In this document: positions 1 through 64,000 of the stretch, piece after piece | Numbering within the stretch: the stretch's first letter is position 1 | How the letters are laid out: each line of letters opens with the position of its first letter | Source: Sphingopyxis terrae subsp. terrae NBRC 15098 | GTDB lineage: Bacteria; Pseudomonadota; Alphaproteobacteria; Sphingomonadales; Sphingomonadaceae | Assembly (NCBI RefSeq): GCF_001598815.1 | Contig: NZ_BCZQ01000003.1 | Coordinates: 496,001-560,000 of the forward strand | Length of the DNA: 64,000 bases | Reading direction: 5' to 3' | The notes under the pieces: model-generated | Databases searched by the model: none | Seen by the model: only the letters and a program-made list of their open reading frames with translations | What the model was told of the DNA's origin: nothing | Program-made: the position numbers and the translations under genes

Positions 1-1
1 C

Positions 2-127
2 GCGATCGCAACCCAGCTTCAACTCAACGCGACCCCCACTTGGGTCGTCGGGGACCAGCTTTTCCAGGGGCAGGTCGGCTATGACGCGCTGAAGCGCGCC
101 ATCGCCAAGGCCCGGTCCAAGAGCTGA
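2..127 (+). CDS. DsbA-family thioredoxin-like protein, C-terminal end (partial)
   Basis: Only the last 41 codons lie in the window; the gene starts upstream. The residues read TPTWVVGDQLFQGQVGYDAL followed by a basic tail and TGA. The TPT motif carries the cis-proline loop of thioredoxin folds, and the following V-G-D/E-Q-x-F-x-G-x-x-G-Y pattern is typical of the C-terminal half of periplasmic DsbA/Com1-like disulfide oxidoreductases. The CxxC active site would lie outside the window and cannot be checked. The next gene starts 2 bases after this stop, so the two are probably co-transcribed. Confidence 0.75.
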   Translation, partial: AIATQLQLNATPTWVVGDQLFQGQVGYDALKRAIAKARSKS

Positions 128-129
128 GC

Positions 130-1728
130 ATGACGTCCGATCGCGTTCAGGCGACGATCGAACGGGCGATCCGCAACCCGGAGCTGATGACGGCCGCGCT
201 CGCGCTCGCCGAGGGGCGACTGCACGACGCAGAGCCGGCACTGAAGGCGCATCTCAAGCAAGACCCCTTCGACGTGACGGCGATTCGCATGCTTGCCGAA
301 CTGGCGGCGCGTATCGAACGCTATCGCGACGCCGAAGCGCTGCTGCGCCGCGCGATCGAACTGGCGCCCGAATTTCTCGCCGCACGGTCGAACCTTGCAA
401 CGATCCTCCACCGTCAGGGCCGTTCGGCCGAGGCGGTCGAGGAACTTGAAAAGCTGCAGCAGGTCGATCCCGACAATCTGATGAACGCCAACCTGAAGGC
501 CGCTGCGCTCGGACGCGTCGGCGAGTTCGACGAGGCGCTCGCACTCTACGAGCGGGTATTGCAAGGCATCGATCGCCAGCCGCGCATCTGGATGTCCTAC
601 GGTCATATGCTCAAGACGGTCGGGCGACAGGAGGACGCGATCGCCGCCTATCGCCGGGCGCTGGCGCTCAACCCCGCGCTCGGCGAGGTGTGGTGGAGCC
701 TCGCCAACCTCAAGACCTTCCGCTTTTCGGACGCTGATCTGGATGCGATGCAGGCGCCGCTCGGCCGTGACGATCTGGCGGTCGAGGATCGTTTCCACCT
801 CCATTTCGCGCTCGGCAAGGCGGAGGAGGACCGGCAGCGCCCGGCCGAGGCCTTTGCCCATTACGCGCGCGGCAATGGCTTGCGCCGGACCTTGCTCGAC
901 TATGACGCCGATCAGACGCGCGCTGCGGTCGACCATGCCAAGGCGCTCTATACGCCAGATTTCTTTGCTTCGCGGTCCGATCATGGCGCCGATGCGCCCG
1001 ATCCCATTTTCATCGTCGGCATGCCGCGCGCGGGATCGACGCTGATCGAACAGATATTGTCGAGCCACTCGATGATCGAGGGGACCATGGAACTGCCCGA
1101 CATCCCCAGGCTCTTCGCCACGGCACGCGGGATGGGCGGAATCGCGAAACTGTCGGCGGAACAGGCCCGCGACCTTGGCGAAACCTATCTTCACCAGACG
1201 GAGATCCAGCGCAAGAGCGGCAAGCCCTTCTATATCGACAAGTTGCCGAACAACTGGCTGCATGTCGGCTTCATCCGGTTGATCCTGCCCAATGCGAAGA
1301 TCATCGACGCGCGGCGGCATCCGCTCGATTGCTGCTTTTCCAATTTCAAACAGCATTTTGCGCGCGGCCAGGCGTTCAGCTACGATCTTGCCGACATGGG
1401 GCGCTATTATGCCGATTATGTCGATCTGATGGACCATTTCGACGGCGTTCTGCCCGGCCATGTTCACCGCGTCTTTCATGAAGATGTGCTCGCCGATCTC
1501 GAAGCCGAAGTGCGCTCGATGCTCGGCTGGCTCGGCGTGCCGTTCGAACAGGCCTGCCTCGAATTTCACAAAAGCGACCGCGCGGTTCGCACCGCGAGTT
1601 CGGAACAGGTACGGCGGCCGATCAACCGCGATGGCGTCGGCCAGTGGCGTGCGATGGAGCCGTGGCTCGATCCCCTGAAAACTGCGCTCGGCCCGGCGCT
1701 CGACGCCTATCCCGCGCGCGGCGCATGA
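130..1728 (+). CDS. TPR-repeat sulfotransferase family protein
   Basis: A 532-residue protein in two parts. Residues about 1-250 are helical tetratricopeptide repeats, visible as repeated A-x-x-L/A-Y-x-x-A-L-x-x-x-P units. Residues about 290-520 form a sulfotransferase domain: PIFIVGMPRAGSTLIEQIL is the PAPS 5'-phosphosulfate loop, and DARRHPLDCCFSNFKQHF matches the 3'-phosphate-binding R-x-P-x-D/x-C-x-S region. The family is common in sphingomonads and transfers sulfate from PAPS to an unknown acceptor, perhaps a peptide or glycan presented by the TPR. There is no signal peptide, so a cytoplasmic location is likely. It follows the DsbA-like gene by 2 bases and precedes a TonB receptor. The acceptor is unknown. 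Confidence 0.88.
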   Translation: MTSDRVQATIERAIRNPELMTAALALAEGRLHDAEPALKAHLKQDPFDVTAIRMLAELAARIERYRDAEALLRRAIELAPEFLAARSNLATILHRQGRSAEAVEELEKLQQVDPDNLMNANLKAAALGRVGEFDEALALYERVLQGIDRQPRIWMSYGHMLKTVGRQEDAIAAYRRALALNPALGEVWWSLANLKTFRFSDADLDAMQAPLGRDDLAVEDRFHLHFALGKAEEDRQRPAEAFAHYARGNGLRRTLLDYDADQTRAAVDHAKALYTPDFFASRSDHGADAPDPIFIVGMPRAGSTLIEQILSSHSMIEGTMELPDIPRLFATARGMGGIAKLSAEQARDLGETYLHQTEIQRKSGKPFYIDKLPNNWLHVGFIRLILPNAKIIDARRHPLDCCFSNFKQHFARGQAFSYDLADMGRYYADYVDLMDHFDGVLPGHVHRVFHEDVLADLEAEVRSMLGWLGVPFEQACLEFHKSDRAVRTASSEQVRRPINRDGVGQWRAMEPWLDPLKTALGPALDAYPARGA

Positions 1729-1873
1729 TTGTTGCAATTTTGTCATAGTGACCGGGAATCTGCGTTCTTTGGGGGTGCTGCACGCGCGTCTCGATTGACG
1801 ATCGAAAGAAAGCTGGCACACCTCTTCGCTTGCGCTGCAACATATGGCGCAGCGCAGAAAAGGGGGGTCTTGC

Positions 1874-4396
1874 ATGCGAGTCCATTTTTCGCACCGGGCG
1901 TTGCTTCTGGCATCGCTGTCCACGGCAGTCATGACATCGGGAACCGCGTTCGCCCAGGAGGGGCCGGGCGCGGCGAATAGCGACGAGATCGTCGTCACAG
2001 CGCAGAAGCGCGAGGAAAATCTTCAGGACGTTCCGATCAGCATCCAGGCGCTCGGCACGCGCAAGCTCGATCAGCTCAACGTCGCCAACTTCCAGGATTT
2101 TTCGAAACTTCTGCCCAGTGTGGCCTTCCAGTCGAGCCAGCCTGGCGTCACCACCGTCTATATGCGCGGCGTGGCGAGCGGCGGCGACGGCAACCACTCG
2201 GGGTCGCTTCCCAGCGTCGGCGTCTATCTCGACGAACAGCCGGTCACGACGATCGGCGGCACGCTCGACGTTCATATCTATGACATCGCGCGCATCGAAT
2301 CGCTCGCCGGACCGCAGGGCACGCTGTACGGCGCCTCGTCGCAGGCGGGGACAATCCGCATCATCACCAACAAGCCCGACACCGCCGGCTTCGAAGGCCG
2401 CGTCGACGGCGAACTCAACAGCGTCAAGCATGGCGGCATGGGCGGCCGACTCGAAGGCATGATCAACGCACCGCTCAGCGAGATGGCGGCAGTGCGCCTC
2501 GTCGGCTGGTATCAGAAGGATGCCGGCTATATCGACAATGTGCCGGGAACGCGCAGCTTCCTCGGCGCTCCGATATTGGACGAAGGCAACAACCTGGTTG
2601 GCAACCAGCCGGGCATAACGGTCAACAACAATGCCTTCGAAAAAAAGAATTTCAATGACGCCGAAATCTATGGTGGCCGCGCCGCGCTGAAGGTCGATCT
2701 CGACGAAAACTGGACGGTCACGCCGACGCTGCTCTACCAACATCAAAAGAGCAACGGCACCTTCGCCCAGGATCCGCGCGTCGGCGATTTGCAGGTGCAG
2801 CGCTTCTACCCGGACATGCGTACCGACAAGTTCATTCAGGCGGCGCTGACGATCGAAGGCAAGCTCGGCAATTTCGATGTCACCTATGCGGGCGCCTATC
2901 TCGACCGCAAGGCGTATCAGATCAACGATTATACCGACTATGCTGAAGCCTATGACCAGTTGTACGCAAACTACACCTATGAAGGTGAGTTTCAGTGCAG
3001 CGGCCTGGCAGGTTGCTTTTTCTTCGAGGACAACGCCGGCAACACGATCGACCCGCGGCAATATATCATCGGCACCGACCATTTCCGCAAGCTCAGCCAG
3101 GAACTGCGCATCGCTTCGCCGCAGGAAGAACGGTTCCGCGTCGTCGCCGGCCTGTTCTATCAGCGGCAGAGCAACCAGATTCATCAGGACTATCGCGTCC
3201 CCGGCCTTGCCGACGACCTGTCGGTCAACGGCCTCCCCGGTACGCTGTGGTTGACCCAGCAGAAGCGCGTCGACAAGGATTATGCGATCTTCGGCGAGGC
3301 AAGCTTCGACATCACTCCGACGGTGACGCTCACCGGCGGCGGCCGTTTTTACAAATATGACAACAGCCTGATCGGCTTCTTCGGGTTCGGGCGCAATCCC
3401 GACGGCCCGCCTTATAATGGCGCGGGCAGCTCACGCACCGGGGTCGCGGGCTGCTATACGACCACGGGCGACATATTGCGCGACAATCCGGGCGGGACGC
3501 TGTTCCCTGCGGCGGTGCCGGGTGGGCCCTGCACCAACCTTGCCGATTATGTGAACGGCAAGCTGGTTCCGAAGCGGACCAAGGACGATGGCTTTACCCA
3601 CCGGTTGAACCTGACGTGGAAACCCAGCGACGATGTCATGGCCTATGCCACCTGGTCGCGCGGCTTCCGCCCGGGCGGGATCAACCGGCGTGCGACCATT
3701 CCGCCTTACGACGCCGACTTCCTGACCAATTATGAAATCGGGATCAAAACGACGTTGGCTGGCGGGCTCGTCCGCCTCAACGCGGCGATCTATCAGCAAG
3801 ATTGGAAGCGCTTCCAATTCTCCTTCCTCGGCCTCAACAGCTTTACCGAAATCCACAACGGGCCGAATGCGCGCATCCGGGGTATCGAAGCCGACGTCAA
3901 CATCCGCCCGGTCGATGGGCTGACGATCGCGGCGGCTGCGGCCTACACCGATGCCAAGACGCGCAATAATCTGTGCGCGATCGACGACCCGACCTATCAA
4001 TGTACCGCCGATCCTGACAACAGCATCGCCGCGCCGCGGGGAACGCGACTGCCGGTGACACCGCGGTTCAACGGCAATGCGACGATCCGCTATCAATTCC
4101 CGGTCGGACCCGGCGAATTGCATCTGCAATCGGTCGTTGCGCATCGCAGTTCGGCGACCCCCGACATCCGCGTCGATGTCGCGAACGCGCTGGGCCGGAT
4201 CCGCGGTTCAACGACGGTCGACTTCGCGGTCGGTTTTGACTGGAGCAAATACAGCTTCGAATTGTTCCTCCAGAATGCCTTCGACGAGCGGGCCGAACTG
4301 TCGCGCTTCTCCAACTGCGGCCAGTGCGACAGCCGGGTGCAGATATTGGTGAACACGCCGCAGACGATCGGCGCACGCTTGGGCGCCAAGTTCTGA
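1874..4396 (+). CDS. TonB-dependent outer-membrane receptor
   Basis: About 840 residues. The start at 1874 is chosen over an upstream in-frame ATG (1844) because a purine-rich AAAAGGGGGG lies at a usable distance and the protein then opens with a clean signal peptide (MRVHFSHRALLLASL..., cleavage after TAFA). The TonB box is DEIVVTAQKREENLQDVPIS. It is followed by a plug domain with YMRGVASGG and GPQGTLYGASSQAGTIRIIT, then a 22-strand barrel ending with GARLGAKF (terminal F). The subfamily resembles the many sphingomonad receptors for aromatic or lipid-like substrates. The substrate is unknown. The APC permease begins 4 bases downstream, so co-expression with it is likely. Confidence 0.93.
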   Translation: MRVHFSHRALLLASLSTAVMTSGTAFAQEGPGAANSDEIVVTAQKREENLQDVPISIQALGTRKLDQLNVANFQDFSKLLPSVAFQSSQPGVTTVYMRGVASGGDGNHSGSLPSVGVYLDEQPVTTIGGTLDVHIYDIARIESLAGPQGTLYGASSQAGTIRIITNKPDTAGFEGRVDGELNSVKHGGMGGRLEGMINAPLSEMAAVRLVGWYQKDAGYIDNVPGTRSFLGAPILDEGNNLVGNQPGITVNNNAFEKKNFNDAEIYGGRAALKVDLDENWTVTPTLLYQHQKSNGTFAQDPRVGDLQVQRFYPDMRTDKFIQAALTIEGKLGNFDVTYAGAYLDRKAYQINDYTDYAEAYDQLYANYTYEGEFQCSGLAGCFFFEDNAGNTIDPRQYIIGTDHFRKLSQELRIASPQEERFRVVAGLFYQRQSNQIHQDYRVPGLADDLSVNGLPGTLWLTQQKRVDKDYAIFGEASFDITPTVTLTGGGRFYKYDNSLIGFFGFGRNPDGPPYNGAGSSRTGVAGCYTTTGDILRDNPGGTLFPAAVPGGPCTNLADYVNGKLVPKRTKDDGFTHRLNLTWKPSDDVMAYATWSRGFRPGGINRRATIPPYDADFLTNYEIGIKTTLAGGLVRLNAAIYQQDWKRFQFSFLGLNSFTEIHNGPNARIRGIEADVNIRPVDGLTIAAAAAYTDAKTRNNLCAIDDPTYQCTADPDNSIAAPRGTRLPVTPRFNGNATIRYQFPVGPGELHLQSVVAHRSSATPDIRVDVANALGRIRGSTTVDFAVGFDWSKYSFELFLQNAFDERAELSRFSNCGQCDSRVQILVNTPQTIGARLGAKF

Positions 4397-4400
4397 CCGG

Positions 4401-5747
4401 GTGACGAACCCCGCACAGCAACAGGGCGAGGCCGGGCAGAAGCTCGGTCTCGCCATGTGCGTCGCCCTCGTCATGGGCAATATGATCGGGTCGGGGGTGT
4501 TCCTCCTGCCCCGCGATCTGGCGCCGCTCGGCTGGAACGCCGTCATCGGCTGGGGCGTGACGATCACCGGCACCCTGTGCCTCGCCATCGTCTTTGCGCG
4601 GCTTGCGCGGCGATTGCCCGGCGGCAGCGCGACGTTCACCTACGCCAATGCCGCCTTCGGCCCCGGCACGGGATTCACCGTCGCCTGGAGCTACTGGATC
4701 AGTTGCTGGACGGCGAATGCGACGCTCGCCGTCGCGGCGGTCAGCAATCTTTCGATCGTCATCCCCCGGCTGGGCGACAAGGGGCCGCTGCCCGCGCTGG
4801 TCGCGATCGGCTTCCTGTGGCTGTTCACGCTCATCAACCTGTCGGGCATCCGCCGCGCGGGCGAGACGCAGATCATCACGCTGCTGTTGAAGCTCGTGCC
4901 GGTGATCGGCGCGGTGCTGGTCGCGGCTTGGCTGCTCGGCACCGGCGAAGGCCATGCTGCGGGCATGGCGCATACCCAGCCGGTCAGCCTGTCGGCAGTG
5001 AGCGGCGCGGCGACGCTGACGCTGTTCGCGCTGCTCGGCTTCGAAAGCGCCGCCGTCGTTGGCGACCGGGTGCGCGATCCCGAACGGATGATTCCGCGCG
5101 CCACGCTGATCGGCGCCGCGGCGACCGGCCTCCTCTATCTCCTGTCCTGCACCGCGGTCACCATGCTGCTGCCCGTCGAAACGCTGCAACAGTCGAACGC
5201 CGCCTATGCGACCTTTTTCGGAACGCTGGTCAGCCCGCTGGCGGGCGATATCGTCGCGGTCTTTGCCGCGATCGCCGCGCTCGGCGCGCTCAACGGATTC
5301 GTGATGCTGCAGGGCGAGATTCCGCGCGACCTCGCCCATCGCGGCCTGCTCCCTTCCCTTTTCGGGCGCGACAATCGCTTCGGGTCGCCGCAAATGGCGC
5401 AGATCGCGTCGAGCCTGCTCGCGAGCATCGTCGTCTATGCCAATTATTCGCGCGGGCTCGCCGAGCTTTTCACCTTCATGGTGCTCATCACCACCTCGAC
5501 CGCAATCATCCTCTATGTCGTCGGCAGCCTGTCGGCGCTGCGGCTGGAACAGGCGGGCAGCCTGCGCGTCTCGCCGGGCTTTGCGGCGCTGACCCTCGTC
5601 GGCTTCGGCTATAGTTGCTGGGCCTTTTACGGCGCCGGGATCGAGGCGAGCCTGTGGAGCGTCGCGATGACCGCGGCGGGGCTGCCCATCTATCTGCTCA
5701 TGCGCCGCCGCGGGGGCGCGGCCTCAGCGCCAGCGGGGCGCGAATAG
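4401..5747 (+). CDS. APC-superfamily amino acid/amine permease
   Basis: A 448-residue integral membrane protein with a GTG start. About 12 hydrophobic helices are visible. The first helix carries GNMIGSGVFLLP, the G-S/A-G-I/V-F substrate-binding motif of APC transporters, and GFESAAVVGDRVRDPERMIPRA is the typical helix 6 to loop segment. It resembles the AdiC/PotE/arginine-agmatine antiporter branch. It would import or exchange an amino acid or amine. It sits directly behind the TonB receptor, and its 3' end overlaps the opposing flavoprotein gene by 24 bases. The specific substrate cannot be read from sequence; the adjacent oxidative operon suggests a nitrogenous compound (inference). Confidence 0.9.
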   Translation: MTNPAQQQGEAGQKLGLAMCVALVMGNMIGSGVFLLPRDLAPLGWNAVIGWGVTITGTLCLAIVFARLARRLPGGSATFTYANAAFGPGTGFTVAWSYWISCWTANATLAVAAVSNLSIVIPRLGDKGPLPALVAIGFLWLFTLINLSGIRRAGETQIITLLLKLVPVIGAVLVAAWLLGTGEGHAAGMAHTQPVSLSAVSGAATLTLFALLGFESAAVVGDRVRDPERMIPRATLIGAAATGLLYLLSCTAVTMLLPVETLQQSNAAYATFFGTLVSPLAGDIVAVFAAIAALGALNGFVMLQGEIPRDLAHRGLLPSLFGRDNRFGSPQMAQIASSLLASIVVYANYSRGLAELFTFMVLITTSTAIILYVVGSLSALRLEQAGSLRVSPGFAALTLVGFGYSCWAFYGAGIEASLWSVAMTAAGLPIYLLMRRRGGAASAPAGRE

Positions 5748-7328
5748 ACCGCGGTCGCGCAGGATCACCTGCGCCGCATTATGCCCCGGCGCGCCGGTGA
5801 CGCCGCCGCCGGGATGCGTTCCCGCCCCGCACATGTAAAGCCCTTTCACCGGGCCGCGATAGCCGCCATTGCCGAGCACCGGCCGCGCCGACCAGAGCTG
5901 ATCGAGGCTCATGTTGCCGTGCATGATGTCGCCGCCGACCAGCCCGAACTTGCGTTCAAGACCCTTGGGGCTGAGGCGCGTCTGGCCGACGATGCTGGCG
6001 CGGAAGCCGGGCGCATGCTTTTCGACCGTGTCGATGATGCAATCGGCTGCGGCTTCCTCCTCATCGTCCCAGTCGCGTCCGCCCGGCAACTCGGGCGCGA
6101 ATTGCTGGCAGAAGAGGCTGGCGACATGGCAGCCTTCGGGCGCGAGGCTGTCGTCGACGGTCGAGGGGATGAGCATCTCGACGATCGGTTCCTTCGACCA
6201 GCCGTCGCGCTTCGCGTCGAGAAAGGCGCGGTCCATATAATCGAGCGTCGGCGCGAGGATGATCCCCGACTGGTGATGCTCGCCGGGTTCGGGAAGACAG
6301 GTGAATTTGGGAAGCTCCGACAGCGCGACATTCATGCGGAAGGTGCCGCTACCGGCCTTGAAACCCTTGATCCGGCGTTCGAAGTCGGCAGGCAGGTCGC
6401 CCGCGTCCATCATCCGTTCGTAGAGCAGCTTGGGTCCGACATTGGCGATCACCCGTGCCGCGGCGATCTCCTCGCCGCCGACGAGCTTGACCCCCACGGC
6501 CTTGCCGCCGTCGACGAGCACTTTGGCGACCGGGCTTTCGAGGCTGATCTCGACCCCCATGTCGCGGCAGACCTTGGCCATGATCTCGGTGATCCTGCCC
6601 ATACCGCCGACGCTGTGGCCCCACGCGCCCTTCTTGCCGTTCACCTCGCCGAAGACGTGGTGGAGGAGGACATAGGCACTGCCCGGCGTGTCAGGGCTGG
6701 CATAGTTGCCGACGACGGCATCGAAGCCGAAGGCGGCCTTGACCGCCTCGCTCTCGAACCAGCTGTCGAGCATCGTGCGCGCCGACTTGGTGAAGAGGTC
6801 GAGCACATCGCGCTGTTGTTCGAGGCTGAGCGTCGCGAAGCGCCGCCCCTGCCGCGCGCCGTCGAGCAGCGTGCGCATCCCTTCGCCGACATTGGGCGGA
6901 ACGCGCAGCGCAAGATCGCGGAGCAGCTCGGCGACATTCTCGAGCGCGTCATAATATTGCGGCAGCACCTCGGCATCGCGGGCGCTGAACTTGCGGAACT
7001 CGGCCTGCGTCCGTTCGAGCCCGCCACCGAGCTTGAGGTAGCCGCCATCCTCCTGCGGCAGGAAATTGCTGATCGGCCGTTCGATGACGCGATAGCCATG
7101 ATCGGCGAGCTTCATGTCGGCGATCACTTTCGGTTGCAGCAGGCTGACCGTATAGCTCGCAACCGAATTGCGGAAACCCGGCGCAAACTCCTCCGTCACG
7201 GCGGCGCCGCCGACGACATCGCGCGCCTCCACGATGCGGACCTTGAGCCCCGCCTTGGCAAGATAGAAGGCGCAGACAAGGCCGTTGTGGCCGGCGCCGA
7301 TGATCAGCGCGTCATAGGCTTTGGTCAT
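5724..7328 (-). CDS. phytoene-desaturase-like NAD(P)/FAD-dependent oxidoreductase
   Basis: 534 residues. The start MTKAYDALIIGAGHNGLVCA at 7328 overlaps the upstream monooxygenase stop by ATGA, fixing the start. GAGHNGLVCAFYLAKAG is a Rossmann FAD-binding motif, and the C-terminal segment LYMCGAGTHPGGGVTGAPGH is the conserved FAD-closing motif of the CrtI/PYROXD2 branch. These enzymes desaturate or oxidise hydrophobic substrates, but this branch is also common outside carotenoid pathways. No crtB or crtE is nearby, so carotenoid synthesis is not supported. It is the last gene of a three-gene oxidative operon with a Rieske oxygenase and an FAD monooxygenase. Confidence 0.87.
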   Translation of the reverse strand: MTKAYDALIIGAGHNGLVCAFYLAKAGLKVRIVEARDVVGGAAVTEEFAPGFRNSVASYTVSLLQPKVIADMKLADHGYRVIERPISNFLPQEDGGYLKLGGGLERTQAEFRKFSARDAEVLPQYYDALENVAELLRDLALRVPPNVGEGMRTLLDGARQGRRFATLSLEQQRDVLDLFTKSARTMLDSWFESEAVKAAFGFDAVVGNYASPDTPGSAYVLLHHVFGEVNGKKGAWGHSVGGMGRITEIMAKVCRDMGVEISLESPVAKVLVDGGKAVGVKLVGGEEIAAARVIANVGPKLLYERMMDAGDLPADFERRIKGFKAGSGTFRMNVALSELPKFTCLPEPGEHHQSGIILAPTLDYMDRAFLDAKRDGWSKEPIVEMLIPSTVDDSLAPEGCHVASLFCQQFAPELPGGRDWDDEEEAAADCIIDTVEKHAPGFRASIVGQTRLSPKGLERKFGLVGGDIMHGNMSLDQLWSARPVLGNGGYRGPVKGLYMCGAGTHPGGGVTGAPGHNAAQVILRDRGLFAPRWR

Positions 7329-8557
7329 GAAAAATCTTTCGCAAGGGGGGACTGGACATGCTGCCGCCCGAAACCGAGGCCGAGTATGCGGCCGGGAATG
7401 CGGCGCAGCAGCGGGATATGGTCGAGCAGGCGGATCGCGAGCGGGACATGATCGATCTCGCCGCGCAGCATCGGTTCGACGACGCGCTGGTGCGCGAAGC
7501 GCTGTAGCGCCTGCATCCTTGTCGTCGGCTTCCATCGACGATCCTGCACCTGCGCGAGCAACGGATCGGGATCGGCACCGGCGGCGAGCGGCGCCGCGAG
7601 GATATTCGCCGCGGCCACCGCATCCTGCACCGCAAGGTTGATCCCGACGCCGCCGACGGGCGACATCGCGTGCGCGGCATCGCCGATCGCGAGCAGTCCG
7701 GGCTGCCACCAGCGGGTCAGCCGATCGAGCGCGACCGACAGCAGCTTGACGTCGTCGAAGCTGGCGATCGCGTCGATTCCGGCGGCAAGGCCCGGCGCTA
7801 TCGAAACAATGGTCTCACGAAAGGCCGCAATACCGCGCGCTTCGACCGCCGCGAAGCCGCCCTTTTCGATGATCTGCGCGCACTGCCAATAATCGCCGCG
7901 CGGGATCGCGACGACCATTCCGCCCTTGTCGATCGTGCCGAGCGGGACTTCGGTCCTGTCCAGGTCCGCCGGCATCGGCACCCGGAACCATAGCACATCC
8001 ATCGGTGCGCCGAGATCGTCGAGCGGCAGCCTGGCGGCATCGCGCAGCACCGACCGGCGCCCGTCCGCTGCGATGACGAGCCGTGCGGGCAGCGTTTCGC
8101 CGCTCGCCAGCGTTACGCCGTCGACGCGGCCGGTCGGATCATGGCGCAATCCGGTTGCTTCGGTCGACATGCGCAGGTCGAAGGTGCGATATTTGCGGCC
8201 TTCGCGCGCGATGAAGTCGAGCAGATCCCATTGCGGCATCATCGCGATAAAGGGTGCGGCAACGGGCAGATGCTTGAGCGTCGCGATCGTGTAGCGGCGC
8301 CCGAGCAGGTCGAGCGTCATCGTGTCGAGCGCGGCATGCGGAAGCGCGAGCAGAGCGCCGAGCAGGCCGATGTCGTCGAACAGGTCGAGCGTCGAGGGAT
8401 GCACCGTATCGCCGCGAAAATCGCGAAAGAAGTCGGCGTGCTTTTCGAGCACGGTCACCGCCACCCCGGCGCGCACGAGCAGCAGCCCCGCGACCATCCC
8501 GGCGGGACCGCCGCCAACGATCACCACGGGCGCCGTGCCGGTCAAGCGCGGCTCCAC
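7325..8557 (-). CDS. FAD-dependent aromatic-type monooxygenase (PHBH fold)
   Basis: 410 residues. PVVIVGGGPAGMVAGLLLVR is the N-terminal GxGxxG FAD site; a D-G motif (VIAADGRRSVLRD) and LLAIGDAAHAMSPVGGVGIN are the second and third FAD motifs of class A flavoprotein monooxygenases (FAD_binding_3). Such enzymes hydroxylate aromatic rings using NAD(P)H and O2, but some act as dehalogenases or on non-aromatic lactones. The gene overlaps the Rieske gene by 16 bases at its 5' end and the CrtI-like gene by 4 at its 3' end, so translational coupling is likely. The substrate is not known. Confidence 0.88.
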   Translation of the reverse strand: MEPRLTGTAPVVIVGGGPAGMVAGLLLVRAGVAVTVLEKHADFFRDFRGDTVHPSTLDLFDDIGLLGALLALPHAALDTMTLDLLGRRYTIATLKHLPVAAPFIAMMPQWDLLDFIAREGRKYRTFDLRMSTEATGLRHDPTGRVDGVTLASGETLPARLVIAADGRRSVLRDAARLPLDDLGAPMDVLWFRVPMPADLDRTEVPLGTIDKGGMVVAIPRGDYWQCAQIIEKGGFAAVEARGIAAFRETIVSIAPGLAAGIDAIASFDDVKLLSVALDRLTRWWQPGLLAIGDAAHAMSPVGGVGINLAVQDAVAAANILAAPLAAGADPDPLLAQVQDRRWKPTTRMQALQRFAHQRVVEPMLRGEIDHVPLAIRLLDHIPLLRRIPGRILGLGFGRQHVQSPLAKDFS

Positions 8558-9708
8558 CCCGCCGCCGGCGCCTGCTCCAGTCGCGCTTCGGGGATGATCG
8601 CGCGCATCCGGGCACAGAAATGCTTGAGGCAGACTTCCTTGTCGCTGAGCGGTCCCATCTGGAAGCTTTGCGATTGCATGCCCTGCTGGACGCGGGTGAT
8701 CAGCGCGGTATCCTCGGCATTGACCTGACGATTGATGCGCCAGTTCAAATAGCGCGCGGCCTTCATCTCGCGGCGCGCATCAGGAAGCACGTAACTGATT
8801 TCGCGGATCAGGCAGCTCGTCGGGCCGGTCGGCAGCCACTGCATGAAATCGACCTGATCGGGGTAGATGTCGAAGGCGACATTGGGCCACAGCTTGAAAT
8901 AGAGCCAATGGCGCTGGTTCGCTTGCGGCAGATGCGGCACCGGCGGCAGCAGCCGCTGATAGAGCCGCTCGGACCAGTTCGCCGACGGTCGGTCGACGAG
9001 ATCACCCCACATGCGATCGACGCGATCTTCGGCTTCGACGCCATAGCTTTTGCCGAACAGCCGCGTCAGACCGGGGTGGGCAACGGGGATGTGCAGGCCG
9101 TCCGAATAATTGTCGCCGACATTCTTCCAGTTCACATCGCGCGGGCGCAACGTGACGCGCCCCAATGCACCGAGTTCTTCGAAACGATAGGGTTCGACCA
9201 TCGCTTCATAGGGCGCCATCATCGCGGCGACCGACGGGCCGCCGTCGTCCTCCAGCCGCACGAACCAGAAGCCGCGCCATTGTTCGAGGCCGACGGGAAC
9301 AAGCCCCGCCTTCCCCTTGTCGAGCGTGGGATAGCTCGCCGAATCGGGAACGCCCGAGAGTCGCCCGTCGAGTTCGTAGGTCCAGGCGTGATAGGGGCAA
9401 ACGAGCTTCTTCGCGCAGCCCGCCGCGCCGTCGACCAGCCGCGACCCGCGGTGGCGGCAGACATTGGTGAAGGCGCGCACGACCCGGTCGGCGCCGCGCA
9501 CGACGATCACGCTTTCGCCGCAATAATCGATGCTGTGCCAGTCGCCCGCTGCCGGAATGTCGCTGTCATGACAGACGACCTGCCAGCTCGGTCGGAAGAT
9601 GCGCGCCATTTCGGCGGCGTAGAAATCGGGGTCGCTATAGGTCCAGGCCGGGAGCGACCAGCCGTCGAGCGGATCGGGATGCGAATCGCGAAGGGGTGCA
9701 GTTGCCAT
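8542..9708 (-). CDS. Rieske non-haem iron oxygenase, alpha subunit
   Basis: 388 residues. The start at 9708 is preceded by AAGGAACG. The Rieske [2Fe-2S] site is CRH followed 17 residues later by CPYH (residues about 84-105). The mononuclear iron site is DNYSDGLHIPVAHPGL, giving the two histidines, with an acidic residue expected in the C-terminal domain. The architecture and length match CntA/GbcA-type single-component oxygenases acting on quaternary amines and O-demethylating enzymes. A reductase and ferredoxin are not adjacent and must come from elsewhere. The BetI-type regulator opposite makes an amine substrate attractive, but this is inference. First gene of a three-gene operon. Confidence 0.9.
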   Translation of the reverse strand: MATAPLRDSHPDPLDGWSLPAWTYSDPDFYAAEMARIFRPSWQVVCHDSDIPAAGDWHSIDYCGESVIVVRGADRVVRAFTNVCRHRGSRLVDGAAGCAKKLVCPYHAWTYELDGRLSGVPDSASYPTLDKGKAGLVPVGLEQWRGFWFVRLEDDGGPSVAAMMAPYEAMVEPYRFEELGALGRVTLRPRDVNWKNVGDNYSDGLHIPVAHPGLTRLFGKSYGVEAEDRVDRMWGDLVDRPSANWSERLYQRLLPPVPHLPQANQRHWLYFKLWPNVAFDIYPDQVDFMQWLPTGPTSCLIREISYVLPDARREMKAARYLNWRINRQVNAEDTALITRVQQGMQSQSFQMGPLSDKEVCLKHFCARMRAIIPEARLEQAPAAGWSRA

Positions 9709-9720
9709 GGCTCGTTCCTT

Positions 9721-9738
9721 GTTATACACATGTATAAC
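9721..9738. promoter_or_regulatory. 18-bp palindrome, likely operator of the BetI/TetR regulator
   Basis: GTTATACA and TGTATAAC form perfect 8-base inverted arms with a 2-base centre. It lies in the 33-base gap between the divergent Rieske gene (start 9708) and the TetR gene (start 9742). TetR-family regulators usually bind such a site between divergent genes. An alternative TetR start codon (9730) lies inside the palindrome. Binding is inferred from position and symmetry only. Confidence 0.7.
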
Positions 9739-9741
9739 AAC

Positions 9742-10356
9742 ATGACCGCCGCTCGCCAAGCCTTTACGCGCGAAAGCGCCGACGCCCGCCGGGCCGACCT
9801 GATCGACGCGACCGCGGCATGCCTTGCCGAGCTTGGGCTGGCGGGAACGAGTGTCCGCGCGATCTGCGCAAAGGCGGGGGTATCGCCGGGGTTGCTGCGT
9901 CATTATTTCGGCGGCATCGACGATCTGATCGCCGCGGCCTATCAGGCGACGAGCGACCGGATGGATGCGGTCTTCGCCGCCGCCGCCGATGCGGCGGGCC
10001 CCGATCCGCACACGCGGCTGACCGCCTATCTGACCGCCAGTTTCCGCCCGCCGGTGACTGACCCGCAATTGCTCGGCGCGTGGACCGCCTTCTGGGCGCT
10101 CGCGCGCAGCGACGCGCGCATGGCGGCGATCCACGCTGATAGCTATGCCGGCTATCGCGCCCGGCTGCGCGACCTGCTCGCGCCGTGCGGCGCGCGCGAC
10201 CCCGACCAGCTCGCGATCCTGCTTACCGCCATGGTCGACGGGCTGTGGCTCGAACTGTCGCTCGACGCGAGCAGCTTCGGCGCCGATTCAGCGGCGGCGA
10301 TGGTCGAGCGCGCGGTGACGGCGCTGCTTTCGCCCTCCCCCGCTCCCCCTGAATAA
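9742..10356 (+). CDS. TetR/AcrR-family transcriptional regulator, BetI-like
   Basis: 204 residues. The N-terminal HTH is visible as RRADLIDATAACLAELGLAG followed by TSVRAICAKAGVSPGLLRHY and FGGIDDL, close to the BetI pattern (G-L-x-R-H-Y-F). The C-terminal ligand domain (YLTASFRPPVTDPQLLGAWT) also matches BetI_C (PF13977). The start could be ATG 9742 or ATG 9730; both are very close to the palindrome, leaving almost no leader. BetI itself represses choline/betaine genes; here it probably represses itself and the Rieske operon. The ligand is unknown. Confidence 0.88.
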   Translation: MTAARQAFTRESADARRADLIDATAACLAELGLAGTSVRAICAKAGVSPGLLRHYFGGIDDLIAAAYQATSDRMDAVFAAAADAAGPDPHTRLTAYLTASFRPPVTDPQLLGAWTAFWALARSDARMAAIHADSYAGYRARLRDLLAPCGARDPDQLAILLTAMVDGLWLELSLDASSFGADSAAAMVERAVTALLSPSPAPPE

Positions 10357-10360
10357 TTGC

Positions 10361-11734
10361 CTATTTCGCCAGGTCGCGCAGCAGGCTGTCCCAATGTGCC
10401 AGCGCGCCGGGAATGGCATCGACCGGTACCCGCTCGTTGAGCCCGTGCGCGTAGCTGTCGCTCGCCTTCGAAAAAAGGCCCGCTACGCCATAGCTCGGGA
10501 CGCCCAGCATGCGGAAATGATAGCTGTCGGTCGCCCCTGCGCTCATCGACGGGATGATCGGCAGGCCCGGGAAGCGCGCATGGACCGCCTTCGTCACCGC
10601 CGCCATCACATCGGGACGCAGCGGCGAAGCGTCGCTGGCGCTGGCGTCGGGATCGGTTTTCACTGCGACCGCGGGGTCGGCGATCACCCGTTCGAGTTCG
10701 GCGCGCACCGCCTCGACTGGCACGCCGGGAAAGATGCGGCAGTTGATATTGGCGGTCGCGCGCTGCGGCAGGGCGTTTTCGGCGTGACCGCCGTTGACCA
10801 GCGTCGGGACGCAGGTGGTGCCGATCTGGCCGACATATTCGGGATCAGCGGTAATCGTCGCGATCGCCGCCGTGTCGGCGGGGTTTGCGGCAAAGGTCTT
10901 GAGCGCTGCGCCGATCGCACCGCCGACCTGATCGGCGACAATCGGCATACCGACCTTGGTCAACTCGTTCTGCTGCGGCTTGAAATGATAGGCGCCCACC
11001 TTGGCGAGCGCGTTCGACAATTGGACGATGGCGTTGGTCGGCGACGGGCGCGAGCTGTGACCGCCGGGGTTCGTGACCTCCAGCGTGAAGTCGGCATAGG
11101 TTTTTTCGCCCGCCTGCAGCCCGTAATATTGCGCCTTGCCGTCCTCGCCGATCAGGCCGCCGCCGCCATCGCCGTTGAGCGCGAGTTCGGCGTCCTTATA
11201 TTTGGCGGCGAGCGCACGCGTCGTCATCATCGACGTTTCCTCATCCCCTGACAGCAGCAGGATGATCGAGCGCTTGGGCTTGAAGCCGTCCTTCTTGAGC
11301 TGCGCCATGGTGGCGACCATCATCGCGACGTCGAATTTATTGTCCTCTGACCCGCGCCCGAAAATATAGCCATTCTCCTCGACCGGCACGAACGGATCGC
11401 GCGTCCAGTCCTTCGCGTCGGCCTCGACGACATCCATATGGCCGAGCAGCAGGATCGGCTTGTCCTTCGTCGTTCCCTGCAGCGTCGCCGCGAAGGTCGC
11501 GGTTTCGCCCATCGGGGTGATGACGATATCGCCGTCGGCATAGCCCGCCGCCTTCAGCACCTCGGCATAATAGGCCGCAAGTTCGGGCACCTTGCCGCGT
11601 CCCGCAACGGTCGGGATCGCGACGCTGTCGATCAGGATCTTCTTCGCGGCACCCGCGTCGGCGGGCTTGGCGTGGACGGGCGCGGCGGCCAGCAAGGCGG
11701 CGGCGAGGGCGAGCGGAGCGGTAAGGGTGCGCAT
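10361..11734 (-). CDS. exported M20-family metallopeptidase
   Basis: 457 residues with signal peptide MRTLTAPLALAAALLAAAPVHA. The metal and catalytic residues are visible: GHMDVVEA (first His and catalytic Asp), GRGSEDNK (bridging Asp region), GDEET (general base Glu and ligand), and SAGATDSYHFR and YAHGLNERV for the remaining ligands. The dimerisation (lid) domain sits between residues about 215 and 330. Family members remove amino acids from peptides or deacylate amino acids. The signal peptide places it in the periplasm. Its 3' end lies 4 bases from the TetR stop (convergent). Confidence 0.92.
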   Translation of the reverse strand: MRTLTAPLALAAALLAAAPVHAKPADAGAAKKILIDSVAIPTVAGRGKVPELAAYYAEVLKAAGYADGDIVITPMGETATFAATLQGTTKDKPILLLGHMDVVEADAKDWTRDPFVPVEENGYIFGRGSEDNKFDVAMMVATMAQLKKDGFKPKRSIILLLSGDEETSMMTTRALAAKYKDAELALNGDGGGGLIGEDGKAQYYGLQAGEKTYADFTLEVTNPGGHSSRPSPTNAIVQLSNALAKVGAYHFKPQQNELTKVGMPIVADQVGGAIGAALKTFAANPADTAAIATITADPEYVGQIGTTCVPTLVNGGHAENALPQRATANINCRIFPGVPVEAVRAELERVIADPAVAVKTDPDASASDASPLRPDVMAAVTKAVHARFPGLPIIPSMSAGATDSYHFRMLGVPSYGVAGLFSKASDSYAHGLNERVPVDAIPGALAHWDSLLRDLAK

Positions 11735-11808
11735 GGCTCGCGACTATGGCGCCTGCGCGCCGGCGCGCAAGACCCGAAGTTGAGCCGATACCCCGCGGGC
11801 GATACCGG

Positions 11809-12030
11809 TCAAGCCGGTGCGAGTTCGCTCGCAAGCTTGAGCACGCAGCGCCCGTCGAGCATTTCGATCAGATAGGCGGGATTGGCCGCGCTCCCGTTGC
11901 GCACGATCCGGCTGCCCTTGATCGTGCGTTCGACGCGGCGGTCGAAGCGCTTGGCAATCAAGCCGCGACCTTCGCCGCGGCCCCATTGCCAGCAGACCAT
12001 CGTGCCGACCGGAAAATCGCGGTCGGTCAG
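11809..12030 (-). CDS. small Tudor-like DUF2945 family protein
   Basis: A small basic protein whose first ATG (12000) gives 63 residues. Reading upstream in frame, the sequence FPVGTMVCWQWGRGEGRGLI resembles the start of HVA1/Tudor (DUF2945) proteins, x-F-x-V-G-D-x-V-x-W, so the ATG-based start would cut the domain. No ATG, GTG or TTG exists upstream before the bactofilin stop; a CTG at 12030 overlaps that stop as CTGA and gives 73 residues. I extend to the CTG as the best guess. The role of the family is poorly known. It follows bactofilin in the same operon. Confidence 0.6.
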   Translation of the reverse strand: MTDRDFPVGTMVCWQWGRGEGRGLIAKRFDRRVERTIKGSRIVRNGSAANPAYLIEMLDGRCVLKLASELAPA

Positions 12031-12491
12031 GCGCCGAACGAGGCCGGCTTTTCGCCGACGACTTCGAGCGCCGGGGGCGCCTTGGCCGCACCCGCACGGC
12101 GATGCGACAGCTTGCCGTCGACCTTGCCGCCATTTTCGATCGTGATCGTTTCGTAGGTCACGTCGCCGGTGATCCGCGCGCTGGCGTGGATGATCAGCGT
12201 CTTCGCTTCGATCGACCCGTCGACCAGCCCCGCAAGCTTGGCGGTTTCGGCGACGACACCGCCCTTGATCTCGCTCGCCTCACCCTGGACGAGGTTGGCG
12301 CATTTCAGGTCGCCCTCGATCTTGCCGTCGACGTGCAGGTCGACGGTGGCCGACACATTGCCGGTGATGACCACATCCGACCCGATGATCGAGAAAGTGG
12401 TATGACGCGCGCCGGTCGCCATCTTAGCGGGCACCGGCGGAAGCGAGGGCGCCGACCCGCTGTCGGGCGTCGTCTTTGACTTCGAGAACAT
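12027..12491 (-). CDS. bactofilin family cytoskeletal protein
   Basis: 154 residues. The central part from about residue 32 is the right-handed beta-helix of bactofilins (DUF583): IGSDVVITGNVSATVDLHVD, then repeated G-x-I/V steps such as GKIEGDL and GSIEAKTLIIHASARITGDV. N- and C-terminal tails are disordered and Pro/Ala-rich. Bactofilins polymerise without nucleotide and position cell-wall enzymes at the membrane. The gene begins inside the 3' end of the M23 peptidase gene (68-base overlap), and bactofilin/M23 pairs are known to work together in cell shape and stalk or curvature formation. Confidence 0.95.
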   Translation of the reverse strand: MFSKSKTTPDSGSAPSLPPVPAKMATGARHTTFSIIGSDVVITGNVSATVDLHVDGKIEGDLKCANLVQGEASEIKGGVVAETAKLAGLVDGSIEAKTLIIHASARITGDVTYETITIENGGKVDGKLSHRRAGAAKAPPALEVVGEKPASFGA

Positions 12492-13629
12492 CGGCTTTGG
12501 CCTCCAGAAAACGCCGCGGATTGACCGCGACCCCGTTCAAACGGACTTCGAAATGCAAATGGCTGCCGGTCGAGCGGCCGGTGCTGCCCATGCGGGCGAT
12601 CTGCTGCCCCGCGGTGACGCGGTCGCCCACTTTGGCGTTGAAACCCGACAAATGGGCGTAGCGGGTCAGGATGCCCTGGCCATGATCGACCTCGACGACA
12701 TTGCCATAGCCCGACTTCTGGCCGACGAAGCTGACGCGCCCGGGTGCGGCAGCGAGGATCGGCGTGCCGATCGGCCCCGGGAAATCGAGCCCCGCGTGCA
12801 TCGCACCGGCGCCGGTGAAGGGATCGCTGCGATAGCCATAGCTCGAGGAGAGCATCAGCACATGCGCGGGCTGACCCGAAGGGATTGCGACGAGCGTGCG
12901 TTCGAACACTTCCATACGGAACAGCGCGCCTTCGAGCGCGGCGAAGCTGGTGCCGAGCGCGCCCGCATTGCCGCCGCGGCGCTGGAAGGGGATGAGCGGA
13001 CCACCGCGGCCCGACGAGGCGTCGCGAACGAGCGCGCGCGGATCGAGGCCGAGCTTTGCGACTGCGCTTTCGGCCTTGGCGGCGCGGGCGTTGACCGCGG
13101 CTAGCAGGCGCGACGAAAAAGCCTCCTGCCGCGCCTCTATGCGGGCGAGCGCCTGCGCTTCGGGGGGCAGGCGCGGATCGATGGCGCTGGTCTTGAGCGG
13201 CGTTGCGGCGGTGTCGTCGGCTTTGGCACCCTCGGCCGCTTTCGCCGGCGCGGGCAGCGCTTCGTTGCCAAAATAATCCTGCTGCCACTGTTCGAGCTGC
13301 TTTTGCCGTTCGTCGAGATCGGCGGCGATTTCGCCGACGCGGTCGCGATAGCGCGCGATGCGCTGCTCGGCAGCCGCGGCAGCCGCCTGCTTCTGCGCGA
13401 CTTCGGCGCGCTCGTCGGCGGTGAGCAGCTGGTTGACGAACACGGCGAGCGTAATCGCAGCCCAAGCGAGCAGCACCGCGCCGGCGATCAGCGCAACGCG
13501 CTTTTGCCAAACGGCGCTGATACGCAGAAACCGGACATGGCCGTGCGTGCGAATGAAGATTTCATGGTCCTGGAACAGCGCATTGAAACGCTGGCGCCAA
13601 TGGCGCAGACCCGTCGATTGCGAAGACAA
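12424..13629 (-). CDS. membrane-anchored M23 (LytM) peptidoglycan peptidase
   Basis: 401 residues. One transmembrane helix at about residues 28-50 (ALIAGAVLLAWAAITLAVFV) is followed by a coiled coil rich in Ala/Glu/Arg (about 55-110) and a C-terminal LytM domain. The zinc and catalytic residues appear as HAGLDFPG (H-x3-D) and HLHFEV (H-x-H), with SYGYRSDPF and GYGNVVEVDHGQG being family signatures. It should cut peptide cross-links in the periplasm, with the coiled coil controlling access or partner binding. It shares its last 68 bases with the bactofilin start, so the two are tightly coupled. Confidence 0.94.
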   Translation of the reverse strand: MSSQSTGLRHWRQRFNALFQDHEIFIRTHGHVRFLRISAVWQKRVALIAGAVLLAWAAITLAVFVNQLLTADERAEVAQKQAAAAAAEQRIARYRDRVGEIAADLDERQKQLEQWQQDYFGNEALPAPAKAAEGAKADDTAATPLKTSAIDPRLPPEAQALARIEARQEAFSSRLLAAVNARAAKAESAVAKLGLDPRALVRDASSGRGGPLIPFQRRGGNAGALGTSFAALEGALFRMEVFERTLVAIPSGQPAHVLMLSSSYGYRSDPFTGAGAMHAGLDFPGPIGTPILAAAPGRVSFVGQKSGYGNVVEVDHGQGILTRYAHLSGFNAKVGDRVTAGQQIARMGSTGRSTGSHLHFEVRLNGVAVNPRRFLEAKADVLEVKDDARQRVGALASAGAR

Positions 13630-13871
13630 GCTACGACCCCGTCTTGTTGTTCTGATGGAGCCCTCCGCCCCGACTTGGTGGGGCCTTTACCAGCGCCGGC
13701 GGAGCATCGCGACTCTTCAGCGGCCGAGTCGGGTTGAATCGAACCTGACTCGCGGTGAACGGTGTCAAACCGTCGCAACTGTGATCGATCGGGCGGCATT
13801 TTCGCCGCGAATCGGGGATTATCGTTGACGGCTTGCTTACCATTTCGGCCTAGGACGAGGGGGTGACCCAT

Positions 13872-15284
13872 ATGCCCGATCTTGCCGTTCCGGCGGCCGC
13901 CGAGACGGCGGCTGACGCCATCGAAGCGCCCGCTTCGCGCCCCCGATCAGCGGTCAGCGCCGGGGTCGGGATCGTGGGTATCCTGGGCCTGTTTTCCTAT
14001 CTGCTGATCGCGCGCTATGCGCCCGAAATTGCCGCCTATCTGGGCGTCGACTGGGGACAGCGCGGGCCGATGAACGGCCCCAATTCGGCGATCGCCAGCG
14101 TTCTTGCCTGCGGCGTGCCGATGGTGCTGTGGTCGCTGTTCGTCGACAAGGTGCATCGTAATCCGTCGACCGGCATCGACTGGTCGCTGCGCCGCCCGTG
14201 GCGCGAGACGGTCGACATCAGCCTGACCAAGATCGCCGGTCTGTGGACGACCTGGGCGCTGATCGCCGGATTCTATGCCGTGATGCGCTATTATTGGGAG
14301 GGCAATTACGCTTTCTCGATGGACCTGCTCGAACGGGTGGTGCCGTGGCTGCTGCTCGTATCGGTGCCCTATATGCTGTGGCTCGACCGCCGCATGGTCG
14401 AACCGCGCGACGGCTGTTACCAGTTCGGACGCTGGCTGATCGCGCCGCGGCAGGCGGGACGCGTCCAGCCGGTCGATGGACGCGCGATCGCGCATCATCT
14501 GCGCGCCTGGGCGGTGAAGGGGTTTTTCACCGCCTTCATGCTGTCGATCGTGCCGGGCAATTTCTCGTCACTGGCCAGCGTGCCGATGCGCGACGTCCTC
14601 GCCAATCCCTATATGACCGGCATCTGGACGATCAACCTGCTCTATCTGGTCGATGTCCATGTCGCGACCGTCGGCTATATCCTGACCCTCAAGCCGCTCG
14701 ATGCGCATATCCGCACCGCCAATCCCTATGGCATGGCGTGGGTTGCGGCGCTCGTCTGCTATCCGCCCTTCATCCTGATGAACGGCGGACCGCTCGACTA
14801 TACGGTGAACGGGTCCGACTGGGGTTATTGGCTTCAAGGGCACGACACGCTGATGACATTGTGGGGTGTGGCGCTGGTCGTTCTGGTCGGCATCTACGCC
14901 TGGGCGACGATGGCGTTCGGCATCCGCTTTTCGAACCTGACCCACCGCGGCGTCATCACCCACGGTCCCTATGCCTTCACACGGCACCCCGCCTATGTGT
15001 CGAAGAATCTGAGCTGGTGGATCGGCTCGCTGCCCTTCCTCGTCACGTCGGGCAGCGCCGCCGACGCGGTGCGCAACACCATCCTGCTCGCGGCGGTCAG
15101 CGGCGTCTATTACTGGCGCGCCAAGACCGAGGAAAAGCATCTGCTCGGCGATCCCGTCTATCAGGCCTATTGGGCCTGGGCGCAGCGCCACGCGTTTGTC
15201 CCGCGCCTGTTCGCGAAGCTGAGCGGCCGCACTTTACCGCGGATACGGCTCGATCCCGATCCGCGCGTCGGGCCGGTCGCCTGA
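13872..15284 (+). CDS. isoprenylcysteine methyltransferase-like (ICMT/PEMT fold) membrane protein
   Basis: About 470 residues. ATG 13872 has GAGGGGG 8 bases upstream and is preferred to GTG 13863. Around ten hydrophobic segments occur. The C-terminal 150 residues carry the ICMT/PEMT signature: RFSNLTHRGVITHGPYAFTR then HPAYVSKNLSWW, and later the EEKHLLGDPVYQAYWAW motif. Typical bacterial members are about 150-250 residues, so this one has a long N-terminal membrane extension. Methyl transfer from SAM to a lipid or thiol is expected, but the substrate is unknown. It is transcribed towards nth and the Ste24-like protease. Confidence 0.85.
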   Translation: MPDLAVPAAAETAADAIEAPASRPRSAVSAGVGIVGILGLFSYLLIARYAPEIAAYLGVDWGQRGPMNGPNSAIASVLACGVPMVLWSLFVDKVHRNPSTGIDWSLRRPWRETVDISLTKIAGLWTTWALIAGFYAVMRYYWEGNYAFSMDLLERVVPWLLLVSVPYMLWLDRRMVEPRDGCYQFGRWLIAPRQAGRVQPVDGRAIAHHLRAWAVKGFFTAFMLSIVPGNFSSLASVPMRDVLANPYMTGIWTINLLYLVDVHVATVGYILTLKPLDAHIRTANPYGMAWVAALVCYPPFILMNGGPLDYTVNGSDWGYWLQGHDTLMTLWGVALVVLVGIYAWATMAFGIRFSNLTHRGVITHGPYAFTRHPAYVSKNLSWWIGSLPFLVTSGSAADAVRNTILLAAVSGVYYWRAKTEEKHLLGDPVYQAYWAWAQRHAFVPRLFAKLSGRTLPRIRLDPDPRVGPVA

Positions 15285-15303
15285 CCGCCCGGCGGACGCG
15301 CTG

Positions 15304-15960
15304 TCAGGGAGCCTGCCAGCCCTTCGGCGCGGGCGTCTTGGGCTTGTAACGGCACAGATCGGCAACCGGGCAGCGCCAGCATTCGGGGGTGCGCGCCTTA
15401 CAGATATAGCGGCCGTGCAGGATCAGCCAGTGGTGCGCGCCGACGCGAAAGGGCTGCGGCGTTTCCTTGTCGAGCTTTTTTTCGACCGCGAGAGGCGTCT
15501 TGCCGGGCGCAAGGCCGGTGCGGTTACCGACGCGAAAAATATGCGTGTCGACCGCAAAGGTTTCCGCCCCGAAGGCGCAGTTCATCACGACATTGGCGGT
15601 CTTGCGTCCCACGCCGGGCAATTCGACCAGCGTATCGCGGTCGGCAGGCACTTCGCCGCCATGGTCGCGGACGAGAATTTCGCTGAGCGCGATGACATTC
15701 TTCGCCTTCGCGTTGAACAGCCCGATCGTCTTGATGTGCTGCTTGAGGCCGTCTTCGCCAAGGTCGACCATCTGCTGCGGGGTCTTCACGTCCTGAAACA
15801 GCTTCCGCGTCGCCTTGTTCACCCCGACATCGGTCGCCTGCGCCGACAGCACCACCGCGACGAGCAGCTGGTACGTGTTGCCAAATTCCAGTTCGGTTTC
15901 CGGACTCGGGTTGAGTTCGGCAAGGCGGCGATAGAATTCGAAGATGTCGGCCTTCTTCAT
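15304..15960 (-). CDS. nth: endonuclease III (DNA glycosylase/AP lyase)
   Basis: 218 residues, the usual length. The helix-hairpin-helix reads LPGVGRKTANVVMN, containing the catalytic lysine; the catalytic aspartate is in AVDTHIFRVGNR. Four cysteines near the C-terminus (ICKARTPECWRCPVADLC, spacing 6-2-5) bind the [4Fe-4S] cluster. The enzyme removes oxidised pyrimidines and nicks the abasic site in base excision repair. Its ATG overlaps the stop of the downstream M48 gene by ATGA, so the two form an operon. Confidence 0.97.
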   Translation of the reverse strand: MKKADIFEFYRRLAELNPSPETELEFGNTYQLLVAVVLSAQATDVGVNKATRKLFQDVKTPQQMVDLGEDGLKQHIKTIGLFNAKAKNVIALSEILVRDHGGEVPADRDTLVELPGVGRKTANVVMNCAFGAETFAVDTHIFRVGNRTGLAPGKTPLAVEKKLDKETPQPFRVGAHHWLILHGRYICKARTPECWRCPVADLCRYKPKTPAPKGWQAP

Positions 15961-17117
15961 TCGGCCGCGGGCGGGTGCGCCGCCTTCCAGTCCATCGCGA
16001 CGCGCACGCGCCGTTCGACCGAGGGGTGATCGTAAAAGATCGTCTCCTCGACAGCACCGGGGCGCGGGTTGCGATATTCGGCGGTCTTGACGAGCGCGGT
16101 CGCGAGCGCGTCCGGGCGGTTTTCGGTCCTGAGCGAATAGAGGTCGGCCTCGCTCTCGTCGATGCGGATCAGCGTGTTGGTGATCGGCAGGGTGACGAGG
16201 CTGAACAGCGACAGGAAGAAAAGCAGGACGGGGAAGCCGCGCGGATCGCCGATCTCGGCATCGCTGCCGAACAGCCGCGCGAGGCGCGGGAAGAACCGGT
16301 CGGCCACGAAGAAGAGCAGCGCCGCGAGCGCCGCGAAGACGAAGACCATGCGCCAGATATGGCCGAGCACATAATGGCCGATCTCATGCCCCGTCACCGC
16401 GCGCACCTCGTCAAGCGAAGCCTTGCCGATCGCGACGTCCGAGATCGCGATGCGCGCCGAATGACCGATGCCCGAGACATTGGCGGTGAAATTGTTCGAT
16501 TGGCGCGATCCGTCGAACATATAGATGCGGTCCGCCGGTATGTCGGCCTTTGCCGCCATCTCGACGAGCGCATCGCGCACCGGCCCTTCGGGAACCGGCG
16601 TATATTTGTTGAACAGGGGCTCGATCGCGATCGGCGCGACGAGCAGAAACGCCGAAATGGCGATCGCCGCCAGCCCGCCCGACCAGATCCACCAGCGCTT
16701 GCCCGTGCGCCGGATCAGCGCATAGACGCCGAGGAAGAAGAGCCCGCCGAGCAGCGCGGTGATGACGGTCGAAATCGCCGCCTGACCGAGCCAGTCGCCG
16801 AGCGGCTGGCTGGTGCGATCATAAGCGGTCTCGCGAATCCAGCCGGTGTAAATGTCCCACGGCAGCGTGACGAGCGCCGACAGCAGGAAGAAAGCCGCGC
16901 ACAGCACCCAGGTCCGCAGCGCCCAGCCGCGCCGCGCCAGACGCGTATCGATGCGATCGAGAACCCGCAGCCGCACGAAAAGCAGGGTCACGGCCGCCGC
17001 GACGAGCAAGCCCCACAAGAGCAGCCAGTGATTACCGTGCGTATAGGCGGCGGCCTTCGCCAGCGCCTGCGGCCCCAGGCTGTCGATGTAGCGCGCGGTT
17101 TCGGCGGCTGGGTTCAT
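15957..17117 (-). CDS. M48 metallopeptidase, Ste24/CAAX-protease type
   Basis: About 386 residues. The start at 17117 (MNPAAETARY) is chosen because GGGGAGA stands 7-8 bases upstream; ATG 17135 is an alternative. The zinc motif is TGHEIGHYVLGH, with the third ligand in the ESEADLYSLR segment. Multiple transmembrane helices precede and follow it, and DRTSQPLGDWLGQ plus VAPIAIEPLFNKYTPV match the Ste24 family rather than HtpX. In eukaryotes Ste24 trims prenylated proteins; in bacteria it is thought to act on membrane proteins. It is transcribed just upstream of nth, which begins inside its stop. Confidence 0.93.
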   Translation of the reverse strand: MNPAAETARYIDSLGPQALAKAAAYTHGNHWLLLWGLLVAAAVTLLFVRLRVLDRIDTRLARRGWALRTWVLCAAFFLLSALVTLPWDIYTGWIRETAYDRTSQPLGDWLGQAAISTVITALLGGLFFLGVYALIRRTGKRWWIWSGGLAAIAISAFLLVAPIAIEPLFNKYTPVPEGPVRDALVEMAAKADIPADRIYMFDGSRQSNNFTANVSGIGHSARIAISDVAIGKASLDEVRAVTGHEIGHYVLGHIWRMVFVFAALAALLFFVADRFFPRLARLFGSDAEIGDPRGFPVLLFFLSLFSLVTLPITNTLIRIDESEADLYSLRTENRPDALATALVKTAEYRNPRPGAVEETIFYDHPSVERRVRVAMDWKAAHPPAAE

Positions 17118-17196
17118 CGCGATATCTCCCCTCAACGTTGGCAGCGATGCCGTATTAGGAGAGCAATACGCCGAAATCGGCGCGCCGCAAGCCCGT

Positions 17197-17922
17197 TCAG
17201 AGGCCGAGCACCTGCGGCATCGTGTAGCGACCCGCCGGCTGGTGGATCAGCCACAGCGCCGCCCGCACCGCGCCGCGCGCGAAGATCATGCGGTTTTCGG
17301 CGCGATGCGACAGGGTGATCATTTCCTCCGGCCCGGCGAAGATGACATCATGGTCGCCCGCGATGGTCCCGCCGCGCAGCGATGCGAAGCCGATCTTGCC
17401 ATGGCCACGCGCCCCGGTGACGCCATCGCGGCCCCGTTCGGAGCAGCGGTCGAGGCTGATGCCGCGCCCCTCGGCGGCTGCCTGACCAAGCAGCAGAGCG
17501 GTGCCGCTCGGCGCATCGACCTTCATCCGGTGATGCATTTCCAGCACCTCGATATCCCAATCGGCGTCGAGCCGCGCCGCCGCCTCGCGCACCAGATGCG
17601 CAAGCAGCGTGACGCCAAGCGAAGTATTGCCCGTCTGGAGTACCGCGATATCCTTCGCGGCATCGTCGATCAGATAATGGTGGCGCTCCTCAAGCCCCGT
17701 CGTGCCGATGACGATGGGCTTCCTTGCGGCAAGGCAGGCGTCGAGCGTCGCCTCCAGCGCGCCGGGCGACGAGAAATCGACGAGCACGTCGGCGGCGGCA
17801 ACGAGCCGCGCGACATCGCCACCCTTGTCGACGCCGCAACTGCGCTGCCCCGCCTCCGAAATCGCGGCGGCGAGCGCGACGCCCATCCGTCCCTGACTGC
17901 CGATGATGCCGATGCTCGTCAT
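17197..17922 (-). CDS. dapB: 4-hydroxy-tetrahydrodipicolinate reductase
   Basis: 241 residues. The start MTSIGIIGSQGRMGVALAAA has the dinucleotide-binding GxxGxMG motif; VIGTTGL and the catalytic LEMHHRMKVDAPSGTA are diagnostic for DapB. The enzyme performs the second committed step of the diaminopimelate/lysine pathway with NAD(P)H. The protein is slightly short for the family (usually 240-270) but complete. The sirtuin gene starts divergently 128 bases away. Confidence 0.97.
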   Translation of the reverse strand: MTSIGIIGSQGRMGVALAAAISEAGQRSCGVDKGGDVARLVAAADVLVDFSSPGALEATLDACLAARKPIVIGTTGLEERHHYLIDDAAKDIAVLQTGNTSLGVTLLAHLVREAAARLDADWDIEVLEMHHRMKVDAPSGTALLLGQAAAEGRGISLDRCSERGRDGVTGARGHGKIGFASLRGGTIAGDHDVIFAGPEEMITLSHRAENRMIFARGAVRAALWLIHQPAGRYTMPQVLGL

Positions 17923-18049
17923 GACGCGTCCCCTTACCCCATCCCCCTTAGCGCTTCGGATCGCGCAAAGTCGAGGCGCGGCTCGCCCGGCACGGGCCGG
18001 ATTGATGAAAAAGGATGAAGCCGCCGGTGCGTCCCGATAGAGAGGCCGC

Positions 18050-18754
18050 ATGAGCGGCATCCATAACATCGTGATCCTGACCGGCGCGGGCGTGTCGGCC
18101 GAAAGCGGTATCGACACCTTCCGCGACAGCGGCGGGCTTTGGGAACAGCACCGGGTCGAGGATGTGGCGACGCCCGAAGCCTTCGTCCTCGATCCCGATC
18201 TGGTCCACCGCTTTTACGATGCGCGCCGCGCCGCGATCCAGACCAAACAGCCCAACGCCGCCCATGCCGCGCTGGCACGGCTCGACGCGCATTGGCCCGG
18301 CGAGTTGCTGATCGTCACGCAAAATGTCGACGATCTGCACGAGCGCGCGGGCGCGAAGCGGTTGATCCACATGCACGGCGAACATCTGAACGCGTGGTGC
18401 ACCGCGTGCGACCGCCGCAGTCCGTGGACCGGCACGCTGATCGACCGGCCCGCCTGCCCGGCGTGCGGCATGGTTGGCTATCTGCGCCCCGACGTCGTGT
18501 GGTTCGGCGAGATGCCCTATCGGATGGACGACATATATCGCGCCATCAACCGCGCCGACCTGTTCGTTTCCATCGGCACCTCCGGCGCGGTCTATCCCGC
18601 CGCGGGTTTCGTGCGCGAAGCGCGGCAGGCGGGCGCACGCACGCTCGAGCTCAACATGGAGCCGAGCCAGGGCAGCTACTGGTTCGACGAGGCGCGGCAG
18701 GGACCGGCGACACAGCTGGTGCCGCAATGGGTCGATCAATTGCTGGGATTTTGA
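18050..18754 (+). CDS. cobB: NAD-dependent protein deacylase, SIR2 family (class III sirtuin)
   Basis: 234 residues. NAD site: ILTGAGVSAESGIDTFR; catalytic region: TQNVDDLHERAG and HMHGE with the active-site His; zinc cysteines: CTACDR and CPACGM. FYDARRA gives the Tyr and Arg pair that in class III sirtuins (human SIRT5, bacterial CobB) recognises succinyl or malonyl lysine, so desuccinylation is likely alongside deacetylation. It ends 3 bases before the convergent tadA stop. Confidence 0.95.
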   Translation: MSGIHNIVILTGAGVSAESGIDTFRDSGGLWEQHRVEDVATPEAFVLDPDLVHRFYDARRAAIQTKQPNAAHAALARLDAHWPGELLIVTQNVDDLHERAGAKRLIHMHGEHLNAWCTACDRRSPWTGTLIDRPACPACGMVGYLRPDVVWFGEMPYRMDDIYRAINRADLFVSIGTSGAVYPAAGFVREARQAGARTLELNMEPSQGSYWFDEARQGPATQLVPQWVDQLLGF

Positions 18755-18757
18755 CCG

Positions 18758-19333
<576 letters not shown>

Positions 19334-19468
19334 TCAGTGGAATCTGCCCTAATGACTTGACGAATCTCCGGCAAGCCGATAAGCGCGCGCCTTTCCCGGC
19401 CCACCCGGTCCCTTCGGCGCCTTTCGCGCCAACCGGCACGCCGCCCAGATTTTGTGAGGAAGAAGACG

Positions 19469-19762
19469 ATGTCGCGCATTTGCGAACTGACCGGCAAGGG
19501 CCGCCAGGTTGGCCACAATGTCAGCCACGCCAACAACAAGACCAAGCGTACCTTCCTGCCCAACCTGCAGAATGTGACGCTGCTGTCGGACGCGCTCGGC
19601 AAGGGCGTGAAGCTGCGCGTGTCGACCCACGGCCTGCGTTCGGTCGAACATAATGGCGGCCTCGACAACTGGCTGATGAAGACCGGCGACAATCTGCTTT
19701 CGGACAACGCCCGCAAGATCAAGAAGGAAGTCGCGAAGAAGCTGGCCGAAAAGGCCGCCTGA
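19469..19762 (+). CDS. rpmB: 50S ribosomal protein L28
   Basis: 97 residues. The start [20 protein letters not shown] is diagnostic of bL28, as are [13 protein letters not shown] and the basic C-terminal helix. Alphaproteobacterial L28 is longer than the E. coli protein (78 residues), and this length fits. ATG 19469 has GAGGAAGAAG upstream; the in-frame ATG 19454 is not favoured. Promoter-like TTGACG occurs about 110 bases upstream (near 19357). It ends in a strong terminator. Confidence 0.98.
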
Positions 19763-19785
19763 TTCGTCCTTCGACGTACTGCGAC

Positions 19786-19819
19786 AAAAAGGCCGCCGGT
19801 TTTACCGCGCGGCCTTTTT
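19786..19819. terminator. bidirectional rho-independent terminator
   Basis: The arms AAAAAGGCCGC (19786-19796) and GCGGCCTTTTT (19809-19819) form a GC stem followed by T-runs on both strands. It lies 24 bases after rpmB and overlaps the last codons of the convergent phytase-like gene, so it can stop transcription from both sides. Confidence 0.88.
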
Positions 19820-20788
19820 GCTGTCCGGCAGGTCGACGAGTTCGAATTCGACGAGCAGGCTGCGCTGCCAGGCGTTGAAATTATTGTCCGCGACGAGCCA
19901 CACGAACGTGTGGCCATCCCGCCGCATAACGGCCGCCCCTTCATAATTGTCGGCGAGCGGCGCCGGAACCTGACCGATCGCCACCGACCGGACGACGGCG
20001 TCCTTCGCGATATCGGCGGGGTCGACGATCGCGAGGGTCGTCGTGAAGATCGGGGAAAGACCCAGCCGCCGGTGAACCAGCAGAACGCGGCCGTCGGGTA
20101 GCGGCGCGGCGTCGCTGACCAGCCCCTTTCCTTCAGCATCATAGAAGAAGCGCAGCGGCGCCGGCCCCGGTGCGGCCGGGTCGCCCGTGTAGAGCAGCGC
20201 CTCTCGTCCCCGCGGATCGCTATGCGCGTCTTCGGAAAAGATCAGGGTCCGGCCGTCGGCCAGCCGGGCCATCGCCTCCGGCCCGCTGTTCGACGGCCAG
20301 GCCGGTTCGGGCAAGGCGCGGCGCGATTCGATATGCGTCAGCGTCGGGTCGAGCCGCCAGACCTGGTTGAGGCCTTCGAGCGCCAGCCAGGTTCGTCCGC
20401 TTTGCCGATCGACCAGCATCGATTCGACATCGCTCTGCGATTTGTAGCGCCCACCACCGGTCGGTGACGCTATCGTGCCGATATGCGCCGCGCGCGGTTG
20501 CCCCTCGTCGGTCAGGGTCATGCGGACCAGGACGCCGTTATCGCCGGCAATCTGAAACCGGTCGGGTCCGGTCAGCGCCAGCGCCGAAAAGCCGCCGAAC
20601 ATGGCATTGGGGCTGACGAGGCGCCAGCCGCGCACGAAGCGCAGCATCCCGGTCTGGCCCGCCGGATAGACCAGGGGCCGCGCCTCGATCCGCTGAGAGG
20701 TGCGGTCCATGACACGCAACCGCTGCTCGGTTCCGGGCAGCGGGCCGAGTATGAGGAAGATAGCGGCGGCGGAGAGAAGGCGGCGCAT
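19802..20788 (-). CDS. secreted esterase-like/phytase-like beta-propeller protein
   Basis: About 328 residues. Start at 20788 gives signal peptide MRRLLSAAAIFLILGPLPG. The body has the pattern of the Phytase-like family (PF13449): FGGFSALALTGPDRF, SDVESMLVDRQSGRTWLALE, PEAMARLADGRTLIFSED and NYEGAAVMRRDG. These form acidic propeller blades. Members are annotated as esterase-like activity of phytase, but few have a known substrate, so function is open. Its stop is within the rpmB terminator. Confidence 0.85.
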   Translation of the reverse strand: MRRLLSAAAIFLILGPLPGTEQRLRVMDRTSQRIEARPLVYPAGQTGMLRFVRGWRLVSPNAMFGGFSALALTGPDRFQIAGDNGVLVRMTLTDEGQPRAAHIGTIASPTGGGRYKSQSDVESMLVDRQSGRTWLALEGLNQVWRLDPTLTHIESRRALPEPAWPSNSGPEAMARLADGRTLIFSEDAHSDPRGREALLYTGDPAAPGPAPLRFFYDAEGKGLVSDAAPLPDGRVLLVHRRLGLSPIFTTTLAIVDPADIAKDAVVRSVAIGQVPAPLADNYEGAAVMRRDGHTFVWLVADNNFNAWQRSLLVEFELVDLPDSKKAAR

Positions 20789-20962
20789 CGCCGCGGCGAT
20801 AGGCCCGAACCTTCCTTGCAGGCAAGCCCGGCGTCCGGGCGCGCGAAGCTGAACGAATGCCAACAATGATGTTCAGGCTTCCCTCAAGCCGAATCGGGCA
20901 AAACCCCTTCATCGACCCACCGCCCGCACCGGGCAGACACAAGAGATTGAAGGAGAAAGACG

Positions 20963-21364
20963 ATGAAAAAGATGATGACGCTCTCCCTCGCCGCCCTGAT
21001 GTCGACCGCGACGCTGGGCGTGGCGACGCCGGCCGCCGCCCAGCAGGGCTATTACGACGGCAGCTACGGCACCTATTACAGCGGCTATGGTCGCGACGAC
21101 CGTCGCCACGACCGTTACGACCGCCGCTATGACCGCCGCGACTATCGGGCCGACCGCCGCTACGATCGTCGCTACGACCGCCGCAATTATCGCCAGTGCG
21201 ACAATGGCACGGGCGGCACCATCATCGGCGCGATCGCGGGCGGCCTCGCCGGCCATGAAATCGCCGGCCGCGGCGACCGCACCGTCGGCACGATCATCGG
21301 CGGCGCCGTCGGCGCCATCGCCGGCCGCGCCATCGACAAGGGCAATGACGGCTGCCGTCGCTAA
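20963..21364 (+). CDS. exported glycine-zipper 2TM protein with D/R/Y repeat
   Basis: 133 residues. Signal peptide MKKMMTLSLAALMSTATLGV...AAA. Then a low-complexity stretch of about 45 residues made of repeated D-R-R-Y/H-D-R units (for example RYDRRYDRRDYRADRRYDRR), followed by C-D-N-G-T-G and the glycine-zipper segment GTIIGAIAGGLAGHEIAGRG and GTIIGGAVGAIAGRAID. This is the usual layout of sphingomonad 17-kDa surface-antigen-like envelope proteins. The DNA under the repeat is a degenerate tandem array. The molecular role is unknown. A terminator follows. Confidence 0.88.
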   Translation: MKKMMTLSLAALMSTATLGVATPAAAQQGYYDGSYGTYYSGYGRDDRRHDRYDRRYDRRDYRADRRYDRRYDRRNYRQCDNGTGGTIIGAIAGGLAGHEIAGRGDRTVGTIIGGAVGAIAGRAIDKGNDGCRR

Positions 21365-21401
21365 GGCAGGCCCGAGCCCCAACAAAAGACAGTCTCCCTT
21401 G

Positions 21402-21432
21402 CCCCGTCCGGCCCCGCGCCGGGCGGGGTTTT
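21402..21432 (+). terminator. rho-independent terminator after the glycine-zipper gene
   Basis: CCCCGTCCGGC and GCCGGGCGGGG form a GC-rich stem (one mismatch) followed by TTTT, 38 bases after the stop at 21364. Confidence 0.85.
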
Positions 21433-21478
21433 GCTGCGCCATGCACCTTGCCATCGCGCCGGGGCGCGCCTAGGTTCG

Positions 21479-21525
21479 GTCTCAAGTGCACGCCCGCGGC
21501 TGATCGCGGGTGGGTGAGTTGAGAC
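21479..21525 (+). promoter_or_regulatory. nested hairpin in the leader of ppx
   Basis: Outer arms GTCTCAA (21479-21485) and TTGAGAC (21519-21525) enclose an inner perfect stem CCCGCG (21493-21498) / CGCGGG (21505-21510) with loop GCTGAT. The structure ends 14 bases before the ppx start and there is no T-run directly after it. It could be a regulatory leader, a processing site or a small RNA. Only the symmetry is seen. Confidence 0.5.
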
Positions 21526-21539
21526 AGGTCATTTAAATC

Positions 21540-22631
21540 ATGCGGCAAATGGCAGCGCCATCGGGCCGACCGCCGCGGTCAGGACAGGCGGCAAAGGGAC
21601 GAAACAAGACGGCACCGCCCCCGCGGCCCGTGCCGGTCGTACGGCCGCGCAGCTATGCCGCCATCGACCTTGGCACCAATAATTGCCGTTTGCTGATCGC
21701 GCGCCCGCAGGAAGGCGAACTGGTCGTCATCGACGCTTTTTCGCGCATCGTGCGCCTCGGCGAAGGGCTACACAGCACCGGCCGGATCAGCGAAGCCGCG
21801 ATGGACCGCACCGTCGCCGCGCTCGCCATCTGTGCCGACAAGCTGCGCCGCCGCCATGTCACCCTGTCGCGCGCGGTGGCGACCGAGGCGTGCCGCCGCG
21901 CCGCCAACGGGGTCGAACTGGCCGACCGGGTGCGCCGCGAAACCGGTATCGTGCTCGACATCATCTCGGCCGCCGAGGAAGCGCGACTCGCCGCGCTGGG
22001 TTGCCACAATCTGATGGAACCCGGCGACGGTCCGGCGCTGATCTTCGACATCGGCGGCGGTTCGACCGAGCTGATGCACGTCGATATATCCGACCATGAT
22101 GTTGCGATCCGCGACTGGATCAGCGTGCCGTGGGGCGTCGTCTCGCTGACCGAACATGCGCCGCCGAGCGAGGATAATCTCTCGGCCCGGCAGGCGAGCT
22201 ATGCGCATATGCGCGCGGTGACGCGCGAGGCCTTCGCCGGTTTCGCCGAACGGGTGAAGTGCTACGAAGGCCAGCCGCTGCGCCTGCTCGGCACGAGCGG
22301 CACGGTGACAACCCTGGCGAGCGTCTTCCTCGATCTGCCGCGATATGATCGGCGCGCGGTCGACGGGCTGGTCGTTCCCACCGACGCGATGCGCGACATC
22401 AGCCGCCGGCTGGCCGAGGCGAGCCTCGACGACCGCGCCGAAATCGCCTGCATCGGCCGCGAACGCGCCGACCTCGTCGTCGCGGGCTGCGCGATCCTTG
22501 AAAGCATCATCGATCTGTGGCCCGCGCTGCGCGTCGGCGTTGCCGATCGCGGCATCCGCGAAGGGATATTGCGCACGCTGGCGATGCAGGGGCGCGACAT
22601 TCCGGTCACCCGGCGCGAGTATCGCAAATGA
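21540..22631 (+). CDS. Ppx/GppA family exopolyphosphatase/pppGpp phosphatase
   Basis: 363 residues. After an unstructured basic N-terminus (about 38 residues), the actin-like ATPase-fold motifs follow: [14 protein letters not shown] (phosphate 1), EEARLAALG, and DIGGGSTEL (phosphate 2). It lacks the C-terminal HD domain of E. coli Ppx, as is normal for the short alphaproteobacterial form of about 350 residues. It hydrolyses polyphosphate or pppGpp in stress metabolism. The stop overlaps the rlmE ATG. Confidence 0.93.
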
Positions 22632-23350
22632 GCGGGCGCAAGGGCGGAGGCGGAAGCGCCAGCGGGCGCGGCGGACTGCACGAGCGCGTCAAGACCGCGC
22701 GCCGCCGCACCGCATCGTCGACGCGCTGGCTGCAGCGTCAGCTCAACGACCCCTATGTCCGGCGCGCGCAGGCCGAAGGCTATCGCTCGCGCGCCGCGTA
22801 CAAGCTGATCGAGCTCGACGACAAATTCGGCTTCCTCAAGAAGGCGCGCGCGGTCGTCGATCTGGGCATCACCCCCGGCGGCTGGTCGCAGGTGGTGCGC
22901 AAGGCCAACCCGCGCGCGCGCGTTGCCGGTATCGACCTGCTCGCCTGCGAACCGATCGAAGGCGTCGCGATCCTCGAGATGGATTTCATGGACGACGCCG
23001 CCCCCGACGCGCTGATCGAGGCGCTCGGCAGCGCACCCGACCTCGTCATCTCCGACATGGCAGCCAACACCGTCGGCCACCCGCAGACCGACCATCTGCG
23101 TACTATCGCTCTCGCCGAGACGGCCGCCGATTTTGCGGTCCAGACGCTGCTGCCCGGCGGCGCTTTCGTCGCCAAGGTGTTCGCCGGCGGCGCCGACCGC
23201 GAATTGCTGATGCTGCTCAAACAGAATTTCACGAGCGTGAAACATGCAAAGCCCCCGGCAAGCCGCAAGGGGTCGCCCGAGCTATATGTGATCGCGCAAG
23301 GGTTCAAAGGACGCGGCGATACCGCGCCGGAGCATGACGAAGGGGAGTAG
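22628..23350 (+). CDS. rlmE: 23S rRNA (uridine2552-2'-O)-methyltransferase
   Basis: 240 residues. The start is fixed by the ATGA overlap with ppx. [18 protein letters not shown] contains the first catalytic Lys, [12 protein letters not shown] is the SAM motif, SDMAANTVG contains the catalytic Asp, and FVAKVFAGG carries the second Lys. This K-D-K-E set and the length match RlmE/FtsJ. The enzyme methylates U2552 in the A-loop of 23S rRNA, a late step in 50S assembly. The pairing ppx-rlmE is common in alphaproteobacteria. Confidence 0.96.
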
Positions 23351-23354
23351 GGAC

Positions 23355-24815
23355 ATGGCGAAACCGAGGGTGTCGCTGACCGCATTGACGATGGCGGCGC
23401 TGATGCTTGCCTCGTGCGGCGGCGGAGGTGGCAGCACGGCGGGGAGCGGGCCGGTAACGGTCACCCCGACACCCAGCCCGACCCCCACGCCGACCGCAAG
23501 CTGCGGCCTGTCGGCACAGCAGGCCTTTGCCAAGTCGGTGATCGACGAATGGTATCTCTTCCCGAACGACGTCGCGACGAACGTCAATCCGGCCAGCTAT
23601 TCGACGGTGCAGGATTATATCGACGCGCTGGTGGCGCCTGCGCGGGCGCAGAGCAAGGATCGCTATTTCACCTACGTCACCTCGATCGCCGAAGAAGAGG
23701 CCTATTATAGCAGCGGGTCGAGCGCCGGTTTCGGCGTTCGTCTGACCTACGATCCATCGACCCAGCGCGTGATTATCGCCGAAGCCTATGAAGGCGCCCC
23801 CGCCCTCGCCGCCGGGATCGATCGCGGCACGCAGATATTGGCGATCGGGACCAGCGCCGCCAATCTGCGCAGCGTCGCCGACATCGTCGCGAGCGAAGGG
23901 ACCGCTGGCATCACCAATGCCTTGGGGCCGAGCGACCCCGGCGTTACGCGCCTGCTGCGGATCAGCGATGCGGGCGGTACCCGCGATGTCAGCGTCACCA
24001 AGGCCGACTATAATATCGACCCCGTGTCCGACCGCTATGGCGCCAAGGTGATCACCGAAGGCGGCCAGAGCTATGGCTATATCAACCTGCGGACCTTCAT
24101 CAGTTCGGCCGATGATCAACTGAAGGACGCTTTCCTGAATTTCCACAACCAGGGGATCACCAATGTCGTGGTCGATCTGCGCTACAATGGCGGGGGCCTT
24201 GTCGCGACCGCCGAGTTGTTCGGGGACCTGCTCGGCCGCAACCGCGCGGCAAGCGATGTCTTTTCGCGGACCAGCTTTCGCGCGTCGAAATCCGCGAACG
24301 ACAAGACCCACAATTTCACGCCGACCGCGCAGTCGATCGCACCGACGCGCATCGCCTTCATCGGCACCGGATCGACTGCGTCGGCCAGCGAACTCGTCAT
24401 CAACGGCATGCTGCCCTGGCTCGGCACCAATATGACGCTCGTCGGCAGCAATACCTATGGCAAGCCCGTCGGCCAGATCGCGCTCGACAAGAGCGAATGC
24501 GACGAGCGGATGCGCGTGATCGCCTTTTCGACGGGCAATGCGAGCGGGCCGAGCGACTATTTTACCGGTTTGGCGCCCAAGATAGCGAACAGCTGCGCCG
24601 CCGCGGACGATCTCGATTATCCGCTCGGCGACGTGCGCGAGGCATCGGTGCGCGCCGCAATCGATTTCCTGTCGGGACAAAGCTGCACGGCGCGGATCGC
24701 AAGCGCATCCGCCGGCATCGCCGCGCGCAGCTTCGCCGCCGCACCGGCCGCGCCGGAGATGCTGATGCCGGCCGATCCCCGCGCCGCGCAGCGCGAACTG
24801 CCGGGCCTGTTCTGA
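23355..24815 (+). CDS. S41-family peptidase, predicted lipoprotein
   Basis: About 486 residues. The lipobox LMLASCGG at residues 15-22 predicts a lipid-anchored envelope protein. A Pro/Thr linker follows, then a PDZ-like segment (about 125-215) and the S41 catalytic domain. The nucleophile serine is in STASASELVINGM and the general-base lysine in NTYGKPVGQ. YGYINLRTF and VVDLRYNGGGL are core signatures of C-terminal processing proteases. It likely degrades or processes periplasmic proteins. It starts 4 bases after rlmE, with AGTAGGG as the ribosome site. Confidence 0.92.
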   Translation: MAKPRVSLTALTMAALMLASCGGGGGSTAGSGPVTVTPTPSPTPTPTASCGLSAQQAFAKSVIDEWYLFPNDVATNVNPASYSTVQDYIDALVAPARAQSKDRYFTYVTSIAEEEAYYSSGSSAGFGVRLTYDPSTQRVIIAEAYEGAPALAAGIDRGTQILAIGTSAANLRSVADIVASEGTAGITNALGPSDPGVTRLLRISDAGGTRDVSVTKADYNIDPVSDRYGAKVITEGGQSYGYINLRTFISSADDQLKDAFLNFHNQGITNVVVDLRYNGGGLVATAELFGDLLGRNRAASDVFSRTSFRASKSANDKTHNFTPTAQSIAPTRIAFIGTGSTASASELVINGMLPWLGTNMTLVGSNTYGKPVGQIALDKSECDERMRVIAFSTGNASGPSDYFTGLAPKIANSCAAADDLDYPLGDVREASVRAAIDFLSGQSCTARIASASAGIAARSFAAAPAAPEMLMPADPRAAQRELPGLF

Positions 24816-24840
24816 CGGAGCAGCGCGAAGGAGCATAGCC

Positions 24841-25998
24841 ATGGCCTCGATCTTCCTGCCGCGGTCGATCCGCATCGGCGGCGGCACGATCGCCGAGCTT
24901 CCGGCGGCGCTCGCCCAGTTCGGCCTTGCCGCCCCGGCGATCCTGACCGACCCTTTCCTTGCGCAGAACGGCACGCTCGACCGGCTGCTGACAATCCTCG
25001 CCGATGCGGGGATTGCGGCGCGCGCCTATTGCGACGTCATCTCCGACCCCACTGTCGCATCGGTCGAGGCGGCGCGCAGCTTTGTCGCCGAAGCGGCGCA
25101 TGACTGCGTGATCGCGCTCGGCGGCGGCAGCCCCATCGATACGGCGAAGGCGGTCGCCGTGCTCGCCGTACGCGGCGGCACAATGCGCGCGCGCAAGGTG
25201 CCGCATCAGGAAGATGCCCCAGCCCTGCCCATCGTCGCGATCCCGACCACCGCCGGCACCGGATCCGAAGCGACCCGCGTGACGGTCATCACCGATGAGG
25301 CCAATGACGAAAAGATGCTGTGCGCGGGCCTCGCCTATCTGCCGACCATCGCGATCGTCGACTATGAGCTGACGCTGACCAAGCCGCTGCGCTTGACCGC
25401 CGACACCGGGATCGACGCGCTGACCCATGCTATCGAGGCTTATGTGTCGCGGCTCGCCAATCCTTTCTCGGACGGCATGGCGCTCGCCGCGATGCGCGCG
25501 ATCTGGCCCAATTTGCGCACCGCCTGCGCCGAACCCGGCAATCGCGCGGCGCGCGAGGCGATGATGGCGGGGTCGCTGCAGGCCGGAATCGCCTTCTCCA
25601 ACGCCTCGGTCGCCCTCGTCCACGGCATGAGCCGCCCGATCGGCGCGCATTTCCATGTCGCGCACGGCCTGTCGAACGCGATGTTGCTCCCCACCGTGAC
25701 CGCCTGGTCGGCGCCGGCGGCGCTGCCGCGCTATGCCGACTGCGCACGCGCGATGGGGTTGGCGGCAGACGGCGAAGGCGACCAGGCGGCGGTGGCGCGG
25801 CTGGTCGAAGCGCTGCGCGACGTCAACCGCGACCTCGCGGTCCCGACCCCCAAAAGCTATGGTATCGACGAAGCGCGCTGGACCGAATTGCTGCCGCTGA
25901 TGGCCGAACAGGCGCTCGCATCGGGATCCCCGGGCCACAATCCCCGCATCCCCGACACGGCAACGATCGAGGCGCTGTACCGCGAAGCCTGGGCCTGA
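24841..25998 (+). CDS. iron-containing alcohol dehydrogenase
   Basis: 385 residues. NAD(P) site: ALGGGSPIDTAKAVAVL. Iron ligands (Asp and three His) are in DTGIDALTHAIEAYVS, HGMSRPIGAHFHVAHG. PTTAGTGSEATRVTVI is the group III ADH signature. The family oxidises short alcohols, 1,3-propanediol, lactaldehyde or hydroxy acids such as 4-hydroxybutyrate; the exact substrate is not determined. It is 25 bases from the S41 gene and probably forms the end of that operon. It is the last gene before the transfer scar. Confidence 0.92.
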   Translation: MASIFLPRSIRIGGGTIAELPAALAQFGLAAPAILTDPFLAQNGTLDRLLTILADAGIAARAYCDVISDPTVASVEAARSFVAEAAHDCVIALGGGSPIDTAKAVAVLAVRGGTMRARKVPHQEDAPALPIVAIPTTAGTGSEATRVTVITDEANDEKMLCAGLAYLPTIAIVDYELTLTKPLRLTADTGIDALTHAIEAYVSRLANPFSDGMALAAMRAIWPNLRTACAEPGNRAAREAMMAGSLQAGIAFSNASVALVHGMSRPIGAHFHVAHGLSNAMLLPTVTAWSAPAALPRYADCARAMGLAADGEGDQAAVARLVEALRDVNRDLAVPTPKSYGIDEARWTELLPLMAEQALASGSPGHNPRIPDTATIEALYREAWA

Positions 25999-26035
25999 CC
26001 GGCCCGTCTTGGCTATTTCCGATGTCGGGAAAAAC

Positions 26036-26080
26036 TGGAGCGGGCGAAGGGATTCGAACCCTCGACCCCAACCTTGGCAA
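26036..26080 (-). other. tRNA-Gly(GCC) 3' fragment, probable attachment site
   Basis: Read on the minus strand this gives the anticodon loop TTGCCAA, the 3' anticodon stem, the T-arm core GGTTCGAATCCC and the acceptor end GCCCGCTCCA. The 5' half of a tRNA is missing: the sequence upstream does not pair with the 3' anticodon stem GGTTG. A 45-base tRNA 3' end next to an integrase gene is the classic att scar of a tRNA-targeting element. No intact copy is seen in the window. Not a functional tRNA. Confidence 0.8.
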
Positions 26081-26259
26081 CTTGATCGTGACACTTTTCG
26101 ATTTCTTCCTTTTCTACGCCACTGCCCCATAATTGCTTATTTTCTTGAGATTATCTCTACGACGCCCTATCCTCGACTAGCCGCTGGAGTGCCGTTCAGC
26201 GCTGACAATTTGCTGACAATTGCGTGATCTGAGATTTTGTCAGCAAGAGGAGTGGCAAC

Positions 26260-27525
26260 ATGCCGACGAGCAAGCTGACAAAGCGTACGATCGACGCGGT
26301 GGTATCGCCCGCCTCGAAACAACTCATCTATTGGGACACCGAGATTAAGGGATTCGGACTTCGCGTTCTCCCATCGGGCCTGAAGACCTTCATCGTTCAA
26401 TACCGCAATGCCGAGGGCATTCAGCGGCGCATGAACCTGGGCCGCTTTGGCGTGCTCACCGTCGAGCAAGCGCGTGATCTCGCGCGGCTGAAGTTGGCGG
26501 AGGTCATCGTCGGCGGAGATCCAGCGGACAAGGTCCGGCAGTCGCGCAACGGCATGACGGTGGCCGAGATGTGCGATTGGTATCTCACTGAAGCACGGGC
26601 CGGGAACATCCTCGGACGAAAAAGCCTTCCGATAAAGTCATCATCGCTCGACATGGACGAGAGTCGCATAAAGACGCACATCGTCCCGCTGCTCGGAAAA
26701 CGTGTCGTGAAGCATCTGAAAATTGCCGATGTCGAACAGATGCAGACCGACGTGAAGAACGGAAAGACTGCCAAGCCGCGCACCGGAGGCCGCGGTGGCA
26801 GGGCGACCGGCGGTCCCGGCGTCGCGGGTCGCTGCGTCGGAACGCTCCAGGCAATCATTGGTCATGCGAAGCACAAAGGCCTGCTCGAGGTCCATCCGAC
26901 GCTGGGAGCAAAGAAGCTCGCGGGAAAGAAAAGGACTCGTCGTTTGAGCGTGGCCGAGATCATGATGATGGGAAAGGCGATCGCCTACGCTGAAGCCAAT
27001 GGGGAGAACCCGATCGCCCTCGGTGTGTTGCGAGGACTATTGCTCACCGGCTATCGGCGGCAAGAAGCGCAAGCAATGCAGCGAGCCTGGCTCCATGCCG
27101 ATCGCGGATACGTTGTCTTTCCGGATACCAAGGGCGGAGCGCAAGTAAGAGCGATCGGACCGGCCGCCATCCGCATTCTGGAAGCTCAGGTGGAGATAGT
27201 CGGCAATTCCCACTTCTTTCCGTCCGCAGCGGGCGATGGCCCATTCACGGCTGTTAGCGACTGCCTGAAACGGGTTTGCGGCTTGGCGGGTATCACGGGA
27301 GTTACACCGCATACGCTTCGCCATACCTTCGGAAGCGTTGCCGGAGATTTGGGATTCTCCGAGCTTACGATCCGGGCAATGCTGGGTCATGCCTCGCAGA
27401 ATGTAACTCAAGACTATGTCCACATCGACGAGGCGCTAAAGCTTGCCGTGCAGCGAACGTCCGACGAGATTGCACGATTGCTTGACATCGGCACTGACGC
27501 AAAAATGGAAATGGCGCGACAGTGA
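26260..27525 (+). CDS. tyrosine-type site-specific integrase (tRNA-targeting)
   Basis: 421 residues. N-terminal DUF4102/Arm-binding domain (KLTKRTIDAVVSPASKQLIY... GFGLRVLPSG), SAM-like core-binding domain (about 100-225), and catalytic domain. Catalytic residues: Arg in LLTGYRRQEAQAM, HTLRHTFGS (H-x-x-R), LGHASQNVTQDYVHID with H and the nucleophile Tyr. All are present, so it may be active. It lies 180 bases from the tRNA-Gly fragment, which agrees with integration there. This family is typical of P4-like islands and genomic islands. Confidence 0.95.
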   Translation: MPTSKLTKRTIDAVVSPASKQLIYWDTEIKGFGLRVLPSGLKTFIVQYRNAEGIQRRMNLGRFGVLTVEQARDLARLKLAEVIVGGDPADKVRQSRNGMTVAEMCDWYLTEARAGNILGRKSLPIKSSSLDMDESRIKTHIVPLLGKRVVKHLKIADVEQMQTDVKNGKTAKPRTGGRGGRATGGPGVAGRCVGTLQAIIGHAKHKGLLEVHPTLGAKKLAGKKRTRRLSVAEIMMMGKAIAYAEANGENPIALGVLRGLLLTGYRRQEAQAMQRAWLHADRGYVVFPDTKGGAQVRAIGPAAIRILEAQVEIVGNSHFFPSAAGDGPFTAVSDCLKRVCGLAGITGVTPHTLRHTFGSVAGDLGFSELTIRAMLGHASQNVTQDYVHIDEALKLAVQRTSDEIARLLDIGTDAKMEMARQ

Positions 27526-27556
27526 GTGCTCAAACGCGGCTGGCCGGCTGCGCCAG

Positions 27557-28006
27557 TCAGCTTTCGGGCGCGGATGGAGAAATAGCCGATGGCCCAAAAG
27601 GCTCGCCGAACAGGGTGCTTGCGATTGCGGTTGCCGCGATCGCCCCGGCGAATTGCGCAACAACAAACATTGGAACGTCATGCGGCGCGATACCCGCAAA
27701 TGTGTTCGACAGGCCGCGCACCACGGTGATCGCCGGATTTGCAAAGCTCGTCAATGACGTGAACCAGTAAGCAGCGGTGATATAGAGCCCGACCGACGCC
27801 GCCACGGCCTGTGGCTTGTATCTCGCGGTACCGAGGATCGTCAGTACGAGGCCGAAGGTCGCAACGAACTCGGCGGTCCACTGCCCCAATCCGGTTCTCG
27901 CCTTTGTCGAAAACTGTAAGATCGGAAGGTCGAACATCAGATGCCCGGCCCACGCGCCGAAAATGCCGAAGGCAAGCTGAGCAACGACATATGCACCGGC
28001 GTCGAG
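27557..28006 (-). pseudogene. aquaporin/MIP channel, C-terminal fragment
   Basis: In frame on the minus strand, the residues read [37 protein letters not shown], then [20 protein letters not shown] (the second NPA motif with the following Arg) and VAQFAGAIAATAIA. A TAG (28007-28009) sits immediately before the start of this homology, so the first NPA half is missing. The closest pattern is the aquaporin-family proteins found with arsenic resistance genes. This is a 5'-truncated remnant, not a functional channel. Confidence 0.82.
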
Positions 28007-28289
28007 CTAATGCGTGCAAGTCCTCACGGTCGGACGCAGCGACCTCATGAAGCTGTGGTGCGCCGGGGAGGAATGACGAGGACGCGAAATCCATATTGGA
28101 TTCGATTGCTTGATTGAGCGTTTCCCGAAATGCGACACCGGTTGTGCGCTTCTGGAGCGAGATAAATGCGTTCACCTCGGCTTCGACTTTTTCAATCGAC
28201 AGTTTCAGGCTTTGGAGATCGCGGAACAGGGTGGATGCAGGCGAAAGCGTGTCTGCACTCGGGGCGGGCGATTCGGTTATTTTGGTCAT
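27678..28289 (-). CDS. hypothetical protein running out of frame through the aquaporin remnant
   Basis: Starts [20 protein letters not shown], then [20 protein letters not shown] and [20 protein letters not shown], a helical, charged N-terminal part of about 95 residues. After about position 28010 the frame continues through the antisense-like and off-frame region of the aquaporin fragment, with Cys/Arg-rich sequence that looks non-natural. I read this as a gene whose 3' part was lost at a recombination junction. No family recognised. Coding of the first 95 residues is plausible, the rest doubtful. Confidence 0.35.
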
Positions 28290-28437
28290 GTCATCCAGTT
28301 GGCGGCGGGCCTGGACAATGACCAGAAGCTGAGATCGTCCGACATGGTCCGAGATTCTACTTTCTGTCGCGAAGCGTCTCAAAGGTGCTGGCCCGCGGTG
28401 CGCGCAGCTTCTCGCGCCGGAAGGGACGTATGCGGCC

Positions 28438-28690
28438 TATCTGTCTATACCTCCGCGACCGACGCCGAAGCGCTCGAGGCATTTCAGCTTCTTTGCAGAA
28501 CAGAGGGTATCATCCCGGCGCTTGAGCCCAGTCACGCTATCGCCGCCGTTGCCAGAATCGCGCCCACGATGCCGAAAGACAGCATCATCATCGTCAATAT
28601 GTGCGGACGCGGGGACAAGGACATATTCTCCGTGGCCGAACATCTCGGCGTGGAACTTTTGAGCGCTACGAAAGGTAGGGGCACGGGACG
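28438..28690 (+). pseudogene. trpB: tryptophan synthase beta chain, C-terminal fragment
   Basis: The + strand reads [58 protein letters not shown] and SVAEHLG, the last quarter of TrpB including the GRGDKD motif. No upstream TrpB sequence is present (the upstream bases belong to a minus-strand reading). The reading frame continues past the homology with an unrelated tail and stops at 28742. A decayed fragment; possibly still translated as part of a longer ORF. Confidence 0.82.
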
Positions 28691-28738
28691 TGTGATCGAA
28701 GACACTGGCGCTGCAGATTTCGGATCCATGAGGGACGG

Positions 28739-29086
28739 ATGACGTTAAGGGTGTTTCTTGTAGAAGACGATCCGCTGGTGGCGATGATGCTCGAGGGGTA
28801 TCTCGACGTCCTTGGAAACGAGATCGTGGCAACCGCAGCGACCGTTGCGGAGGCGCTGGATCTCGTCGCAAAGCGAGATTTCGACCTCGCAATATTGGAT
28901 GTTCACCTTGCCGATGGCAAAACGAGCGAGGCGGTCGCTGCCGCGTTGAGCGATGCCGGGAAGGCTTTCATAGCGACGAGCGGAGATGCGACGATCATGG
29001 CGGCTGAATTTGATGGCCGGCCAGTTCTTCGCAAACCTCTCAGAATTGCCGAGCTCGAACGGGCAATCGACGCAATAATAGTATAA
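28739..29086 (+). CDS. single-domain response regulator receiver protein
   Basis: 115 residues. All receiver-pocket residues are present: acidic pair in FLVEDDPLV, phospho-acceptor Asp in [10 protein letters not shown], Ser/Thr in FIATSGD, Lys in VLRKPLR. It resembles the receivers encoded beside HWE-type histidine kinases. No kinase is adjacent, so it is an orphan. Its ATG overlaps the stop of the ORF carrying the trpB fragment (ATGA). Confidence 0.88.
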
Positions 29087-29099
29087 CCCCCCGCGCCCC

Positions 29100-29402
29100 T
29101 TATTCGGCCGCCACCTTGTGCCGGGCCATGTGCGGCATGAAATCCATCTTGCCGATGGCGAGCCCAGCATTGCGAAGCAATGCGTAGACCATTGTCACAT
29201 GGAAGTAGAGATTCGGCATGATCCAGTCGCGGATATCCTCCTCAGACGACATCAGGAAGCGGACGCCATTCGGCAGTTTCAGGTCGACCCGCGAGTCCGC
29301 GTCGGCCCATTCCGTGGGGGCAGCAGCCTCAAGATGCGATCGGACCGCAGCAATTCGCTGACGGATTTCGGCGAGCGATCGATACGCCTGGTGACACGCC
29401 TC
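29100..29402 (-). pseudogene. DUF1993 family protein, C-terminal remnant
   Basis: The minus strand gives [60 protein letters not shown]-like (here [15 protein letters not shown]) and AIGKMDFM, all typical of the C-terminal half of DUF1993. The N-terminal half is replaced by the IS21 sequence from about 29385 upward. So the gene was cut by an IS insertion or a later deletion. Confidence 0.78.
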
Positions 29403-29708
29403 GAAGAGGAGACCCGGATCGGCAAAGGCGGGACCCTGGCGGCGCAGCTGTCGCGGCTCGACCTGATCGTGCTCGACGAGCTCGGTTATCTCCCGTTCGC
29501 CCGCTCGGGAGGGCAGTTGCTGTTCCACCTCATCAGCAAGCTTTATGAGCGGACCAGCGTCATCATCACCACGAACCTCGCCTTCGGCGAATGGCCGACC
29601 GTGTTCGGCGATCCCAAGATGACCACGGCGCTGCTCGACCGCGTCACCCACCACTGCGATATCGTCGAGACGGGCAACGACAGCTGGCGCTTCAAAAACC
29701 GCAGCTGA
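29385..29708 (+). pseudogene. istB: IS21-family IstB ATPase, 3' fragment
   Basis: The + strand reads [78 protein letters not shown] and [20 protein letters not shown], ending at [13 protein letters not shown] is the Walker B strand. The Walker A half is missing. Codons before 29385 belong to the DUF1993 antisense. Fragment of an IS21 helper ATPase. Confidence 0.88.
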
Positions 29709-29886
29709 CAGCCACCTTCGGCGCCTTCAAAAATCTATCTTGCGCTGCGCGCGCCTCCGGTCGGGCTACGCCCGCCCTCCGCCGCACGCAGCGCAAGGCC
29801 ATCTTCAACAAACCAGCATCATATTATCCGAAAAGGGTGTCCCTCTTCGACGCCGATCGGGGGTCCCTTTTGAACGCCGTTTGACA
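29385..29886 (+). mobile_element. IS21-family insertion sequence, left-truncated
   Basis: Spans the istB fragment and about 178 bases of non-coding right end. The sequence stops at a terminal CA (29885-29886) in the context GAACGCCGTTTGACA, as expected for IS21 right ends. istA and the left end are absent. Two GGGTGTCCC/GGGTCCC type repeats are seen near 29838-29872. Confidence 0.65.
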
Positions 29887-29888
29887 GC

Positions 29889-29985
29889 GGTAAAGGCGGC
29901 CGCTACCGCAACGCCATGCTGCCCGAAGGCCTGCTCCTGCTGCAACGCGAATGGTGGCGCGCCGGGCAGCAACAGGGCAAGCGCA
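29889..29985 (+). pseudogene. tyrosine recombinase fragment next to IS21 right end
   Basis: In frame: GKGGRYRNAMLPEGLLLLQR then EWWRAGQQQGK, which matches the central part of IS91-associated XerD-like tyrosine recombinases (K-G-G-K-Y-R-N-A-M-L-P). Homology stops at about 29985. The IS21 end abuts this 2 bases upstream. The remaining bases up to 30238 hold no recognisable gene. Confidence 0.7.
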
Positions 29986-30238
29986 AAATGGCTTTCCCCA
30001 TAGTTCAGACCATGGCGACCGCAGTCGGGCACCGAACACTTTCTGACGCCTATCGGCGTCTGAAACTCTCACAGGTAGAGGTCAGTCGCGTTTTAGGGGC
30101 CGATCGCAAAAGCCGGTCGAACACCACTTAGGCAGATGGACCATCCGACAAGTCGCTAGCTGCCGCCAAACGAATTCATCGGATTGCCTCTTGGCTCCAC
30201 CGACCCGCATTTTTTGCGCCGACTCGAACTATCTGATC
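29986..30238. other. non-coding scar sequence
   Basis: About 250 bases between the recombinase fragment and the end of the LysR gene. Short ORFs (up to 70 codons) have no recognisable motifs. No tRNA or terminator identified. Probably residual mobile DNA. Confidence 0.4.
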
Positions 30239-31105
30239 CTAGCTACCGCGTTCAAGCGCGGCGACAACATGTTGAGCAAGGCGGTGCGCCGTGTCGGACA
30301 GGCCCGCCGCCTCGATCAGCGCGATTTCGCTGTCGTAAAGCTGCGGAAGCTCGGCTTCACCGGCAATCGGCGTCAGGTGCGGCGGCACCATTTCGCGAGG
30401 GAGAACTGCAATGCCGAGGCCTTCGCTAACCGCCGAAAGACTGCCCGCGAGGCTCGTCGAAGTATAGGCGACACGCCAGTCGCAACCGATCGCCTCGAGC
30501 GCATCGACCGCGCGCTTGCGATAGACGCACGGCTCGGGCGAGACAACGAGCGGAATGCTCGCAAGGCCCGTAGCCGCCAGTTGATCGCGCGCCACCCAGA
30601 CCAACGGCTCGCGCCACACCCGCACGCCCTCAAGCGGTGCCGACGGCTCGCGCTTGACGAGCACGAAATCGAATGCGCCGGCATGAAATTTGTCGAGAAG
30701 GTTGAGCGTGAGATCGCAGGTCACCTCGAGCTCGACGAGAGGATGCGCTTTTGTAAAGGCTGACAATACAGCAGGCAGATGTGCGGTGGCAAAATCTTCA
30801 GGCACCCCGAGCCTGACGCGTCCCGCCATATCGGGTTCGAACAGCTCGGCAATTGCCGCGTCATTGAGGCGCAGCAGCTGCCGGGCCGGACCAAGCAAGC
30901 GCTTGCCGTCATCGGTGAGGCTGAGCGATCGGGGCGTACGCGCGAAGAGCGTCCGGCCCAGCTGCTCCTCGAGCCGCTTCACTTGCAGACTGATCGTCGA
31001 TTGTGTCCGGCCGAGCCGGTCGCCAGCCCGGGTAAAGCTCCCCACTTCGGAAATCGTCACGAAGCAGCGGAGGAGATCGAGGTCGAGGTTGGGCGCGCTG
31101 ACCAT
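30239..31105 (-). CDS. LysR-family regulator of the DAB operon
   Basis: About 288 residues (start 31105, MVSAPNLDLDLLRCFVTISE). HTH: GSFTRAGDRLGRTQSTISLQ followed by VKRLEEQLGRTLF. The C-terminal domain is a periplasmic-binding-protein-like ligand domain (RVRLGVPEDFATAHLPAVLS). Divergent from dabB, so regulation of dabB-dabA-PII is the natural reading; LysR regulators (CmpR/CcmR type) are known for carbon-uptake genes. An upstream in-frame TTG would add 6 residues. Confidence 0.9.
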   Translation of the reverse strand: MVSAPNLDLDLLRCFVTISEVGSFTRAGDRLGRTQSTISLQVKRLEEQLGRTLFARTPRSLSLTDDGKRLLGPARQLLRLNDAAIAELFEPDMAGRVRLGVPEDFATAHLPAVLSAFTKAHPLVELEVTCDLTLNLLDKFHAGAFDFVLVKREPSAPLEGVRVWREPLVWVARDQLAATGLASIPLVVSPEPCVYRKRAVDALEAIGCDWRVAYTSTSLAGSLSAVSEGLGIAVLPREMVPPHLTPIAGEAELPQLYDSEIALIEAAGLSDTAHRLAQHVVAALERGS

Positions 31106-31210
31106 GGCGGCAATGTGCAACAATCATTTCAATTGTCAATGAATGGCATTTCAAAAAATCGTTTTATCAATTTTTGACGATGAGGCATCGGCGATGCGAA
31201 AGGAATTCGC
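31106..31210. promoter_or_regulatory. divergent LysR/dabB promoter region
   Basis: 105 bases, strikingly AT-rich compared with flanking sequence. It contains ATCGT...ACGAT arms (31159-31182) about a LysR-type half-site distance apart and TCAATTGTCAATGAATGG near 31130. The dabB ribosome site is AAAGGAATTCGC before ATG 31211. The LysR operator is inferred, not demonstrated. Confidence 0.45.
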
Positions 31211-32596
31211 ATGACCGCTGCCATCGCACGAAACGCCGCCGCTTCGACGCTGACGAGCACGCACCCGTCCATCTGGATTGCACCTGTCGGAATTGCCGGT
31301 CTCGCTTTTCTGGCCGGCGAAGGACCAAGGCCGCTCTCTGCTCTTCAGCTCGTCATTGCCGGGATGATCCTCTTCGTGGGTACGATTGTCGCGGCCTTCT
31401 CACGCAGATTCATGCGAAGCGATCCGCGGCGCCCGTCCTATTTTGCGCGGATCGCCCTGCTGATCGGATCGGTGCTGCTTTTCGTCCTGACGAACGATTT
31501 GCTGGCTTTCGCCGCCGCCTGGGTGGCGAGCGGCATTTTGCTGGCCAGCCTCATCGGGCACGCCAATGCGCTTCCCGAGGCTCGCGAAGCCGCCACGCGC
31601 GCGCGGCGGACCTTCCTGATCGGCGATCTAGCGCTTCTCGCCGCACTCGCGATTGTCGGGGGACATGGCGGAACAACCGATATAAGTGCCGCGCTTTCGC
31701 GAAGCGGCAGCCTCTCGCCTCTCGCCGGGCACCTCGCGGCGCTGCTTCTCGTGATCGCAGCGGCCGCGCGATGCGCGCTGCCGCCTTTCTCGGCCTGGCT
31801 GCTTTCGTCGATGACAGCACCAACGCCGGTGTCGGCGCTAATGCACGCGGGGCTTGTCAATGCCGGCGGCTTCTTGCTGCTGCGTCTCGCGCCAATTCTC
31901 GAGGCAGCGCCTGCGGCGCGCTATGCCGCGGTCGGCCTGGGTCTTTTTGCAGCCCTCTGGGGCCTCGGCATCATGGCGGTCCGCCCCGACGCCAAGCGCG
32001 CGCTGGCCGGTTCGACGGTCTCGCAAATGGGGTTCATGATCATGAGCTGCGGCCTTGGCGCCTATGCCGCCGCGCTCTGGCACATCGTAGCCCACGGATT
32101 GTTCAAAGCCTGGCTCTTTCTCGGGTCAGGTTCGCTCATCGGAATGCGCCAACGCGAGGGGGTTCCGATTTCGCGCGCCGCCGTCCGCATGGCTGCCCTC
32201 GTCGCGCTGCTTGCAGGCGTCTATCTCGCCTTTACCGCCGAAGTGGGCGGAGAGCTGGTGGCGCTGACCCTCGCCGTCGCCGCAGCCGCCGCTACGCTGA
32301 TTGCGGGATATGGCGCTCCCGCCCCGCGCCGCGCGCGCGCCCGGCTGGTCGGTCTGGTCACGGCCCTGATCGCGGCGAACGCCGCGGGTCTTTTGCTGAT
32401 CGCCAGCCTTTATGAAGCGCACGCCGAACCCTTGCTTCCATCACCCTTGCTGATTGCGCTCGCCGCCCTCTTCCTTGTCGCATGGCTCTTACAAGCCGCG
32501 CGGATGGCGCGCGGCGCAGCGCTCCCGCCGGCGCTCTACGTCCGCCTTCTCAACGCCGGCGCCCTTCGCGCCACCCGTACCGGAGACCTCGCATGA
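31211..32596 (+). CDS. dabB: DabB: NuoL-like proton-conducting subunit of inorganic carbon transporter
   Basis: 461 residues, about 13 hydrophobic helices. It belongs to the proton-conducting transporter family of NuoL/MrpA/NdhF; LTNDLLAFAAAWVASGILLA, PPFSAWLLSSMTAPTPVSAL, MHAGLVNAGGFLLLR and GSTVSQMGFMIMSCGLG are core features including the conserved Lys/His region. The next gene is dabA, sharing ATGA, so this is DabB of the DABs-accumulate-bicarbonate system. In Halothiobacillus and Bacillus the DabA-DabB complex uses the proton motive force to hydrate CO2 to bicarbonate vectorially. Cytoplasmic membrane. Confidence 0.9.
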   Translation: MTAAIARNAAASTLTSTHPSIWIAPVGIAGLAFLAGEGPRPLSALQLVIAGMILFVGTIVAAFSRRFMRSDPRRPSYFARIALLIGSVLLFVLTNDLLAFAAAWVASGILLASLIGHANALPEAREAATRARRTFLIGDLALLAALAIVGGHGGTTDISAALSRSGSLSPLAGHLAALLLVIAAAARCALPPFSAWLLSSMTAPTPVSALMHAGLVNAGGFLLLRLAPILEAAPAARYAAVGLGLFAALWGLGIMAVRPDAKRALAGSTVSQMGFMIMSCGLGAYAAALWHIVAHGLFKAWLFLGSGSLIGMRQREGVPISRAAVRMAALVALLAGVYLAFTAEVGGELVALTLAVAAAAATLIAGYGAPAPRRARARLVGLVTALIAANAAGLLLIASLYEAHAEPLLPSPLLIALAALFLVAWLLQAARMARGAALPPALYVRLLNAGALRATRTGDLA

Positions 32597-35118
32597 CCAT
32601 GATTGCTCCCATCGAACGCACCGATGACCGGCTCGCCCGGACCCAAGTCGCCGGGCTCGTTGCGCTCGCCGCGCGTACGGTCGCGCCGCTATGGCCGCTC
32701 GAAAGCGCGATTGCCGTCAACCCGCTGGCGGGTTTCGAGGAGCTGCCCTTCGCGCAGGCCGTAGCGGAGGCGTCAAAGCTTTTCGGCGCCCACCGCACCC
32801 TGCCGCTCGCGCTGTGGCGGCGGCTCCTCGATAATGGCCGCATCGACGAAGCCGCCTTGCGCGATGCGGCCATCGGACATCTGGGCGGCATCTATCGCGC
32901 CGCGGCTCCCATTGCGCCGGGCGTAACGATGCTCGACGCGCTGATGGCGCGCCTGCTGGTGATCGGACGCGGCGATCGGCCCGAGCGGAGAGCAGGACTC
33001 GGCTCCGATGCTGCATTTATCGCAAAATGGTGCGGCGCCTTTTTCGACCATGGCATGACGGCGATGCCATTACCCAACCGCGACCTCGGACTTTATCGCG
33101 CCGTGCTGGCTATGGCAGCCTATGACCCGGATTACCGGACGCTCACCGGCGCTCGGGGCGCTGCGTTGCTGCTAAGCGTTCCGCGCGACCCGCTCGAGGC
33201 AATTTCCGAAAGTCTGGCGAGCCTGGAAGCGGAGGTTGACCCGCTCGCTTATCTGTCCGGCCTGGTTGCACGTCTCCCCGGATGGGCAGGCCATATCCGC
33301 TGGCGCAGCGAACATGCCGACCCTGACCGCGTGGCCGATGCTCCGGCAACGATGGCAGATCTCGTCGCGCTCTGGATCTTGCTGGCGCGCGCCGACGCAT
33401 TGTCTGCGCCGCTCGGCGCGCCGTCCGCCGGCAAAGATAGGCGCGCCGCGCTGTTGGCGCACTTCGGTTTGACCGCCAAGGCGCTCGGCCCGCGCAATGC
33501 CCAAAGGCTCGATATCGTGGCGCGAGTCGATGACGACAGGCTTGGCGCCTTGTTCATGACGGCGGCCGAGCGGAGCTATGCAAACGGCCTCATACCGGCG
33601 CTGCAAAAGGCCGCTCGAACCAGCAATCCGCCAGCTCGGCCCGATGCCCAGCTGGTCTTCTGCATCGACGTGCGCTCGGAGCCCTTCCGGCGAGCTCTGG
33701 AAGCAGAAGGCAATTATGAAACCTTCGGCTATGCCGGATTTTTCGGTCTACCCATCGCGCTGCATCCCTTCGCTGGTGCCCATCGCGCCCGCTTGCTGCC
33801 GGTGCTTCTCTCGCCCCGTCACGACATTTCGGAGCGTCCGGTTCCCGGCCGGGAAAGCGAGGCTGAGGCAATCGCTGACAGGGCGCGTGGCGATGCCTGC
33901 ACTACCGATCTGTTCGCGGCTGCGAAAGCTGGGCCTGCGACGGCCTTTGCCGCGGCAGAGGCGACCGGACCGCTTGCCGCTGCCTTGATGCTGGCACGGA
34001 CCTTTGCGCCGCACGCTACGGGCCGCGCAGCCGCTGCGCTTCGGACGCGCCGGCAGCGCGCTCTCGCCCCCACGGGCGATGCCCGTGAGGATCATGCCAG
34101 CTTCTCGCTCGCCGACAAGATTGGCTATGCCTCGGCCTTGTTCCGACTGACCGGGTTGCAGCCCGATACCGCAAGGCTTGTGGTGCTCACAGGCCATGGC
34201 GCAAGTGCGGTCAACAATCCCTATGCGGCCGCGCTCGATTGCGGCGCCTGCGGCGGCCATGCCGGCGGCGCGAACGCGCGACTGCTTGCAGCGATGCTGA
34301 ACGATGAAGATGTCCGTTCGGGCCTGGCCAAGGAGGGTATTGCGATGCCGGGATCAACCTATTTCGTGGCTGCCGAGCATAATACGACCACGGATGAGGT
34401 CGTGATCTTCGATGTTGATCGGATCCCCCCCACCCACGCTGCCGACCTCGCGGCGCTTTCGGCCAGTCTCGCCCGCGCCGCCGAGGCCAATCGTGCCCGC
34501 CGCGCACTGTTGCTGGGCAGAGCGCCGGCTGACCTGCTGACAGGTGCCGTGCATTGGGGCGAAGTCAGGCCCGAGTGGGGCCTGGCCGGAAACGCCGCCT
34601 TCATTGTTGGCCCGCGCGACCTCACCCGCATGATCGACCTTCAAGGACGCGCTTTCCTCCATAGCTATGATTGGCGAACCGACACGGATGGTAGTGCGCT
34701 GGCAACCATATTGACGGCGCCCATGGTCGTGGCGCAGTGGATCAACTGCCAATATCTCTTTTCGACGATCGACAATCAGAATTACGGTTCGGGCGACAAG
34801 GTCACCCAGAATGTCATCGGCGGCATCGGCGTCGTCCAGGGCAATGGCGGCGATCTCAAGATCGGCCTGCCTCGCCAGTCGCTCTTTTGCGACGACGGTC
34901 TTCCTCACCATATCCCCCAGCGTCTGCTGACCGTCGTTCACGCGCCATTCGATCGCGTGGCCGCGCTGGTGGAGTCTAGCGACATCCTCCGGCGACTGTT
35001 CGGCAAGGGCTGGGTGCAACTCATCGTGATCGATCCCGAGACGGCCCGCGCGCGGCGCTGGCGCGAAGATGGCGCCGACTGCAGCGAAGGCCGGAGCCTT
35101 CTCGCTATCGATTGTTAA
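32593..35118 (+). CDS. dabA: DabA: DUF2309 carbonic-anhydrase-like subunit of inorganic carbon transporter
   Basis: 841 residues, normal for the family (UPF0753/DUF2309). ATG 32593 overlaps the dabB stop. The beta-carbonic-anhydrase-like zinc residues are seen: FCIDVRSEPFRRALE (Cys and Asp), and GHGASAVNNPYAAALDCGAC then GGHAGGANARLLA (His and Cys). WINCQYLFSTIDNQNYGSGD and PHHIPQRLLTV are further family signatures. It is soluble and bound to DabB, converting CO2 to bicarbonate in the cytoplasm. In a presumed heterotroph it would serve anaplerotic carboxylases at ambient CO2. Confidence 0.95.
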   Translation: MTMIAPIERTDDRLARTQVAGLVALAARTVAPLWPLESAIAVNPLAGFEELPFAQAVAEASKLFGAHRTLPLALWRRLLDNGRIDEAALRDAAIGHLGGIYRAAAPIAPGVTMLDALMARLLVIGRGDRPERRAGLGSDAAFIAKWCGAFFDHGMTAMPLPNRDLGLYRAVLAMAAYDPDYRTLTGARGAALLLSVPRDPLEAISESLASLEAEVDPLAYLSGLVARLPGWAGHIRWRSEHADPDRVADAPATMADLVALWILLARADALSAPLGAPSAGKDRRAALLAHFGLTAKALGPRNAQRLDIVARVDDDRLGALFMTAAERSYANGLIPALQKAARTSNPPARPDAQLVFCIDVRSEPFRRALEAEGNYETFGYAGFFGLPIALHPFAGAHRARLLPVLLSPRHDISERPVPGRESEAEAIADRARGDACTTDLFAAAKAGPATAFAAAEATGPLAAALMLARTFAPHATGRAAAALRTRRQRALAPTGDAREDHASFSLADKIGYASALFRLTGLQPDTARLVVLTGHGASAVNNPYAAALDCGACGGHAGGANARLLAAMLNDEDVRSGLAKEGIAMPGSTYFVAAEHNTTTDEVVIFDVDRIPPTHAADLAALSASLARAAEANRARRALLLGRAPADLLTGAVHWGEVRPEWGLAGNAAFIVGPRDLTRMIDLQGRAFLHSYDWRTDTDGSALATILTAPMVVAQWINCQYLFSTIDNQNYGSGDKVTQNVIGGIGVVQGNGGDLKIGLPRQSLFCDDGLPHHIPQRLLTVVHAPFDRVAALVESSDILRRLFGKGWVQLIVIDPETARARRWREDGADCSEGRSLLAIDC

Positions 35119-35134
35119 AGCAGGAGATTTGATC

Positions 35135-35503
35135 ATGACCATCAAGGACGACACACTTCCGTTGCACCGGCGCCGCAAGATCGAGATCGTGATGCGGGCC
35201 GAAGATCGAGCATTGATCGAAGATTTGTTGCGCGCGGCCGGCGTCAGCGGCTGGACCATGATCCGCGACGTCGCCGGCATGGGCCATCATGGCTTTCATC
35301 AGGGCAGGACCATCTTCAACGACGAAAGCGGCCTCGTGATGTTCGTGGGCGTCGGCGACGAGGCGATCATCGCCGATGTCGCCAGCGGCCTGTCGCGCCT
35401 CTTCGAACGGCGCCCGGGCGTAACATTCCTGTCGGATGTCGAGGTGATGCGCTCGGACTATTTCGCTCCGTCGATCGGAACAGCCGGTGATCCATCCTTT
35501 TGA
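35135..35503 (+). CDS. PII-like protein of the DAB operon
   Basis: 122 residues. Start at 35135 with CAGGAG upstream. The sequence RRKIEIVMRAEDRALIEDLL, RAAGVSGWTMIRDVAGMG and HHGFHQGRTIFNDESGLV follows the PII fold (beta-alpha-beta, T-loop, beta). The classical Tyr51 region is replaced by GHHGFHQGR. PII-like proteins are repeatedly found downstream of dabA/dabB (compare SbtB with SbtA, CPII of Thiomicrospira-type bicarbonate uptake) and presumably sense adenine nucleotides or bicarbonate. Last certain member of the operon. Confidence 0.87.
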   Translation: MTIKDDTLPLHRRRKIEIVMRAEDRALIEDLLRAAGVSGWTMIRDVAGMGHHGFHQGRTIFNDESGLVMFVGVGDEAIIADVASGLSRLFERRPGVTFLSDVEVMRSDYFAPSIGTAGDPSF

Positions 35504-35504
35504 C

Positions 35505-35756
35505 ATGCAGGGCAAGACTGCCGTCGTTGCGACGATGCACGGCAAGGAGCGCGTCATCATTCCCACCCTGGCGCCGCTGGGCCTCGCGTTTCTGCCGCGT
35601 CCGCCGATCGACACCGATCGCTTCGGAACCTTTACGCGCGATATCCGCCGGGCGGGGAGCCAAAAGGAGGCACTGGCTGCAAAGGCCCGCGCCGGGCTCG
35701 CCGCCGCGCCGGAAGCCGATTATGCGGTCGCGAGCGAGGGCGCTTTAGCACGCCCC
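35505..35756 (+). pseudogene. DUF6671-like protein, N-terminal part only
   Basis: In frame from ATG 35505 (or GTG 35487): MQGKTAVVATMHGKERVIIP then TLAPLGLAFLPRPPIDTDRF and GTFTRDIRRAGSQKEALAAK, ending in DYAVASEG. This matches the first half of DUF6671 (A-V-V-A-T-x-H-G-K-E, D-T-D-x-F-G-T-F-T, A-S-E-G). After about 35756 the homology ends: the expected S-F-G-P-H-P continuation is absent in all three frames. The ORF remains open to 36179 with non-family residues. Truncated gene. Confidence 0.7.
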
Positions 35757-36042
35757 GCCAAGTCACATCCGCAGCACCGGTTCCGGCGCCCGCAGTCCTC
35801 ATGCTCCGGATTCCTATATTGCCCCGGCACTGATCGCGATCGAAGGTGCCGGTATCAACGCTGGCTCACCCAAATGTTGCATTTCGCCGCCCTTTCCATA
35901 AGGGACGCGGAGATGTCCGGCGGCGCGACGCATTGGCACCGAATGATCGCCCGCGGTTCCCGAAAAGAACAGCCCCACCTGCGATCGGTCCGGCGCCGCC
36001 CCGGGGCTACGGGCGACGTGGACGATGCGCTCGCCCCCGGTG
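35757..36042. other. region with no confident gene
   Basis: About 285 bases after the DUF6671 break. A minus-strand ORF (35814-36053) has natural-looking stretches such as QVGLFFSGTAGDHSVPM and GHLRVPYGKGGEMQHLGEPA, but I recognise no family, and it overlaps the 3' end of the glutamate-synthase-domain gene. It may be the residue of a lost gene. Confidence 0.35.
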
Positions 36043-37662
36043 CTATATTGCAATCTGGAAGCTATCGGCGCGTGCGAGTCGCCAAGCGGCGCTGTAAAAA
36101 TCGCGATCCGACGCGCCGCTCAGCAATTCTCCATCTTCCAGAAAAATGTGCAGCTGGGAGAATAACCGGATTTCCGTGAGGCTGACCCGGCGAACAAGAT
36201 GATGCGGGCCAAGCCGGCCGGGGTGATCGAGACCCGCGGCGGCGATCATCTCGGACAGTGCCAACAGCGTATTGCGATGGAAGCTATAAACACGGGCGGC
36301 CTTGTCGCTCACGACAAGCGCGCGCTGGCGCATCGGGTCCTGCGTCGCCACCCCCGTCGGGCACAGATTTGTGTGGCAGGACAGCGACTGAATACAGCCG
36401 ATCGCGAACATGAAGCCCCGTCCGGCATTGGTCCAGTCGGCACCGAGCGCCATCACCGTGGCGATGTCGAAAGCGCTGACGATCTTCCCGGCGGCGCCGA
36501 TCTTGATCTTCTGCCGCAGACCCGCTCCAACCAGCGTGTTGTGGACGAATAGCAGGCTTTCGCGCAGCGGCATGCCGAGATGGTCGGTGAATTCGAGCGG
36601 CGCCGCACCGGTGCCACCCTCCGCGCCGTCGACGACGATATAGTCAGGAAGAATGCCCGTCTTGAGCATGGCTTTCACGATCGCCATGAACTCCCACGGC
36701 TGCCCGACACAGAGCTTGAAGCCCACCGGCTTGCCTTGCGACAGGTCGCGCAGACGCGCGATGAATTGGAGGAGCTCGATCGGGGTGCTGAACGCCGAGT
36801 GGCCCGGCGGGGAAATGCAGTCGCGCCCCATCGGAACGCCCCGCGTCGCGGCAATTTCGGGGGTCACCTTTTCGGCGGGCAGGATGCCCCCCTTGCCGGG
36901 CTTCGCTCCCTGGCTGATCTTGAGCTCGATCATTCGTACCTGCGGATCCGCCGCCTGCTCTGCAAAGCGTTCCGGATCGAAGGCGCCCTGTTCGTCGCGA
37001 CAGCCAAAATAGCCGCTGCCGATCTCCCAGATGAGATCGCCGCCATGTTCGCGGTGATAGGGACTGATCGAACCTTCGCCCGTGTCATGCGCAAAGCCGC
37101 CGAGCTTCGCCCCTTTGTTGAGTGCGCGGATCGCGTTCGCACTGAGCGCGCCGAAACTCATCGCAGAAATATTGAAGATCGACGCCGAATATGGCCGGCG
37201 ACAGGCTTCGCCGCCGATCGGAATACGAAAAGCGGCCGGATCGGCGACAGGAACGGGGCGCGTCGAGTGCGCGATGAACTCGTAGCCATTTTCGTAAACG
37301 TCAACGAGGGTGCCGAATGCTCGCTCACTGACCTCATTCTTGGCCCGCGCATAGACGAGCGAGCGCTGGCTCCGCGAAAAGGGCGTTTCCTCATGATCGT
37401 CCTCGAAGAGATATTGCCGTAGGCCCGGACGAATCTCCTCGAAGAACCATCGCAGTCGGCCGACGATCGGATAGTTGCGGCGTACCGAATGCAGCGGCTG
37501 TCGCAGATCGTAGAGCCCGACGCATGAGAATGTGATGCCTGCGGCGAGCATCGCCCATGCCCAGGGCGCCGGAAGACTGGGAAGGGAAATGAGCGCCGCG
37601 GCTATGCTCGTGGCGAGCGGGATGAAACGAACGAAGGGCAAGGGAAGCTCCGCGACCTGCAT
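36043..37662 (-). CDS. FMN-binding glutamate synthase-domain protein, membrane-linked
   Basis: 539 residues. Two hydrophobic segments near residues 10-50 are followed by the Glu_synthase/FMN-binding TIM barrel: ISAMSFGALSANAIRALNKG, HDTGEGSISPYHREHGGDLI, DGAEGGTGAAPLEFTDHLGM and MALGADWTNAGRGFMFAIGC. A three-cysteine cluster motif (CIQSLSCHTNLCPTG) fits a [3Fe-4S] site. These stand-alone proteins lack the glutaminase domain of GltB and their substrate is not established. Here it ends an operon of small unknown proteins. Confidence 0.88.
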   Translation of the reverse strand: MQVAELPLPFVRFIPLATSIAAALISLPSLPAPWAWAMLAAGITFSCVGLYDLRQPLHSVRRNYPIVGRLRWFFEEIRPGLRQYLFEDDHEETPFSRSQRSLVYARAKNEVSERAFGTLVDVYENGYEFIAHSTRPVPVADPAAFRIPIGGEACRRPYSASIFNISAMSFGALSANAIRALNKGAKLGGFAHDTGEGSISPYHREHGGDLIWEIGSGYFGCRDEQGAFDPERFAEQAADPQVRMIELKISQGAKPGKGGILPAEKVTPEIAATRGVPMGRDCISPPGHSAFSTPIELLQFIARLRDLSQGKPVGFKLCVGQPWEFMAIVKAMLKTGILPDYIVVDGAEGGTGAAPLEFTDHLGMPLRESLLFVHNTLVGAGLRQKIKIGAAGKIVSAFDIATVMALGADWTNAGRGFMFAIGCIQSLSCHTNLCPTGVATQDPMRQRALVVSDKAARVYSFHRNTLLALSEMIAAAGLDHPGRLGPHHLVRRVSLTEIRLFSQLHIFLEDGELLSGASDRDFYSAAWRLARADSFQIAI

Positions 37663-37705
37663 CAGGCCAGATGTGAGAGTGGGGCGTTGACCGGCTGCCG
37701 CGCGG

Positions 37706-38014
37706 TCAGCTGAGCAACGGATGCAAGCCGGCGACCGCGAGCGCCGCGGGCAACAGGAGGGAAATCGCGAACCCTGTTAATGGGGCCTCGAGGTCGGGTT
37801 CGTGATCGCCATAAAATTGCGCCAATTTTCCTGAAAGCCGGACGTCGCCGATGATCACGGCCTGCTCGGCGAGCGACAGGGTCCGAAACTGCCGCATCAG
37901 CGCGGCTTGCTCCTGCCTTCCAAGGTCGGGATAGCGGTCGAGCCATTTCCCCGCAGCCTTCAATGCGGGCGACCGCGGCCGCCATATCTCCGTTTGTGCC
38001 TTGTATTTGCTCAT
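37706..38014 (-). CDS. hypothetical protein with C-terminal hydrophobic helix
   Basis: 102 residues, start MSKYKAQTEIWRPRSPALKA. Soluble charged N-terminal 70 residues (a helical segment around QEQAALMRQFRTLSLAEQAV) and one hydrophobic segment near the C-terminus (TGFAISLLLPAALAVAGL). No family recognised. Preceded by AAAAATGAGC on the minus strand and followed 43 bases later by the glutamate-synthase-domain gene, so it belongs to that operon. Confidence 0.6.
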   Translation of the reverse strand: MSKYKAQTEIWRPRSPALKAAGKWLDRYPDLGRQEQAALMRQFRTLSLAEQAVIIGDVRLSGKLAQFYGDHEPDLEAPLTGFAISLLLPAALAVAGLHPLLS

Positions 38015-38079
38015 TTTTCGTGTCTTTCGGGTGCCGCTAGAGAGCGCGCAGCATGCCGGATCCTCAAAAAAGCCGCGTC

Positions 38080-38325
38080 TCATCGCCGGACTTCGGCGAT
38101 CTGGGCGGTGGCGAGACGGGATTGGGCGGGACTCGTTGAAATAAACGCGGCCATGATCGAGAAGTACACACAGGCGGTGACCAACCATCCGCGTCCCGGC
38201 CTTTGCGTTATGGCAAGCATCGGGCTGTGCAGGCCGATGACCACCGCGACGAGAAGCAGGCCGAATATGTCTCCGACAGTGTAATTCCAATGGAAGCTTG
38301 CTTCCGACCATTCGCGCATCATCAT
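38080..38325 (-). CDS. small two-helix membrane protein
   Basis: 81 residues: MMMREWSEASFHWNYTVGDI then FGLLLVAVVIGLHSPMLAI (helix 1) and WLVTACVYFSIMAAFI (helix 2), with a basic C-terminal tail. Starts inside the stop region of the preceding 46-residue ORF (4-base overlap). No family recognised. Confidence 0.6.
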   Translation of the reverse strand: MMMREWSEASFHWNYTVGDIFGLLLVAVVIGLHSPMLAITQRPGRGWLVTACVYFSIMAAFISTSPAQSRLATAQIAEVRR

Positions 38326-38462
38326 TCAACTCCGACAATTATCGTGCCGACGCCCCAGCAGACGGTGACAAACAGGGTGACGAACATGACCAGCGTCAGC
38401 ATCCGCATTCGGCAACTCAACCGAGAAGCCTCGCCTGGCGAGCCAAATAATGGGCTGTTCAT
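38322..38462 (-). CDS. very small single-helix membrane protein
   Basis: 46 residues: MNSPLFGSPGEASRLSCRMR then a single helix MLTLVMFVTLFVTVCWGVG. It overlaps the upstream gene (stop 38459) by ATGA and the downstream one by 4 bases, so it is translationally coupled on both sides, which is the main evidence that it is real. No family recognised. Confidence 0.6.
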   Translation of the reverse strand: MNSPLFGSPGEASRLSCRMRMLTLVMFVTLFVTVCWGVGTIIVGVE

Positions 38463-39022
38463 GGCGCGCGCTCCTCGTCGGCCAACGCCACGCAGCGTGC
38501 TTGCAGCGCGCTCACCAAGGCGAGCATTTCGCGGCGGACGGACGCCGGCGCTGCTATTCGCGGGTCGCACCAAAGATCGGCATATAGGTCGGCATAAGCG
38601 CGCAATTTGACCGAGACCTCGGCCCTGACACCCTTCAGGCGGCGTTCGATGTCGGCCGCACACTGCGCCGCGCGTTCAATCGGCAGACCGCGTCCGGCGA
38701 CATCGCCCCAGGCTGCACGGCGCTGCGCCTCCACGGCAAGCCAGCCCGGGGGGGTCGTGAAGTGGCGCCGCAGCGCGGCGACCATGGCTCTGGGCCGCGC
38801 CGCGCCGGGATACAAACGCAGCGCCGCCGCCAGCAATTGGTCTTCCGCGAGGGGTGACTGTTCCAATTGGTCGATCGGGGTAAGACCGTGGCCGGAAACG
38901 GCACGCAGGCGCGCAGCTTCGTGCGGAAGCGCGAGCATCGAACTCGCGCGGCGCGCCGCTTTGTCTACTATTCGGCGGAACAGCAGCTGCTGTTCCCGGG
39001 AGGCAGTCACGTAAATCTCCAT
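38459..39022 (-). CDS. hypothetical helical protein heading the small-protein operon
   Basis: About 187 residues from ATG 39022 (MEIYVTASREQQLLFRRIVD); an in-frame TTG at 39061 would add 13. Strongly alpha-helical, Ala/Arg/Leu-rich, no signal peptide or membrane segment. The part DIERRLKGVRAEVSVKLRAY and LVSALQARCVALADEE look like coiled helices. No recognised domain. ATGA overlap with the next gene fixes the 3' end. Function unknown. Confidence 0.65.
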   Translation of the reverse strand: MEIYVTASREQQLLFRRIVDKAARRASSMLALPHEAARLRAVSGHGLTPIDQLEQSPLAEDQLLAAALRLYPGAARPRAMVAALRRHFTTPPGWLAVEAQRRAAWGDVAGRGLPIERAAQCAADIERRLKGVRAEVSVKLRAYADLYADLWCDPRIAAPASVRREMLALVSALQARCVALADEERAP

Positions 39023-39436
39023 GGCCGCCAACCGGAGGCTGGCGGCGCGCTGTTGCAGCAATTCGAGGACAAGGTCTCTGAGCGGGACAATCTGCGCGCC
39101 GGTGCAGGATCCAAGGATCCCCCGCGTCGGATAGTGAAGCGTCGATCATCGCTTTCGATCGGGCTCGAAGCGCTGTCTGCGGTCGAGGAACACCCCGGGT
39201 CCGCCACGCGCGGAGCCGGGGCGGCTAGCGTTCGAGCAGCCGGCCCACATAGTGCGCAAAGCGCGAGGGAGATGAAGCGTTATCGCTCATGACGTCCTCA
39301 AGATGGCGCTCCGGCCGCGGAAGTCAAGCTTGGCCTTCCGCGGCGGCATACGCCGGCGGCCCGGTGAGCCGCTGCATTCGGGCAAAGATCGATTATCATG
39401 CCGGCTGCTGAGGTTGCCGGCATTCGGGTACCGCAG
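39023..39436. other. intergenic region with possible 21-codon leader ORF and a hairpin
   Basis: About 410 bases with no large gene. On the minus strand 39290-39225 encodes MSDNASSPSRFAHYVGRLLE plus R and a TAG stop, with GAGGACGTC directly before the ATG; this could be a leader peptide or a gene start remnant of the downstream operon. GC palindromes flank it. Otherwise nothing recognised. Confidence 0.35.
39314..39344. terminator. GC-rich hairpin downstream of the Lrp gene
   Basis: GCCGCGGAAG (39314-39323) and CTTCCGCGGC (39335-39344) form a perfect 10-base stem with an 11-base loop. It lies about 90 bases beyond the Lrp stop on its strand. No T-run on either side, so intrinsic termination is uncertain. 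Confidence 0.45.
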
Positions 39437-39883
39437 CTACATCCTGCGATGGCTGCGCATCGCAAAGCTCGACGTAATCCGCGCCACCCCGGGCAGCCGG
39501 GACAGAACGTCGCGGTGGAACGCGCCATAATCGTCGATTCCTCCAATCTGAACGTGTAGAATATAGTCGCCATCGCCCGTCATAAGAAACCATTCCTGAA
39601 CTTCCGGGTGCCGGCGGAGCGCTGCCTCGAAACGCAGCAAATATTCCTCCGACTGGCGTTCGAGTTCCACCTGCACGATCGCGATCGTCCCTTCGTCCGG
39701 CGACCCACCCGCCACGATCGTCGTATAACCTCTGATCACACCCGACTGTTCGAGGAGCCGCACACGGCGCAAACAGGCCGAGGGGGAGAGTCCGACCTCG
39801 GCGGCGAGATCGCTGTTCGTGATCCGGGCATTCAGTCGCAGACTATTCAGGATGCGGCGATCCATATCACTCAGACTCGGCAC
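39437..39883 (-). CDS. Lrp/AsnC-family regulator
   Basis: 148 residues. HTH: LSDMDRRILNSLRLNARITN then SDLAAEVGLSPSACLRRVRL, followed by the RAM ligand domain (EEYLLRFEAALRRHPEVQEW, FLMTGDGDYILHV). Divergent from alr-dadA-ridA by 121 bases; this is the genomic position of DadR/Lrp-type regulators that activate alanine catabolism with L-alanine as effector. Confidence 0.92.
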   Translation of the reverse strand: MPSLSDMDRRILNSLRLNARITNSDLAAEVGLSPSACLRRVRLLEQSGVIRGYTTIVAGGSPDEGTIAIVQVELERQSEEYLLRFEAALRRHPEVQEWFLMTGDGDYILHVQIGGIDDYGAFHRDVLSRLPGVARITSSFAMRSHRRM

Positions 39884-40004
39884 GAAGATTCCTCCATCTG
39901 TTCGAAGATTCTTTCAAGAAATGCGGAAATCAGCACTGCTATTGGTCAATTCGGCGAAAAATTGCGCATAGTGCGCGCTACTCTCAGCGGCGAGGGAGAG
40001 GAAG

Positions 40005-41144
40005 TTGGAATCGAAGTCGCCGCCCCATTCGAGCCGCCTCATCGTCGACAATGATGCGATCACTGCGAATTTTCGGGATCTTGCGAGGCGTGTTGCGCCC
40101 GCGATGTGCGGAGCCGTCATCAAGGCTGACGGCTATGGTCTAGGCGCCGCAAATGTCGCACCTGCGCTTCTCCACGCCGGCTGCTGCAGCTTTTTTGTCG
40201 CGCGGCTAAGCGAGGCGGAGGAGCTCCAGGGGCGCGTGGGCCGCGACTGCGCGATCCTGATCCTGAACGGTCTCGACCCCGGCAGCGAAGCGGCCTGCTG
40301 CGATGCAGGCTTTGTTCCCGTGCTGAATTCCCCCGCTCAGCTCGCCGCCTGGCGCGCCCATGCCCGATCAGCCGCGCGGCCGCTACCAGCCGCGCTGCAG
40401 GTCGACACGGGCATGTCGCGGCTCGGCCTCACGCCCGAAACCGCGGTGACCGCCGCGCGAGAGCCGGGATTGCCGGAGGAGATCGACCTCAAGCTGTTGA
40501 TGACGCACCTTGCCTGCGGAGACGAGCCGCTACGCGAGTCAAATATCGACCAACTCCGCCGCTTCGAGGCGGTCGCGGCGTATTTTCCTGGCGTTCCGAA
40601 GTCGATCGCGAACAGCGCCGGCGCGTTTCTTGGAACGGATTTCCACTGCGATCTGGTGCGCGCCGGGATCGCATTGTTCGGCGTCGCCCCGGTCACGAAA
40701 GCAGAGACCCTGCGTCCGGCGGTGCGTCTGGAGGCACGTGTCCTGCAGATTCGTACCGTCACGGCTGGCACGGGGGTCGGCTATGGCCTCGACCATGTCG
40801 CGGCGGCGGCGCAACGGCTTGCAACAATCGCCACGGGCTATGCCGACGGCTGGCCGCGAAGTCTCGGCGACAAGGGCGCCGTCTGGCACCGGGGCGTGCG
40901 GCTTCCGATCGTCGGGCGCATTTCGATGGACAGCCTGACGGTCGACATCGGCGGCCTTGCCGAAGCGGATATTTCGGAGGGAGACTTTGTGGAGCTGCTG
41001 GGCCCTTCGCAATCCATTGCCGATGTCGCGCGGGATGCCGGAACCATCGGGTACGAAATCATGACCGGTCTCGGAAGGCGGCACACCCGCTTCGTCATCG
41101 AAAATGGACGGGTGCGCAATGCGCCTGATGGAAAAGCGGCATGA
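40005..41144 (+). CDS. alr: catabolic alanine racemase
   Basis: 379 residues. TTG start at 40005 with GAGGGAGAGGAAG upstream. PLP lysine: [18 protein letters not shown]-terminal barrel: [14 protein letters not shown] with the expected residues, [14 protein letters not shown] contains the active-site region, and [12 protein letters not shown] the conserved Tyr. No signal peptide. Next gene dadA starts inside its stop, so this is the DadX-type racemase making D-alanine for oxidation. Confidence 0.94.
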
Positions 41145-42397
41145 GAGTGGTCGTGCTGGGTGCCGGCGTCGTCGGCGTGACGTCTGCCTATTATCTGGCC
41201 GAAGCGGGTCATGAGGTCATACTCATCGACCGACAACCCGGGCCAGCGCTCGAGACAAGCTTCGCCAATGCCGGCGAAATATCGCCGGGTTATGCGTCGC
41301 CCTGGGCAGCGCCAGGCATCCCGCTGAAAGCCATGCGCTGGCTGTTCATGAAACATGCCCCGCTGATCCTAAAGCCGCGCATCGACATGGCGATGCTGCG
41401 ATGGATCGTCGCGATGCTGCGAAACTGCACATCGGCGCGTTATGCGCTCAACAAGAGCCGCATGATACGGCTTGCCGAATTTAGCCGCGACGAACTGATC
41501 GCGCTGCGCGGGCAACTGCCGCTCGATTATGAACAGCGCTCGCAAGGGACCCTCCAGCTGTTTCGGACCCAGAAGCAGTTCGACGACAGCGCGGGCGATA
41601 TCGCGGTGCTCGAACATTACGGCGTCGCCTATGAATTGCTTGGCCGGGACGCTTGCGTCGCTGCCGAGCCCGGATTGTCGGCGGCGCGGGACCGTTTCGT
41701 CGGCGGTCTGCGTCTGCCCGGCGACGAGACCGGCGACTGTCACCTGTTCACGTGCCAGCTTGCCGCCCACCTGCCTGCAATGGGCGTCGAGCTCCGCTAC
41801 AGCTCGCATATCTTCGGCCTGGAGATAGGCGAAGGCCGCGTCGACAGCGTGCGTACCGACACGGGACTGATCCGAGGCGACGCCTATGTGGTCGCGCTCG
41901 GCAGCCATTCACCCTTGATCCTGCGCCCCGCCGGACTGTCCTTGCCGGTCTATCCGGTCAAGGGCTATTCGATCACCCTGCCCGTCGCCGATGCAGACCG
42001 AGCGCCGGTATCGACGCTGCTCGACGAGAGCTACAAGATCGCGATCACGCGGCTTGGCGACCGGATCAGGGTCGGGGGTATGGCCGAACTCTCCGGCTTC
42101 AACGGGACGCTGCCGTCACAGCGTGAAGCGACGTTGCGCCATTCGCTGGACGATTTGTTCCCGGGCGCCGCCGACGCGGACGCACCGTCGCATTTCTGGA
42201 GCGGGTTGCGTCCGATGACGCCCGATAGCACGCCGGTAATTGGCGCGACCCCGGTGCCGAACCTTTTTCTCAACACCGGACACGGCACCTTGGGCTGGAC
42301 GATGGCTTGCGGATCGGGGCGGCTTGTCGCGTCGCTGGTCGGCGGCGAGCGTCCGCCGATCGATCCCGCCGGTCTCGGAATAGATCGCTACATCTGA
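41141..42397 (+). CDS. dadA: D-amino acid dehydrogenase
   Basis: 418 residues. Rossmann start [20 protein letters not shown] and [20 protein letters not shown] are near-identical in style to DadA; the [20 protein letters not shown] segment is also diagnostic. FAD-linked membrane-associated dehydrogenase that converts D-alanine to pyruvate and ammonia, passing electrons to the quinone pool. ATGA overlap with alr. Start MRVV at 41141. Confidence 0.96.
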
Positions 42398-42418
42398 AAC
42401 AGACGGAAAGGAAAATTG

Positions 42419-42766
42419 ATGACTATCGAACGCCTCCATTCGGGCCCGCGCATGAGCCAGGCCGTGATCCATAATGGCCTTGTCTATCTCGCGAGCCAGA
42501 TCGGCGCACCCGGCGAGGACACGGCCGCGCAGACCCGTGCGGTGCTCGACAAGATCGATGCGCTCCTCGCCGAGGCGGGAACCGACAAATCGCATGTGCT
42601 CACCGCCACGATCTGGCTTGCAGACATGAGCGATTTCGGCGCGATGAACGAGATATGGGATCAGTGGGTTGGCGGCGCCAATGCCCCCGCGCGGGCAACC
42701 GGAGAGGTGAAGCTCGCGACGCCCGACTATCGCGTCGAAATCATCATAACAGCCGCGCTTCCCTGA
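42419..42766 (+). CDS. RidA-family enamine/imine deaminase
   Basis: 115 residues. MTIERLHSGPRMSQAVIHNG, YLASQIGAPGEDTAAQTRAV and DKSHVLTATIWLADMSDFGA are YjgF/RidA-fold signatures; the C-terminal region ATGEVKLATPDYRVEIIITA carries the conserved Arg and Glu region. Start chosen at ATG 42419 with AAAGGAAAATTG before it. It is 21 bases after dadA and likely removes the 2-iminopropionate released by alanine oxidation. Confidence 0.93.
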   Translation: MTIERLHSGPRMSQAVIHNGLVYLASQIGAPGEDTAAQTRAVLDKIDALLAEAGTDKSHVLTATIWLADMSDFGAMNEIWDQWVGGANAPARATGEVKLATPDYRVEIIITAALP

Positions 42767-43184
42767 TCAGGACAGGTACGCCCTCGCGGAGCGTTGCGGC
42801 GGCCCGGAACCGAAAAGGCCGACGCCGTTACCCATATCGAGTGGGCGCGGCGCCGCTTTTCGATTTTCCGCATGCGACGGCGCCTGTCGTTCTGCGCGAT
42901 GATAGGTTTTTTTGCCGTCTTCGCAGTTGAATCGAAAACTGCCGATCGGCCAAGGGCGGCGGAATGCGCCCGGTTCGGGACCGCTTCACCTACCGGGTGA
43001 GCGCGCCAAATATTCGGTGGGTTCAAGCAGGCGATCGACCGCCAACTGCAGGATGAGCGGCTCGACGCTGACACCCTGATGCAGGAGGCGGACTGGATGA
43101 AATTTCCGGATCTCGTCGTCGGGGCCAAACCCAAGCCGGGGCGCCGTCAAAGGCCGCCATGGGGCCGCGCAGTTCGCTTCCGAA
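42767..43184. other. 418-base region without a confident gene
   Basis: Contains a + strand reading ARQIFGGFKQAIDRQLQDER, DADTLMQEADWMKFPDLVVG, which looks protein-like for about 40 residues but lacks a proper start (a TGA precedes it) and overlaps the DUF488 3' end. No promoter, tRNA or terminator recognised. May hold a fragment of a lost gene. Confidence 0.35.
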
Positions 43185-43760
43185 TTATGTCGTTCTCCGA
43201 GCGCCAAGACTGGGGGCCGGCTCGTCGGGATATATCAGGTAGCTTTCGACCGGTGTGGCGGCCGGGGTCATTTTTGCCGGCTCTACCCGGCCTGCCCCCA
43301 TAAGGTGGTACACGGCGCATCCCTTATTCAACAGATAGTCGGCCACAATCCGCCGGTGGCAGCGCCACCAGACAGCCTCGGAGCACATTATGGCACTGGA
43401 CTTCTGGCCGCCCCGTTCAAGTAGTTCGGCGAGTGCGACCTGGAACGGCTTGGTCGTGGCATAGTCCGCATAGTTGTGAAAACTCTGGTTCTTCCAGAAA
43501 CCGTTCGTGGCCGGATCGACCGACAGCTGCCGCGGCCTCCGCCCGCCAAGGTCCTTCAGATACACATGGCCAATTTGATATTGCTCAAGCGTGCGCGGAA
43601 GTGTGTCGAGATTATATTGAGGGTTGGTTCGCGAGCGCGGATGAGACCGTATATCGACGATTTGCGTTACCCCGACGGCACGCAGAATATCGACGAAGAC
43701 TTCGATCGTCCGTGTCGAATGGCCGATTGTGTAAATCGACAGGGCGGCGGCCTCAATCAT
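43185..43760 (-). CDS. DUF488 family protein
   Basis: 191 residues. Motifs IYTIGHSTRTIEVFVDILR, VDIRSHPRSRTNPQYN, and CSEAVWWRCHRRIVADYL contain the conserved H, R and C residues of DUF488. The family function is unproven; some members are linked with nucleic-acid repair or stress. It starts inside the end of the uracil-DNA-glycosylase-like gene (8-base overlap), so both are in one operon and may act in the same process. Confidence 0.9.
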   Translation of the reverse strand: MIEAAALSIYTIGHSTRTIEVFVDILRAVGVTQIVDIRSHPRSRTNPQYNLDTLPRTLEQYQIGHVYLKDLGGRRPRQLSVDPATNGFWKNQSFHNYADYATTKPFQVALAELLERGGQKSSAIMCSEAVWWRCHRRIVADYLLNKGCAVYHLMGAGRVEPAKMTPAATPVESYLIYPDEPAPSLGARRTT

Positions 43761-44343
43761 CGTCCGTCCCTTTTCCCAACGCCTGTCTCATGGCGGATTT
43801 GAGAGCGGGAAGAACATCGAATTCGAACCAGCGATTTCGCTCGATCCAAATTTGTGATCGCCAGGATGGATGAGGTAACGGAAAATAATCCGGTAGATAG
43901 TCTCGGTAATGGCGGACACGCTCTTCCACCTTGCCGGGCCCCAAGGCGGCCGCCTGCGCGTAGGATCCCACGAGCAAGGTAAGACGAATGTGGGGCATGT
44001 GGGCGAGAAGGCGTGATCGCCAAAGCGGCGCGCACTCCCGGCGAGGAGGGGCGTCGCCGCCCGCGCTGCGCCCGGGATAGCAAAACCCCATAGGAAGAAT
44101 CGCAATTGACTGCGCATCGCAAAAGATGTCGTCCGACAGGCCGGTCCACGCGCGCAGCCGATCGCCCGATGGATCGGCGAACGGAACGCCCGACGCGTGG
44201 ACTTTAGATCCTGGAGCCTGGCTCGCGATTAGCAGTCGCGCTTCGCGCGAGGCCTGCAGAACGGGGCGGGTTCCATGCGGGAGATGCAGAGCGCATGTCT
44301 GACATTGCCGCACCTCCTCGATCAGACTTTCAATAGAATTCAT
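43753..44343 (-). CDS. uracil-DNA glycosylase family protein
   Basis: 196 residues. ARLLIASQAPGSKVHASGVP then FADPSGDRLRAWTGL resembles motif 1 of the UDG superfamily (mug/udgX type); LLVGSYAQAAALG and LPHPSWRSQIWIERNRWF are the following core strands and the H-P-S motif. The catalytic pattern differs from Ung, so the exact glycosylase class is not certain. Repair of deaminated or modified bases is likely. N-terminal CQTCALH pair of Cys is present, sometimes seen in FeS-containing UDGs, but without the full four-Cys set. Confidence 0.82.
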   Translation of the reverse strand: MNSIESLIEEVRQCQTCALHLPHGTRPVLQASREARLLIASQAPGSKVHASGVPFADPSGDRLRAWTGLSDDIFCDAQSIAILPMGFCYPGRSAGGDAPPRRECAPLWRSRLLAHMPHIRLTLLVGSYAQAAALGPGKVEERVRHYRDYLPDYFPLPHPSWRSQIWIERNRWFEFDVLPALKSAMRQALGKGTDDD

Positions 44344-44481
44344 GTTGAAACCTGCAACTGCATCTGCGTGGCTTCAACCAGGAACGCCGGTGGTCGGCGG
44401 CGGTTGCGGGCGCTTTCCCTGCGGATCCGGCGTTCGGGCAGACGTTGCGCCGAGCGGACGATTCAGCGGACTGGCGAAAGA

Positions 44482-45111
44482 TCAATCCTGCGTCCGCTGC
44501 CCGTCGAGCTGGATGATCGTCGCCATTCGAACGAGGTCCGACAGCGTTTTCGCCTGCATCTTCATCATGGCATTCGCCCGATAGACCTCGACCGTCCGTG
44601 CGCTGATCGAGAGATCAAAGGCTATGGCCTTGTTCGCCTTGCCGGCGACAAGACCATCGACAACCTCGCGCTCGCGCGCCGAAAGCGCGGCCATGCGGTC
44701 CATGATCGCCTGTCGTTCCGCCCGCGCGGTTTCGCTACCGGTCTGCTGTGTCAGCGCCCGCCGGATTGCACCCAGCATGATGTCATCGTCGAAAGGCTTC
44801 TCGATGAAATCGGCGACACCGGCCTTCATGGCCTGAATGGCGAGCGGGACATCGGCATGACCGGTAATCATAATGACCGGGATAGACGCGCCCCGAGCCT
44901 TCAATGTCTCCACCAACTCCATCCCGCTGGTCCCTGGCATCCGTACGTCGGTCACGACGCAAGCGCCATCGAGTGGCGGTGATGCCTTTAGAAAGGCGTC
45001 GGCAGACGCAAAGCCCCGGACACGGATGCCGGTGCAATCAAGCAGAAATTCGAGCGAACCGCGCGCGCCGTCATCGTCGTCGACCACATAGACGATCGGA
45101 TCATTCGCCAT
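44482..45111 (-). CDS. fixJ: FixJ-type response regulator
   Basis: 209 residues. Receiver: [17 protein letters not shown] acidic pocket, [14 protein letters not shown] with phospho-Asp, MITGHAD, and EKPFDD Lys. Lux[24 protein letters not shown] and [20 protein letters not shown], matching FixJ/TtrR. ATG 45111 has GAGGAG 7-12 bases upstream and lies within the 3' end of the fixL gene. It probably activates the divergent aox operon at low oxygen. Confidence 0.93.
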
Positions 45112-46645
45112 CAATTAACTCCTCGTGGCCAATTCTCGGCAAGGTGAAGCTGAACCGCGCGCCGCCGCCGGGCACCGGATCGACCCGGATCTTCCCGCCA
45201 TGTGCCTCGACGATAGTGCGCGAGATCGACAAGCCCACGCCCATACCGGTGCGCTTCGTGGTTATGAAGGGCTGAAACAATTGCGCCGCCACGGCGGGAT
45301 CGATGCCGGGGCCATTGTCGGTCACGGTGGCCCGGGCCATGTCGCCATCGGACTCGATCCCGATCGTCATTTCGCGGTTTCCCGCGGCCGTATCGGCAAA
45401 AGCGTCGACCGCATTGCGGACGAGATTGAGCACCACCTGCTGAATCTGCACCTTGTCGACGAGCACCAGATCGACGGCTGGATCGAAGGCGAAGCGAATG
45501 CGGATATCATGTTCGCGCGCACCTACCAGCGCAAGCGCGCTCGCCTCCTCGACGAGCTTGGGCAGGCTTTCGACCGTTCGCTCGGTTTCGCCGCGTGCGA
45601 CGAAATCGCGCAGCCGCCGGATGATGTCGCCCGCGCGCAGAGCTTCTGCCGCCGCCCGTTCAACGGCGTCGGTCAGCCGATCCATCGCAACCTCCTCGCG
45701 CGCCAGAAGGATCCGGCTGCCTTTAAGATAATTGGCGATCGCCGACAGCGGCTGGTTGATCTCGTGCGCCAGCGCCGACGCCATCTCGCCCAGACTGGTA
45801 AGACGGGAAACGTGGACGAGTTCGTTCTGCAGTTCCTGTAAACGCGCCTCGGCCTTCTGGTTCTCGGTGAGGTCACGAATGAAACCGGTGAAAAAGCGTT
45901 CGCCGCCGGCCCGCATCTCGCCGACCGACAATTCGATCGGAAAGGTCGAGCCGTCGCGCCGCTCTCCTACGACCACGCGCCCCTTCCCGATGATCCGCCG
46001 TTCGCCGGTGCGGTAGTAGCGATCGAGATAATCGTCATGCGCGCCGCGGTAGGGTTCAGGCATCAGCAGGCGCACGTTGCGGCCCACTATCTCCTTTGCC
46101 GGCCAGCCAAACATGCGTGTCGCTGCTGGACTGAAGTCACGGATATCGCCAGCTTCGTCAATGACTACCATCGCGTCGGGCACCGTCTCCAGAACCGAAC
46201 GGAGATGCGCTTCGCGCGCGGCGAGGCTGGCGGCAGCCCTCTCGGTTTCGACCCGCGCGTGCTGGAACCATTCGCCGCCGATGGCAATCGCCAGCGAAAT
46301 TAGCAGGAATGACGCAGCCGCTATCCAGCTCCCGCCGGCAAGAGGGCCCGACAGGCTGTCGCACCACAAGCCCGCCGCCGCGCCCGCCAGGGCCGCCAGG
46401 AGGCCGGCGCGCCATCCCGAAAGAGCGCCCGCCAGGACCACGCCGGGCACGAAGAAGATGAAGGTTGCGCGCTGGCCCAGCTCGTCGGCGAAAGCGAGGC
46501 GGACGCCGGCGCCCGAGGCGATGGCAACCAATGCGAGCGCCAGCGCCTGCGCCACCGGAAGCCGGGGCAGAAAGCGGCTCACAAAGCTGGCACGCTGGAC
46601 CTCCGGTAAATCCCTTAGGGGAGGTACGGTAGGGACATCATCCAA
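45101..46645 (-). CDS. fixL: oxygen-sensing FixL-like PAS histidine kinase
   Basis: 514 residues. N-terminal four hydrophobic segments (about 25-130, DUF4118/MASE1-like), a PAS domain (about 145-260) and a HisKA/HATPase core: [20 protein letters not shown] (phospho-His) and [12 protein letters not shown] (N box), [18 protein letters not shown]. In the PAS domain, [20 protein letters not shown] then [20 protein letters not shown] aligns with FixL: the haem ligand His in GAHDDY and the two Arg positions (DRY, GKGR) that gate O2 signalling. So a haem sensor is strongly indicated. Next gene fixJ. Confidence 0.92.
46605..46634. promoter_or_regulatory. possible FixJ-type site upstream of fixL/aox
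   Basis: GGTAAATCCCTTAGG (46605-46619) and TACGGTAGGGAC (46625-46636 region) lie at the 5' edge of fixL, about 100 bases before aox. They resemble the TTA-n-CCCTTA form of FixJ boxes loosely and show a repeated T(T/G)AGGG pattern. Tentative. Confidence 0.25.
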
Positions 46646-46725
46646 ATTTCCGCGCTCCTCTCTCCGGCCTACTTCATCCCCATCGACGGCATCTCTACCC
46701 CTGCCGCCGGAACGGAGATGTTCCC

Positions 46726-47415
46726 ATGACTGCCCCTTTCATCGATCTCAGCGTCCATCACAACCCCAAGGGTCTGTCCGATCGTGTCGCTTATGGCTTC
46801 ACCAAGGCCCTGCGCTGGTGCGCCGACACTTTTTTCGCCGAGCGCTACGGTCATCGCGCCGTGGTTCTGGAAACGGTCGCCGCTGTGCCGGGCATGGTCG
46901 GTGCCACGATCAACCATCTCACGTGCCTGCGCCGCATGTGCGACGACAGGGGCTGGATAAAGACGCTCATGGACGAGGCCGAGAATGAGCGCATGCACCT
47001 CATGACCTTCATCGAGATCTCCAAGCCGACGCTCTTCGAGCGGGCGGTGATCATCGGCGTGCAATGGGTGTTCTATGTCTGCTTCTTCGCGCTCTATCTC
47101 ATCAGTTCCAAGACAGCGCACCGCGTCGTGGGCTATTTCGAGGAAGAGGCGGTCATCAGCTACACACATTATCTTGCCGAGATCGACGAGGGCCGCAGCG
47201 CGAACGTCCCGGCCCCCCAGATCGCCAAACATTATTGGGGCCTGCCCGCCGATGCGACGTTGCGTGACGTCGTCCTGGTCGTTCGCGCCGACGAGGCGCA
47301 CCACCGCGATGTCAACCACGGCTTCGCCAACGAGCTCGCCGGTCTGCCCGTCGGCGCGGTGGCCGAGTGTCCGCCGCATGTGACGCTGGAACCCAATTGG
47401 AAGAAGGCGGCTTGA
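46726..47415 (+). CDS. aox: alternative (cyanide-insensitive) ubiquinol oxidase
   Basis: 229 residues. Start [20 protein letters not shown]. Di-iron ligands are visible in order: [24 protein letters not shown] (E and E-x-x-H), [29 protein letters not shown] (E-x-x-H). Two membrane-associated helices ([19 protein letters not shown]). It oxidises ubiquinol with O2 to water without proton pumping and resists cyanide and NO. The haemoglobins downstream and fixLJ upstream suggest use under hypoxia or NO stress. Confidence 0.94.
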
Positions 47416-47444
47416 GCGCAGGCCCAAGGCAAGGAGAGAAGGGC

Positions 47445-47789
47445 ATGGATCGGCCGGTTACACTTCTGGCGAGCGATCTCGCCCTTCGCTCCGCGCTCGG
47501 TTTTTTGCTGACGCTCGAGGGGTTTGACATTCGCGGCGACGCCGACCGCGCCACCGGTTCCGTGTGCTTGGTCGTCGACCAGGGCTTTCGCGGCGACGGA
47601 CTGGCATGGCTTGCCGGCCTTCGCGCCGCCGGGAACTCGTCGCCAGCCATCGTGCTCACGACGCATCCTGACCGCGTCGTTCGCGCCTCGGCCGTGGCGC
47701 TCGGCGCGCGGCTGATAGAAAAGCCGCTGACGGGCGACGAATTGACCGATGCCCTGACCGAAATCCTGACCCATCGCCCCGCCGATTGA
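47445..47789 (+). CDS. atypical receiver-like domain protein
   Basis: 114 residues. MDRPVTLLASDLALRSALGF follows the receiver fold but with a single acidic residue in the first pocket; VCLVVDQGFRGDGLAWLAGL has the expected Asp position and LIEKPLTGDELTDALTEIL the conserved Lys. It resembles REC domains with reduced phosphorylation chemistry. Lies between aox and globin, start 47445 with AAGGAGAGAAGGGC, so it belongs to the operon. Role is unclear; it may act as a signal sink or partner of FixL. Confidence 0.75.
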   Translation: MDRPVTLLASDLALRSALGFLLTLEGFDIRGDADRATGSVCLVVDQGFRGDGLAWLAGLRAAGNSSPAIVLTTHPDRVVRASAVALGARLIEKPLTGDELTDALTEILTHRPAD

Positions 47790-47824
47790 CCGCCGCGACA
47801 CCTATCGAAACAAAGGAATATACT

Positions 47825-48274
47825 ATGCGCACCGCCTCTCCCCAAGCCATGGCCATCGTCAAATCGACCGCTCCGGCGCTCGAGAAGCACGGCGTCGAGA
47901 TCACCACCGCCATGTACACGCGGCTCTTTTGCGACCCTGCCATTGAGGCGCTGTTCGACAAGGCGGCCCAGCGCAGCGGCGAGCAGCCGCGACGCCTTGC
48001 GGGCGCCATCCTTGCCTACGCGCGCAATATCGACAAGCTTGCGAACCTCGGCACGGCGGTCTCGCGCATGGTCGCGCGCCATGTCGAGACCGGCGTCAAG
48101 GCCGAACACTATCCCTATGTCGCCGAAGCCCGGCTTCCTGCGATCCGCGACGTGCTCGGGGCCGACGTCGCTACCGACGAGGTGCTGGCGGCTTGGGGAG
48201 AGGCTTATTGGATGCTCGCCGACATTCTCATCGCAGCCGAGGCGCAAGCCTATGAAGACGCCTTAGCAGCCTGA
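47825..48274 (+). CDS. single-domain haemoglobin (flavohaemoglobin-type globin)
   Basis: 149 residues; start MRTASPQAMAIVKSTAPALE. Globin core: ITTAMYTRLFCDPAIEALFD, MVARHVETGVKAEHYPYVAE with the proximal His (ARH), and GEAYWMLADILIAAEAQAYE. Similar to Vitreoscilla haemoglobin and the N-terminal domain of Hmp but without a reductase. Such proteins bind O2 and, with a reductase, detoxify NO. Operon with aox. ATG 47825. Confidence 0.93.
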   Translation: MRTASPQAMAIVKSTAPALEKHGVEITTAMYTRLFCDPAIEALFDKAAQRSGEQPRRLAGAILAYARNIDKLANLGTAVSRMVARHVETGVKAEHYPYVAEARLPAIRDVLGADVATDEVLAAWGEAYWMLADILIAAEAQAYEDALAA

Positions 48275-48287
48275 CCGGGTAGACCGA

Positions 48288-48671
48288 ATGCAACCGCAAT
48301 TATCCGAGCAGGACCTCGCGAAGCTCATTCCCGAATTTTACGCGCGGGTCAGGGCCGATCCGGTTCTTGGTCCGGTCTTCAACCGCGCAATCGCGGACTG
48401 GGACGAGCATCTTGAAAAGCTGCAAGCATTCTGGTCGTCGATCATGCTGACGAGCGGGCGTTACAAGGGCCAGCCGATGGTCGCCCATCTGCGTCACGAA
48501 GGTGCCATGACCAAGGCGAATTTCGACCGCTGGCTGGCGTTGTGGCGAAGAACCACCGGAGATCTTCTCGATCCGGGTATTGCGGCCGCACTTCAGGCGA
48601 AGGCAGCGCGGATCGCCGAAAGCCTGCAGCTTAGCGTCCAGTTCCAGCGTGAACGATTGGCGAGATCATGA
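48288..48671 (+). CDS. group III truncated haemoglobin
   Basis: 127 residues. YARVRADPVLGPVFNRAIAD, DEHLEKLQAFWSSIMLTSGR, YKGQPMVAHLRHEGAMTKAN and FDRWLALWRRTT match trHbIII: WSS..LxTGRYKGxP and the proximal His in AHLRH. This group (Campylobacter Ctb type) is linked to NO and oxygen handling. Stop overlaps the DUF1971 ATG (4 bases). Confidence 0.94.
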   Translation: MQPQLSEQDLAKLIPEFYARVRADPVLGPVFNRAIADWDEHLEKLQAFWSSIMLTSGRYKGQPMVAHLRHEGAMTKANFDRWLALWRRTTGDLLDPGIAAALQAKAARIAESLQLSVQFQRERLARS

Positions 48672-48955
48672 CGACCACCCTGCCCGCCGGTGTTCGATCC
48701 TACAAACGAACCGCCACATTTACTGAAGCGACGACGCCCGCTGCCTTGATGAGCGACCATGCGACGAAAGAGGGCGTCTGGGGTCTGATTCACGTCGAAG
48801 AGGGCAGATTGCGCTACCTTGTGACCGACGAACGACGGCTCGCTTCCGAAATAATCATCACGCCGGAGAGCGAACCGGGCATTGTCGAACCTACGATCGC
48901 GCACAGAGTCGAAGCGGTTGGGCGAGTGCGGTTCTTCGTTGAATTCCTGCGCTGA
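48668..48955 (+). CDS. DUF1971 family protein
   Basis: 95 residues. LPAGVRSYKRTATFTEATTP, KEGVWGLIHVEEGRLRYLVT, TPESEPGIVEPTIAHRVEAV, a small cupin-like DUF1971 (TehB N-terminal-like) domain. Often encoded beside truncated haemoglobins in proteobacteria and associated with NO response. ATGA overlap with the trHbIII gene. Ends the operon. Confidence 0.9.
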   Translation: MTTTLPAGVRSYKRTATFTEATTPAALMSDHATKEGVWGLIHVEEGRLRYLVTDERRLASEIIITPESEPGIVEPTIAHRVEAVGRVRFFVEFLR

Positions 48956-49038
48956 ACCTCGAGCGCGCAGCCCGCGCGCGGCGGCTCGCCGATTCCGGGG
49001 GAGTATCTCAGGGACGCGGCCGTTCCCGGCGCCTTCGG

Positions 49039-49443
49039 CTAGCCGAGCTTCGACAGATGCTTGACGAGCAGGGGCTGGAGTTGTCGCAGCTCTTCGCGAT
49101 GTGCCGCAGACAGAATTGACAGGATATCAAGTGCCTGTGGTGTCAGTCTGAGCAAAGCCCGCCGGCGATCGGATTGCGTCAGCTCGCGGCGAACAAGACC
49201 CAATGTCTCGAGCCGGTCTATCAACTCGGACGCGGAGTGAGGTTTCACGATCAGGCGCCGTGCAACATATCCGACCGTCGCTTCGTCGGGCGGCGCCCCG
49301 CGGATCGCCAACAGCGCCTGGTGCTGTTGCGGCTTCAACCCCGCTTCCGCTGCCTTGGTCTCGCTGAAAACCTGGAAGCGCCGCAGCGCGTACCGGAATT
49401 CGGCCAGTGCGGCATAATCGATGTCCGTCGAATTCGCAGCCAT
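49039..49443 (-). CDS. MarR-family regulator of the ClC operon
   Basis: 134 residues. Winged HTH: ALLAIRGAPPDEATVGYVAR, RLIVKPHSASELIDRLETLG, LVRRELTQSDRRRALLRLTP with the typical DRR in the wing. Divergent from the ClC gene by 69 bases with a 25-base palindrome between. It is likely to repress ClC and itself. Ligand unknown. Confidence 0.92.
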   Translation of the reverse strand: MAANSTDIDYAALAEFRYALRRFQVFSETKAAEAGLKPQQHQALLAIRGAPPDEATVGYVARRLIVKPHSASELIDRLETLGLVRRELTQSDRRRALLRLTPQALDILSILSAAHREELRQLQPLLVKHLSKLG

Positions 49444-49458
49444 GAACGCCCCTGATTG

Positions 49459-49483
49459 AATTATATCGCATTACGATATAATT
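49459..49483. promoter_or_regulatory. 25-base palindrome, MarR operator 1
   Basis: Perfect 10-base arms AATTATATCG and CGATATAATT separated by CATTA, 15 bases before the MarR start (49443) and 29 bases before the ClC start (49513). The central part is repeated, inverted, after the ClC gene (51307). MarR proteins bind such sites. Binding is inferred. Confidence 0.8.
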
Positions 49484-49512
49484 GCGCCGCCTCCGTCATT
49501 CGAAAGAGGCAT

Positions 49513-51303
49513 ATGGTGAGCTTTCCTTCTGCACGAACGATTTCCGGCCATCAACTTGCCGACCATAGCGCCGACGCCAGAATGATATTTCTTTCGCTTC
49601 TGGCGCCGGTGGTCGGCACAGGCGGGGCGTTCGGCGCGTGGGTCCTGATCAAATCGATCGCCCTCGCCACCAACGCCTTCTGGTTTGGACGGATTTCGGC
49701 CGAAGCGGCGGAAATCTCGGATGCCGCCGTGGGTTTGGCCGTGGTTGCCGTCCCCGTGATCGGCAGCCTGATCATCGGTCTGATGGCGCGGTTCGGTTCG
49801 GAGAAGATCCGCGGCCACGGTATTCCCGAAGCGATCGAGACGATCCTGTTCGGTGAAAGCCGCTTGTCGCTGAAAGTCGCAATTCTCAAGCCGATATCTG
49901 CCGCCATTTCGATCGGAAGTGGGGGGCCATTCGGAGCCGAAGGACCGATCATCATGACAGGTGGCGCCGTCGGCTCGCTCTTTGCCCAGTGTTTTCACCT
50001 TAGCGCGGCGGAACGAAAGACCTTGCTCGTGGCCGGCGCTGCCGCGGGCATGACCGCCATTTTCGGAACGCCGATGGCCGCGATCCTGCTCGCGGTCGAA
50101 ATTCTCCTGTTCGAATGGAAGCCGAGAAGCTTTGTTCCGGTCGTCATCAGTGTTCTGGTCGCCGCTGCATGGCGCCCCGGACTGATCGGAGATGGCGCGA
50201 TGTTCCCCGGTATCTGGCCCTCGCCGGACGTCGGCTGGATCGTCGCCGCCTCGGCCGGCATCGGGATAGTTGCAGGCCTGCAGGCCGCGCTGCTTTCCAC
50301 CTTCCTCTACCGGGTCGAAGACCTGTTCCACCGTCTGCCGGTCCACTGGATGTGGTGGCCGGCGATCGGGGCCACAGTCGTAGGCGTTGGCGGTTTGATC
50401 GATGCGCGCGTTCTTGGCGCCGGCTATTCGAATATCCAGTCGCTGATCGATGGCTCGATGGCGTTGCGCGCAGCCATCGTCCTGCTGATTGCAAAAGCCA
50501 TTGTCTGGCTCGTGGCTCTCGGGTCGGGGACGTCCGGCGGGGTGCTCGCACCCCTTCTCATTCTGGGGGGAGCAACGGGCTACATCCTCGGTCTCTGGCT
50601 ACCCGGTTCGCAGGGCTTCTGGGCGATGATCGGGATGGCGGGCATCCTGAGTGGCGCGATGCGGGCGCCGCTTACCGGCATCATATTTGCCGCAGAATTG
50701 ACGGGCCGTTTCGATGCGCTTCCGGCCCTTATCGCCGGATCCGGCTTCGCCTATGCAATCAGCGTTCTGTGTATGCGGCGCTCGATTCTCACCGAGAAAA
50801 TCGCTCGCCGCGGACGGCACATCCTGCAGGAATATATCGTCGATCCGCTCGACATGCAGCAGGCTGGCCAGCTCATGACGCCCGCGCCTGACACGCTGCC
50901 GGCCGAAATGACGATCGGCCCGGCTCTGCGATTTTTCACCGACGAGGCGATTCATCGTAGTTATCCTGTCGTCGATGCCGAGGGATGCCTCGTCGGGCTC
51001 GCATCGCGATCGGACGCGCTGCGATGGAAGATAGGTGCTTTCGATGAGGCCGCGACGCTCGGCGAAACGCTTTCGGACGCATCGCAAGCAGTGGCTCATC
51101 CCGAAACGCCCTGCGGCATTGTCGCAGACCTCATGGTCGAGACAGGCGTTGCGCGCGTGCCGATCGTCGAACGCGAGACGGGCAAAGTGGTGGGGATACT
51201 ATCCCGCCAGGACTTGCTCAAGGCGCGACGAGCGCAGCAGAGCGCCGAGACGAAGCGAAGACGTTTTGTCCGGCGGGATCTGGCCGGTTCGACACCCGAT
51301 TGA
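49513..51303 (+). CDS. ClC-family chloride channel/antiporter with CBS domain
   Basis: 596 residues, ATG 49513 with AAAGAGG upstream. About 11 membrane helices of the voltage-gated ClC fold: ISIGSGGPFGAEGPIIMTGG (selectivity/gating region with Glu), GSGTSGGVLAPLLILGG, and GILSGAMRAPLTGIIFAAEL. C-terminal CBS pair from about residue 460: LMTPAPDTLPAEMTIGPALR and FFTDEAIHRSYPVVDAEGCL. The gating Glu position is present, favouring Cl-/H+ exchange, but the flanking residues differ from E. coli ClcA. Two palindromes flank it. Confidence 0.93.
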   Translation: MVSFPSARTISGHQLADHSADARMIFLSLLAPVVGTGGAFGAWVLIKSIALATNAFWFGRISAEAAEISDAAVGLAVVAVPVIGSLIIGLMARFGSEKIRGHGIPEAIETILFGESRLSLKVAILKPISAAISIGSGGPFGAEGPIIMTGGAVGSLFAQCFHLSAAERKTLLVAGAAAGMTAIFGTPMAAILLAVEILLFEWKPRSFVPVVISVLVAAAWRPGLIGDGAMFPGIWPSPDVGWIVAASAGIGIVAGLQAALLSTFLYRVEDLFHRLPVHWMWWPAIGATVVGVGGLIDARVLGAGYSNIQSLIDGSMALRAAIVLLIAKAIVWLVALGSGTSGGVLAPLLILGGATGYILGLWLPGSQGFWAMIGMAGILSGAMRAPLTGIIFAAELTGRFDALPALIAGSGFAYAISVLCMRRSILTEKIARRGRHILQEYIVDPLDMQQAGQLMTPAPDTLPAEMTIGPALRFFTDEAIHRSYPVVDAEGCLVGLASRSDALRWKIGAFDEAATLGETLSDASQAVAHPETPCGIVADLMVETGVARVPIVERETGKVVGILSRQDLLKARRAQQSAETKRRRFVRRDLAGSTPD

Positions 51304-51306
51304 TTT

Positions 51307-51327
51307 TTATATCGTAATGCGATATAA
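51307..51327. promoter_or_regulatory. 21-base palindrome, MarR operator 2
   Basis: Arms TTATATCG (51307-51314) and CGATATAA (51320-51327), centre TAATG, the exact reverse complement of the core of operator 1. It begins 3 bases after the ClC stop and precedes the membrane-protein gene at 51393 by 65 bases. This suggests that the downstream pair is in the same regulon. Confidence 0.78.
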
Positions 51328-51392
51328 TTATGCGCGTCGCCGATCTTCGCGACAATTGGTCGATCGGCGCCAGCAGGCGAACGATAGTGTAG

Positions 51393-51704
51393 ATGCTCAG
51401 CGACCTGATGGAAGCCCTCGGGCTGGTTCTGGGGAGCTTCGCGGTGGCGGCCGCATCGGTCATCACGGTGTGGAGCGCCTTCGGACGATCGCATCACCCC
51501 GAATGGAGCGCTCCCGCGCTCCTGATTGCTCTGTCTCTCGCGATCGCCATGCGTCTGGTCCGCGGCGAGCTATTGTCGATGGCCGCGATATTGCTGACGA
51601 TCGCCGCCCCATTTATGTGGATGGAAGGACGAAGGCGCAAACACGGATCGAAAGCGCCAGCGGGCCCCGGCACGCGGCGTGGGCCGTTCAATGGAAGGAC
51701 ATGA
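51393..51704 (+). CDS. small two-/three-helix membrane protein
   Basis: 103 residues. MLSDLMEALGLVLGSFAVAA, ASVITVWSAFG, ALLIALSLAIAMRLV and LLSMAAILLTIAAPFMW are hydrophobic segments with a basic C-terminal tail. No family recognised. 65 bases after MarR operator 2. The stop overlaps the next gene (ATGA). Confidence 0.6.
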   Translation: MLSDLMEALGLVLGSFAVAAASVITVWSAFGRSHHPEWSAPALLIALSLAIAMRLVRGELLSMAAILLTIAAPFMWMEGRRRKHGSKAPAGPGTRRGPFNGRT

Positions 51705-51943
51705 GCATGCAGCCAAAACCGTTCCTGTCGCGCTACCCCGTCATCGTTTCCTCGATCAACGGCCGGCGCCGGCCAGGGAAAGCAGAAATCCGCACGGTGG
51801 CGGTCCGGATATTTCACGAAATTCATGGGATCGGCCCAAACCGGACCCGCCGGCTCCGGCAAGCGCTGCTGATCGCGCGCGGCGCCTTGGGTTTGGCGCC
51901 TTCAAGCGAAGGCGCTTCCGCGATGCGTGGCCCGGGGGCGTGA
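51701..51943 (+). CDS. hypothetical small basic protein
   Basis: 80 residues: MSMQPKPFLSRYPVIVSSIN then GRRRPGKAEIRTVAVRIFHE and IHGIGPNRTRRLRQALLIAR. Strongly basic, no membrane segment. The start is fixed by ATGA overlap and GGAAGGAC. No family recognised; it may bind nucleic acid given its charge, which is speculation. Confidence 0.5.
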   Translation: MSMQPKPFLSRYPVIVSSINGRRRPGKAEIRTVAVRIFHEIHGIGPNRTRRLRQALLIARGALGLAPSSEGASAMRGPGA

Positions 51944-52126
51944 TGTGTCAGGTCCCATCGCGAGCGTGAAAGTTGGCGCCTTTCCATGTCCGGAAGCGCA
52001 AGCGTCACTCGATTGCAACGGTTTCGATCGACCGCCACCCCGGTCTTTCGTGCTGATGCGGCGCTCGGACGCGAATATTCGGCATGAACGCCCGCTGGTG
52101 GGCGCCGCCAAAATGACAAACCATGC

Positions 52127-53071
52127 TCAGCGGTCGGCAGGAATGGACTGTTCGACTGATTGACGAGCAATGCGGGAGGCGCTGAAAATCCCTGCGCCGA
52201 TCAGGCTCATGCCGACAAGATGGAACCATCTGAACGGTTCGGAGAGGATAAATACGGCGAGCATGGCGCCGATAACTGGCATGATGTTGAGATAAAGCCC
52301 GGTTGCTGCCGAACCGAGCAACTCGACCCCGCGATTGAAAAAGAGATAGGCGATAAGCGAGGGAAACAGGCAGACGTAGCCAATCGCCATCCAGCTTTCA
52401 GAACTGCTTTCTATCAATCGGCCGTCAATGATCTCGGCCAGATAGAAGGGCGCGATCACGACAATGCCGATCACGAAGGTTGCCGCCAGAAAGCTCAGTG
52501 GATGAACGGCCGGACGTTTGCGCAACAGAACGGAATAGAAGGACCAGACGACAACCGCGACGCAGATCACGAGATCTCCCGAATTGAATTCCAGTTCGAG
52601 AAGCGAGGACAGATCACCGCCCAGAATGATCATCAGCGCCCCGGTGATCGAGAGACATATGCCGATGACCTGCGGCAACCGGACATACTCCCCGAAAACG
52701 AGAGCACCGAGCATGAGAATCAGCGCAGGCTGCATCGACTGGAGCAGCAGGCCGTTGACTGCCGTGGTCGTTTGAAGGCCGGTGTAGAGGAGGGTGTTGA
52801 AGGTTCCGATCCCCAGAGCCCCCAGCAACAGCAGCCAGCGCCAGTGCGTTTTGAGGGTAGCGAAGTCTCGTCGCAGATGGGGCCATGCAAACGGCAACAA
52901 CAACAGAAAGGCCAAGGCCCATCGCCACCAGGCTAGCGCGACCGGCGGCATCACATCGCGCGCCGCGCGACCGACAATCGAATTGCCAGCCCAGAACAGT
53001 GCGGTAAATGTCAGCAGGAGATAGGGGCGCGACCAGACCCAGCCGGTCATTCGCTCCAGAAGTGCGGGCAT
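52127..53071 (-). CDS. EamA-type (DMT) transporter
   Basis: 314 residues from ATG 53071 (MPALLERMTGWVWSRPYLLL); two earlier in-frame starts are less likely. Ten transmembrane helices in two EamA halves: LFWAGNSIVGRAARDVMPPV, ALAWWRWALAFLLLLPF (half 1) and LSFLAATFVIGIVVIAPFYL (half 2). Typical drug/metabolite or amino-acid exporter. Independent of the sugar locus downstream on the same strand (120-base gap). Confidence 0.92.
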   Translation of the reverse strand: MPALLERMTGWVWSRPYLLLTFTALFWAGNSIVGRAARDVMPPVALAWWRWALAFLLLLPFAWPHLRRDFATLKTHWRWLLLLGALGIGTFNTLLYTGLQTTTAVNGLLLQSMQPALILMLGALVFGEYVRLPQVIGICLSITGALMIILGGDLSSLLELEFNSGDLVICVAVVVWSFYSVLLRKRPAVHPLSFLAATFVIGIVVIAPFYLAEIIDGRLIESSSESWMAIGYVCLFPSLIAYLFFNRGVELLGSAATGLYLNIMPVIGAMLAVFILSEPFRWFHLVGMSLIGAGIFSASRIARQSVEQSIPADR

Positions 53072-53191
53072 GCCAAGCTCCGGCTTATGGGGCGAAAGTT
53101 GCGAGCGCCGCGCTGGCGCATTGCTCGTTGCTTGCCGATCCACCCGAGCCTGCGACCACAGGCAGCTTTTGCCCCGGCAAATGCGATGCCG

Positions 53192-54472
53192 TCATGCCGG
53201 CCGCCGAGCATAGTGGCCGAAGGCAGCGATGACGGCATAGCAAGCGGCGGGAAGGAGGAGCGCGAGCCCAAGATGCCCGGTGAGGTCCGCGATTGCACCG
53301 GTCGCGAGCGGGACCACGGCACCTCCAAAGATCGCGATATTGATGATCCCTGACCCGTCGGCGGCGCGGGGACCGAGCTTTTCGGAGGCGAGGCTGAAGA
53401 TCGTCGGGAACATGATCGCGTTCATCAGGCCTATGGCGAGCAGGCTGTAGCCCGACAGAGCGCCGGTCGTGCTGGTGGAGACAAGGATCAGCGCGATCGC
53501 GCCGACCGCGACCCAGGCGAGCAGCTTGCCCGGACTGATGACGCGCATCACTGCCGATCCGATGAAACGCCCAACCATCGCGCCGCCCCAATAGAGTCCG
53601 ATGAGCTTGCCCGCTGCCTGTTCCTGAAGGGCCAGGACGTGCCCCTGCATCAGGTAGCTGACGATCAGCGACCCGATCGACACTTCGGCGCCAACATAGA
53701 GGAAGATGCAGAGAGCGCCGAAGCCGAAACGCGGACGCCTCAGCAGGTCAAAACCCGCAAGCGCGGCACTCGCCTCATGCCGCTCGCCCTTCAGGCGATC
53801 GCGGAACATCCAAACGGTCGCCGCCACGACCGCAAGCGCGACCGAAATGCCGAGATAGCCATGCACAATCGCGAGGCTTTCGGAAGTGCGATAGGCGTCG
53901 AGCTCGGCGCCCGATAGCTGATCGGCGCTCACCTTTGCCAGACCGCCGAGGATAAGCGTCGACCCTGCGACCGGGAACAGCGTGGTACCCAGCGAGTTGA
54001 ACGCCTGTGCGAAGGTCAGGCGGCTGTGCGCTGTCTCAGGCTTACCAAGCAGCGAGATCAGCGGATTGGCAACGACCTGCACGATAACCACCCCGCTCGC
54101 GAGGACAAACAGCGCAAGCAGGAACAGGCCATAGGTCGCATTCTGCGATGCTGGAATGAACAGGAGACAGCCTACCATCATCGTAAGCAGGCCCGCGACC
54201 GCACCGCGCATATAGCCGATCTTCTTGACAAGCTTCGCCCCCGGTATCCCGTTGAGCAAATAGGCGGTGAAGAAGCAGAACTGTACGAGCATTGCCTGCG
54301 TGTAGTTGAGAGTGAATAGCTCCTTCAGCTTCGGAATAATCACGTCGTTCAGAGACGTGATCCCCCCGAAGATGAAGAACAGCCCCATGACGAACAGCCG
54401 CAGCTCCGGTGCGTCGACATAAGCTTCCGTTCTTGCATCCCCGGCGCTGGTTGGGGCGGGCGTATGGGCCAT
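53192..54472 (-). CDS. sugar MFS transporter (FucP/GluP family)
   Basis: 426 residues. LFFIFGGITSLNDVIIPKLK, YTQAMLVQFCFFTAYLLNGI and PGAKLVKKIGYMRG are characteristic of the FucP/glucose-galactose family, with QVVANPLISLLGKPETAHSR, LTFAQAFNSLGTT as a further signature. Imports monosaccharides with protons across the inner membrane. In this cluster it is expected to take up glucose released by the periplasmic or extracellular amylases and GH97. First in transcriptional distance after GH97 (82-base gap). Confidence 0.94.
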   Translation of the reverse strand: MAHTPAPTSAGDARTEAYVDAPELRLFVMGLFFIFGGITSLNDVIIPKLKELFTLNYTQAMLVQFCFFTAYLLNGIPGAKLVKKIGYMRGAVAGLLTMMVGCLLFIPASQNATYGLFLLALFVLASGVVIVQVVANPLISLLGKPETAHSRLTFAQAFNSLGTTLFPVAGSTLILGGLAKVSADQLSGAELDAYRTSESLAIVHGYLGISVALAVVAATVWMFRDRLKGERHEASAALAGFDLLRRPRFGFGALCIFLYVGAEVSIGSLIVSYLMQGHVLALQEQAAGKLIGLYWGGAMVGRFIGSAVMRVISPGKLLAWVAVGAIALILVSTSTTGALSGYSLLAIGLMNAIMFPTIFSLASEKLGPRAADGSGIINIAIFGGAVVPLATGAIADLTGHLGLALLLPAACYAVIAAFGHYARRPA

Positions 54473-54554
54473 CCTGCTTCTCCAAAATAGTCCTATCGAC
54501 GATAGGTGATGTCGTTATCGCGATCCGTAGGGTCGGCCATAATCAGGACGCGTA

Positions 54555-56597
54555 TCATTTACCCGCGGCAAGGCGCATGGCGGCGCCGCCGCCGGGCGCG
54601 AGCCACAGGGTATAGCTATCACCCTTTTTCACCTTGATACTGTCGTATGCGATGCTGTGCCGCGCTTCGGTCAGATAAGTGGCGCCGTCGCCGTCCTCAT
54701 AAATCGTCGCGACGTAGGTTCTGCCCGGTTCCAGAAAGTCGAAGCGCAGCGTCAACGTCCGCGCCGTCGCATCGTTGACGCCGCCAACATACCAGTCAGC
54801 ACTGTTGCGGTCCTTGCGCGCGAAAATAGCATAATCCCCGACCTCGCCCGCGATCAGGTGGCTTTCCGACCAGTCGGTCGGCACTTTCGAGATGAAATCG
54901 AGCTCGCGCGGAAACTTCTCCAGCGTTTCGGGGAAATCGGCCGCCATCTGGATCGGCGAATAGATGGCGAGATAGAGGCCGAGCTGCTTCGCCAGCGTCG
55001 AAGCCAGCGCCGCATGGTTCGCACCCTCGAGACTGAGGACCCCTGGCGTGAAGTCCATCGGCCCCGACAGCATCCGCGTATAGACGAGCGTCGGTTCGTG
55101 ATCGGGGCCGTTTGCGAAGGCGCTCCAGGCATTATATTCCATGCCCCGGGCGCCTTCGCGTGCGACCCAGTTGGGATAGGTACGGCGAAGGCCGGTGTCC
55201 TTCACCGGCTCGTGCGGATCGACCGCCACATGATATTTGGCGGCGGTCTGGACGACCTTCAGATGATGCTGCACCTGGCGCTGGCCGTCGTGCCACTCCA
55301 TCGCAACGCTGTCGGCGGTGTCGCCCGGCGCGATTATGCCGCCCGCATCGGCGACATAGCCGGTCTTGACCGTCCCGACGCCGAGCCGGCCGTACAGCTT
55401 CATCGCATCGTCGAGCTGCGCCTCGTAAACCTTAATATTCCCGCCGGTTTCATGGTGTCCGATCAGCTGGACATGCTTGGCGCGAGCATAGTCGGTAACC
55501 GCCTTCAGGTCGAAATCAGGGGTCGCCTCGGTAAAGCTGAACTCGTCGCCGTGGCCGAACCAGTTGCCGTTCCAGCCTTTGTTCCAGCCCTCGACCAGGA
55601 CGCCGCCGAAGCCGTGCTTCGCCGCGAAATCGATCGTCGCCTTCGTGCGCTCGGTTGTCGCGCCATGCTTCGGCCCCTCGGCCCAAGTCCAATCGCCGCG
55701 GATCATGCCCCACCAGATGCCGACATATTTCATCGGCTTGAACCAGCTGACATCGCCCAGCTTGTTCGGTTCGTTGAGATTGAGCTCGAGGTCGCTTTCG
55801 ACCAGCCCCGCCGCGCTGCCCGCAATGCGGATCGTGCGCCATGGCGTCGCGAACGGCAGGTCGCGCACGACGCGCGGCCCCTTCGACGAGGGTGCCAGCG
55901 TGGCGCGGAATTTCTGCCCTTCGGCGCGCTTCAACCACATCCCCGAATAGTCGACGAGCGCTGCCTCGTGGAACGACAGATGCGTCCCGTCGTCGAGCCG
56001 CACGGTCATCGGCGTGTGCGCGGTGGCGACGGCATCGACCGGCGTCTTTTGATAGATCTGCTCGTACCGGTTCCACTCGCCGGCCGCGATCCACCACGCC
56101 GTGCCCTTGGGCACCAGGTCGAATTCGGTGATTTCGTCAGCAATCTTCGCGGTCTTGAGCCCCGCCTGTTCGGGGAGTTCGTAGCGGAAGCCGATGCCGT
56201 CGTCGAACAGGCGGAAGCGGACGTTCATCGCGTGGCCGCCCCAGCTTTCGTTTTGGCGCAGGCGAACGAGCAGTTCGTTGTGGTGGTCGCGCACGAAGCG
56301 GCGTTCGCCCCAAGGCTGCTCCCAGCGGCCGTCAGCGCTCGCGCGCTCGATGCCCTCGATCGCGAAGCCGCGCTGGAGGCCGATCCCGTCGGTGAGCAGG
56401 AAGCCGAGCTTCGACGGCGCGAACAGCAATTGCCCCTTGCGCGACAGCGACCAGGTCGGCCGCTGATCGTTGTCGGTCGCGACGGTCAGCACCAGGCTAC
56501 CGTCGGGCGAGGTTGCGGTGACCGACGCTGGCGCCTCCTGCGCGAAAGCGGGCGACGCGGCGAGAAGCGCGAGCGGGGCAAGGCGAAGCATGGACAT
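54555..56597 (-). CDS. glycoside hydrolase family 97 alpha-glucosidase-type enzyme
   Basis: About 680 residues. The start at 56597 overlaps the GH13 stop (TGATG); signal peptide MSMLRLAPLALLAASPAFAQ. N-terminal beta-sandwich (about 30-280) then TIM barrel: MKYVGIWWGMIRGDWTWAEG, GFGGVLVEGWNKGWNGNWFG, VGTVKTGYVADAGG and VDPHEPVKDTGLRRTYPNW match GH97 with its Ca-site and catalytic Glu/Asp. SusB-like enzymes release glucose from malto-oligosaccharides in the periplasm. Next in the locus is the MFS. Confidence 0.95.
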   Translation of the reverse strand: MSMLRLAPLALLAASPAFAQEAPASVTATSPDGSLVLTVATDNDQRPTWSLSRKGQLLFAPSKLGFLLTDGIGLQRGFAIEGIERASADGRWEQPWGERRFVRDHHNELLVRLRQNESWGGHAMNVRFRLFDDGIGFRYELPEQAGLKTAKIADEITEFDLVPKGTAWWIAAGEWNRYEQIYQKTPVDAVATAHTPMTVRLDDGTHLSFHEAALVDYSGMWLKRAEGQKFRATLAPSSKGPRVVRDLPFATPWRTIRIAGSAAGLVESDLELNLNEPNKLGDVSWFKPMKYVGIWWGMIRGDWTWAEGPKHGATTERTKATIDFAAKHGFGGVLVEGWNKGWNGNWFGHGDEFSFTEATPDFDLKAVTDYARAKHVQLIGHHETGGNIKVYEAQLDDAMKLYGRLGVGTVKTGYVADAGGIIAPGDTADSVAMEWHDGQRQVQHHLKVVQTAAKYHVAVDPHEPVKDTGLRRTYPNWVAREGARGMEYNAWSAFANGPDHEPTLVYTRMLSGPMDFTPGVLSLEGANHAALASTLAKQLGLYLAIYSPIQMAADFPETLEKFPRELDFISKVPTDWSESHLIAGEVGDYAIFARKDRNSADWYVGGVNDATARTLTLRFDFLEPGRTYVATIYEDGDGATYLTEARHSIAYDSIKVKKGDSYTLWLAPGGGAAMRLAAGK

Positions 56598-58237
56598 CAA
56601 TGTTCGATCCGGATCCAGAGGGCACCGCAAGGCGGCAGGGTGTCGGCGTCGGCGCCATTGAGCGCCACGATCGGCATTCCGCCGCGATGCTGCGCGGCAA
56701 TGTCGATCGCCTCTCCGCCGAGGTTGAAGAGGCAGCGGATCGTTTCGCCTTCGGTCACGCGGTCGAAGACCAGCAGGTCGCCCTCGGCCACCCAGCCGCC
56801 GTCGCGGCCGTGACGGAGCGCGGGATGCGCTGCCCGCAGCGCGACGAGCCGCCGCGTCAGGTTGAGCAGCGACGCGGGGTCGCTATCCTGCCGGTCCACC
56901 GCGAGGCCGGCGTGCGCGTCGCCCAGCGGCAGCCACGGACTGGCGGACGAAAATCCGGCATGCGCCGCATCCCCCGCCCACGGCAACGGCGTCCGCGCGC
57001 CGTCGCGCGACAAGGTCAGCGGCCAGTTCTTCAGCGCTTCGGGATCCTTGACCATCTCGAACGGGATATCGACCTGATCGAGCCCCAGTTCCTCGCCATT
57101 ATAGATGATGATGTTGCCGCGCAGCGCACACAGCAGCGCCATCTTCATGCGCGAATAGGCGGCGGCATCGACGCCGGCGGGCGTCCAGCGCGACACCGCG
57201 CGCGGCGCGTCGTGGTTTTCGAAGGCCCAGCTCGGCCAGCCGATACCCGGCGCGTCGGGCCATTGCTCGGCAGCTTCGCGAACGAGCTTCGGCGTCAGCC
57301 GGTCGGCGTAGAGGAAGTCGAAACCATAGGCGCTGTTCAGGCGCCGGTCGCCCGCGGTGAACAGCTTCATCTCGCGCACCGCATCGTCGCCGCCAACCTC
57401 GGCGACGGTGAAGCTGCCGCCATATTCGTCGGTTAGCGCGCGAATGCGTTCGAGGAACAGCGGAATGTCGGGATGCGACTGGTTGTGGATTTTCAGCTGA
57501 AAATCGAACGGCCGGGTGCGGACCTTGTTCGACGGCGGCGCCGGAGGATTGTCGCGCAATTCGGGATCGTGCATCGCAAAATTGATCGCGTCGATGCGGA
57601 ACCCGTCGACGCCGCGGTCGAGCCAGAAGCGGACCACGTCCAGCAACGCATCCTGCACCGCGCGATTGTGGACGTTGAGCTGCGGCTGGGTCCCGAGGAA
57701 ATTGTGCATATAATATTGGCCGCGCCGCGCGTCCCACGTCCATGCCGGACCGCCGAACACCGACTGCCAATTAGTCGGCGGCGAGCCGTCGGGCTTCGCA
57801 TCGGCCCAGACATACCAGTCGGCCATCGCATTATCCCTGCTCGCGCGACTGGTCGCGAACCAGTCGTGCCGGTCCGACGTGTGTGCAAAGACAAGGTCGG
57901 TCGTCACCTTCAGACCCAGCGCGTGCGCGCGCGCGACGAGCGCGTCGAAATCGTCGAGCGTCCCGAAGATCGGATCGACGCCGTAATAATCGGCAATGTC
58001 GTATCCGAAATCGTCCATTGGCGAGGGATAGAAGGGCGACAGCCAGATTGCATCGACACCCAGCGAGGCGACATAATCGAGCCGCGCGGTGATGCCGGCC
58101 AGATCGCCGATCCCGTCGCCGTTTGAATCGGCAAAGCTGCGCGGATAAATCTGGTAGATCGCCGCGCCCTTCCACCACGGCAGGTCGGCGTCGGCGACGG
58201 CGTGCGGTTGTTTGGCAAGGCTATGGTTCGTCGTCAC
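56597..58237 (-). CDS. GH13 alpha-glucosidase
   Basis: 546 residues, no signal peptide (cytoplasmic). GH13 regions: DLVFAHTSDRHDWF, DGFRIDAINFAM (nucleophile Asp), TVAEVGGDDAVREM (acid/base Glu) and WAFENHDAPRAVSRW (third Asp). YQIYPRSFADSNGDGIGDLA is the N-terminal signature of oligo-1,6-glucosidases and alpha-glucosidases (GH13_23/30 types). Cleaves maltose or isomalto-oligosaccharides. It precedes GH97 with a 1-base overlap. Confidence 0.94.
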   Translation of the reverse strand: MTTNHSLAKQPHAVADADLPWWKGAAIYQIYPRSFADSNGDGIGDLAGITARLDYVASLGVDAIWLSPFYPSPMDDFGYDIADYYGVDPIFGTLDDFDALVARAHALGLKVTTDLVFAHTSDRHDWFATSRASRDNAMADWYVWADAKPDGSPPTNWQSVFGGPAWTWDARRGQYYMHNFLGTQPQLNVHNRAVQDALLDVVRFWLDRGVDGFRIDAINFAMHDPELRDNPPAPPSNKVRTRPFDFQLKIHNQSHPDIPLFLERIRALTDEYGGSFTVAEVGGDDAVREMKLFTAGDRRLNSAYGFDFLYADRLTPKLVREAAEQWPDAPGIGWPSWAFENHDAPRAVSRWTPAGVDAAAYSRMKMALLCALRGNIIIYNGEELGLDQVDIPFEMVKDPEALKNWPLTLSRDGARTPLPWAGDAAHAGFSSASPWLPLGDAHAGLAVDRQDSDPASLLNLTRRLVALRAAHPALRHGRDGGWVAEGDLLVFDRVTEGETIRCLFNLGGEAIDIAAQHRGGMPIVALNGADADTLPPCGALWIRIEH

Positions 58238-58252
58238 GCGTCGTTTTTCCGC

Positions 58253-60061
58253 TTATTCGTTGGCCTGGCATATGGCGGTGCCGAAGGCGGGGAGAGTGAG
58301 GGACAGGCTGCCCGGTGCGGCGGCGTGCGCCGGGCAGTCGCCAAGGAGCGACGTAAAGGCCGCGCTTTTCATGTCGATGGCAATATTGGCCGAGACGGGC
58401 GTTGCAGACGTATTGAACGCCAGTAGCACTTCGCGGCCGGAGTCCGGATCGAACCGCGAGACCGCGAGCAAGCCGGGCTTTTCCGAAATGGCGCGAAGCT
58501 TCGTCGTCCCGTGCAGCAGCGCGGGCGTCTTGCGGCGGATCGCCGAAAGCGCCGCGATCTCGCGGTAGAGCGGATGCGCCGGGTCGAAATTGGCCGACGC
58601 GGTGGTCGCATCGGTGCCGATCAGGTCGTTGTCGTTATAGACGTCGACCATCGAGGCGAACATGTCCTCGCGCGCGAGCTGGTCACCCCCGTCGGACACG
58701 AAGCCCTGCTCGTCGCCATAATAGATCGTCGGGACACCGCGCAGCGTCAGCAGCATGGCATGGCCCAGCATCACGCGCTTCAGCAGGTCGTCGGCGCTCG
58801 CACCGGGGTTTGCCTGCTTCACGAACATCGCGAAGCGGCCCATGTCGTGGTTGCCGAGGAAGGTCGGGAGCTGCAGCGCCGCGGCCGGCCCGCCCTTGTA
58901 CAGCACATCGCCATCGAACAGCCGTTCGAACACGGCGGTTCCGGTTGTTCCGCCGACCGCATCGATCACCGCGCGCGCAAAGCTGAAGTCGAGCACCGCT
59001 GGCAATCCGGCGACGCGCGTGTGGCGCGCCAGCGATCCGGGGTCGACCGCGTCGTTATAGACTTCCCCGAAGATGTGGAAATTCGGAATCCCCCGCGCTT
59101 TCGCCCGCGCCAGCATCGCCGGCACGAAGGCCTGCCAGAATTCTGGGTTCACATGCTTCGCGGTGTCGATGCGGAATCCGTCGATCCCGAACGCGTCGAT
59201 CCAGCGGCCATAGATGTCGATGAAGCCCTGCACGACCTTCGGATTCTCGGTCGCGAGATCGTCTAGCCCTGCAAAATCGCCATAGAGCGCAGACTCGCCG
59301 ACCCAGTCGCTGTTTCCGCGATTATGATAATAGATCGGGTCGTTCAGCCACGCCGGCACCTTGGCCTTTTCCTCACCCTTCGGCACGACGGGCGTATAGG
59401 CGAACGATGGATCGGTCAGCTTCGCCCAGTTTTCGGGCGAGCGATCACCGTCGCCGGCGAAACCCCGATTGATCGCCGCGCCGCCGGCACCGCCGCGCCG
59501 TGAAAAGGGATAATCGGCAAGGCTGCGATAGCGGTACCCCGTCCCGTCGCCTTCGGTGTAGCGAATGACGTCGGCGGTGTGATTGGTGATGATGTCCATA
59601 TAGACCTTCATCCCGCGCGCGTGCGCCGCGTCGACGAAAGCCCGGAATTCGTCATTGGTCCCGAAGTGCGGATCGACACGCGTGAAATCGGTCACCCAAT
59701 AGCCGTGATAACCAGCGCTCTCGTCGCCCTTGGGTCCTTGCACCGGCTTGTTCTTGAAAATAGGGGCGAACCAGATCGCGGTGGCGCCCATCCCCTGGAT
59801 ATAATCGAGCCGCTTGGTCAGCCCGGCAAGATCGCCGCCGTGATAGAAGCCCTTGGCCGACGGATCGTAACCGGTTGCGAGCCGGTCGCCCGTCAGCCCG
59901 CCGCGATCGTTGCGCGGGTCGCCATTCTCGAACCGGTCGGGCAGCACGAAATAAATCACTTCGTCGGTCGCGGGACGCGCGCGGACGTCGGCGAGGCCGG
60001 CCTGCGCCAGCACCGGAAGCGGCGCCAGCATCAACGCAAGCGTTGCGAGCCCGCGGATCAT
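58253..60061 (-). CDS. secreted GH13 alpha-amylase/cyclomaltodextrinase-type enzyme
   Basis: 602 residues, signal peptide MIRGLATLALMLAPLPVLAQ. VIYFVLPDRFENGDPRNDRG is typical of the neopullulanase/periplasmic alpha-amylase type. Catalytic: DGFRIDTAKHVNPEFW (Asp), HIFGEVYND (Glu), FLGNHDMGRF (Asp). It would break starch or larger alpha-glucans outside the inner membrane. The halogenase-like gene overlaps its start by ATGA. Confidence 0.94.
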   Translation of the reverse strand: MIRGLATLALMLAPLPVLAQAGLADVRARPATDEVIYFVLPDRFENGDPRNDRGGLTGDRLATGYDPSAKGFYHGGDLAGLTKRLDYIQGMGATAIWFAPIFKNKPVQGPKGDESAGYHGYWVTDFTRVDPHFGTNDEFRAFVDAAHARGMKVYMDIITNHTADVIRYTEGDGTGYRYRSLADYPFSRRGGAGGAAINRGFAGDGDRSPENWAKLTDPSFAYTPVVPKGEEKAKVPAWLNDPIYYHNRGNSDWVGESALYGDFAGLDDLATENPKVVQGFIDIYGRWIDAFGIDGFRIDTAKHVNPEFWQAFVPAMLARAKARGIPNFHIFGEVYNDAVDPGSLARHTRVAGLPAVLDFSFARAVIDAVGGTTGTAVFERLFDGDVLYKGGPAAALQLPTFLGNHDMGRFAMFVKQANPGASADDLLKRVMLGHAMLLTLRGVPTIYYGDEQGFVSDGGDQLAREDMFASMVDVYNDNDLIGTDATTASANFDPAHPLYREIAALSAIRRKTPALLHGTTKLRAISEKPGLLAVSRFDPDSGREVLLAFNTSATPVSANIAIDMKSAAFTSLLGDCPAHAAAPGSLSLTLPAFGTAICQANE

Positions 60062-61563
60062 GCCGCCACCGCCGCGCGCGAGGTTGCCGCAAGGAAATCG
60101 TCATAGCTCGCCATTTGCGCGACCTCCGCTTCGACCATCGCCGCAACGCCGGCCATATAGCGCGCAAGGTCGTCGGCGCCGATCCCCTCGGCGAGCGGAT
60201 GCCACGCGCGCGGCGCAACCCCCTGCCCCACCAGCACTTGCAGCCAGCCCGATTCGGTGAACAGCTCCTCATGCTCGCGAAAGATGAGCCCCTGGGCGCG
60301 GAACAGTTCGATCTTCGCCGCGAGCGTGTCGGGAACCGGCATCTCTGCCCGATCGCGCCAATAGGCGGTGTCGCGGCGTTCGGTTGCCTTGAAATGCAGG
60401 ATGATGAAGTCGCGGATACGCTCCCACTCGAAGTCGCTCTGCCGGTTGAACTCGGCGGCGACGGCGGGGTCGGTAGCACCCGATGGCAACATCTTGAGCA
60501 GCCGCGATATGCCGGCCTGCACCAGATGGATGCTCGTCGATTCGAGCGGCTCCATGAAGCCGCTAGCCAGGCCAAGCGCGACGACATTGCGGTTCCACAT
60601 CCGGCGCCGCTTGCCGCTGACGAAGCGCAGCCGGTTCGGTTCCGCCTGCGCGGGTCCGTCGAGATTGGCAAGCAGGGTCGCGACGGCCTCGTCGTCCGAT
60701 ACATGGTCCGAACAATAGACATAACCGTTGCCGATCCGGTGCTGCAGCGGGATACGCCACTGCCAACCCGCGTCGCGCGTCGTCGCGCCGGTCCACGGCA
60801 GCTGCGGCGTGGCGCCGTGCGCGCACGGCACCGCCACCGCGCGATTGTTGAGAAGCCAGTGCGACCAGTCCTCATATCCGGTTTCGAGCGCGCCCTCGAT
60901 CAGCAGGCCCCGAAAGCCCGAACAGTCGATGAAGAAGTCGCCCTCGACAGACCGCCCGTCATCGAGTGCGACGCCGGTGACATCGCCGGTCTCGCCATTC
61001 AGACGGACATCGACAACTTTTCCCTCGATCCGCTCGACACCGCTCGCTTCAGCGCGGCGGCGTAGAAAGGCAGCGTAGAGCGCGGCGTCGAAATGGAATG
61101 CATAGGGCATCTCGAGCAGATGCGGCGACGTGCGAGGCGCGTCGCGCTGCATCCGCCGCGCGTACGCGGCCCGCTCGTTGAGCGAATAATGGTCGAGCGT
61201 TTCGGCTACCCCGGCCGCCCGCGCGCGCAACCAGTATTGATGGAACTCAAGCAGGCCGAGCCCGCGCCCGACCGCGCCGAAGGCGTGCATGTAGCGATGA
61301 CCGGGCCGCGTCCAGCCGTTGAATTCGATGCCGAGCTTGATCGTGCCCTGCGTCGCGGCAAGAAACTCATCCTCGTCGATTCCGAGCGCGTCGTTGAACA
61401 GACGGATCTGCGGGATCGTCGCTTCGCCGACGCCAACGGTGCCGATCTCGTCCGATTCGACGAGCGACACCGACCAGCCCGCCGGCAAAAAGCGGCGCAA
61501 GCAGGCGGCCGCCATCCAGCCTGCCGTGCCTCCGCCGATGATAACTAGCCGCATGGGGGACAT
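60058..61563 (-). CDS. tryptophan-halogenase-like FAD-dependent protein
   Basis: About 501 residues from ATG 61563 (MSPMRLVIIGGGTAGWMAAA); AGAGGCTGATCTT gives the ribosome site. FAD motif GGGTAGWMAA; VGVGEATIPQIRLF; GTIKLGIEFNGW contains the Lys position of flavin-dependent halogenases; WQWRIPLQHRIGNGYVYCSD corresponds to the W-x-W-x-I-P region; and EPLESTSIHLVQAGI contains the Glu region. So catalytic residues look retained. Yet the gene is embedded between a TonB receptor and amylases, the pattern of sugar-locus halogenase homologues in sphingomonads and Caulobacter, where function is undefined. Confidence 0.88.
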   Translation of the reverse strand: MSPMRLVIIGGGTAGWMAAACLRRFLPAGWSVSLVESDEIGTVGVGEATIPQIRLFNDALGIDEDEFLAATQGTIKLGIEFNGWTRPGHRYMHAFGAVGRGLGLLEFHQYWLRARAAGVAETLDHYSLNERAAYARRMQRDAPRTSPHLLEMPYAFHFDAALYAAFLRRRAEASGVERIEGKVVDVRLNGETGDVTGVALDDGRSVEGDFFIDCSGFRGLLIEGALETGYEDWSHWLLNNRAVAVPCAHGATPQLPWTGATTRDAGWQWRIPLQHRIGNGYVYCSDHVSDDEAVATLLANLDGPAQAEPNRLRFVSGKRRRMWNRNVVALGLASGFMEPLESTSIHLVQAGISRLLKMLPSGATDPAVAAEFNRQSDFEWERIRDFIILHFKATERRDTAYWRDRAEMPVPDTLAAKIELFRAQGLIFREHEELFTESGWLQVLVGQGVAPRAWHPLAEGIGADDLARYMAGVAAMVEAEVAQMASYDDFLAATSRAAVAA

Positions 61564-61637
61564 AAGATCAGCCTCTGCCCTGTAGCGCAACAAGAGGACG
61601 GGGGCGGCGCGACCCGGCCGCCCCCGTCAGGGAGGGT

Positions 61638-64000
61638 TCAGAATTTGAACGAAGCGCCCGCTAGGTAGCGGCTGCCATAGACCTGATAGTCGATCACCGC
61701 CCGGCTATCGCGCGGATCGTCGGTGACGAAGGGCTCGTTCGTCAGATTCTGACCCTGAATGAAGAGCGACAGCCCCTCGAGCGCGCTGCCCGGCTGGAAG
61801 TCATAGCCGATTTGGGCATCGACGATCGTCTCGGCGCGGGCGCGGCGACGGACACGATTGCCGCCGAAGCCCGACAGCTCGCCGATGAAGCTCGACCGGT
61901 AGCGCGCGCTGACGCGAGCGTTGAAGCCCCATTTCTCGAAATAGGCGGTGCCGTTGGCGACCCATTTCGAATAGCCGGGAATATCCTGGGCCGGCGCACC
62001 CGGTGTCGGCTGGATCTTGGTCTTCGTATAGGACGCACCGCCCGTCACGCCGAAACCGTCGAGCGCCGATACCAGCTCACCAAGGGGCAAGGTACCCGCC
62101 AGTTCGACGCCGTAAAGCTTGCCGCCCTTGCCGTTGATCGGGACGTTCGCGGTGCCCAGATAGTTCACGATGATCGGATTGCCGTTCACGTCGAGGCCCG
62201 GATCCTGGATCGGATAGCCGGTGAAATCGAAAGCGACGTCCTGATTGTAGATATAGCTCTTCAGATCCTTGTAGAAGAGCTGCACGGCCAGATAACCCTT
62301 CGACCCGAAATATTTCTCGAACGTCAGGTCGGCGGCATTGGCGCGCCACGGACGCAGGTCCGGGTTGCCCGCGTCGCCGCGGACGACGGCGCACTGGCGG
62401 CCGACGGGGCAGACGCCGCTGCCGACGTCGCCGATCGTCGTGCCATATTTCAGCGACGCGCGCATGTCGTCGAGGCGCGGGCGGATGATCTCGCGCGCCA
62501 GGCTGAAGCGGACCACGAAATCGCTGGCCGTACGCAGCGACAGGTTCAGGCTGGGCAGCACATCGACATAGTCGGTGCTCGCACGCTGCGGGATGCCCTG
62601 GATGTTCGGCGAACCATTCGCATTCTGGCCGATATAGGCGGCGCTCGCACCGTTCGAGTTCTGGTCGGTGAAAATCGCCTGCACGCCGACATTCCCGGTC
62701 AGCACCGACGAGCCCATTTCCTGGTCGATGTTGGCCTGGAGATAGGTGGTCATCAGCTTTTCGGACACGTCGTAGGATTTGACCACGACGTCGCCATAGG
62801 GATTGGCGACCAGCTGATAGATGCCGGCCGCGAGCAGGTCGCGCGGGTCGTAGCTGACGACGGGGCCCAGCCCGAGGTAGGACAGGTTGGTCGTGCCGAG
62901 GCGATATTGTTCGGGGATCGGCACGCTGGTCAGGCCGTCGGTGTTGGCGACGAGACCGACAAAGGCTTCGTCGGGAACCAGGCTCTTGCTGCGATCGGTA
63001 TAGTTCACGCCGAACTGCACCGATTTCAGGAAGCCGTCGAGCTCGCGTTCGACTTCGACGCGATATTGCCAGAGCTCGTCCTTGATGATGCGGTTGTTGT
63101 AATAGCCGTCCTGGCCGCCGCGGATGCTCGTACCGTCGACACCGGTCTGGTCGCCGCCCCAGCCGAGCGGGCTGGTGAGCTGGATCAGATCATAGTCGCC
63201 ATAGTTCAGGCCGGGGCTGAACACGGTGCCGTTGCGGTCGCTGCTGAAGCCGATCGTGTCGGTCGCGCCGACGCCCGCGCCGCGCCCGGTGCCGGCATTG
63301 CTTTCGAGGATCAGTTCGTTGCGGTCGGTATTCGACAGGCTGATATCAGCGGTGACGTTCCAGCCGTCGTCGCCTTCCCAGCGGTTGTTCCAGCCGAAGC
63401 TGTAGAGCTTTGCCTGCCGTTCGAAGACGTCGTTGCGCACGACCCCCTCGACATTGGTGAAGGTGCCCGACCGCGCGAAGACATATTGGCCGCTGCTGTC
63501 GACGTCGGTGACATTGACCCCGGCGCCGCCGAAGGCGAGGGGCAGCTCGATGCCGCGCTTGATCTGGTCGTCCTTGAAGTCCGAATAAAAGGCATCGATC
63601 GTCGAGGTGAAATTGGGGCTCGGCCGCCACTGCACCGTGCCCTGCAGGCCAAGCCGCGTCAGCTGGGTCGAGGTCGCGTAGCTTTTCGACCCGCCGATGA
63701 CCACCGGGTTCGCCGCGGTACCGTCGCCGGCATAGCCCCACGCGTTGAATTCCTGGATCTGATAGGGTTCGTCGACATAGCTTGCCGACAATGCGATCCC
63801 CAGCGTGTCGTTCGCGAACTGGTCGACGTACACCCCGTTGACGCGGTAGCCATATTTCTTCGACCCGGCGTTCAGCTTGCCGATTTCGGCCCAGCTGCCC
63901 CGCCCGCCGACCGAGATGACGCGCTTGCCATAGTCGAGCGGACGGATCGTGCGCAGATCGACGGTACCCGAAAGCCCCTGCCCGACGATTGACGCCATCG
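61638..64000 (-). CDS. TonB-dependent receptor of the alpha-glucan locus (N-terminus outside window)
   Basis: At least 787 residues of a receptor entering from the right edge; the apparent Met near 63998 is internal. LSGTVDLRTIRPLDYGKRVI is the end of the plug domain (S-G-T-V-D-L-x-T), followed by barrel strands and the terminal YGSRYLAGASFKF. SALEGLSLFIQGQNLTNEPF is the usual pre-terminal sequence. Closest in style to MalA-type receptors of Caulobacter that import maltodextrins. It is followed 75 bases later by the halogenase-like gene. Confidence 0.93.
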   Translation of the reverse strand, partial: MASIVGQGLSGTVDLRTIRPLDYGKRVISVGGRGSWAEIGKLNAGSKKYGYRVNGVYVDQFANDTLGIALSASYVDEPYQIQEFNAWGYAGDGTAANPVVIGGSKSYATSTQLTRLGLQGTVQWRPSPNFTSTIDAFYSDFKDDQIKRGIELPLAFGGAGVNVTDVDSSGQYVFARSGTFTNVEGVVRNDVFERQAKLYSFGWNNRWEGDDGWNVTADISLSNTDRNELILESNAGTGRGAGVGATDTIGFSSDRNGTVFSPGLNYGDYDLIQLTSPLGWGGDQTGVDGTSIRGGQDGYYNNRIIKDELWQYRVEVERELDGFLKSVQFGVNYTDRSKSLVPDEAFVGLVANTDGLTSVPIPEQYRLGTTNLSYLGLGPVVSYDPRDLLAAGIYQLVANPYGDVVVKSYDVSEKLMTTYLQANIDQEMGSSVLTGNVGVQAIFTDQNSNGASAAYIGQNANGSPNIQGIPQRASTDYVDVLPSLNLSLRTASDFVVRFSLAREIIRPRLDDMRASLKYGTTIGDVGSGVCPVGRQCAVVRGDAGNPDLRPWRANAADLTFEKYFGSKGYLAVQLFYKDLKSYIYNQDVAFDFTGYPIQDPGLDVNGNPIIVNYLGTANVPINGKGGKLYGVELAGTLPLGELVSALDGFGVTGGASYTKTKIQPTPGAPAQDIPGYSKWVANGTAYFEKWGFNARVSARYRSSFIGELSGFGGNRVRRRARAETIVDAQIGYDFQPGSALEGLSLFIQGQNLTNEPFVTDDPRDSRAVIDYQVYGSRYLAGASFKF

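Follow-up and report, generated by a model that had tools for sequence, protein, structure and literature searches.

Does the two-component pair FixLJ govern an alternative oxidase (AOX) in Sphingopyxis, and through which DNA site? The question is raised by a locus of Sphingopyxis terrae subsp. terrae NBRC 15098 in which fixL and aox are divergent, and it bears on published work with Sphingopyxis granuli TFA, a tetralin-degrading environmental strain for which gene deletions have been published. In this strain aox is induced 450-fold in anoxic cells grown with nitrate, 17-fold when nitrate is left out and 70-fold when NO is added, NO being named as its main inducer (PMC6472365). As far as the consulted portions of two reports go, this induction was published without a demonstrated regulator (PMC6472365, PMC7713065). 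The window analysed here is a stretch of 64,000 nucleotides of contig NZ_BCZQ01000003.1 (positions 496,001 to 560,000).

Gene content and domain assignments

The seven genes that the initial annotation had read from the window were all recovered where it had placed them, as supported by NCBIfam, Pfam and solved-structure matches, with fixJ and fixL running divergently from five plus-strand genes (Table 1). The gene calls also agree with its description of the set facing fixLJ, namely an oxidase, a single-domain haemoglobin, a group III truncated haemoglobin, a receiver-like protein and a DUF1971 protein. Successive genes of this set are separated by 29, 35 and 13 nt and then overlap by 4 nt, and they therefore likely form one operon.

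Table 1. Features of the fixLJ-aox region, in window positions
Feature	Position	Strand	Basis or remark
fixJ, response regulator with receiver and LuxR-type DNA-binding domain	44482..45111	-	NF006900
fixL, haem-PAS histidine kinase	45101..46582	-	Domain search, haem-pocket alignment, proposed GTG start
Upstream half of predicted FixJ-type box, CTCCGGTAAATCCCTTAGGG	46601..46620	+	
Third half-site, CGGTAGGG	46627..46634	+	Absent from compact boxes of other genera
CCAAATTT, exact CSNAATWT match	46642..46649	+	
Putative -10 element CTACTT	46669..46674	+	By eye from alignment
aox, alternative oxidase	46726..47415	+	PF01786, iron-ligand motifs compared with solved mitochondrial AOX
Degenerate FixJ-type receiver, FixT-like candidate feedback inhibitor of FixL	47445..47789	+	
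Single-domain haemoglobin, Vitreoscilla Hb / Hmp globin-domain type	47825..48274	+	
Group III truncated haemoglobin	48288..48671	+	
DUF1971 protein, final gene of likely operon	48668..48955	+	PF09313

AOX matches PF01786 with an E-value of 2.7e-85, and its conserved di-iron motifs, which we take to be the iron-ligand motifs of the family, align with those of solved mitochondrial AOX. For the single-domain globin the top solved match is entry 1vhb ('hemoglobin', E 1.7e-34), presumably the Vitreoscilla protein, and for the truncated globin it is 2ig3, 'Group III truncated haemoglobin' (E 6.7e-15), its score of 20.2 against PF01152 lying slightly below the cut-off of 21. The last protein matches PF09313 (E 2.8e-23). 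A search of the genome for nifH, the one nif gene looked for, returned two weak partial matches, none above the curated cut-off, in line with the view of the locus as a module without nitrogen fixation genes.

FixJ scores 280 bits against its NCBIfam equivalog NF006900 (cut-off 255). The top family for FixL is NF041777 (FixL), with 545 bits over residues 138-504, below the rhizobial equivalog cut-off of 850 bits, and with an unmatched N-terminus; the name FixL is used here because the PAS domain, haem pocket and kinase fit, and not in the sense of a rhizobial equivalog. The protein carries HisKA and HATPase_c domains, its phospho-His being kept in 75 of 75 aligned rows. H203, R209 and R223 of the FixL open reading frame align with the haem ligand and two Arg residues of Bradyrhizobium FixL, which we take to be residues 200, 206 and 220, and two mutant Bradyrhizobium FixL chains in the alignment differ exactly at both Arg positions. 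Across the 75 rows the proximal His is found in 74 (one gap), R206 in 71 and R220 in all. Thus, the haem-PAS domain retains the proximal His and the distal Arg residues, as had been proposed from the letters. The N-terminus is hydrophobic and, judged by eye, FixL is probably membrane-anchored. Translation likely starts at GTG 46582 instead of TTG 46645, the start chosen by the ORF caller, with which the reading passes through the conserved element described below.

The top family of the receiver-like protein is FixT (E 1.1e-9), although its 38 bits compare with an NCBIfam equivalog cut-off of 150, and FixJ receivers match it too. It is best read as a putative FixT-like feedback receiver, in the sense of how it would work. 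Unlike FixT of Caulobacter crescentus, it has no 4-Cys motif and displays one Cys near the Asp.

A predicted FixJ box between fixL and aox

The fixL-aox intergenic region contains, at positions 46601-46649, the element CTCCGGTAAATCCCTTAGGG-N6-CGGTAGGGACATCATCCAAATTT. It is conserved among relatives, and a predicted FixJ box is its best interpretation. Its terminal part is an exact copy of CSNAATWT, an element that rhizobial fixK promoters are described as carrying at -33 (PMC4999443). CSNAATWT is taken here as the mark of a FixJ-dependent promoter, its -33 placement in the window being a prediction. Beyond the box, only a -10-like element and a ribosome-binding site appear conserved, by eye, in the alignment of 23 linked loci. 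Sigma-70 and terminator scans returned no useful promoter or terminator, CTACTT not being picked up by the consensus scan.

Likeness to the Sinorhizobium meliloti fixK site TAAGTAATTTCCCTTA is modest and too weak to stand alone: the 11 of 16 positions shared by the window box were equalled by 2 of 100 shuffles and some unlinked loci score 11-12. FNR control was set aside: the single FNR-like match in the window promoter, 8/10 at -53 and reached by 3 of 200 shuffles, is not kept in relatives by eye.

Distribution of the synteny and the box

Among 298 genomes of the family, 54 are AOX-positive with 55 AOX loci, and fixL is divergent from aox at 23 of them. These 23 linked AOX fall on one side of a single tree branch (support 96/91), so the counts given for them are non-independent and p-values would be overstated. 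A second set, the best 80 of 537 AOX relatives, contains 60 linked loci, including those of Brevundimonas and Phenylobacterium. FixLJ-aox synteny is conserved in two orders.

After deduplication of upstream regions, the box pattern, which like the profiles R1 and R2 was derived from these same loci, precedes aox in 62 of 66 FixLJ-linked regions and in 3 of 52 others, the CSNAATWT element being found in 38 and 6 of the same unique regions, respectively. The four linked loci without the pattern belong to Phenylobacterium, while the three unlinked aox genes with it are all from Caulobacterales whose genomes have FixL elsewhere. In Sphingomonas UNC305MFCol5.2, a variant box (CTTCCGG) missed by the pattern lies before an aox ~150 kb from fixLJ (L107, R1 46.6 bits), and the fixLJ locus of this strain (L221) likewise bears a box. 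At L216 and L218 the box is retained and aox was not found.

In the window's genome, R1 gave a single match at E<=10, itself a training site, with 150 of 739 candidates scored. R2, run with strict filters and 22 candidates scored per genome, matched in 15 of the 298 family genomes, 7 of which had contributed training sites; all 15 are within the 26 genomes having FixL at >=74% identity, as against 0 of 272 genomes without a close FixL. Eleven of these 26 gave no R2 match, and 10 of the 11 have the pattern box at their linked aox. Of 27 R2 sites, the 17 outside the training set precede aox (4), norB (4), ccoN (3), hmp (2) and small membrane-like protein genes (4, one of them followed by nfu), one ccoN and one hmp being named by likeness only. 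The scanned norB proteins owe their name to Pfam, since no NCBIfam family matched them at the chosen threshold. The box was also found before fixT-like genes in other genomes, and in Caulobacterales before fixK in two genomes, hemN in one and fixL in one, fixK being the known FixJ target. Three weak Caulobacterales R2 matches (L294, L295 and L300) have no clear gene downstream. The other weak R2 matches in Sphingopyxis mostly resemble an unrelated element containing TAGGGTCAGGACCC, and therefore no wider regulon is claimed there.

The initial annotation's proposal of a hypoxia/NO respiratory module under FixLJ is thus supported by (i) synteny in two orders, (ii) a box that tracks FixL and also precedes genes for NO reductase, flavohaemoglobin, cbb3 oxidase, fixK and hemN, and (iii) the published induction in TFA.

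Proposed circuit and competing explanations

These observations suggest that FixLJ very probably switches on the aox-globin operon through a conserved DNA site in Sphingopyxis and its relatives. That the locus is a self-contained FixLJ circuit with NO-tolerant respiration as its output, FixJ~P activating the aox operon from the box, is a proposal in which we place considerable confidence. Deoxy-FixL, and possibly NO-reacted FixL too, would phosphorylate FixJ; FixJ~P, bound at the intergenic box, would directly turn on the five-gene operon, with no FixK intermediate. With haem-copper oxidases disabled by NO or low oxygen, AOX would let electrons reach oxygen, NO would be removed by the two globins, and the degenerate receiver might feed back on FixL in the manner of FixT.

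NO may act on the promoter via FixL, via another regulator such as NsrR, or via both. S. granuli is informative in this regard, its locus being analysed in the type strain NBRC 100800 and its induction data coming from strain TFA. The type strain retains FixLJ, box and aox (AOX 92% identical), none of the downstream operon genes being detected at its aox locus. Its box is overlaid by an NsrR-like palindrome (11/14, reached by 2 of 200 shuffles), and of four R2 matches in the genome two are at aox and two elsewhere, none before other obvious NO-response genes. The palindrome and the placement of the R2 matches fit dual control, in which FixLJ would respond to low oxygen and, in some species, a second regulator would add the response to NO; the FixLJ step is shared with the circuit proposed above. 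One operon of S. meliloti is likewise described as responding to microaerobic conditions through FixLJ and to NO through NnrR (PMC3147055 reference), and the anoxia component of TFA aox induction is modest beside a larger NO component (PMC6472365). The 23-locus alignment, nonetheless, shows by eye no second conserved element beyond the box, the -10-like element and the ribosome-binding site, and dual control is regarded as a reasonable possibility without being the favoured one.

It is unlikely that the operon is mainly under another NO regulator, as with NsrR in Vibrio fischeri, and that fixLJ is a mere neighbour. Four Rrf2 proteins are encoded in the window's genome, the one scanned having NsrR as its top family, below cut-off, and the S. 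granuli palindrome and the chiefly NO-driven response of TFA aox (PMC6472365) point the same way. Against this, the best NsrR-like site of the window promoter (9/14) was equalled by 151 of 200 shuffles and is not above chance, nor was any above-chance site found in the 23 linked family loci, the least likely (L041) being reached by 10% of 50 shuffles. An NsrR-type neighbour occurs at none of the 23 linked loci, as compared with 9 of 32 unlinked ones (NsrR/RirA-type), and the box follows FixL from genome to genome. Some other sphingomonad aox loci look NsrR-wired. A different Rrf2 gene lies 2.7 kb downstream at the linked locus L049.

A further alternative, in which some other regulator uses the conserved block as its promoter or leader element and the block is correlated with FixL by linkage only, agrees with its overlap with the expected core promoter and with the single clade of linked AOX, but is very improbable given its occurrence before fixK, hemN, ccoN, norB, hmp and the distant aox of Sphingomonas, and its absence as R2 matches from genomes without close FixL.

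Building on the FixLJ circuit, a bolder reading is offered tentatively, as something we would rather doubt than expect: FixL would be an NO/O2 sensor whose kinase is on in air with NO, NO either reacting with FixL-bound O2 or displacing it; sensor, activator, feedback receiver, oxidase and NO-removing globins would make up a single-promoter module; and FixLJ and NsrR would have been swapped over the AOX-globin-DUF1971 set.

Comparison with known systems

For a bacterial AOX with published NO and anoxia induction, the locus names both a candidate regulator and a candidate DNA site. The likely FixJ regulon would extend past nitrogen fixation and fixK. In Sphingomonadales it would take in NO reductase, flavohaemoglobin, cbb3 oxidase and AOX, and in Caulobacterales AOX and hemN.

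One close parallel is the FixLJ-FixK-FixT system of Caulobacter crescentus, also a FixLJ pair in a non-nitrogen-fixer. It is described as promoting haem synthesis and the expression of high-affinity terminal oxidases, the FixT receiver being its feedback inhibitor (PMC7078487). According to the same account fixK is directly activated there, whereas the predicted site here is on aox itself, and one good site only was found in the window's genome. In S. meliloti FixLJ reportedly contributes to NO sensing and increases hmp; this organism is, on the contrary, a nitrogen fixer that also uses NnrR, and the consulted part of that report describes no aox link (PMC3820574). The initial annotation had noted that Vibrio AOX responds to NO through a different regulator, and this accords with what is described for Vibrio fischeri, whose likewise NO-inducible aox uses NsrR (PMC1274295, PMC6472365), in contrast to the FixLJ control predicted here. 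Regulators appear to have been exchanged over similar gene sets, NsrR-type in some genomes and FixLJ in others, so that whether FixL senses NO can be put to a direct test in a tractable strain.

Organization of the fixLJ-aox locus

The initial annotation described an oxygen-sensing fixLJ pair divergent from aox (alternative oxidase, AOX), two globin genes, a receiver gene and a DUF1971 gene; this arrangement was confirmed, all genes being located in the window. Spacings of 29, 35 and 13 nt, followed by a 4-nt overlap, suggest that the plus-strand genes from aox to DUF1971 form a single operon. Just past it, a MarR-type regulator (Pfam) adjoins a CLC chloride channel-like gene with CBS domains (by eye), neighbours not detected next to AOX in most relatives. 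The window's genome contains a single AOX gene, no nifH over the curated cut-off, and three COX1-family genes, one of which lies ~1.1 kb from a Crp/FNR-type gene and looks, on inspection by eye, like a cbb3 subunit.

Features of the fixLJ-aox locus (window coordinates)
Feature	Position	Strand
fixJ	44482-45111	minus
fixL	45101-46582	minus
Conserved box	46601-46649	
aox	46726-47415	plus
Short receiver gene	47445-47789	plus
Single-domain haemoglobin gene	47825-48274	plus
Group III truncated haemoglobin gene	48288-48671	plus
DUF1971 gene	48668-48955	plus
MarR-type regulator and CLC-like gene	49039-51303	

The PAS segment of the window FixL aligned along its entire supplied length of 130 residues to Bradyrhizobium FixL (E 1.3e-51); the alignment with the Sinorhizobium protein spans 117 residues (E 5.2e-48). 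The haem-ligand His and both Arg residues, expected from the annotation, are present in these alignments, which also include two mutant crystal chains changed exactly at the two Arg positions. Among 75 FixL rows (74 unique ORFs plus the window reference, the window probably being in twice), the second Arg is invariant, the first is kept in 71 and the His in 74, the one other row having a gap there. Oxygen sensing by this FixL is thus likely. The short receiver resembles FixJ receivers and FixT; its 37 unique relatives all keep the KPL lysine, with Asp (31) or Glu (6) at the phospho-acceptor position and, by eye, degraded first acidic residues in many, making it a candidate for a FixT-like feedback role. 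Its lack of the 4-Cys motif of FixT is no argument in this respect, since the available text of the source states that motif to be absent outside Caulobacter.

Distribution of linked loci

AOX was detected in 54 of 298 family genomes (55 loci), with FixL divergent beside it at 23 loci, here termed linked. In the AOX tree (55 rows) these 23 occupy one side of one branch (support 96/91, bootstrap not yet settled). One of them (L039, also L085) is near-identical to the window. It lies on a 6309-base contig of the MAG Sphingomonas sp. SCN 67-18, and its eleven compared genes are all 92-100% identical to those of the window (AOX 100%, flanking UDG and ClC 99%). This MAG, filed in another genus, also has a second, unlinked AOX (L082); the contig is perhaps a misbinned Sphingopyxis one, or perhaps a recent transfer.

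A scan of GTDB species genomes gave 537 confirmed AOX relatives, and 60 of the best 80 were linked, including Brevundimonas and Phenylobacterium, from another order. After merging identical upstream regions from both overlapping sets, 118 remained, 66 linked and 52 unlinked. A receiver gene directly follows aox at 50/66 linked versus 1/52 unlinked loci, and one or both globins are nearby at 44/66 versus 12/52. Brevundimonas alba carries fixLJ-box-aox twice, as separate copies on one contig (L134, L132).

A conserved box tracks FixL

The fixL-aox interval of the window contains CTCCGGTAAATCCCTTAGGG-N6-CGGTAGGGACATCATCCAAATTT, a block conserved well past its flanks. Its final part exactly matches CSNAATWT, which the accessible portion of PMC4999443 places at -33 in the fixK promoters of three rhizobia; attempts to define the FixJ motif are also said there to have given varying results. 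A box pattern devised in this analysis occurred upstream of aox at 62/66 linked versus 3/52 unlinked loci, and CSNAATWT at 38/66 versus 6/52; Fisher p-values for these counts take no account of common descent and are too favourable. All unlinked exceptions (pattern: L136, L147, L153; CSNAATWT: L125, L140, L141, L147, L154, L155) are Caulobacterales, each with a FixL at 67-75% identity elsewhere in its genome. FixL matches were found in 19 of 20 unlinked-AOX genomes searched, including one at 75% in Sphingomonas sp. UNC305MFCol5.2. Four other Sphingomonadales with unlinked AOX showed no match (L148) or weaker ones of 59-62% (L111, L113, L127). In the UNC305MFCol5.2 genome aox (L107) lies ~150 kb from fixLJ (L221); the box stands between fixL and a FixT-like gene, and a variant, CTTCCGGTAGGGCCCTTAGGG, precedes aox (46.6 bits with R1, a profile built from linked loci).

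R2, a profile from compact boxes of other genera, was searched in the 298 genomes at E<=0.01, under strict filters and with scores for 22 candidates in each genome. Matches appeared in 15, seven of which had supplied training sites; all 15 belong to the 26 genomes in which FixL is matched at 74% identity or more, and none (0/272) was found in the remainder. Ten of the other 11 FixL genomes have the pattern box at a linked aox. The eleventh (L216) retains the box; there, as at L218, which likewise has the box, a FixT-like or FixJ-type receiver gene lies opposite fixLJ, and aox was not found at either.

Genes preceded by the box

Among 27 R2 sites listed, 17 are outside the training set and precede aox (4), norB (4), ccoN (3), hmp (2) and small membrane-like proteins (4, one with nfu behind), the hmp of L250 and ccoN of L257 being named by likeness. 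Training and pattern-found sites add norB (L143, L144, L152, L218, L221), hmp (L041, L092, L105) and nfu (L157, L218, L221), with L144 norB, L092 and L105 hmp, and L157 and L218 nfu named by likeness. The small proteins following FixJ-type boxes (L242, L247, L262, L264, also L252) have ~90-160 residues and are membrane-like by eye; four share an AAVWP...AP.PIP motif, and nfu is next in L264. Those of L247 and L262 gave no Pfam or NCBIfam match, and that of L252 no Pfam match.

In Caulobacterales, R2 matched at E<=0.5 in 9 of 12 genomes searched. Non-training matches lie upstream of fixK (two genomes, E 0.0012 and 0.0048), hemN (2.6e-5), fixL (0.0034) and aox (two genomes); three weak ones had no clear gene downstream. 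FixK is the best family for both Crp-type proteins (211 and 216 bits, below the cut-off of 300), and HemN is over its own. FixLJ directly activates fixK according to the available part of PMC7078487. Given fixK, hemN and the other box-bearing promoters, the box is best read as a putative FixJ box.

For the window's own genome, R1, with scores for 150 of 739 candidates, gave one site only at E<=10, and R2 the same site plus three weak hits whose downstream genes are not obviously relevant. With a single good site, FixLJ here appears to be a local regulator, acting on the operon next to it. A recurrent element with TAGGGTCAGGACCC in Sphingopyxis genomes (L268, L274, L279, L281, L283), weakly caught by R2, is apparently unrelated to FixJ boxes.

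The NO signal and a possible second wiring

The Sphingopyxis granuli type strain NBRC 100800 (L090) has the box and shares 76% (FixJ), 79% (FixL) and 92% (AOX) identity with the window. In S. granuli TFA, anoxia induces aox 450-fold when nitrate is present and 17-fold when it is not; NO added to nitrate-free anoxic cultures gives 70-fold induction, and aox also rises in air with DETA-NO (PMC6472365). Induction is lower in fnr and narG mutants, and the authors infer NO to be the inducer (PMC7713065). The available text of these papers does not tie aox to fixLJ ('FixL' is absent from PMC6472365) and cites NsrR control in other bacteria.

FixLJ of Sinorhizobium meliloti is reported to contribute to NO sensing and to increase hmp (PMC3820574). 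That FixL itself carries the NO signal would be a bold reading. Against it, the NO effect on TFA aox exceeds that of anoxia, an NsrR-like palindrome (11/14) overlies the S. granuli box, and R2 found no further site in the type-strain genome in front of obvious NO-response genes. An Rrf2 regulator, NsrR/RirA-like by score and under both cut-offs, lies 0.1 to 4 kb from AOX at 9 of 32 unlinked family-set loci, all nine with one or both globins nearby. Some unlinked aox promoters carry NsrR-like palindromes (L079 14/14, L078 13/14, L063, L044 and L068 12/14), each score reached in 0/50 shuffles. Those of L079 (perfect) and L078 (near-perfect) are of the form AAGATGC-N9-GCATCTT, about -117 from aox. 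No NsrR-type neighbour was found at the 23 linked family-set loci; at one of them (L049) a different Rrf2 gene lies 2.7 kb downstream. That comparable partner genes would be controlled by FixLJ at some loci and by an NsrR-type regulator at others suggests a shared NO/low-oxygen job.

Comparison with known systems

FixLJ is listed in Caulobacterales and Rhizobiales, with fixK as the only conserved FixJ target in the former (PMC4999443), and is reported on Sphingobium plasmids in the accessible part of PMC6783567. A FixLJ-AOX link was not found in the accessible text of papers on alternative oxidase and FixL in bacteria, a search of mainly open literature that for PMC1274295 and PMC6530402 covered the AOX parts. 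The proposed hypoxia/NO respiratory module, which would be controlled by FixLJ, gains support from the comparative evidence. E. coli YeaR also carries a DUF1971 domain. Its gene, yeaR, is described as NO-responsive and under NsrR regulation in the available text of PMC5320621.
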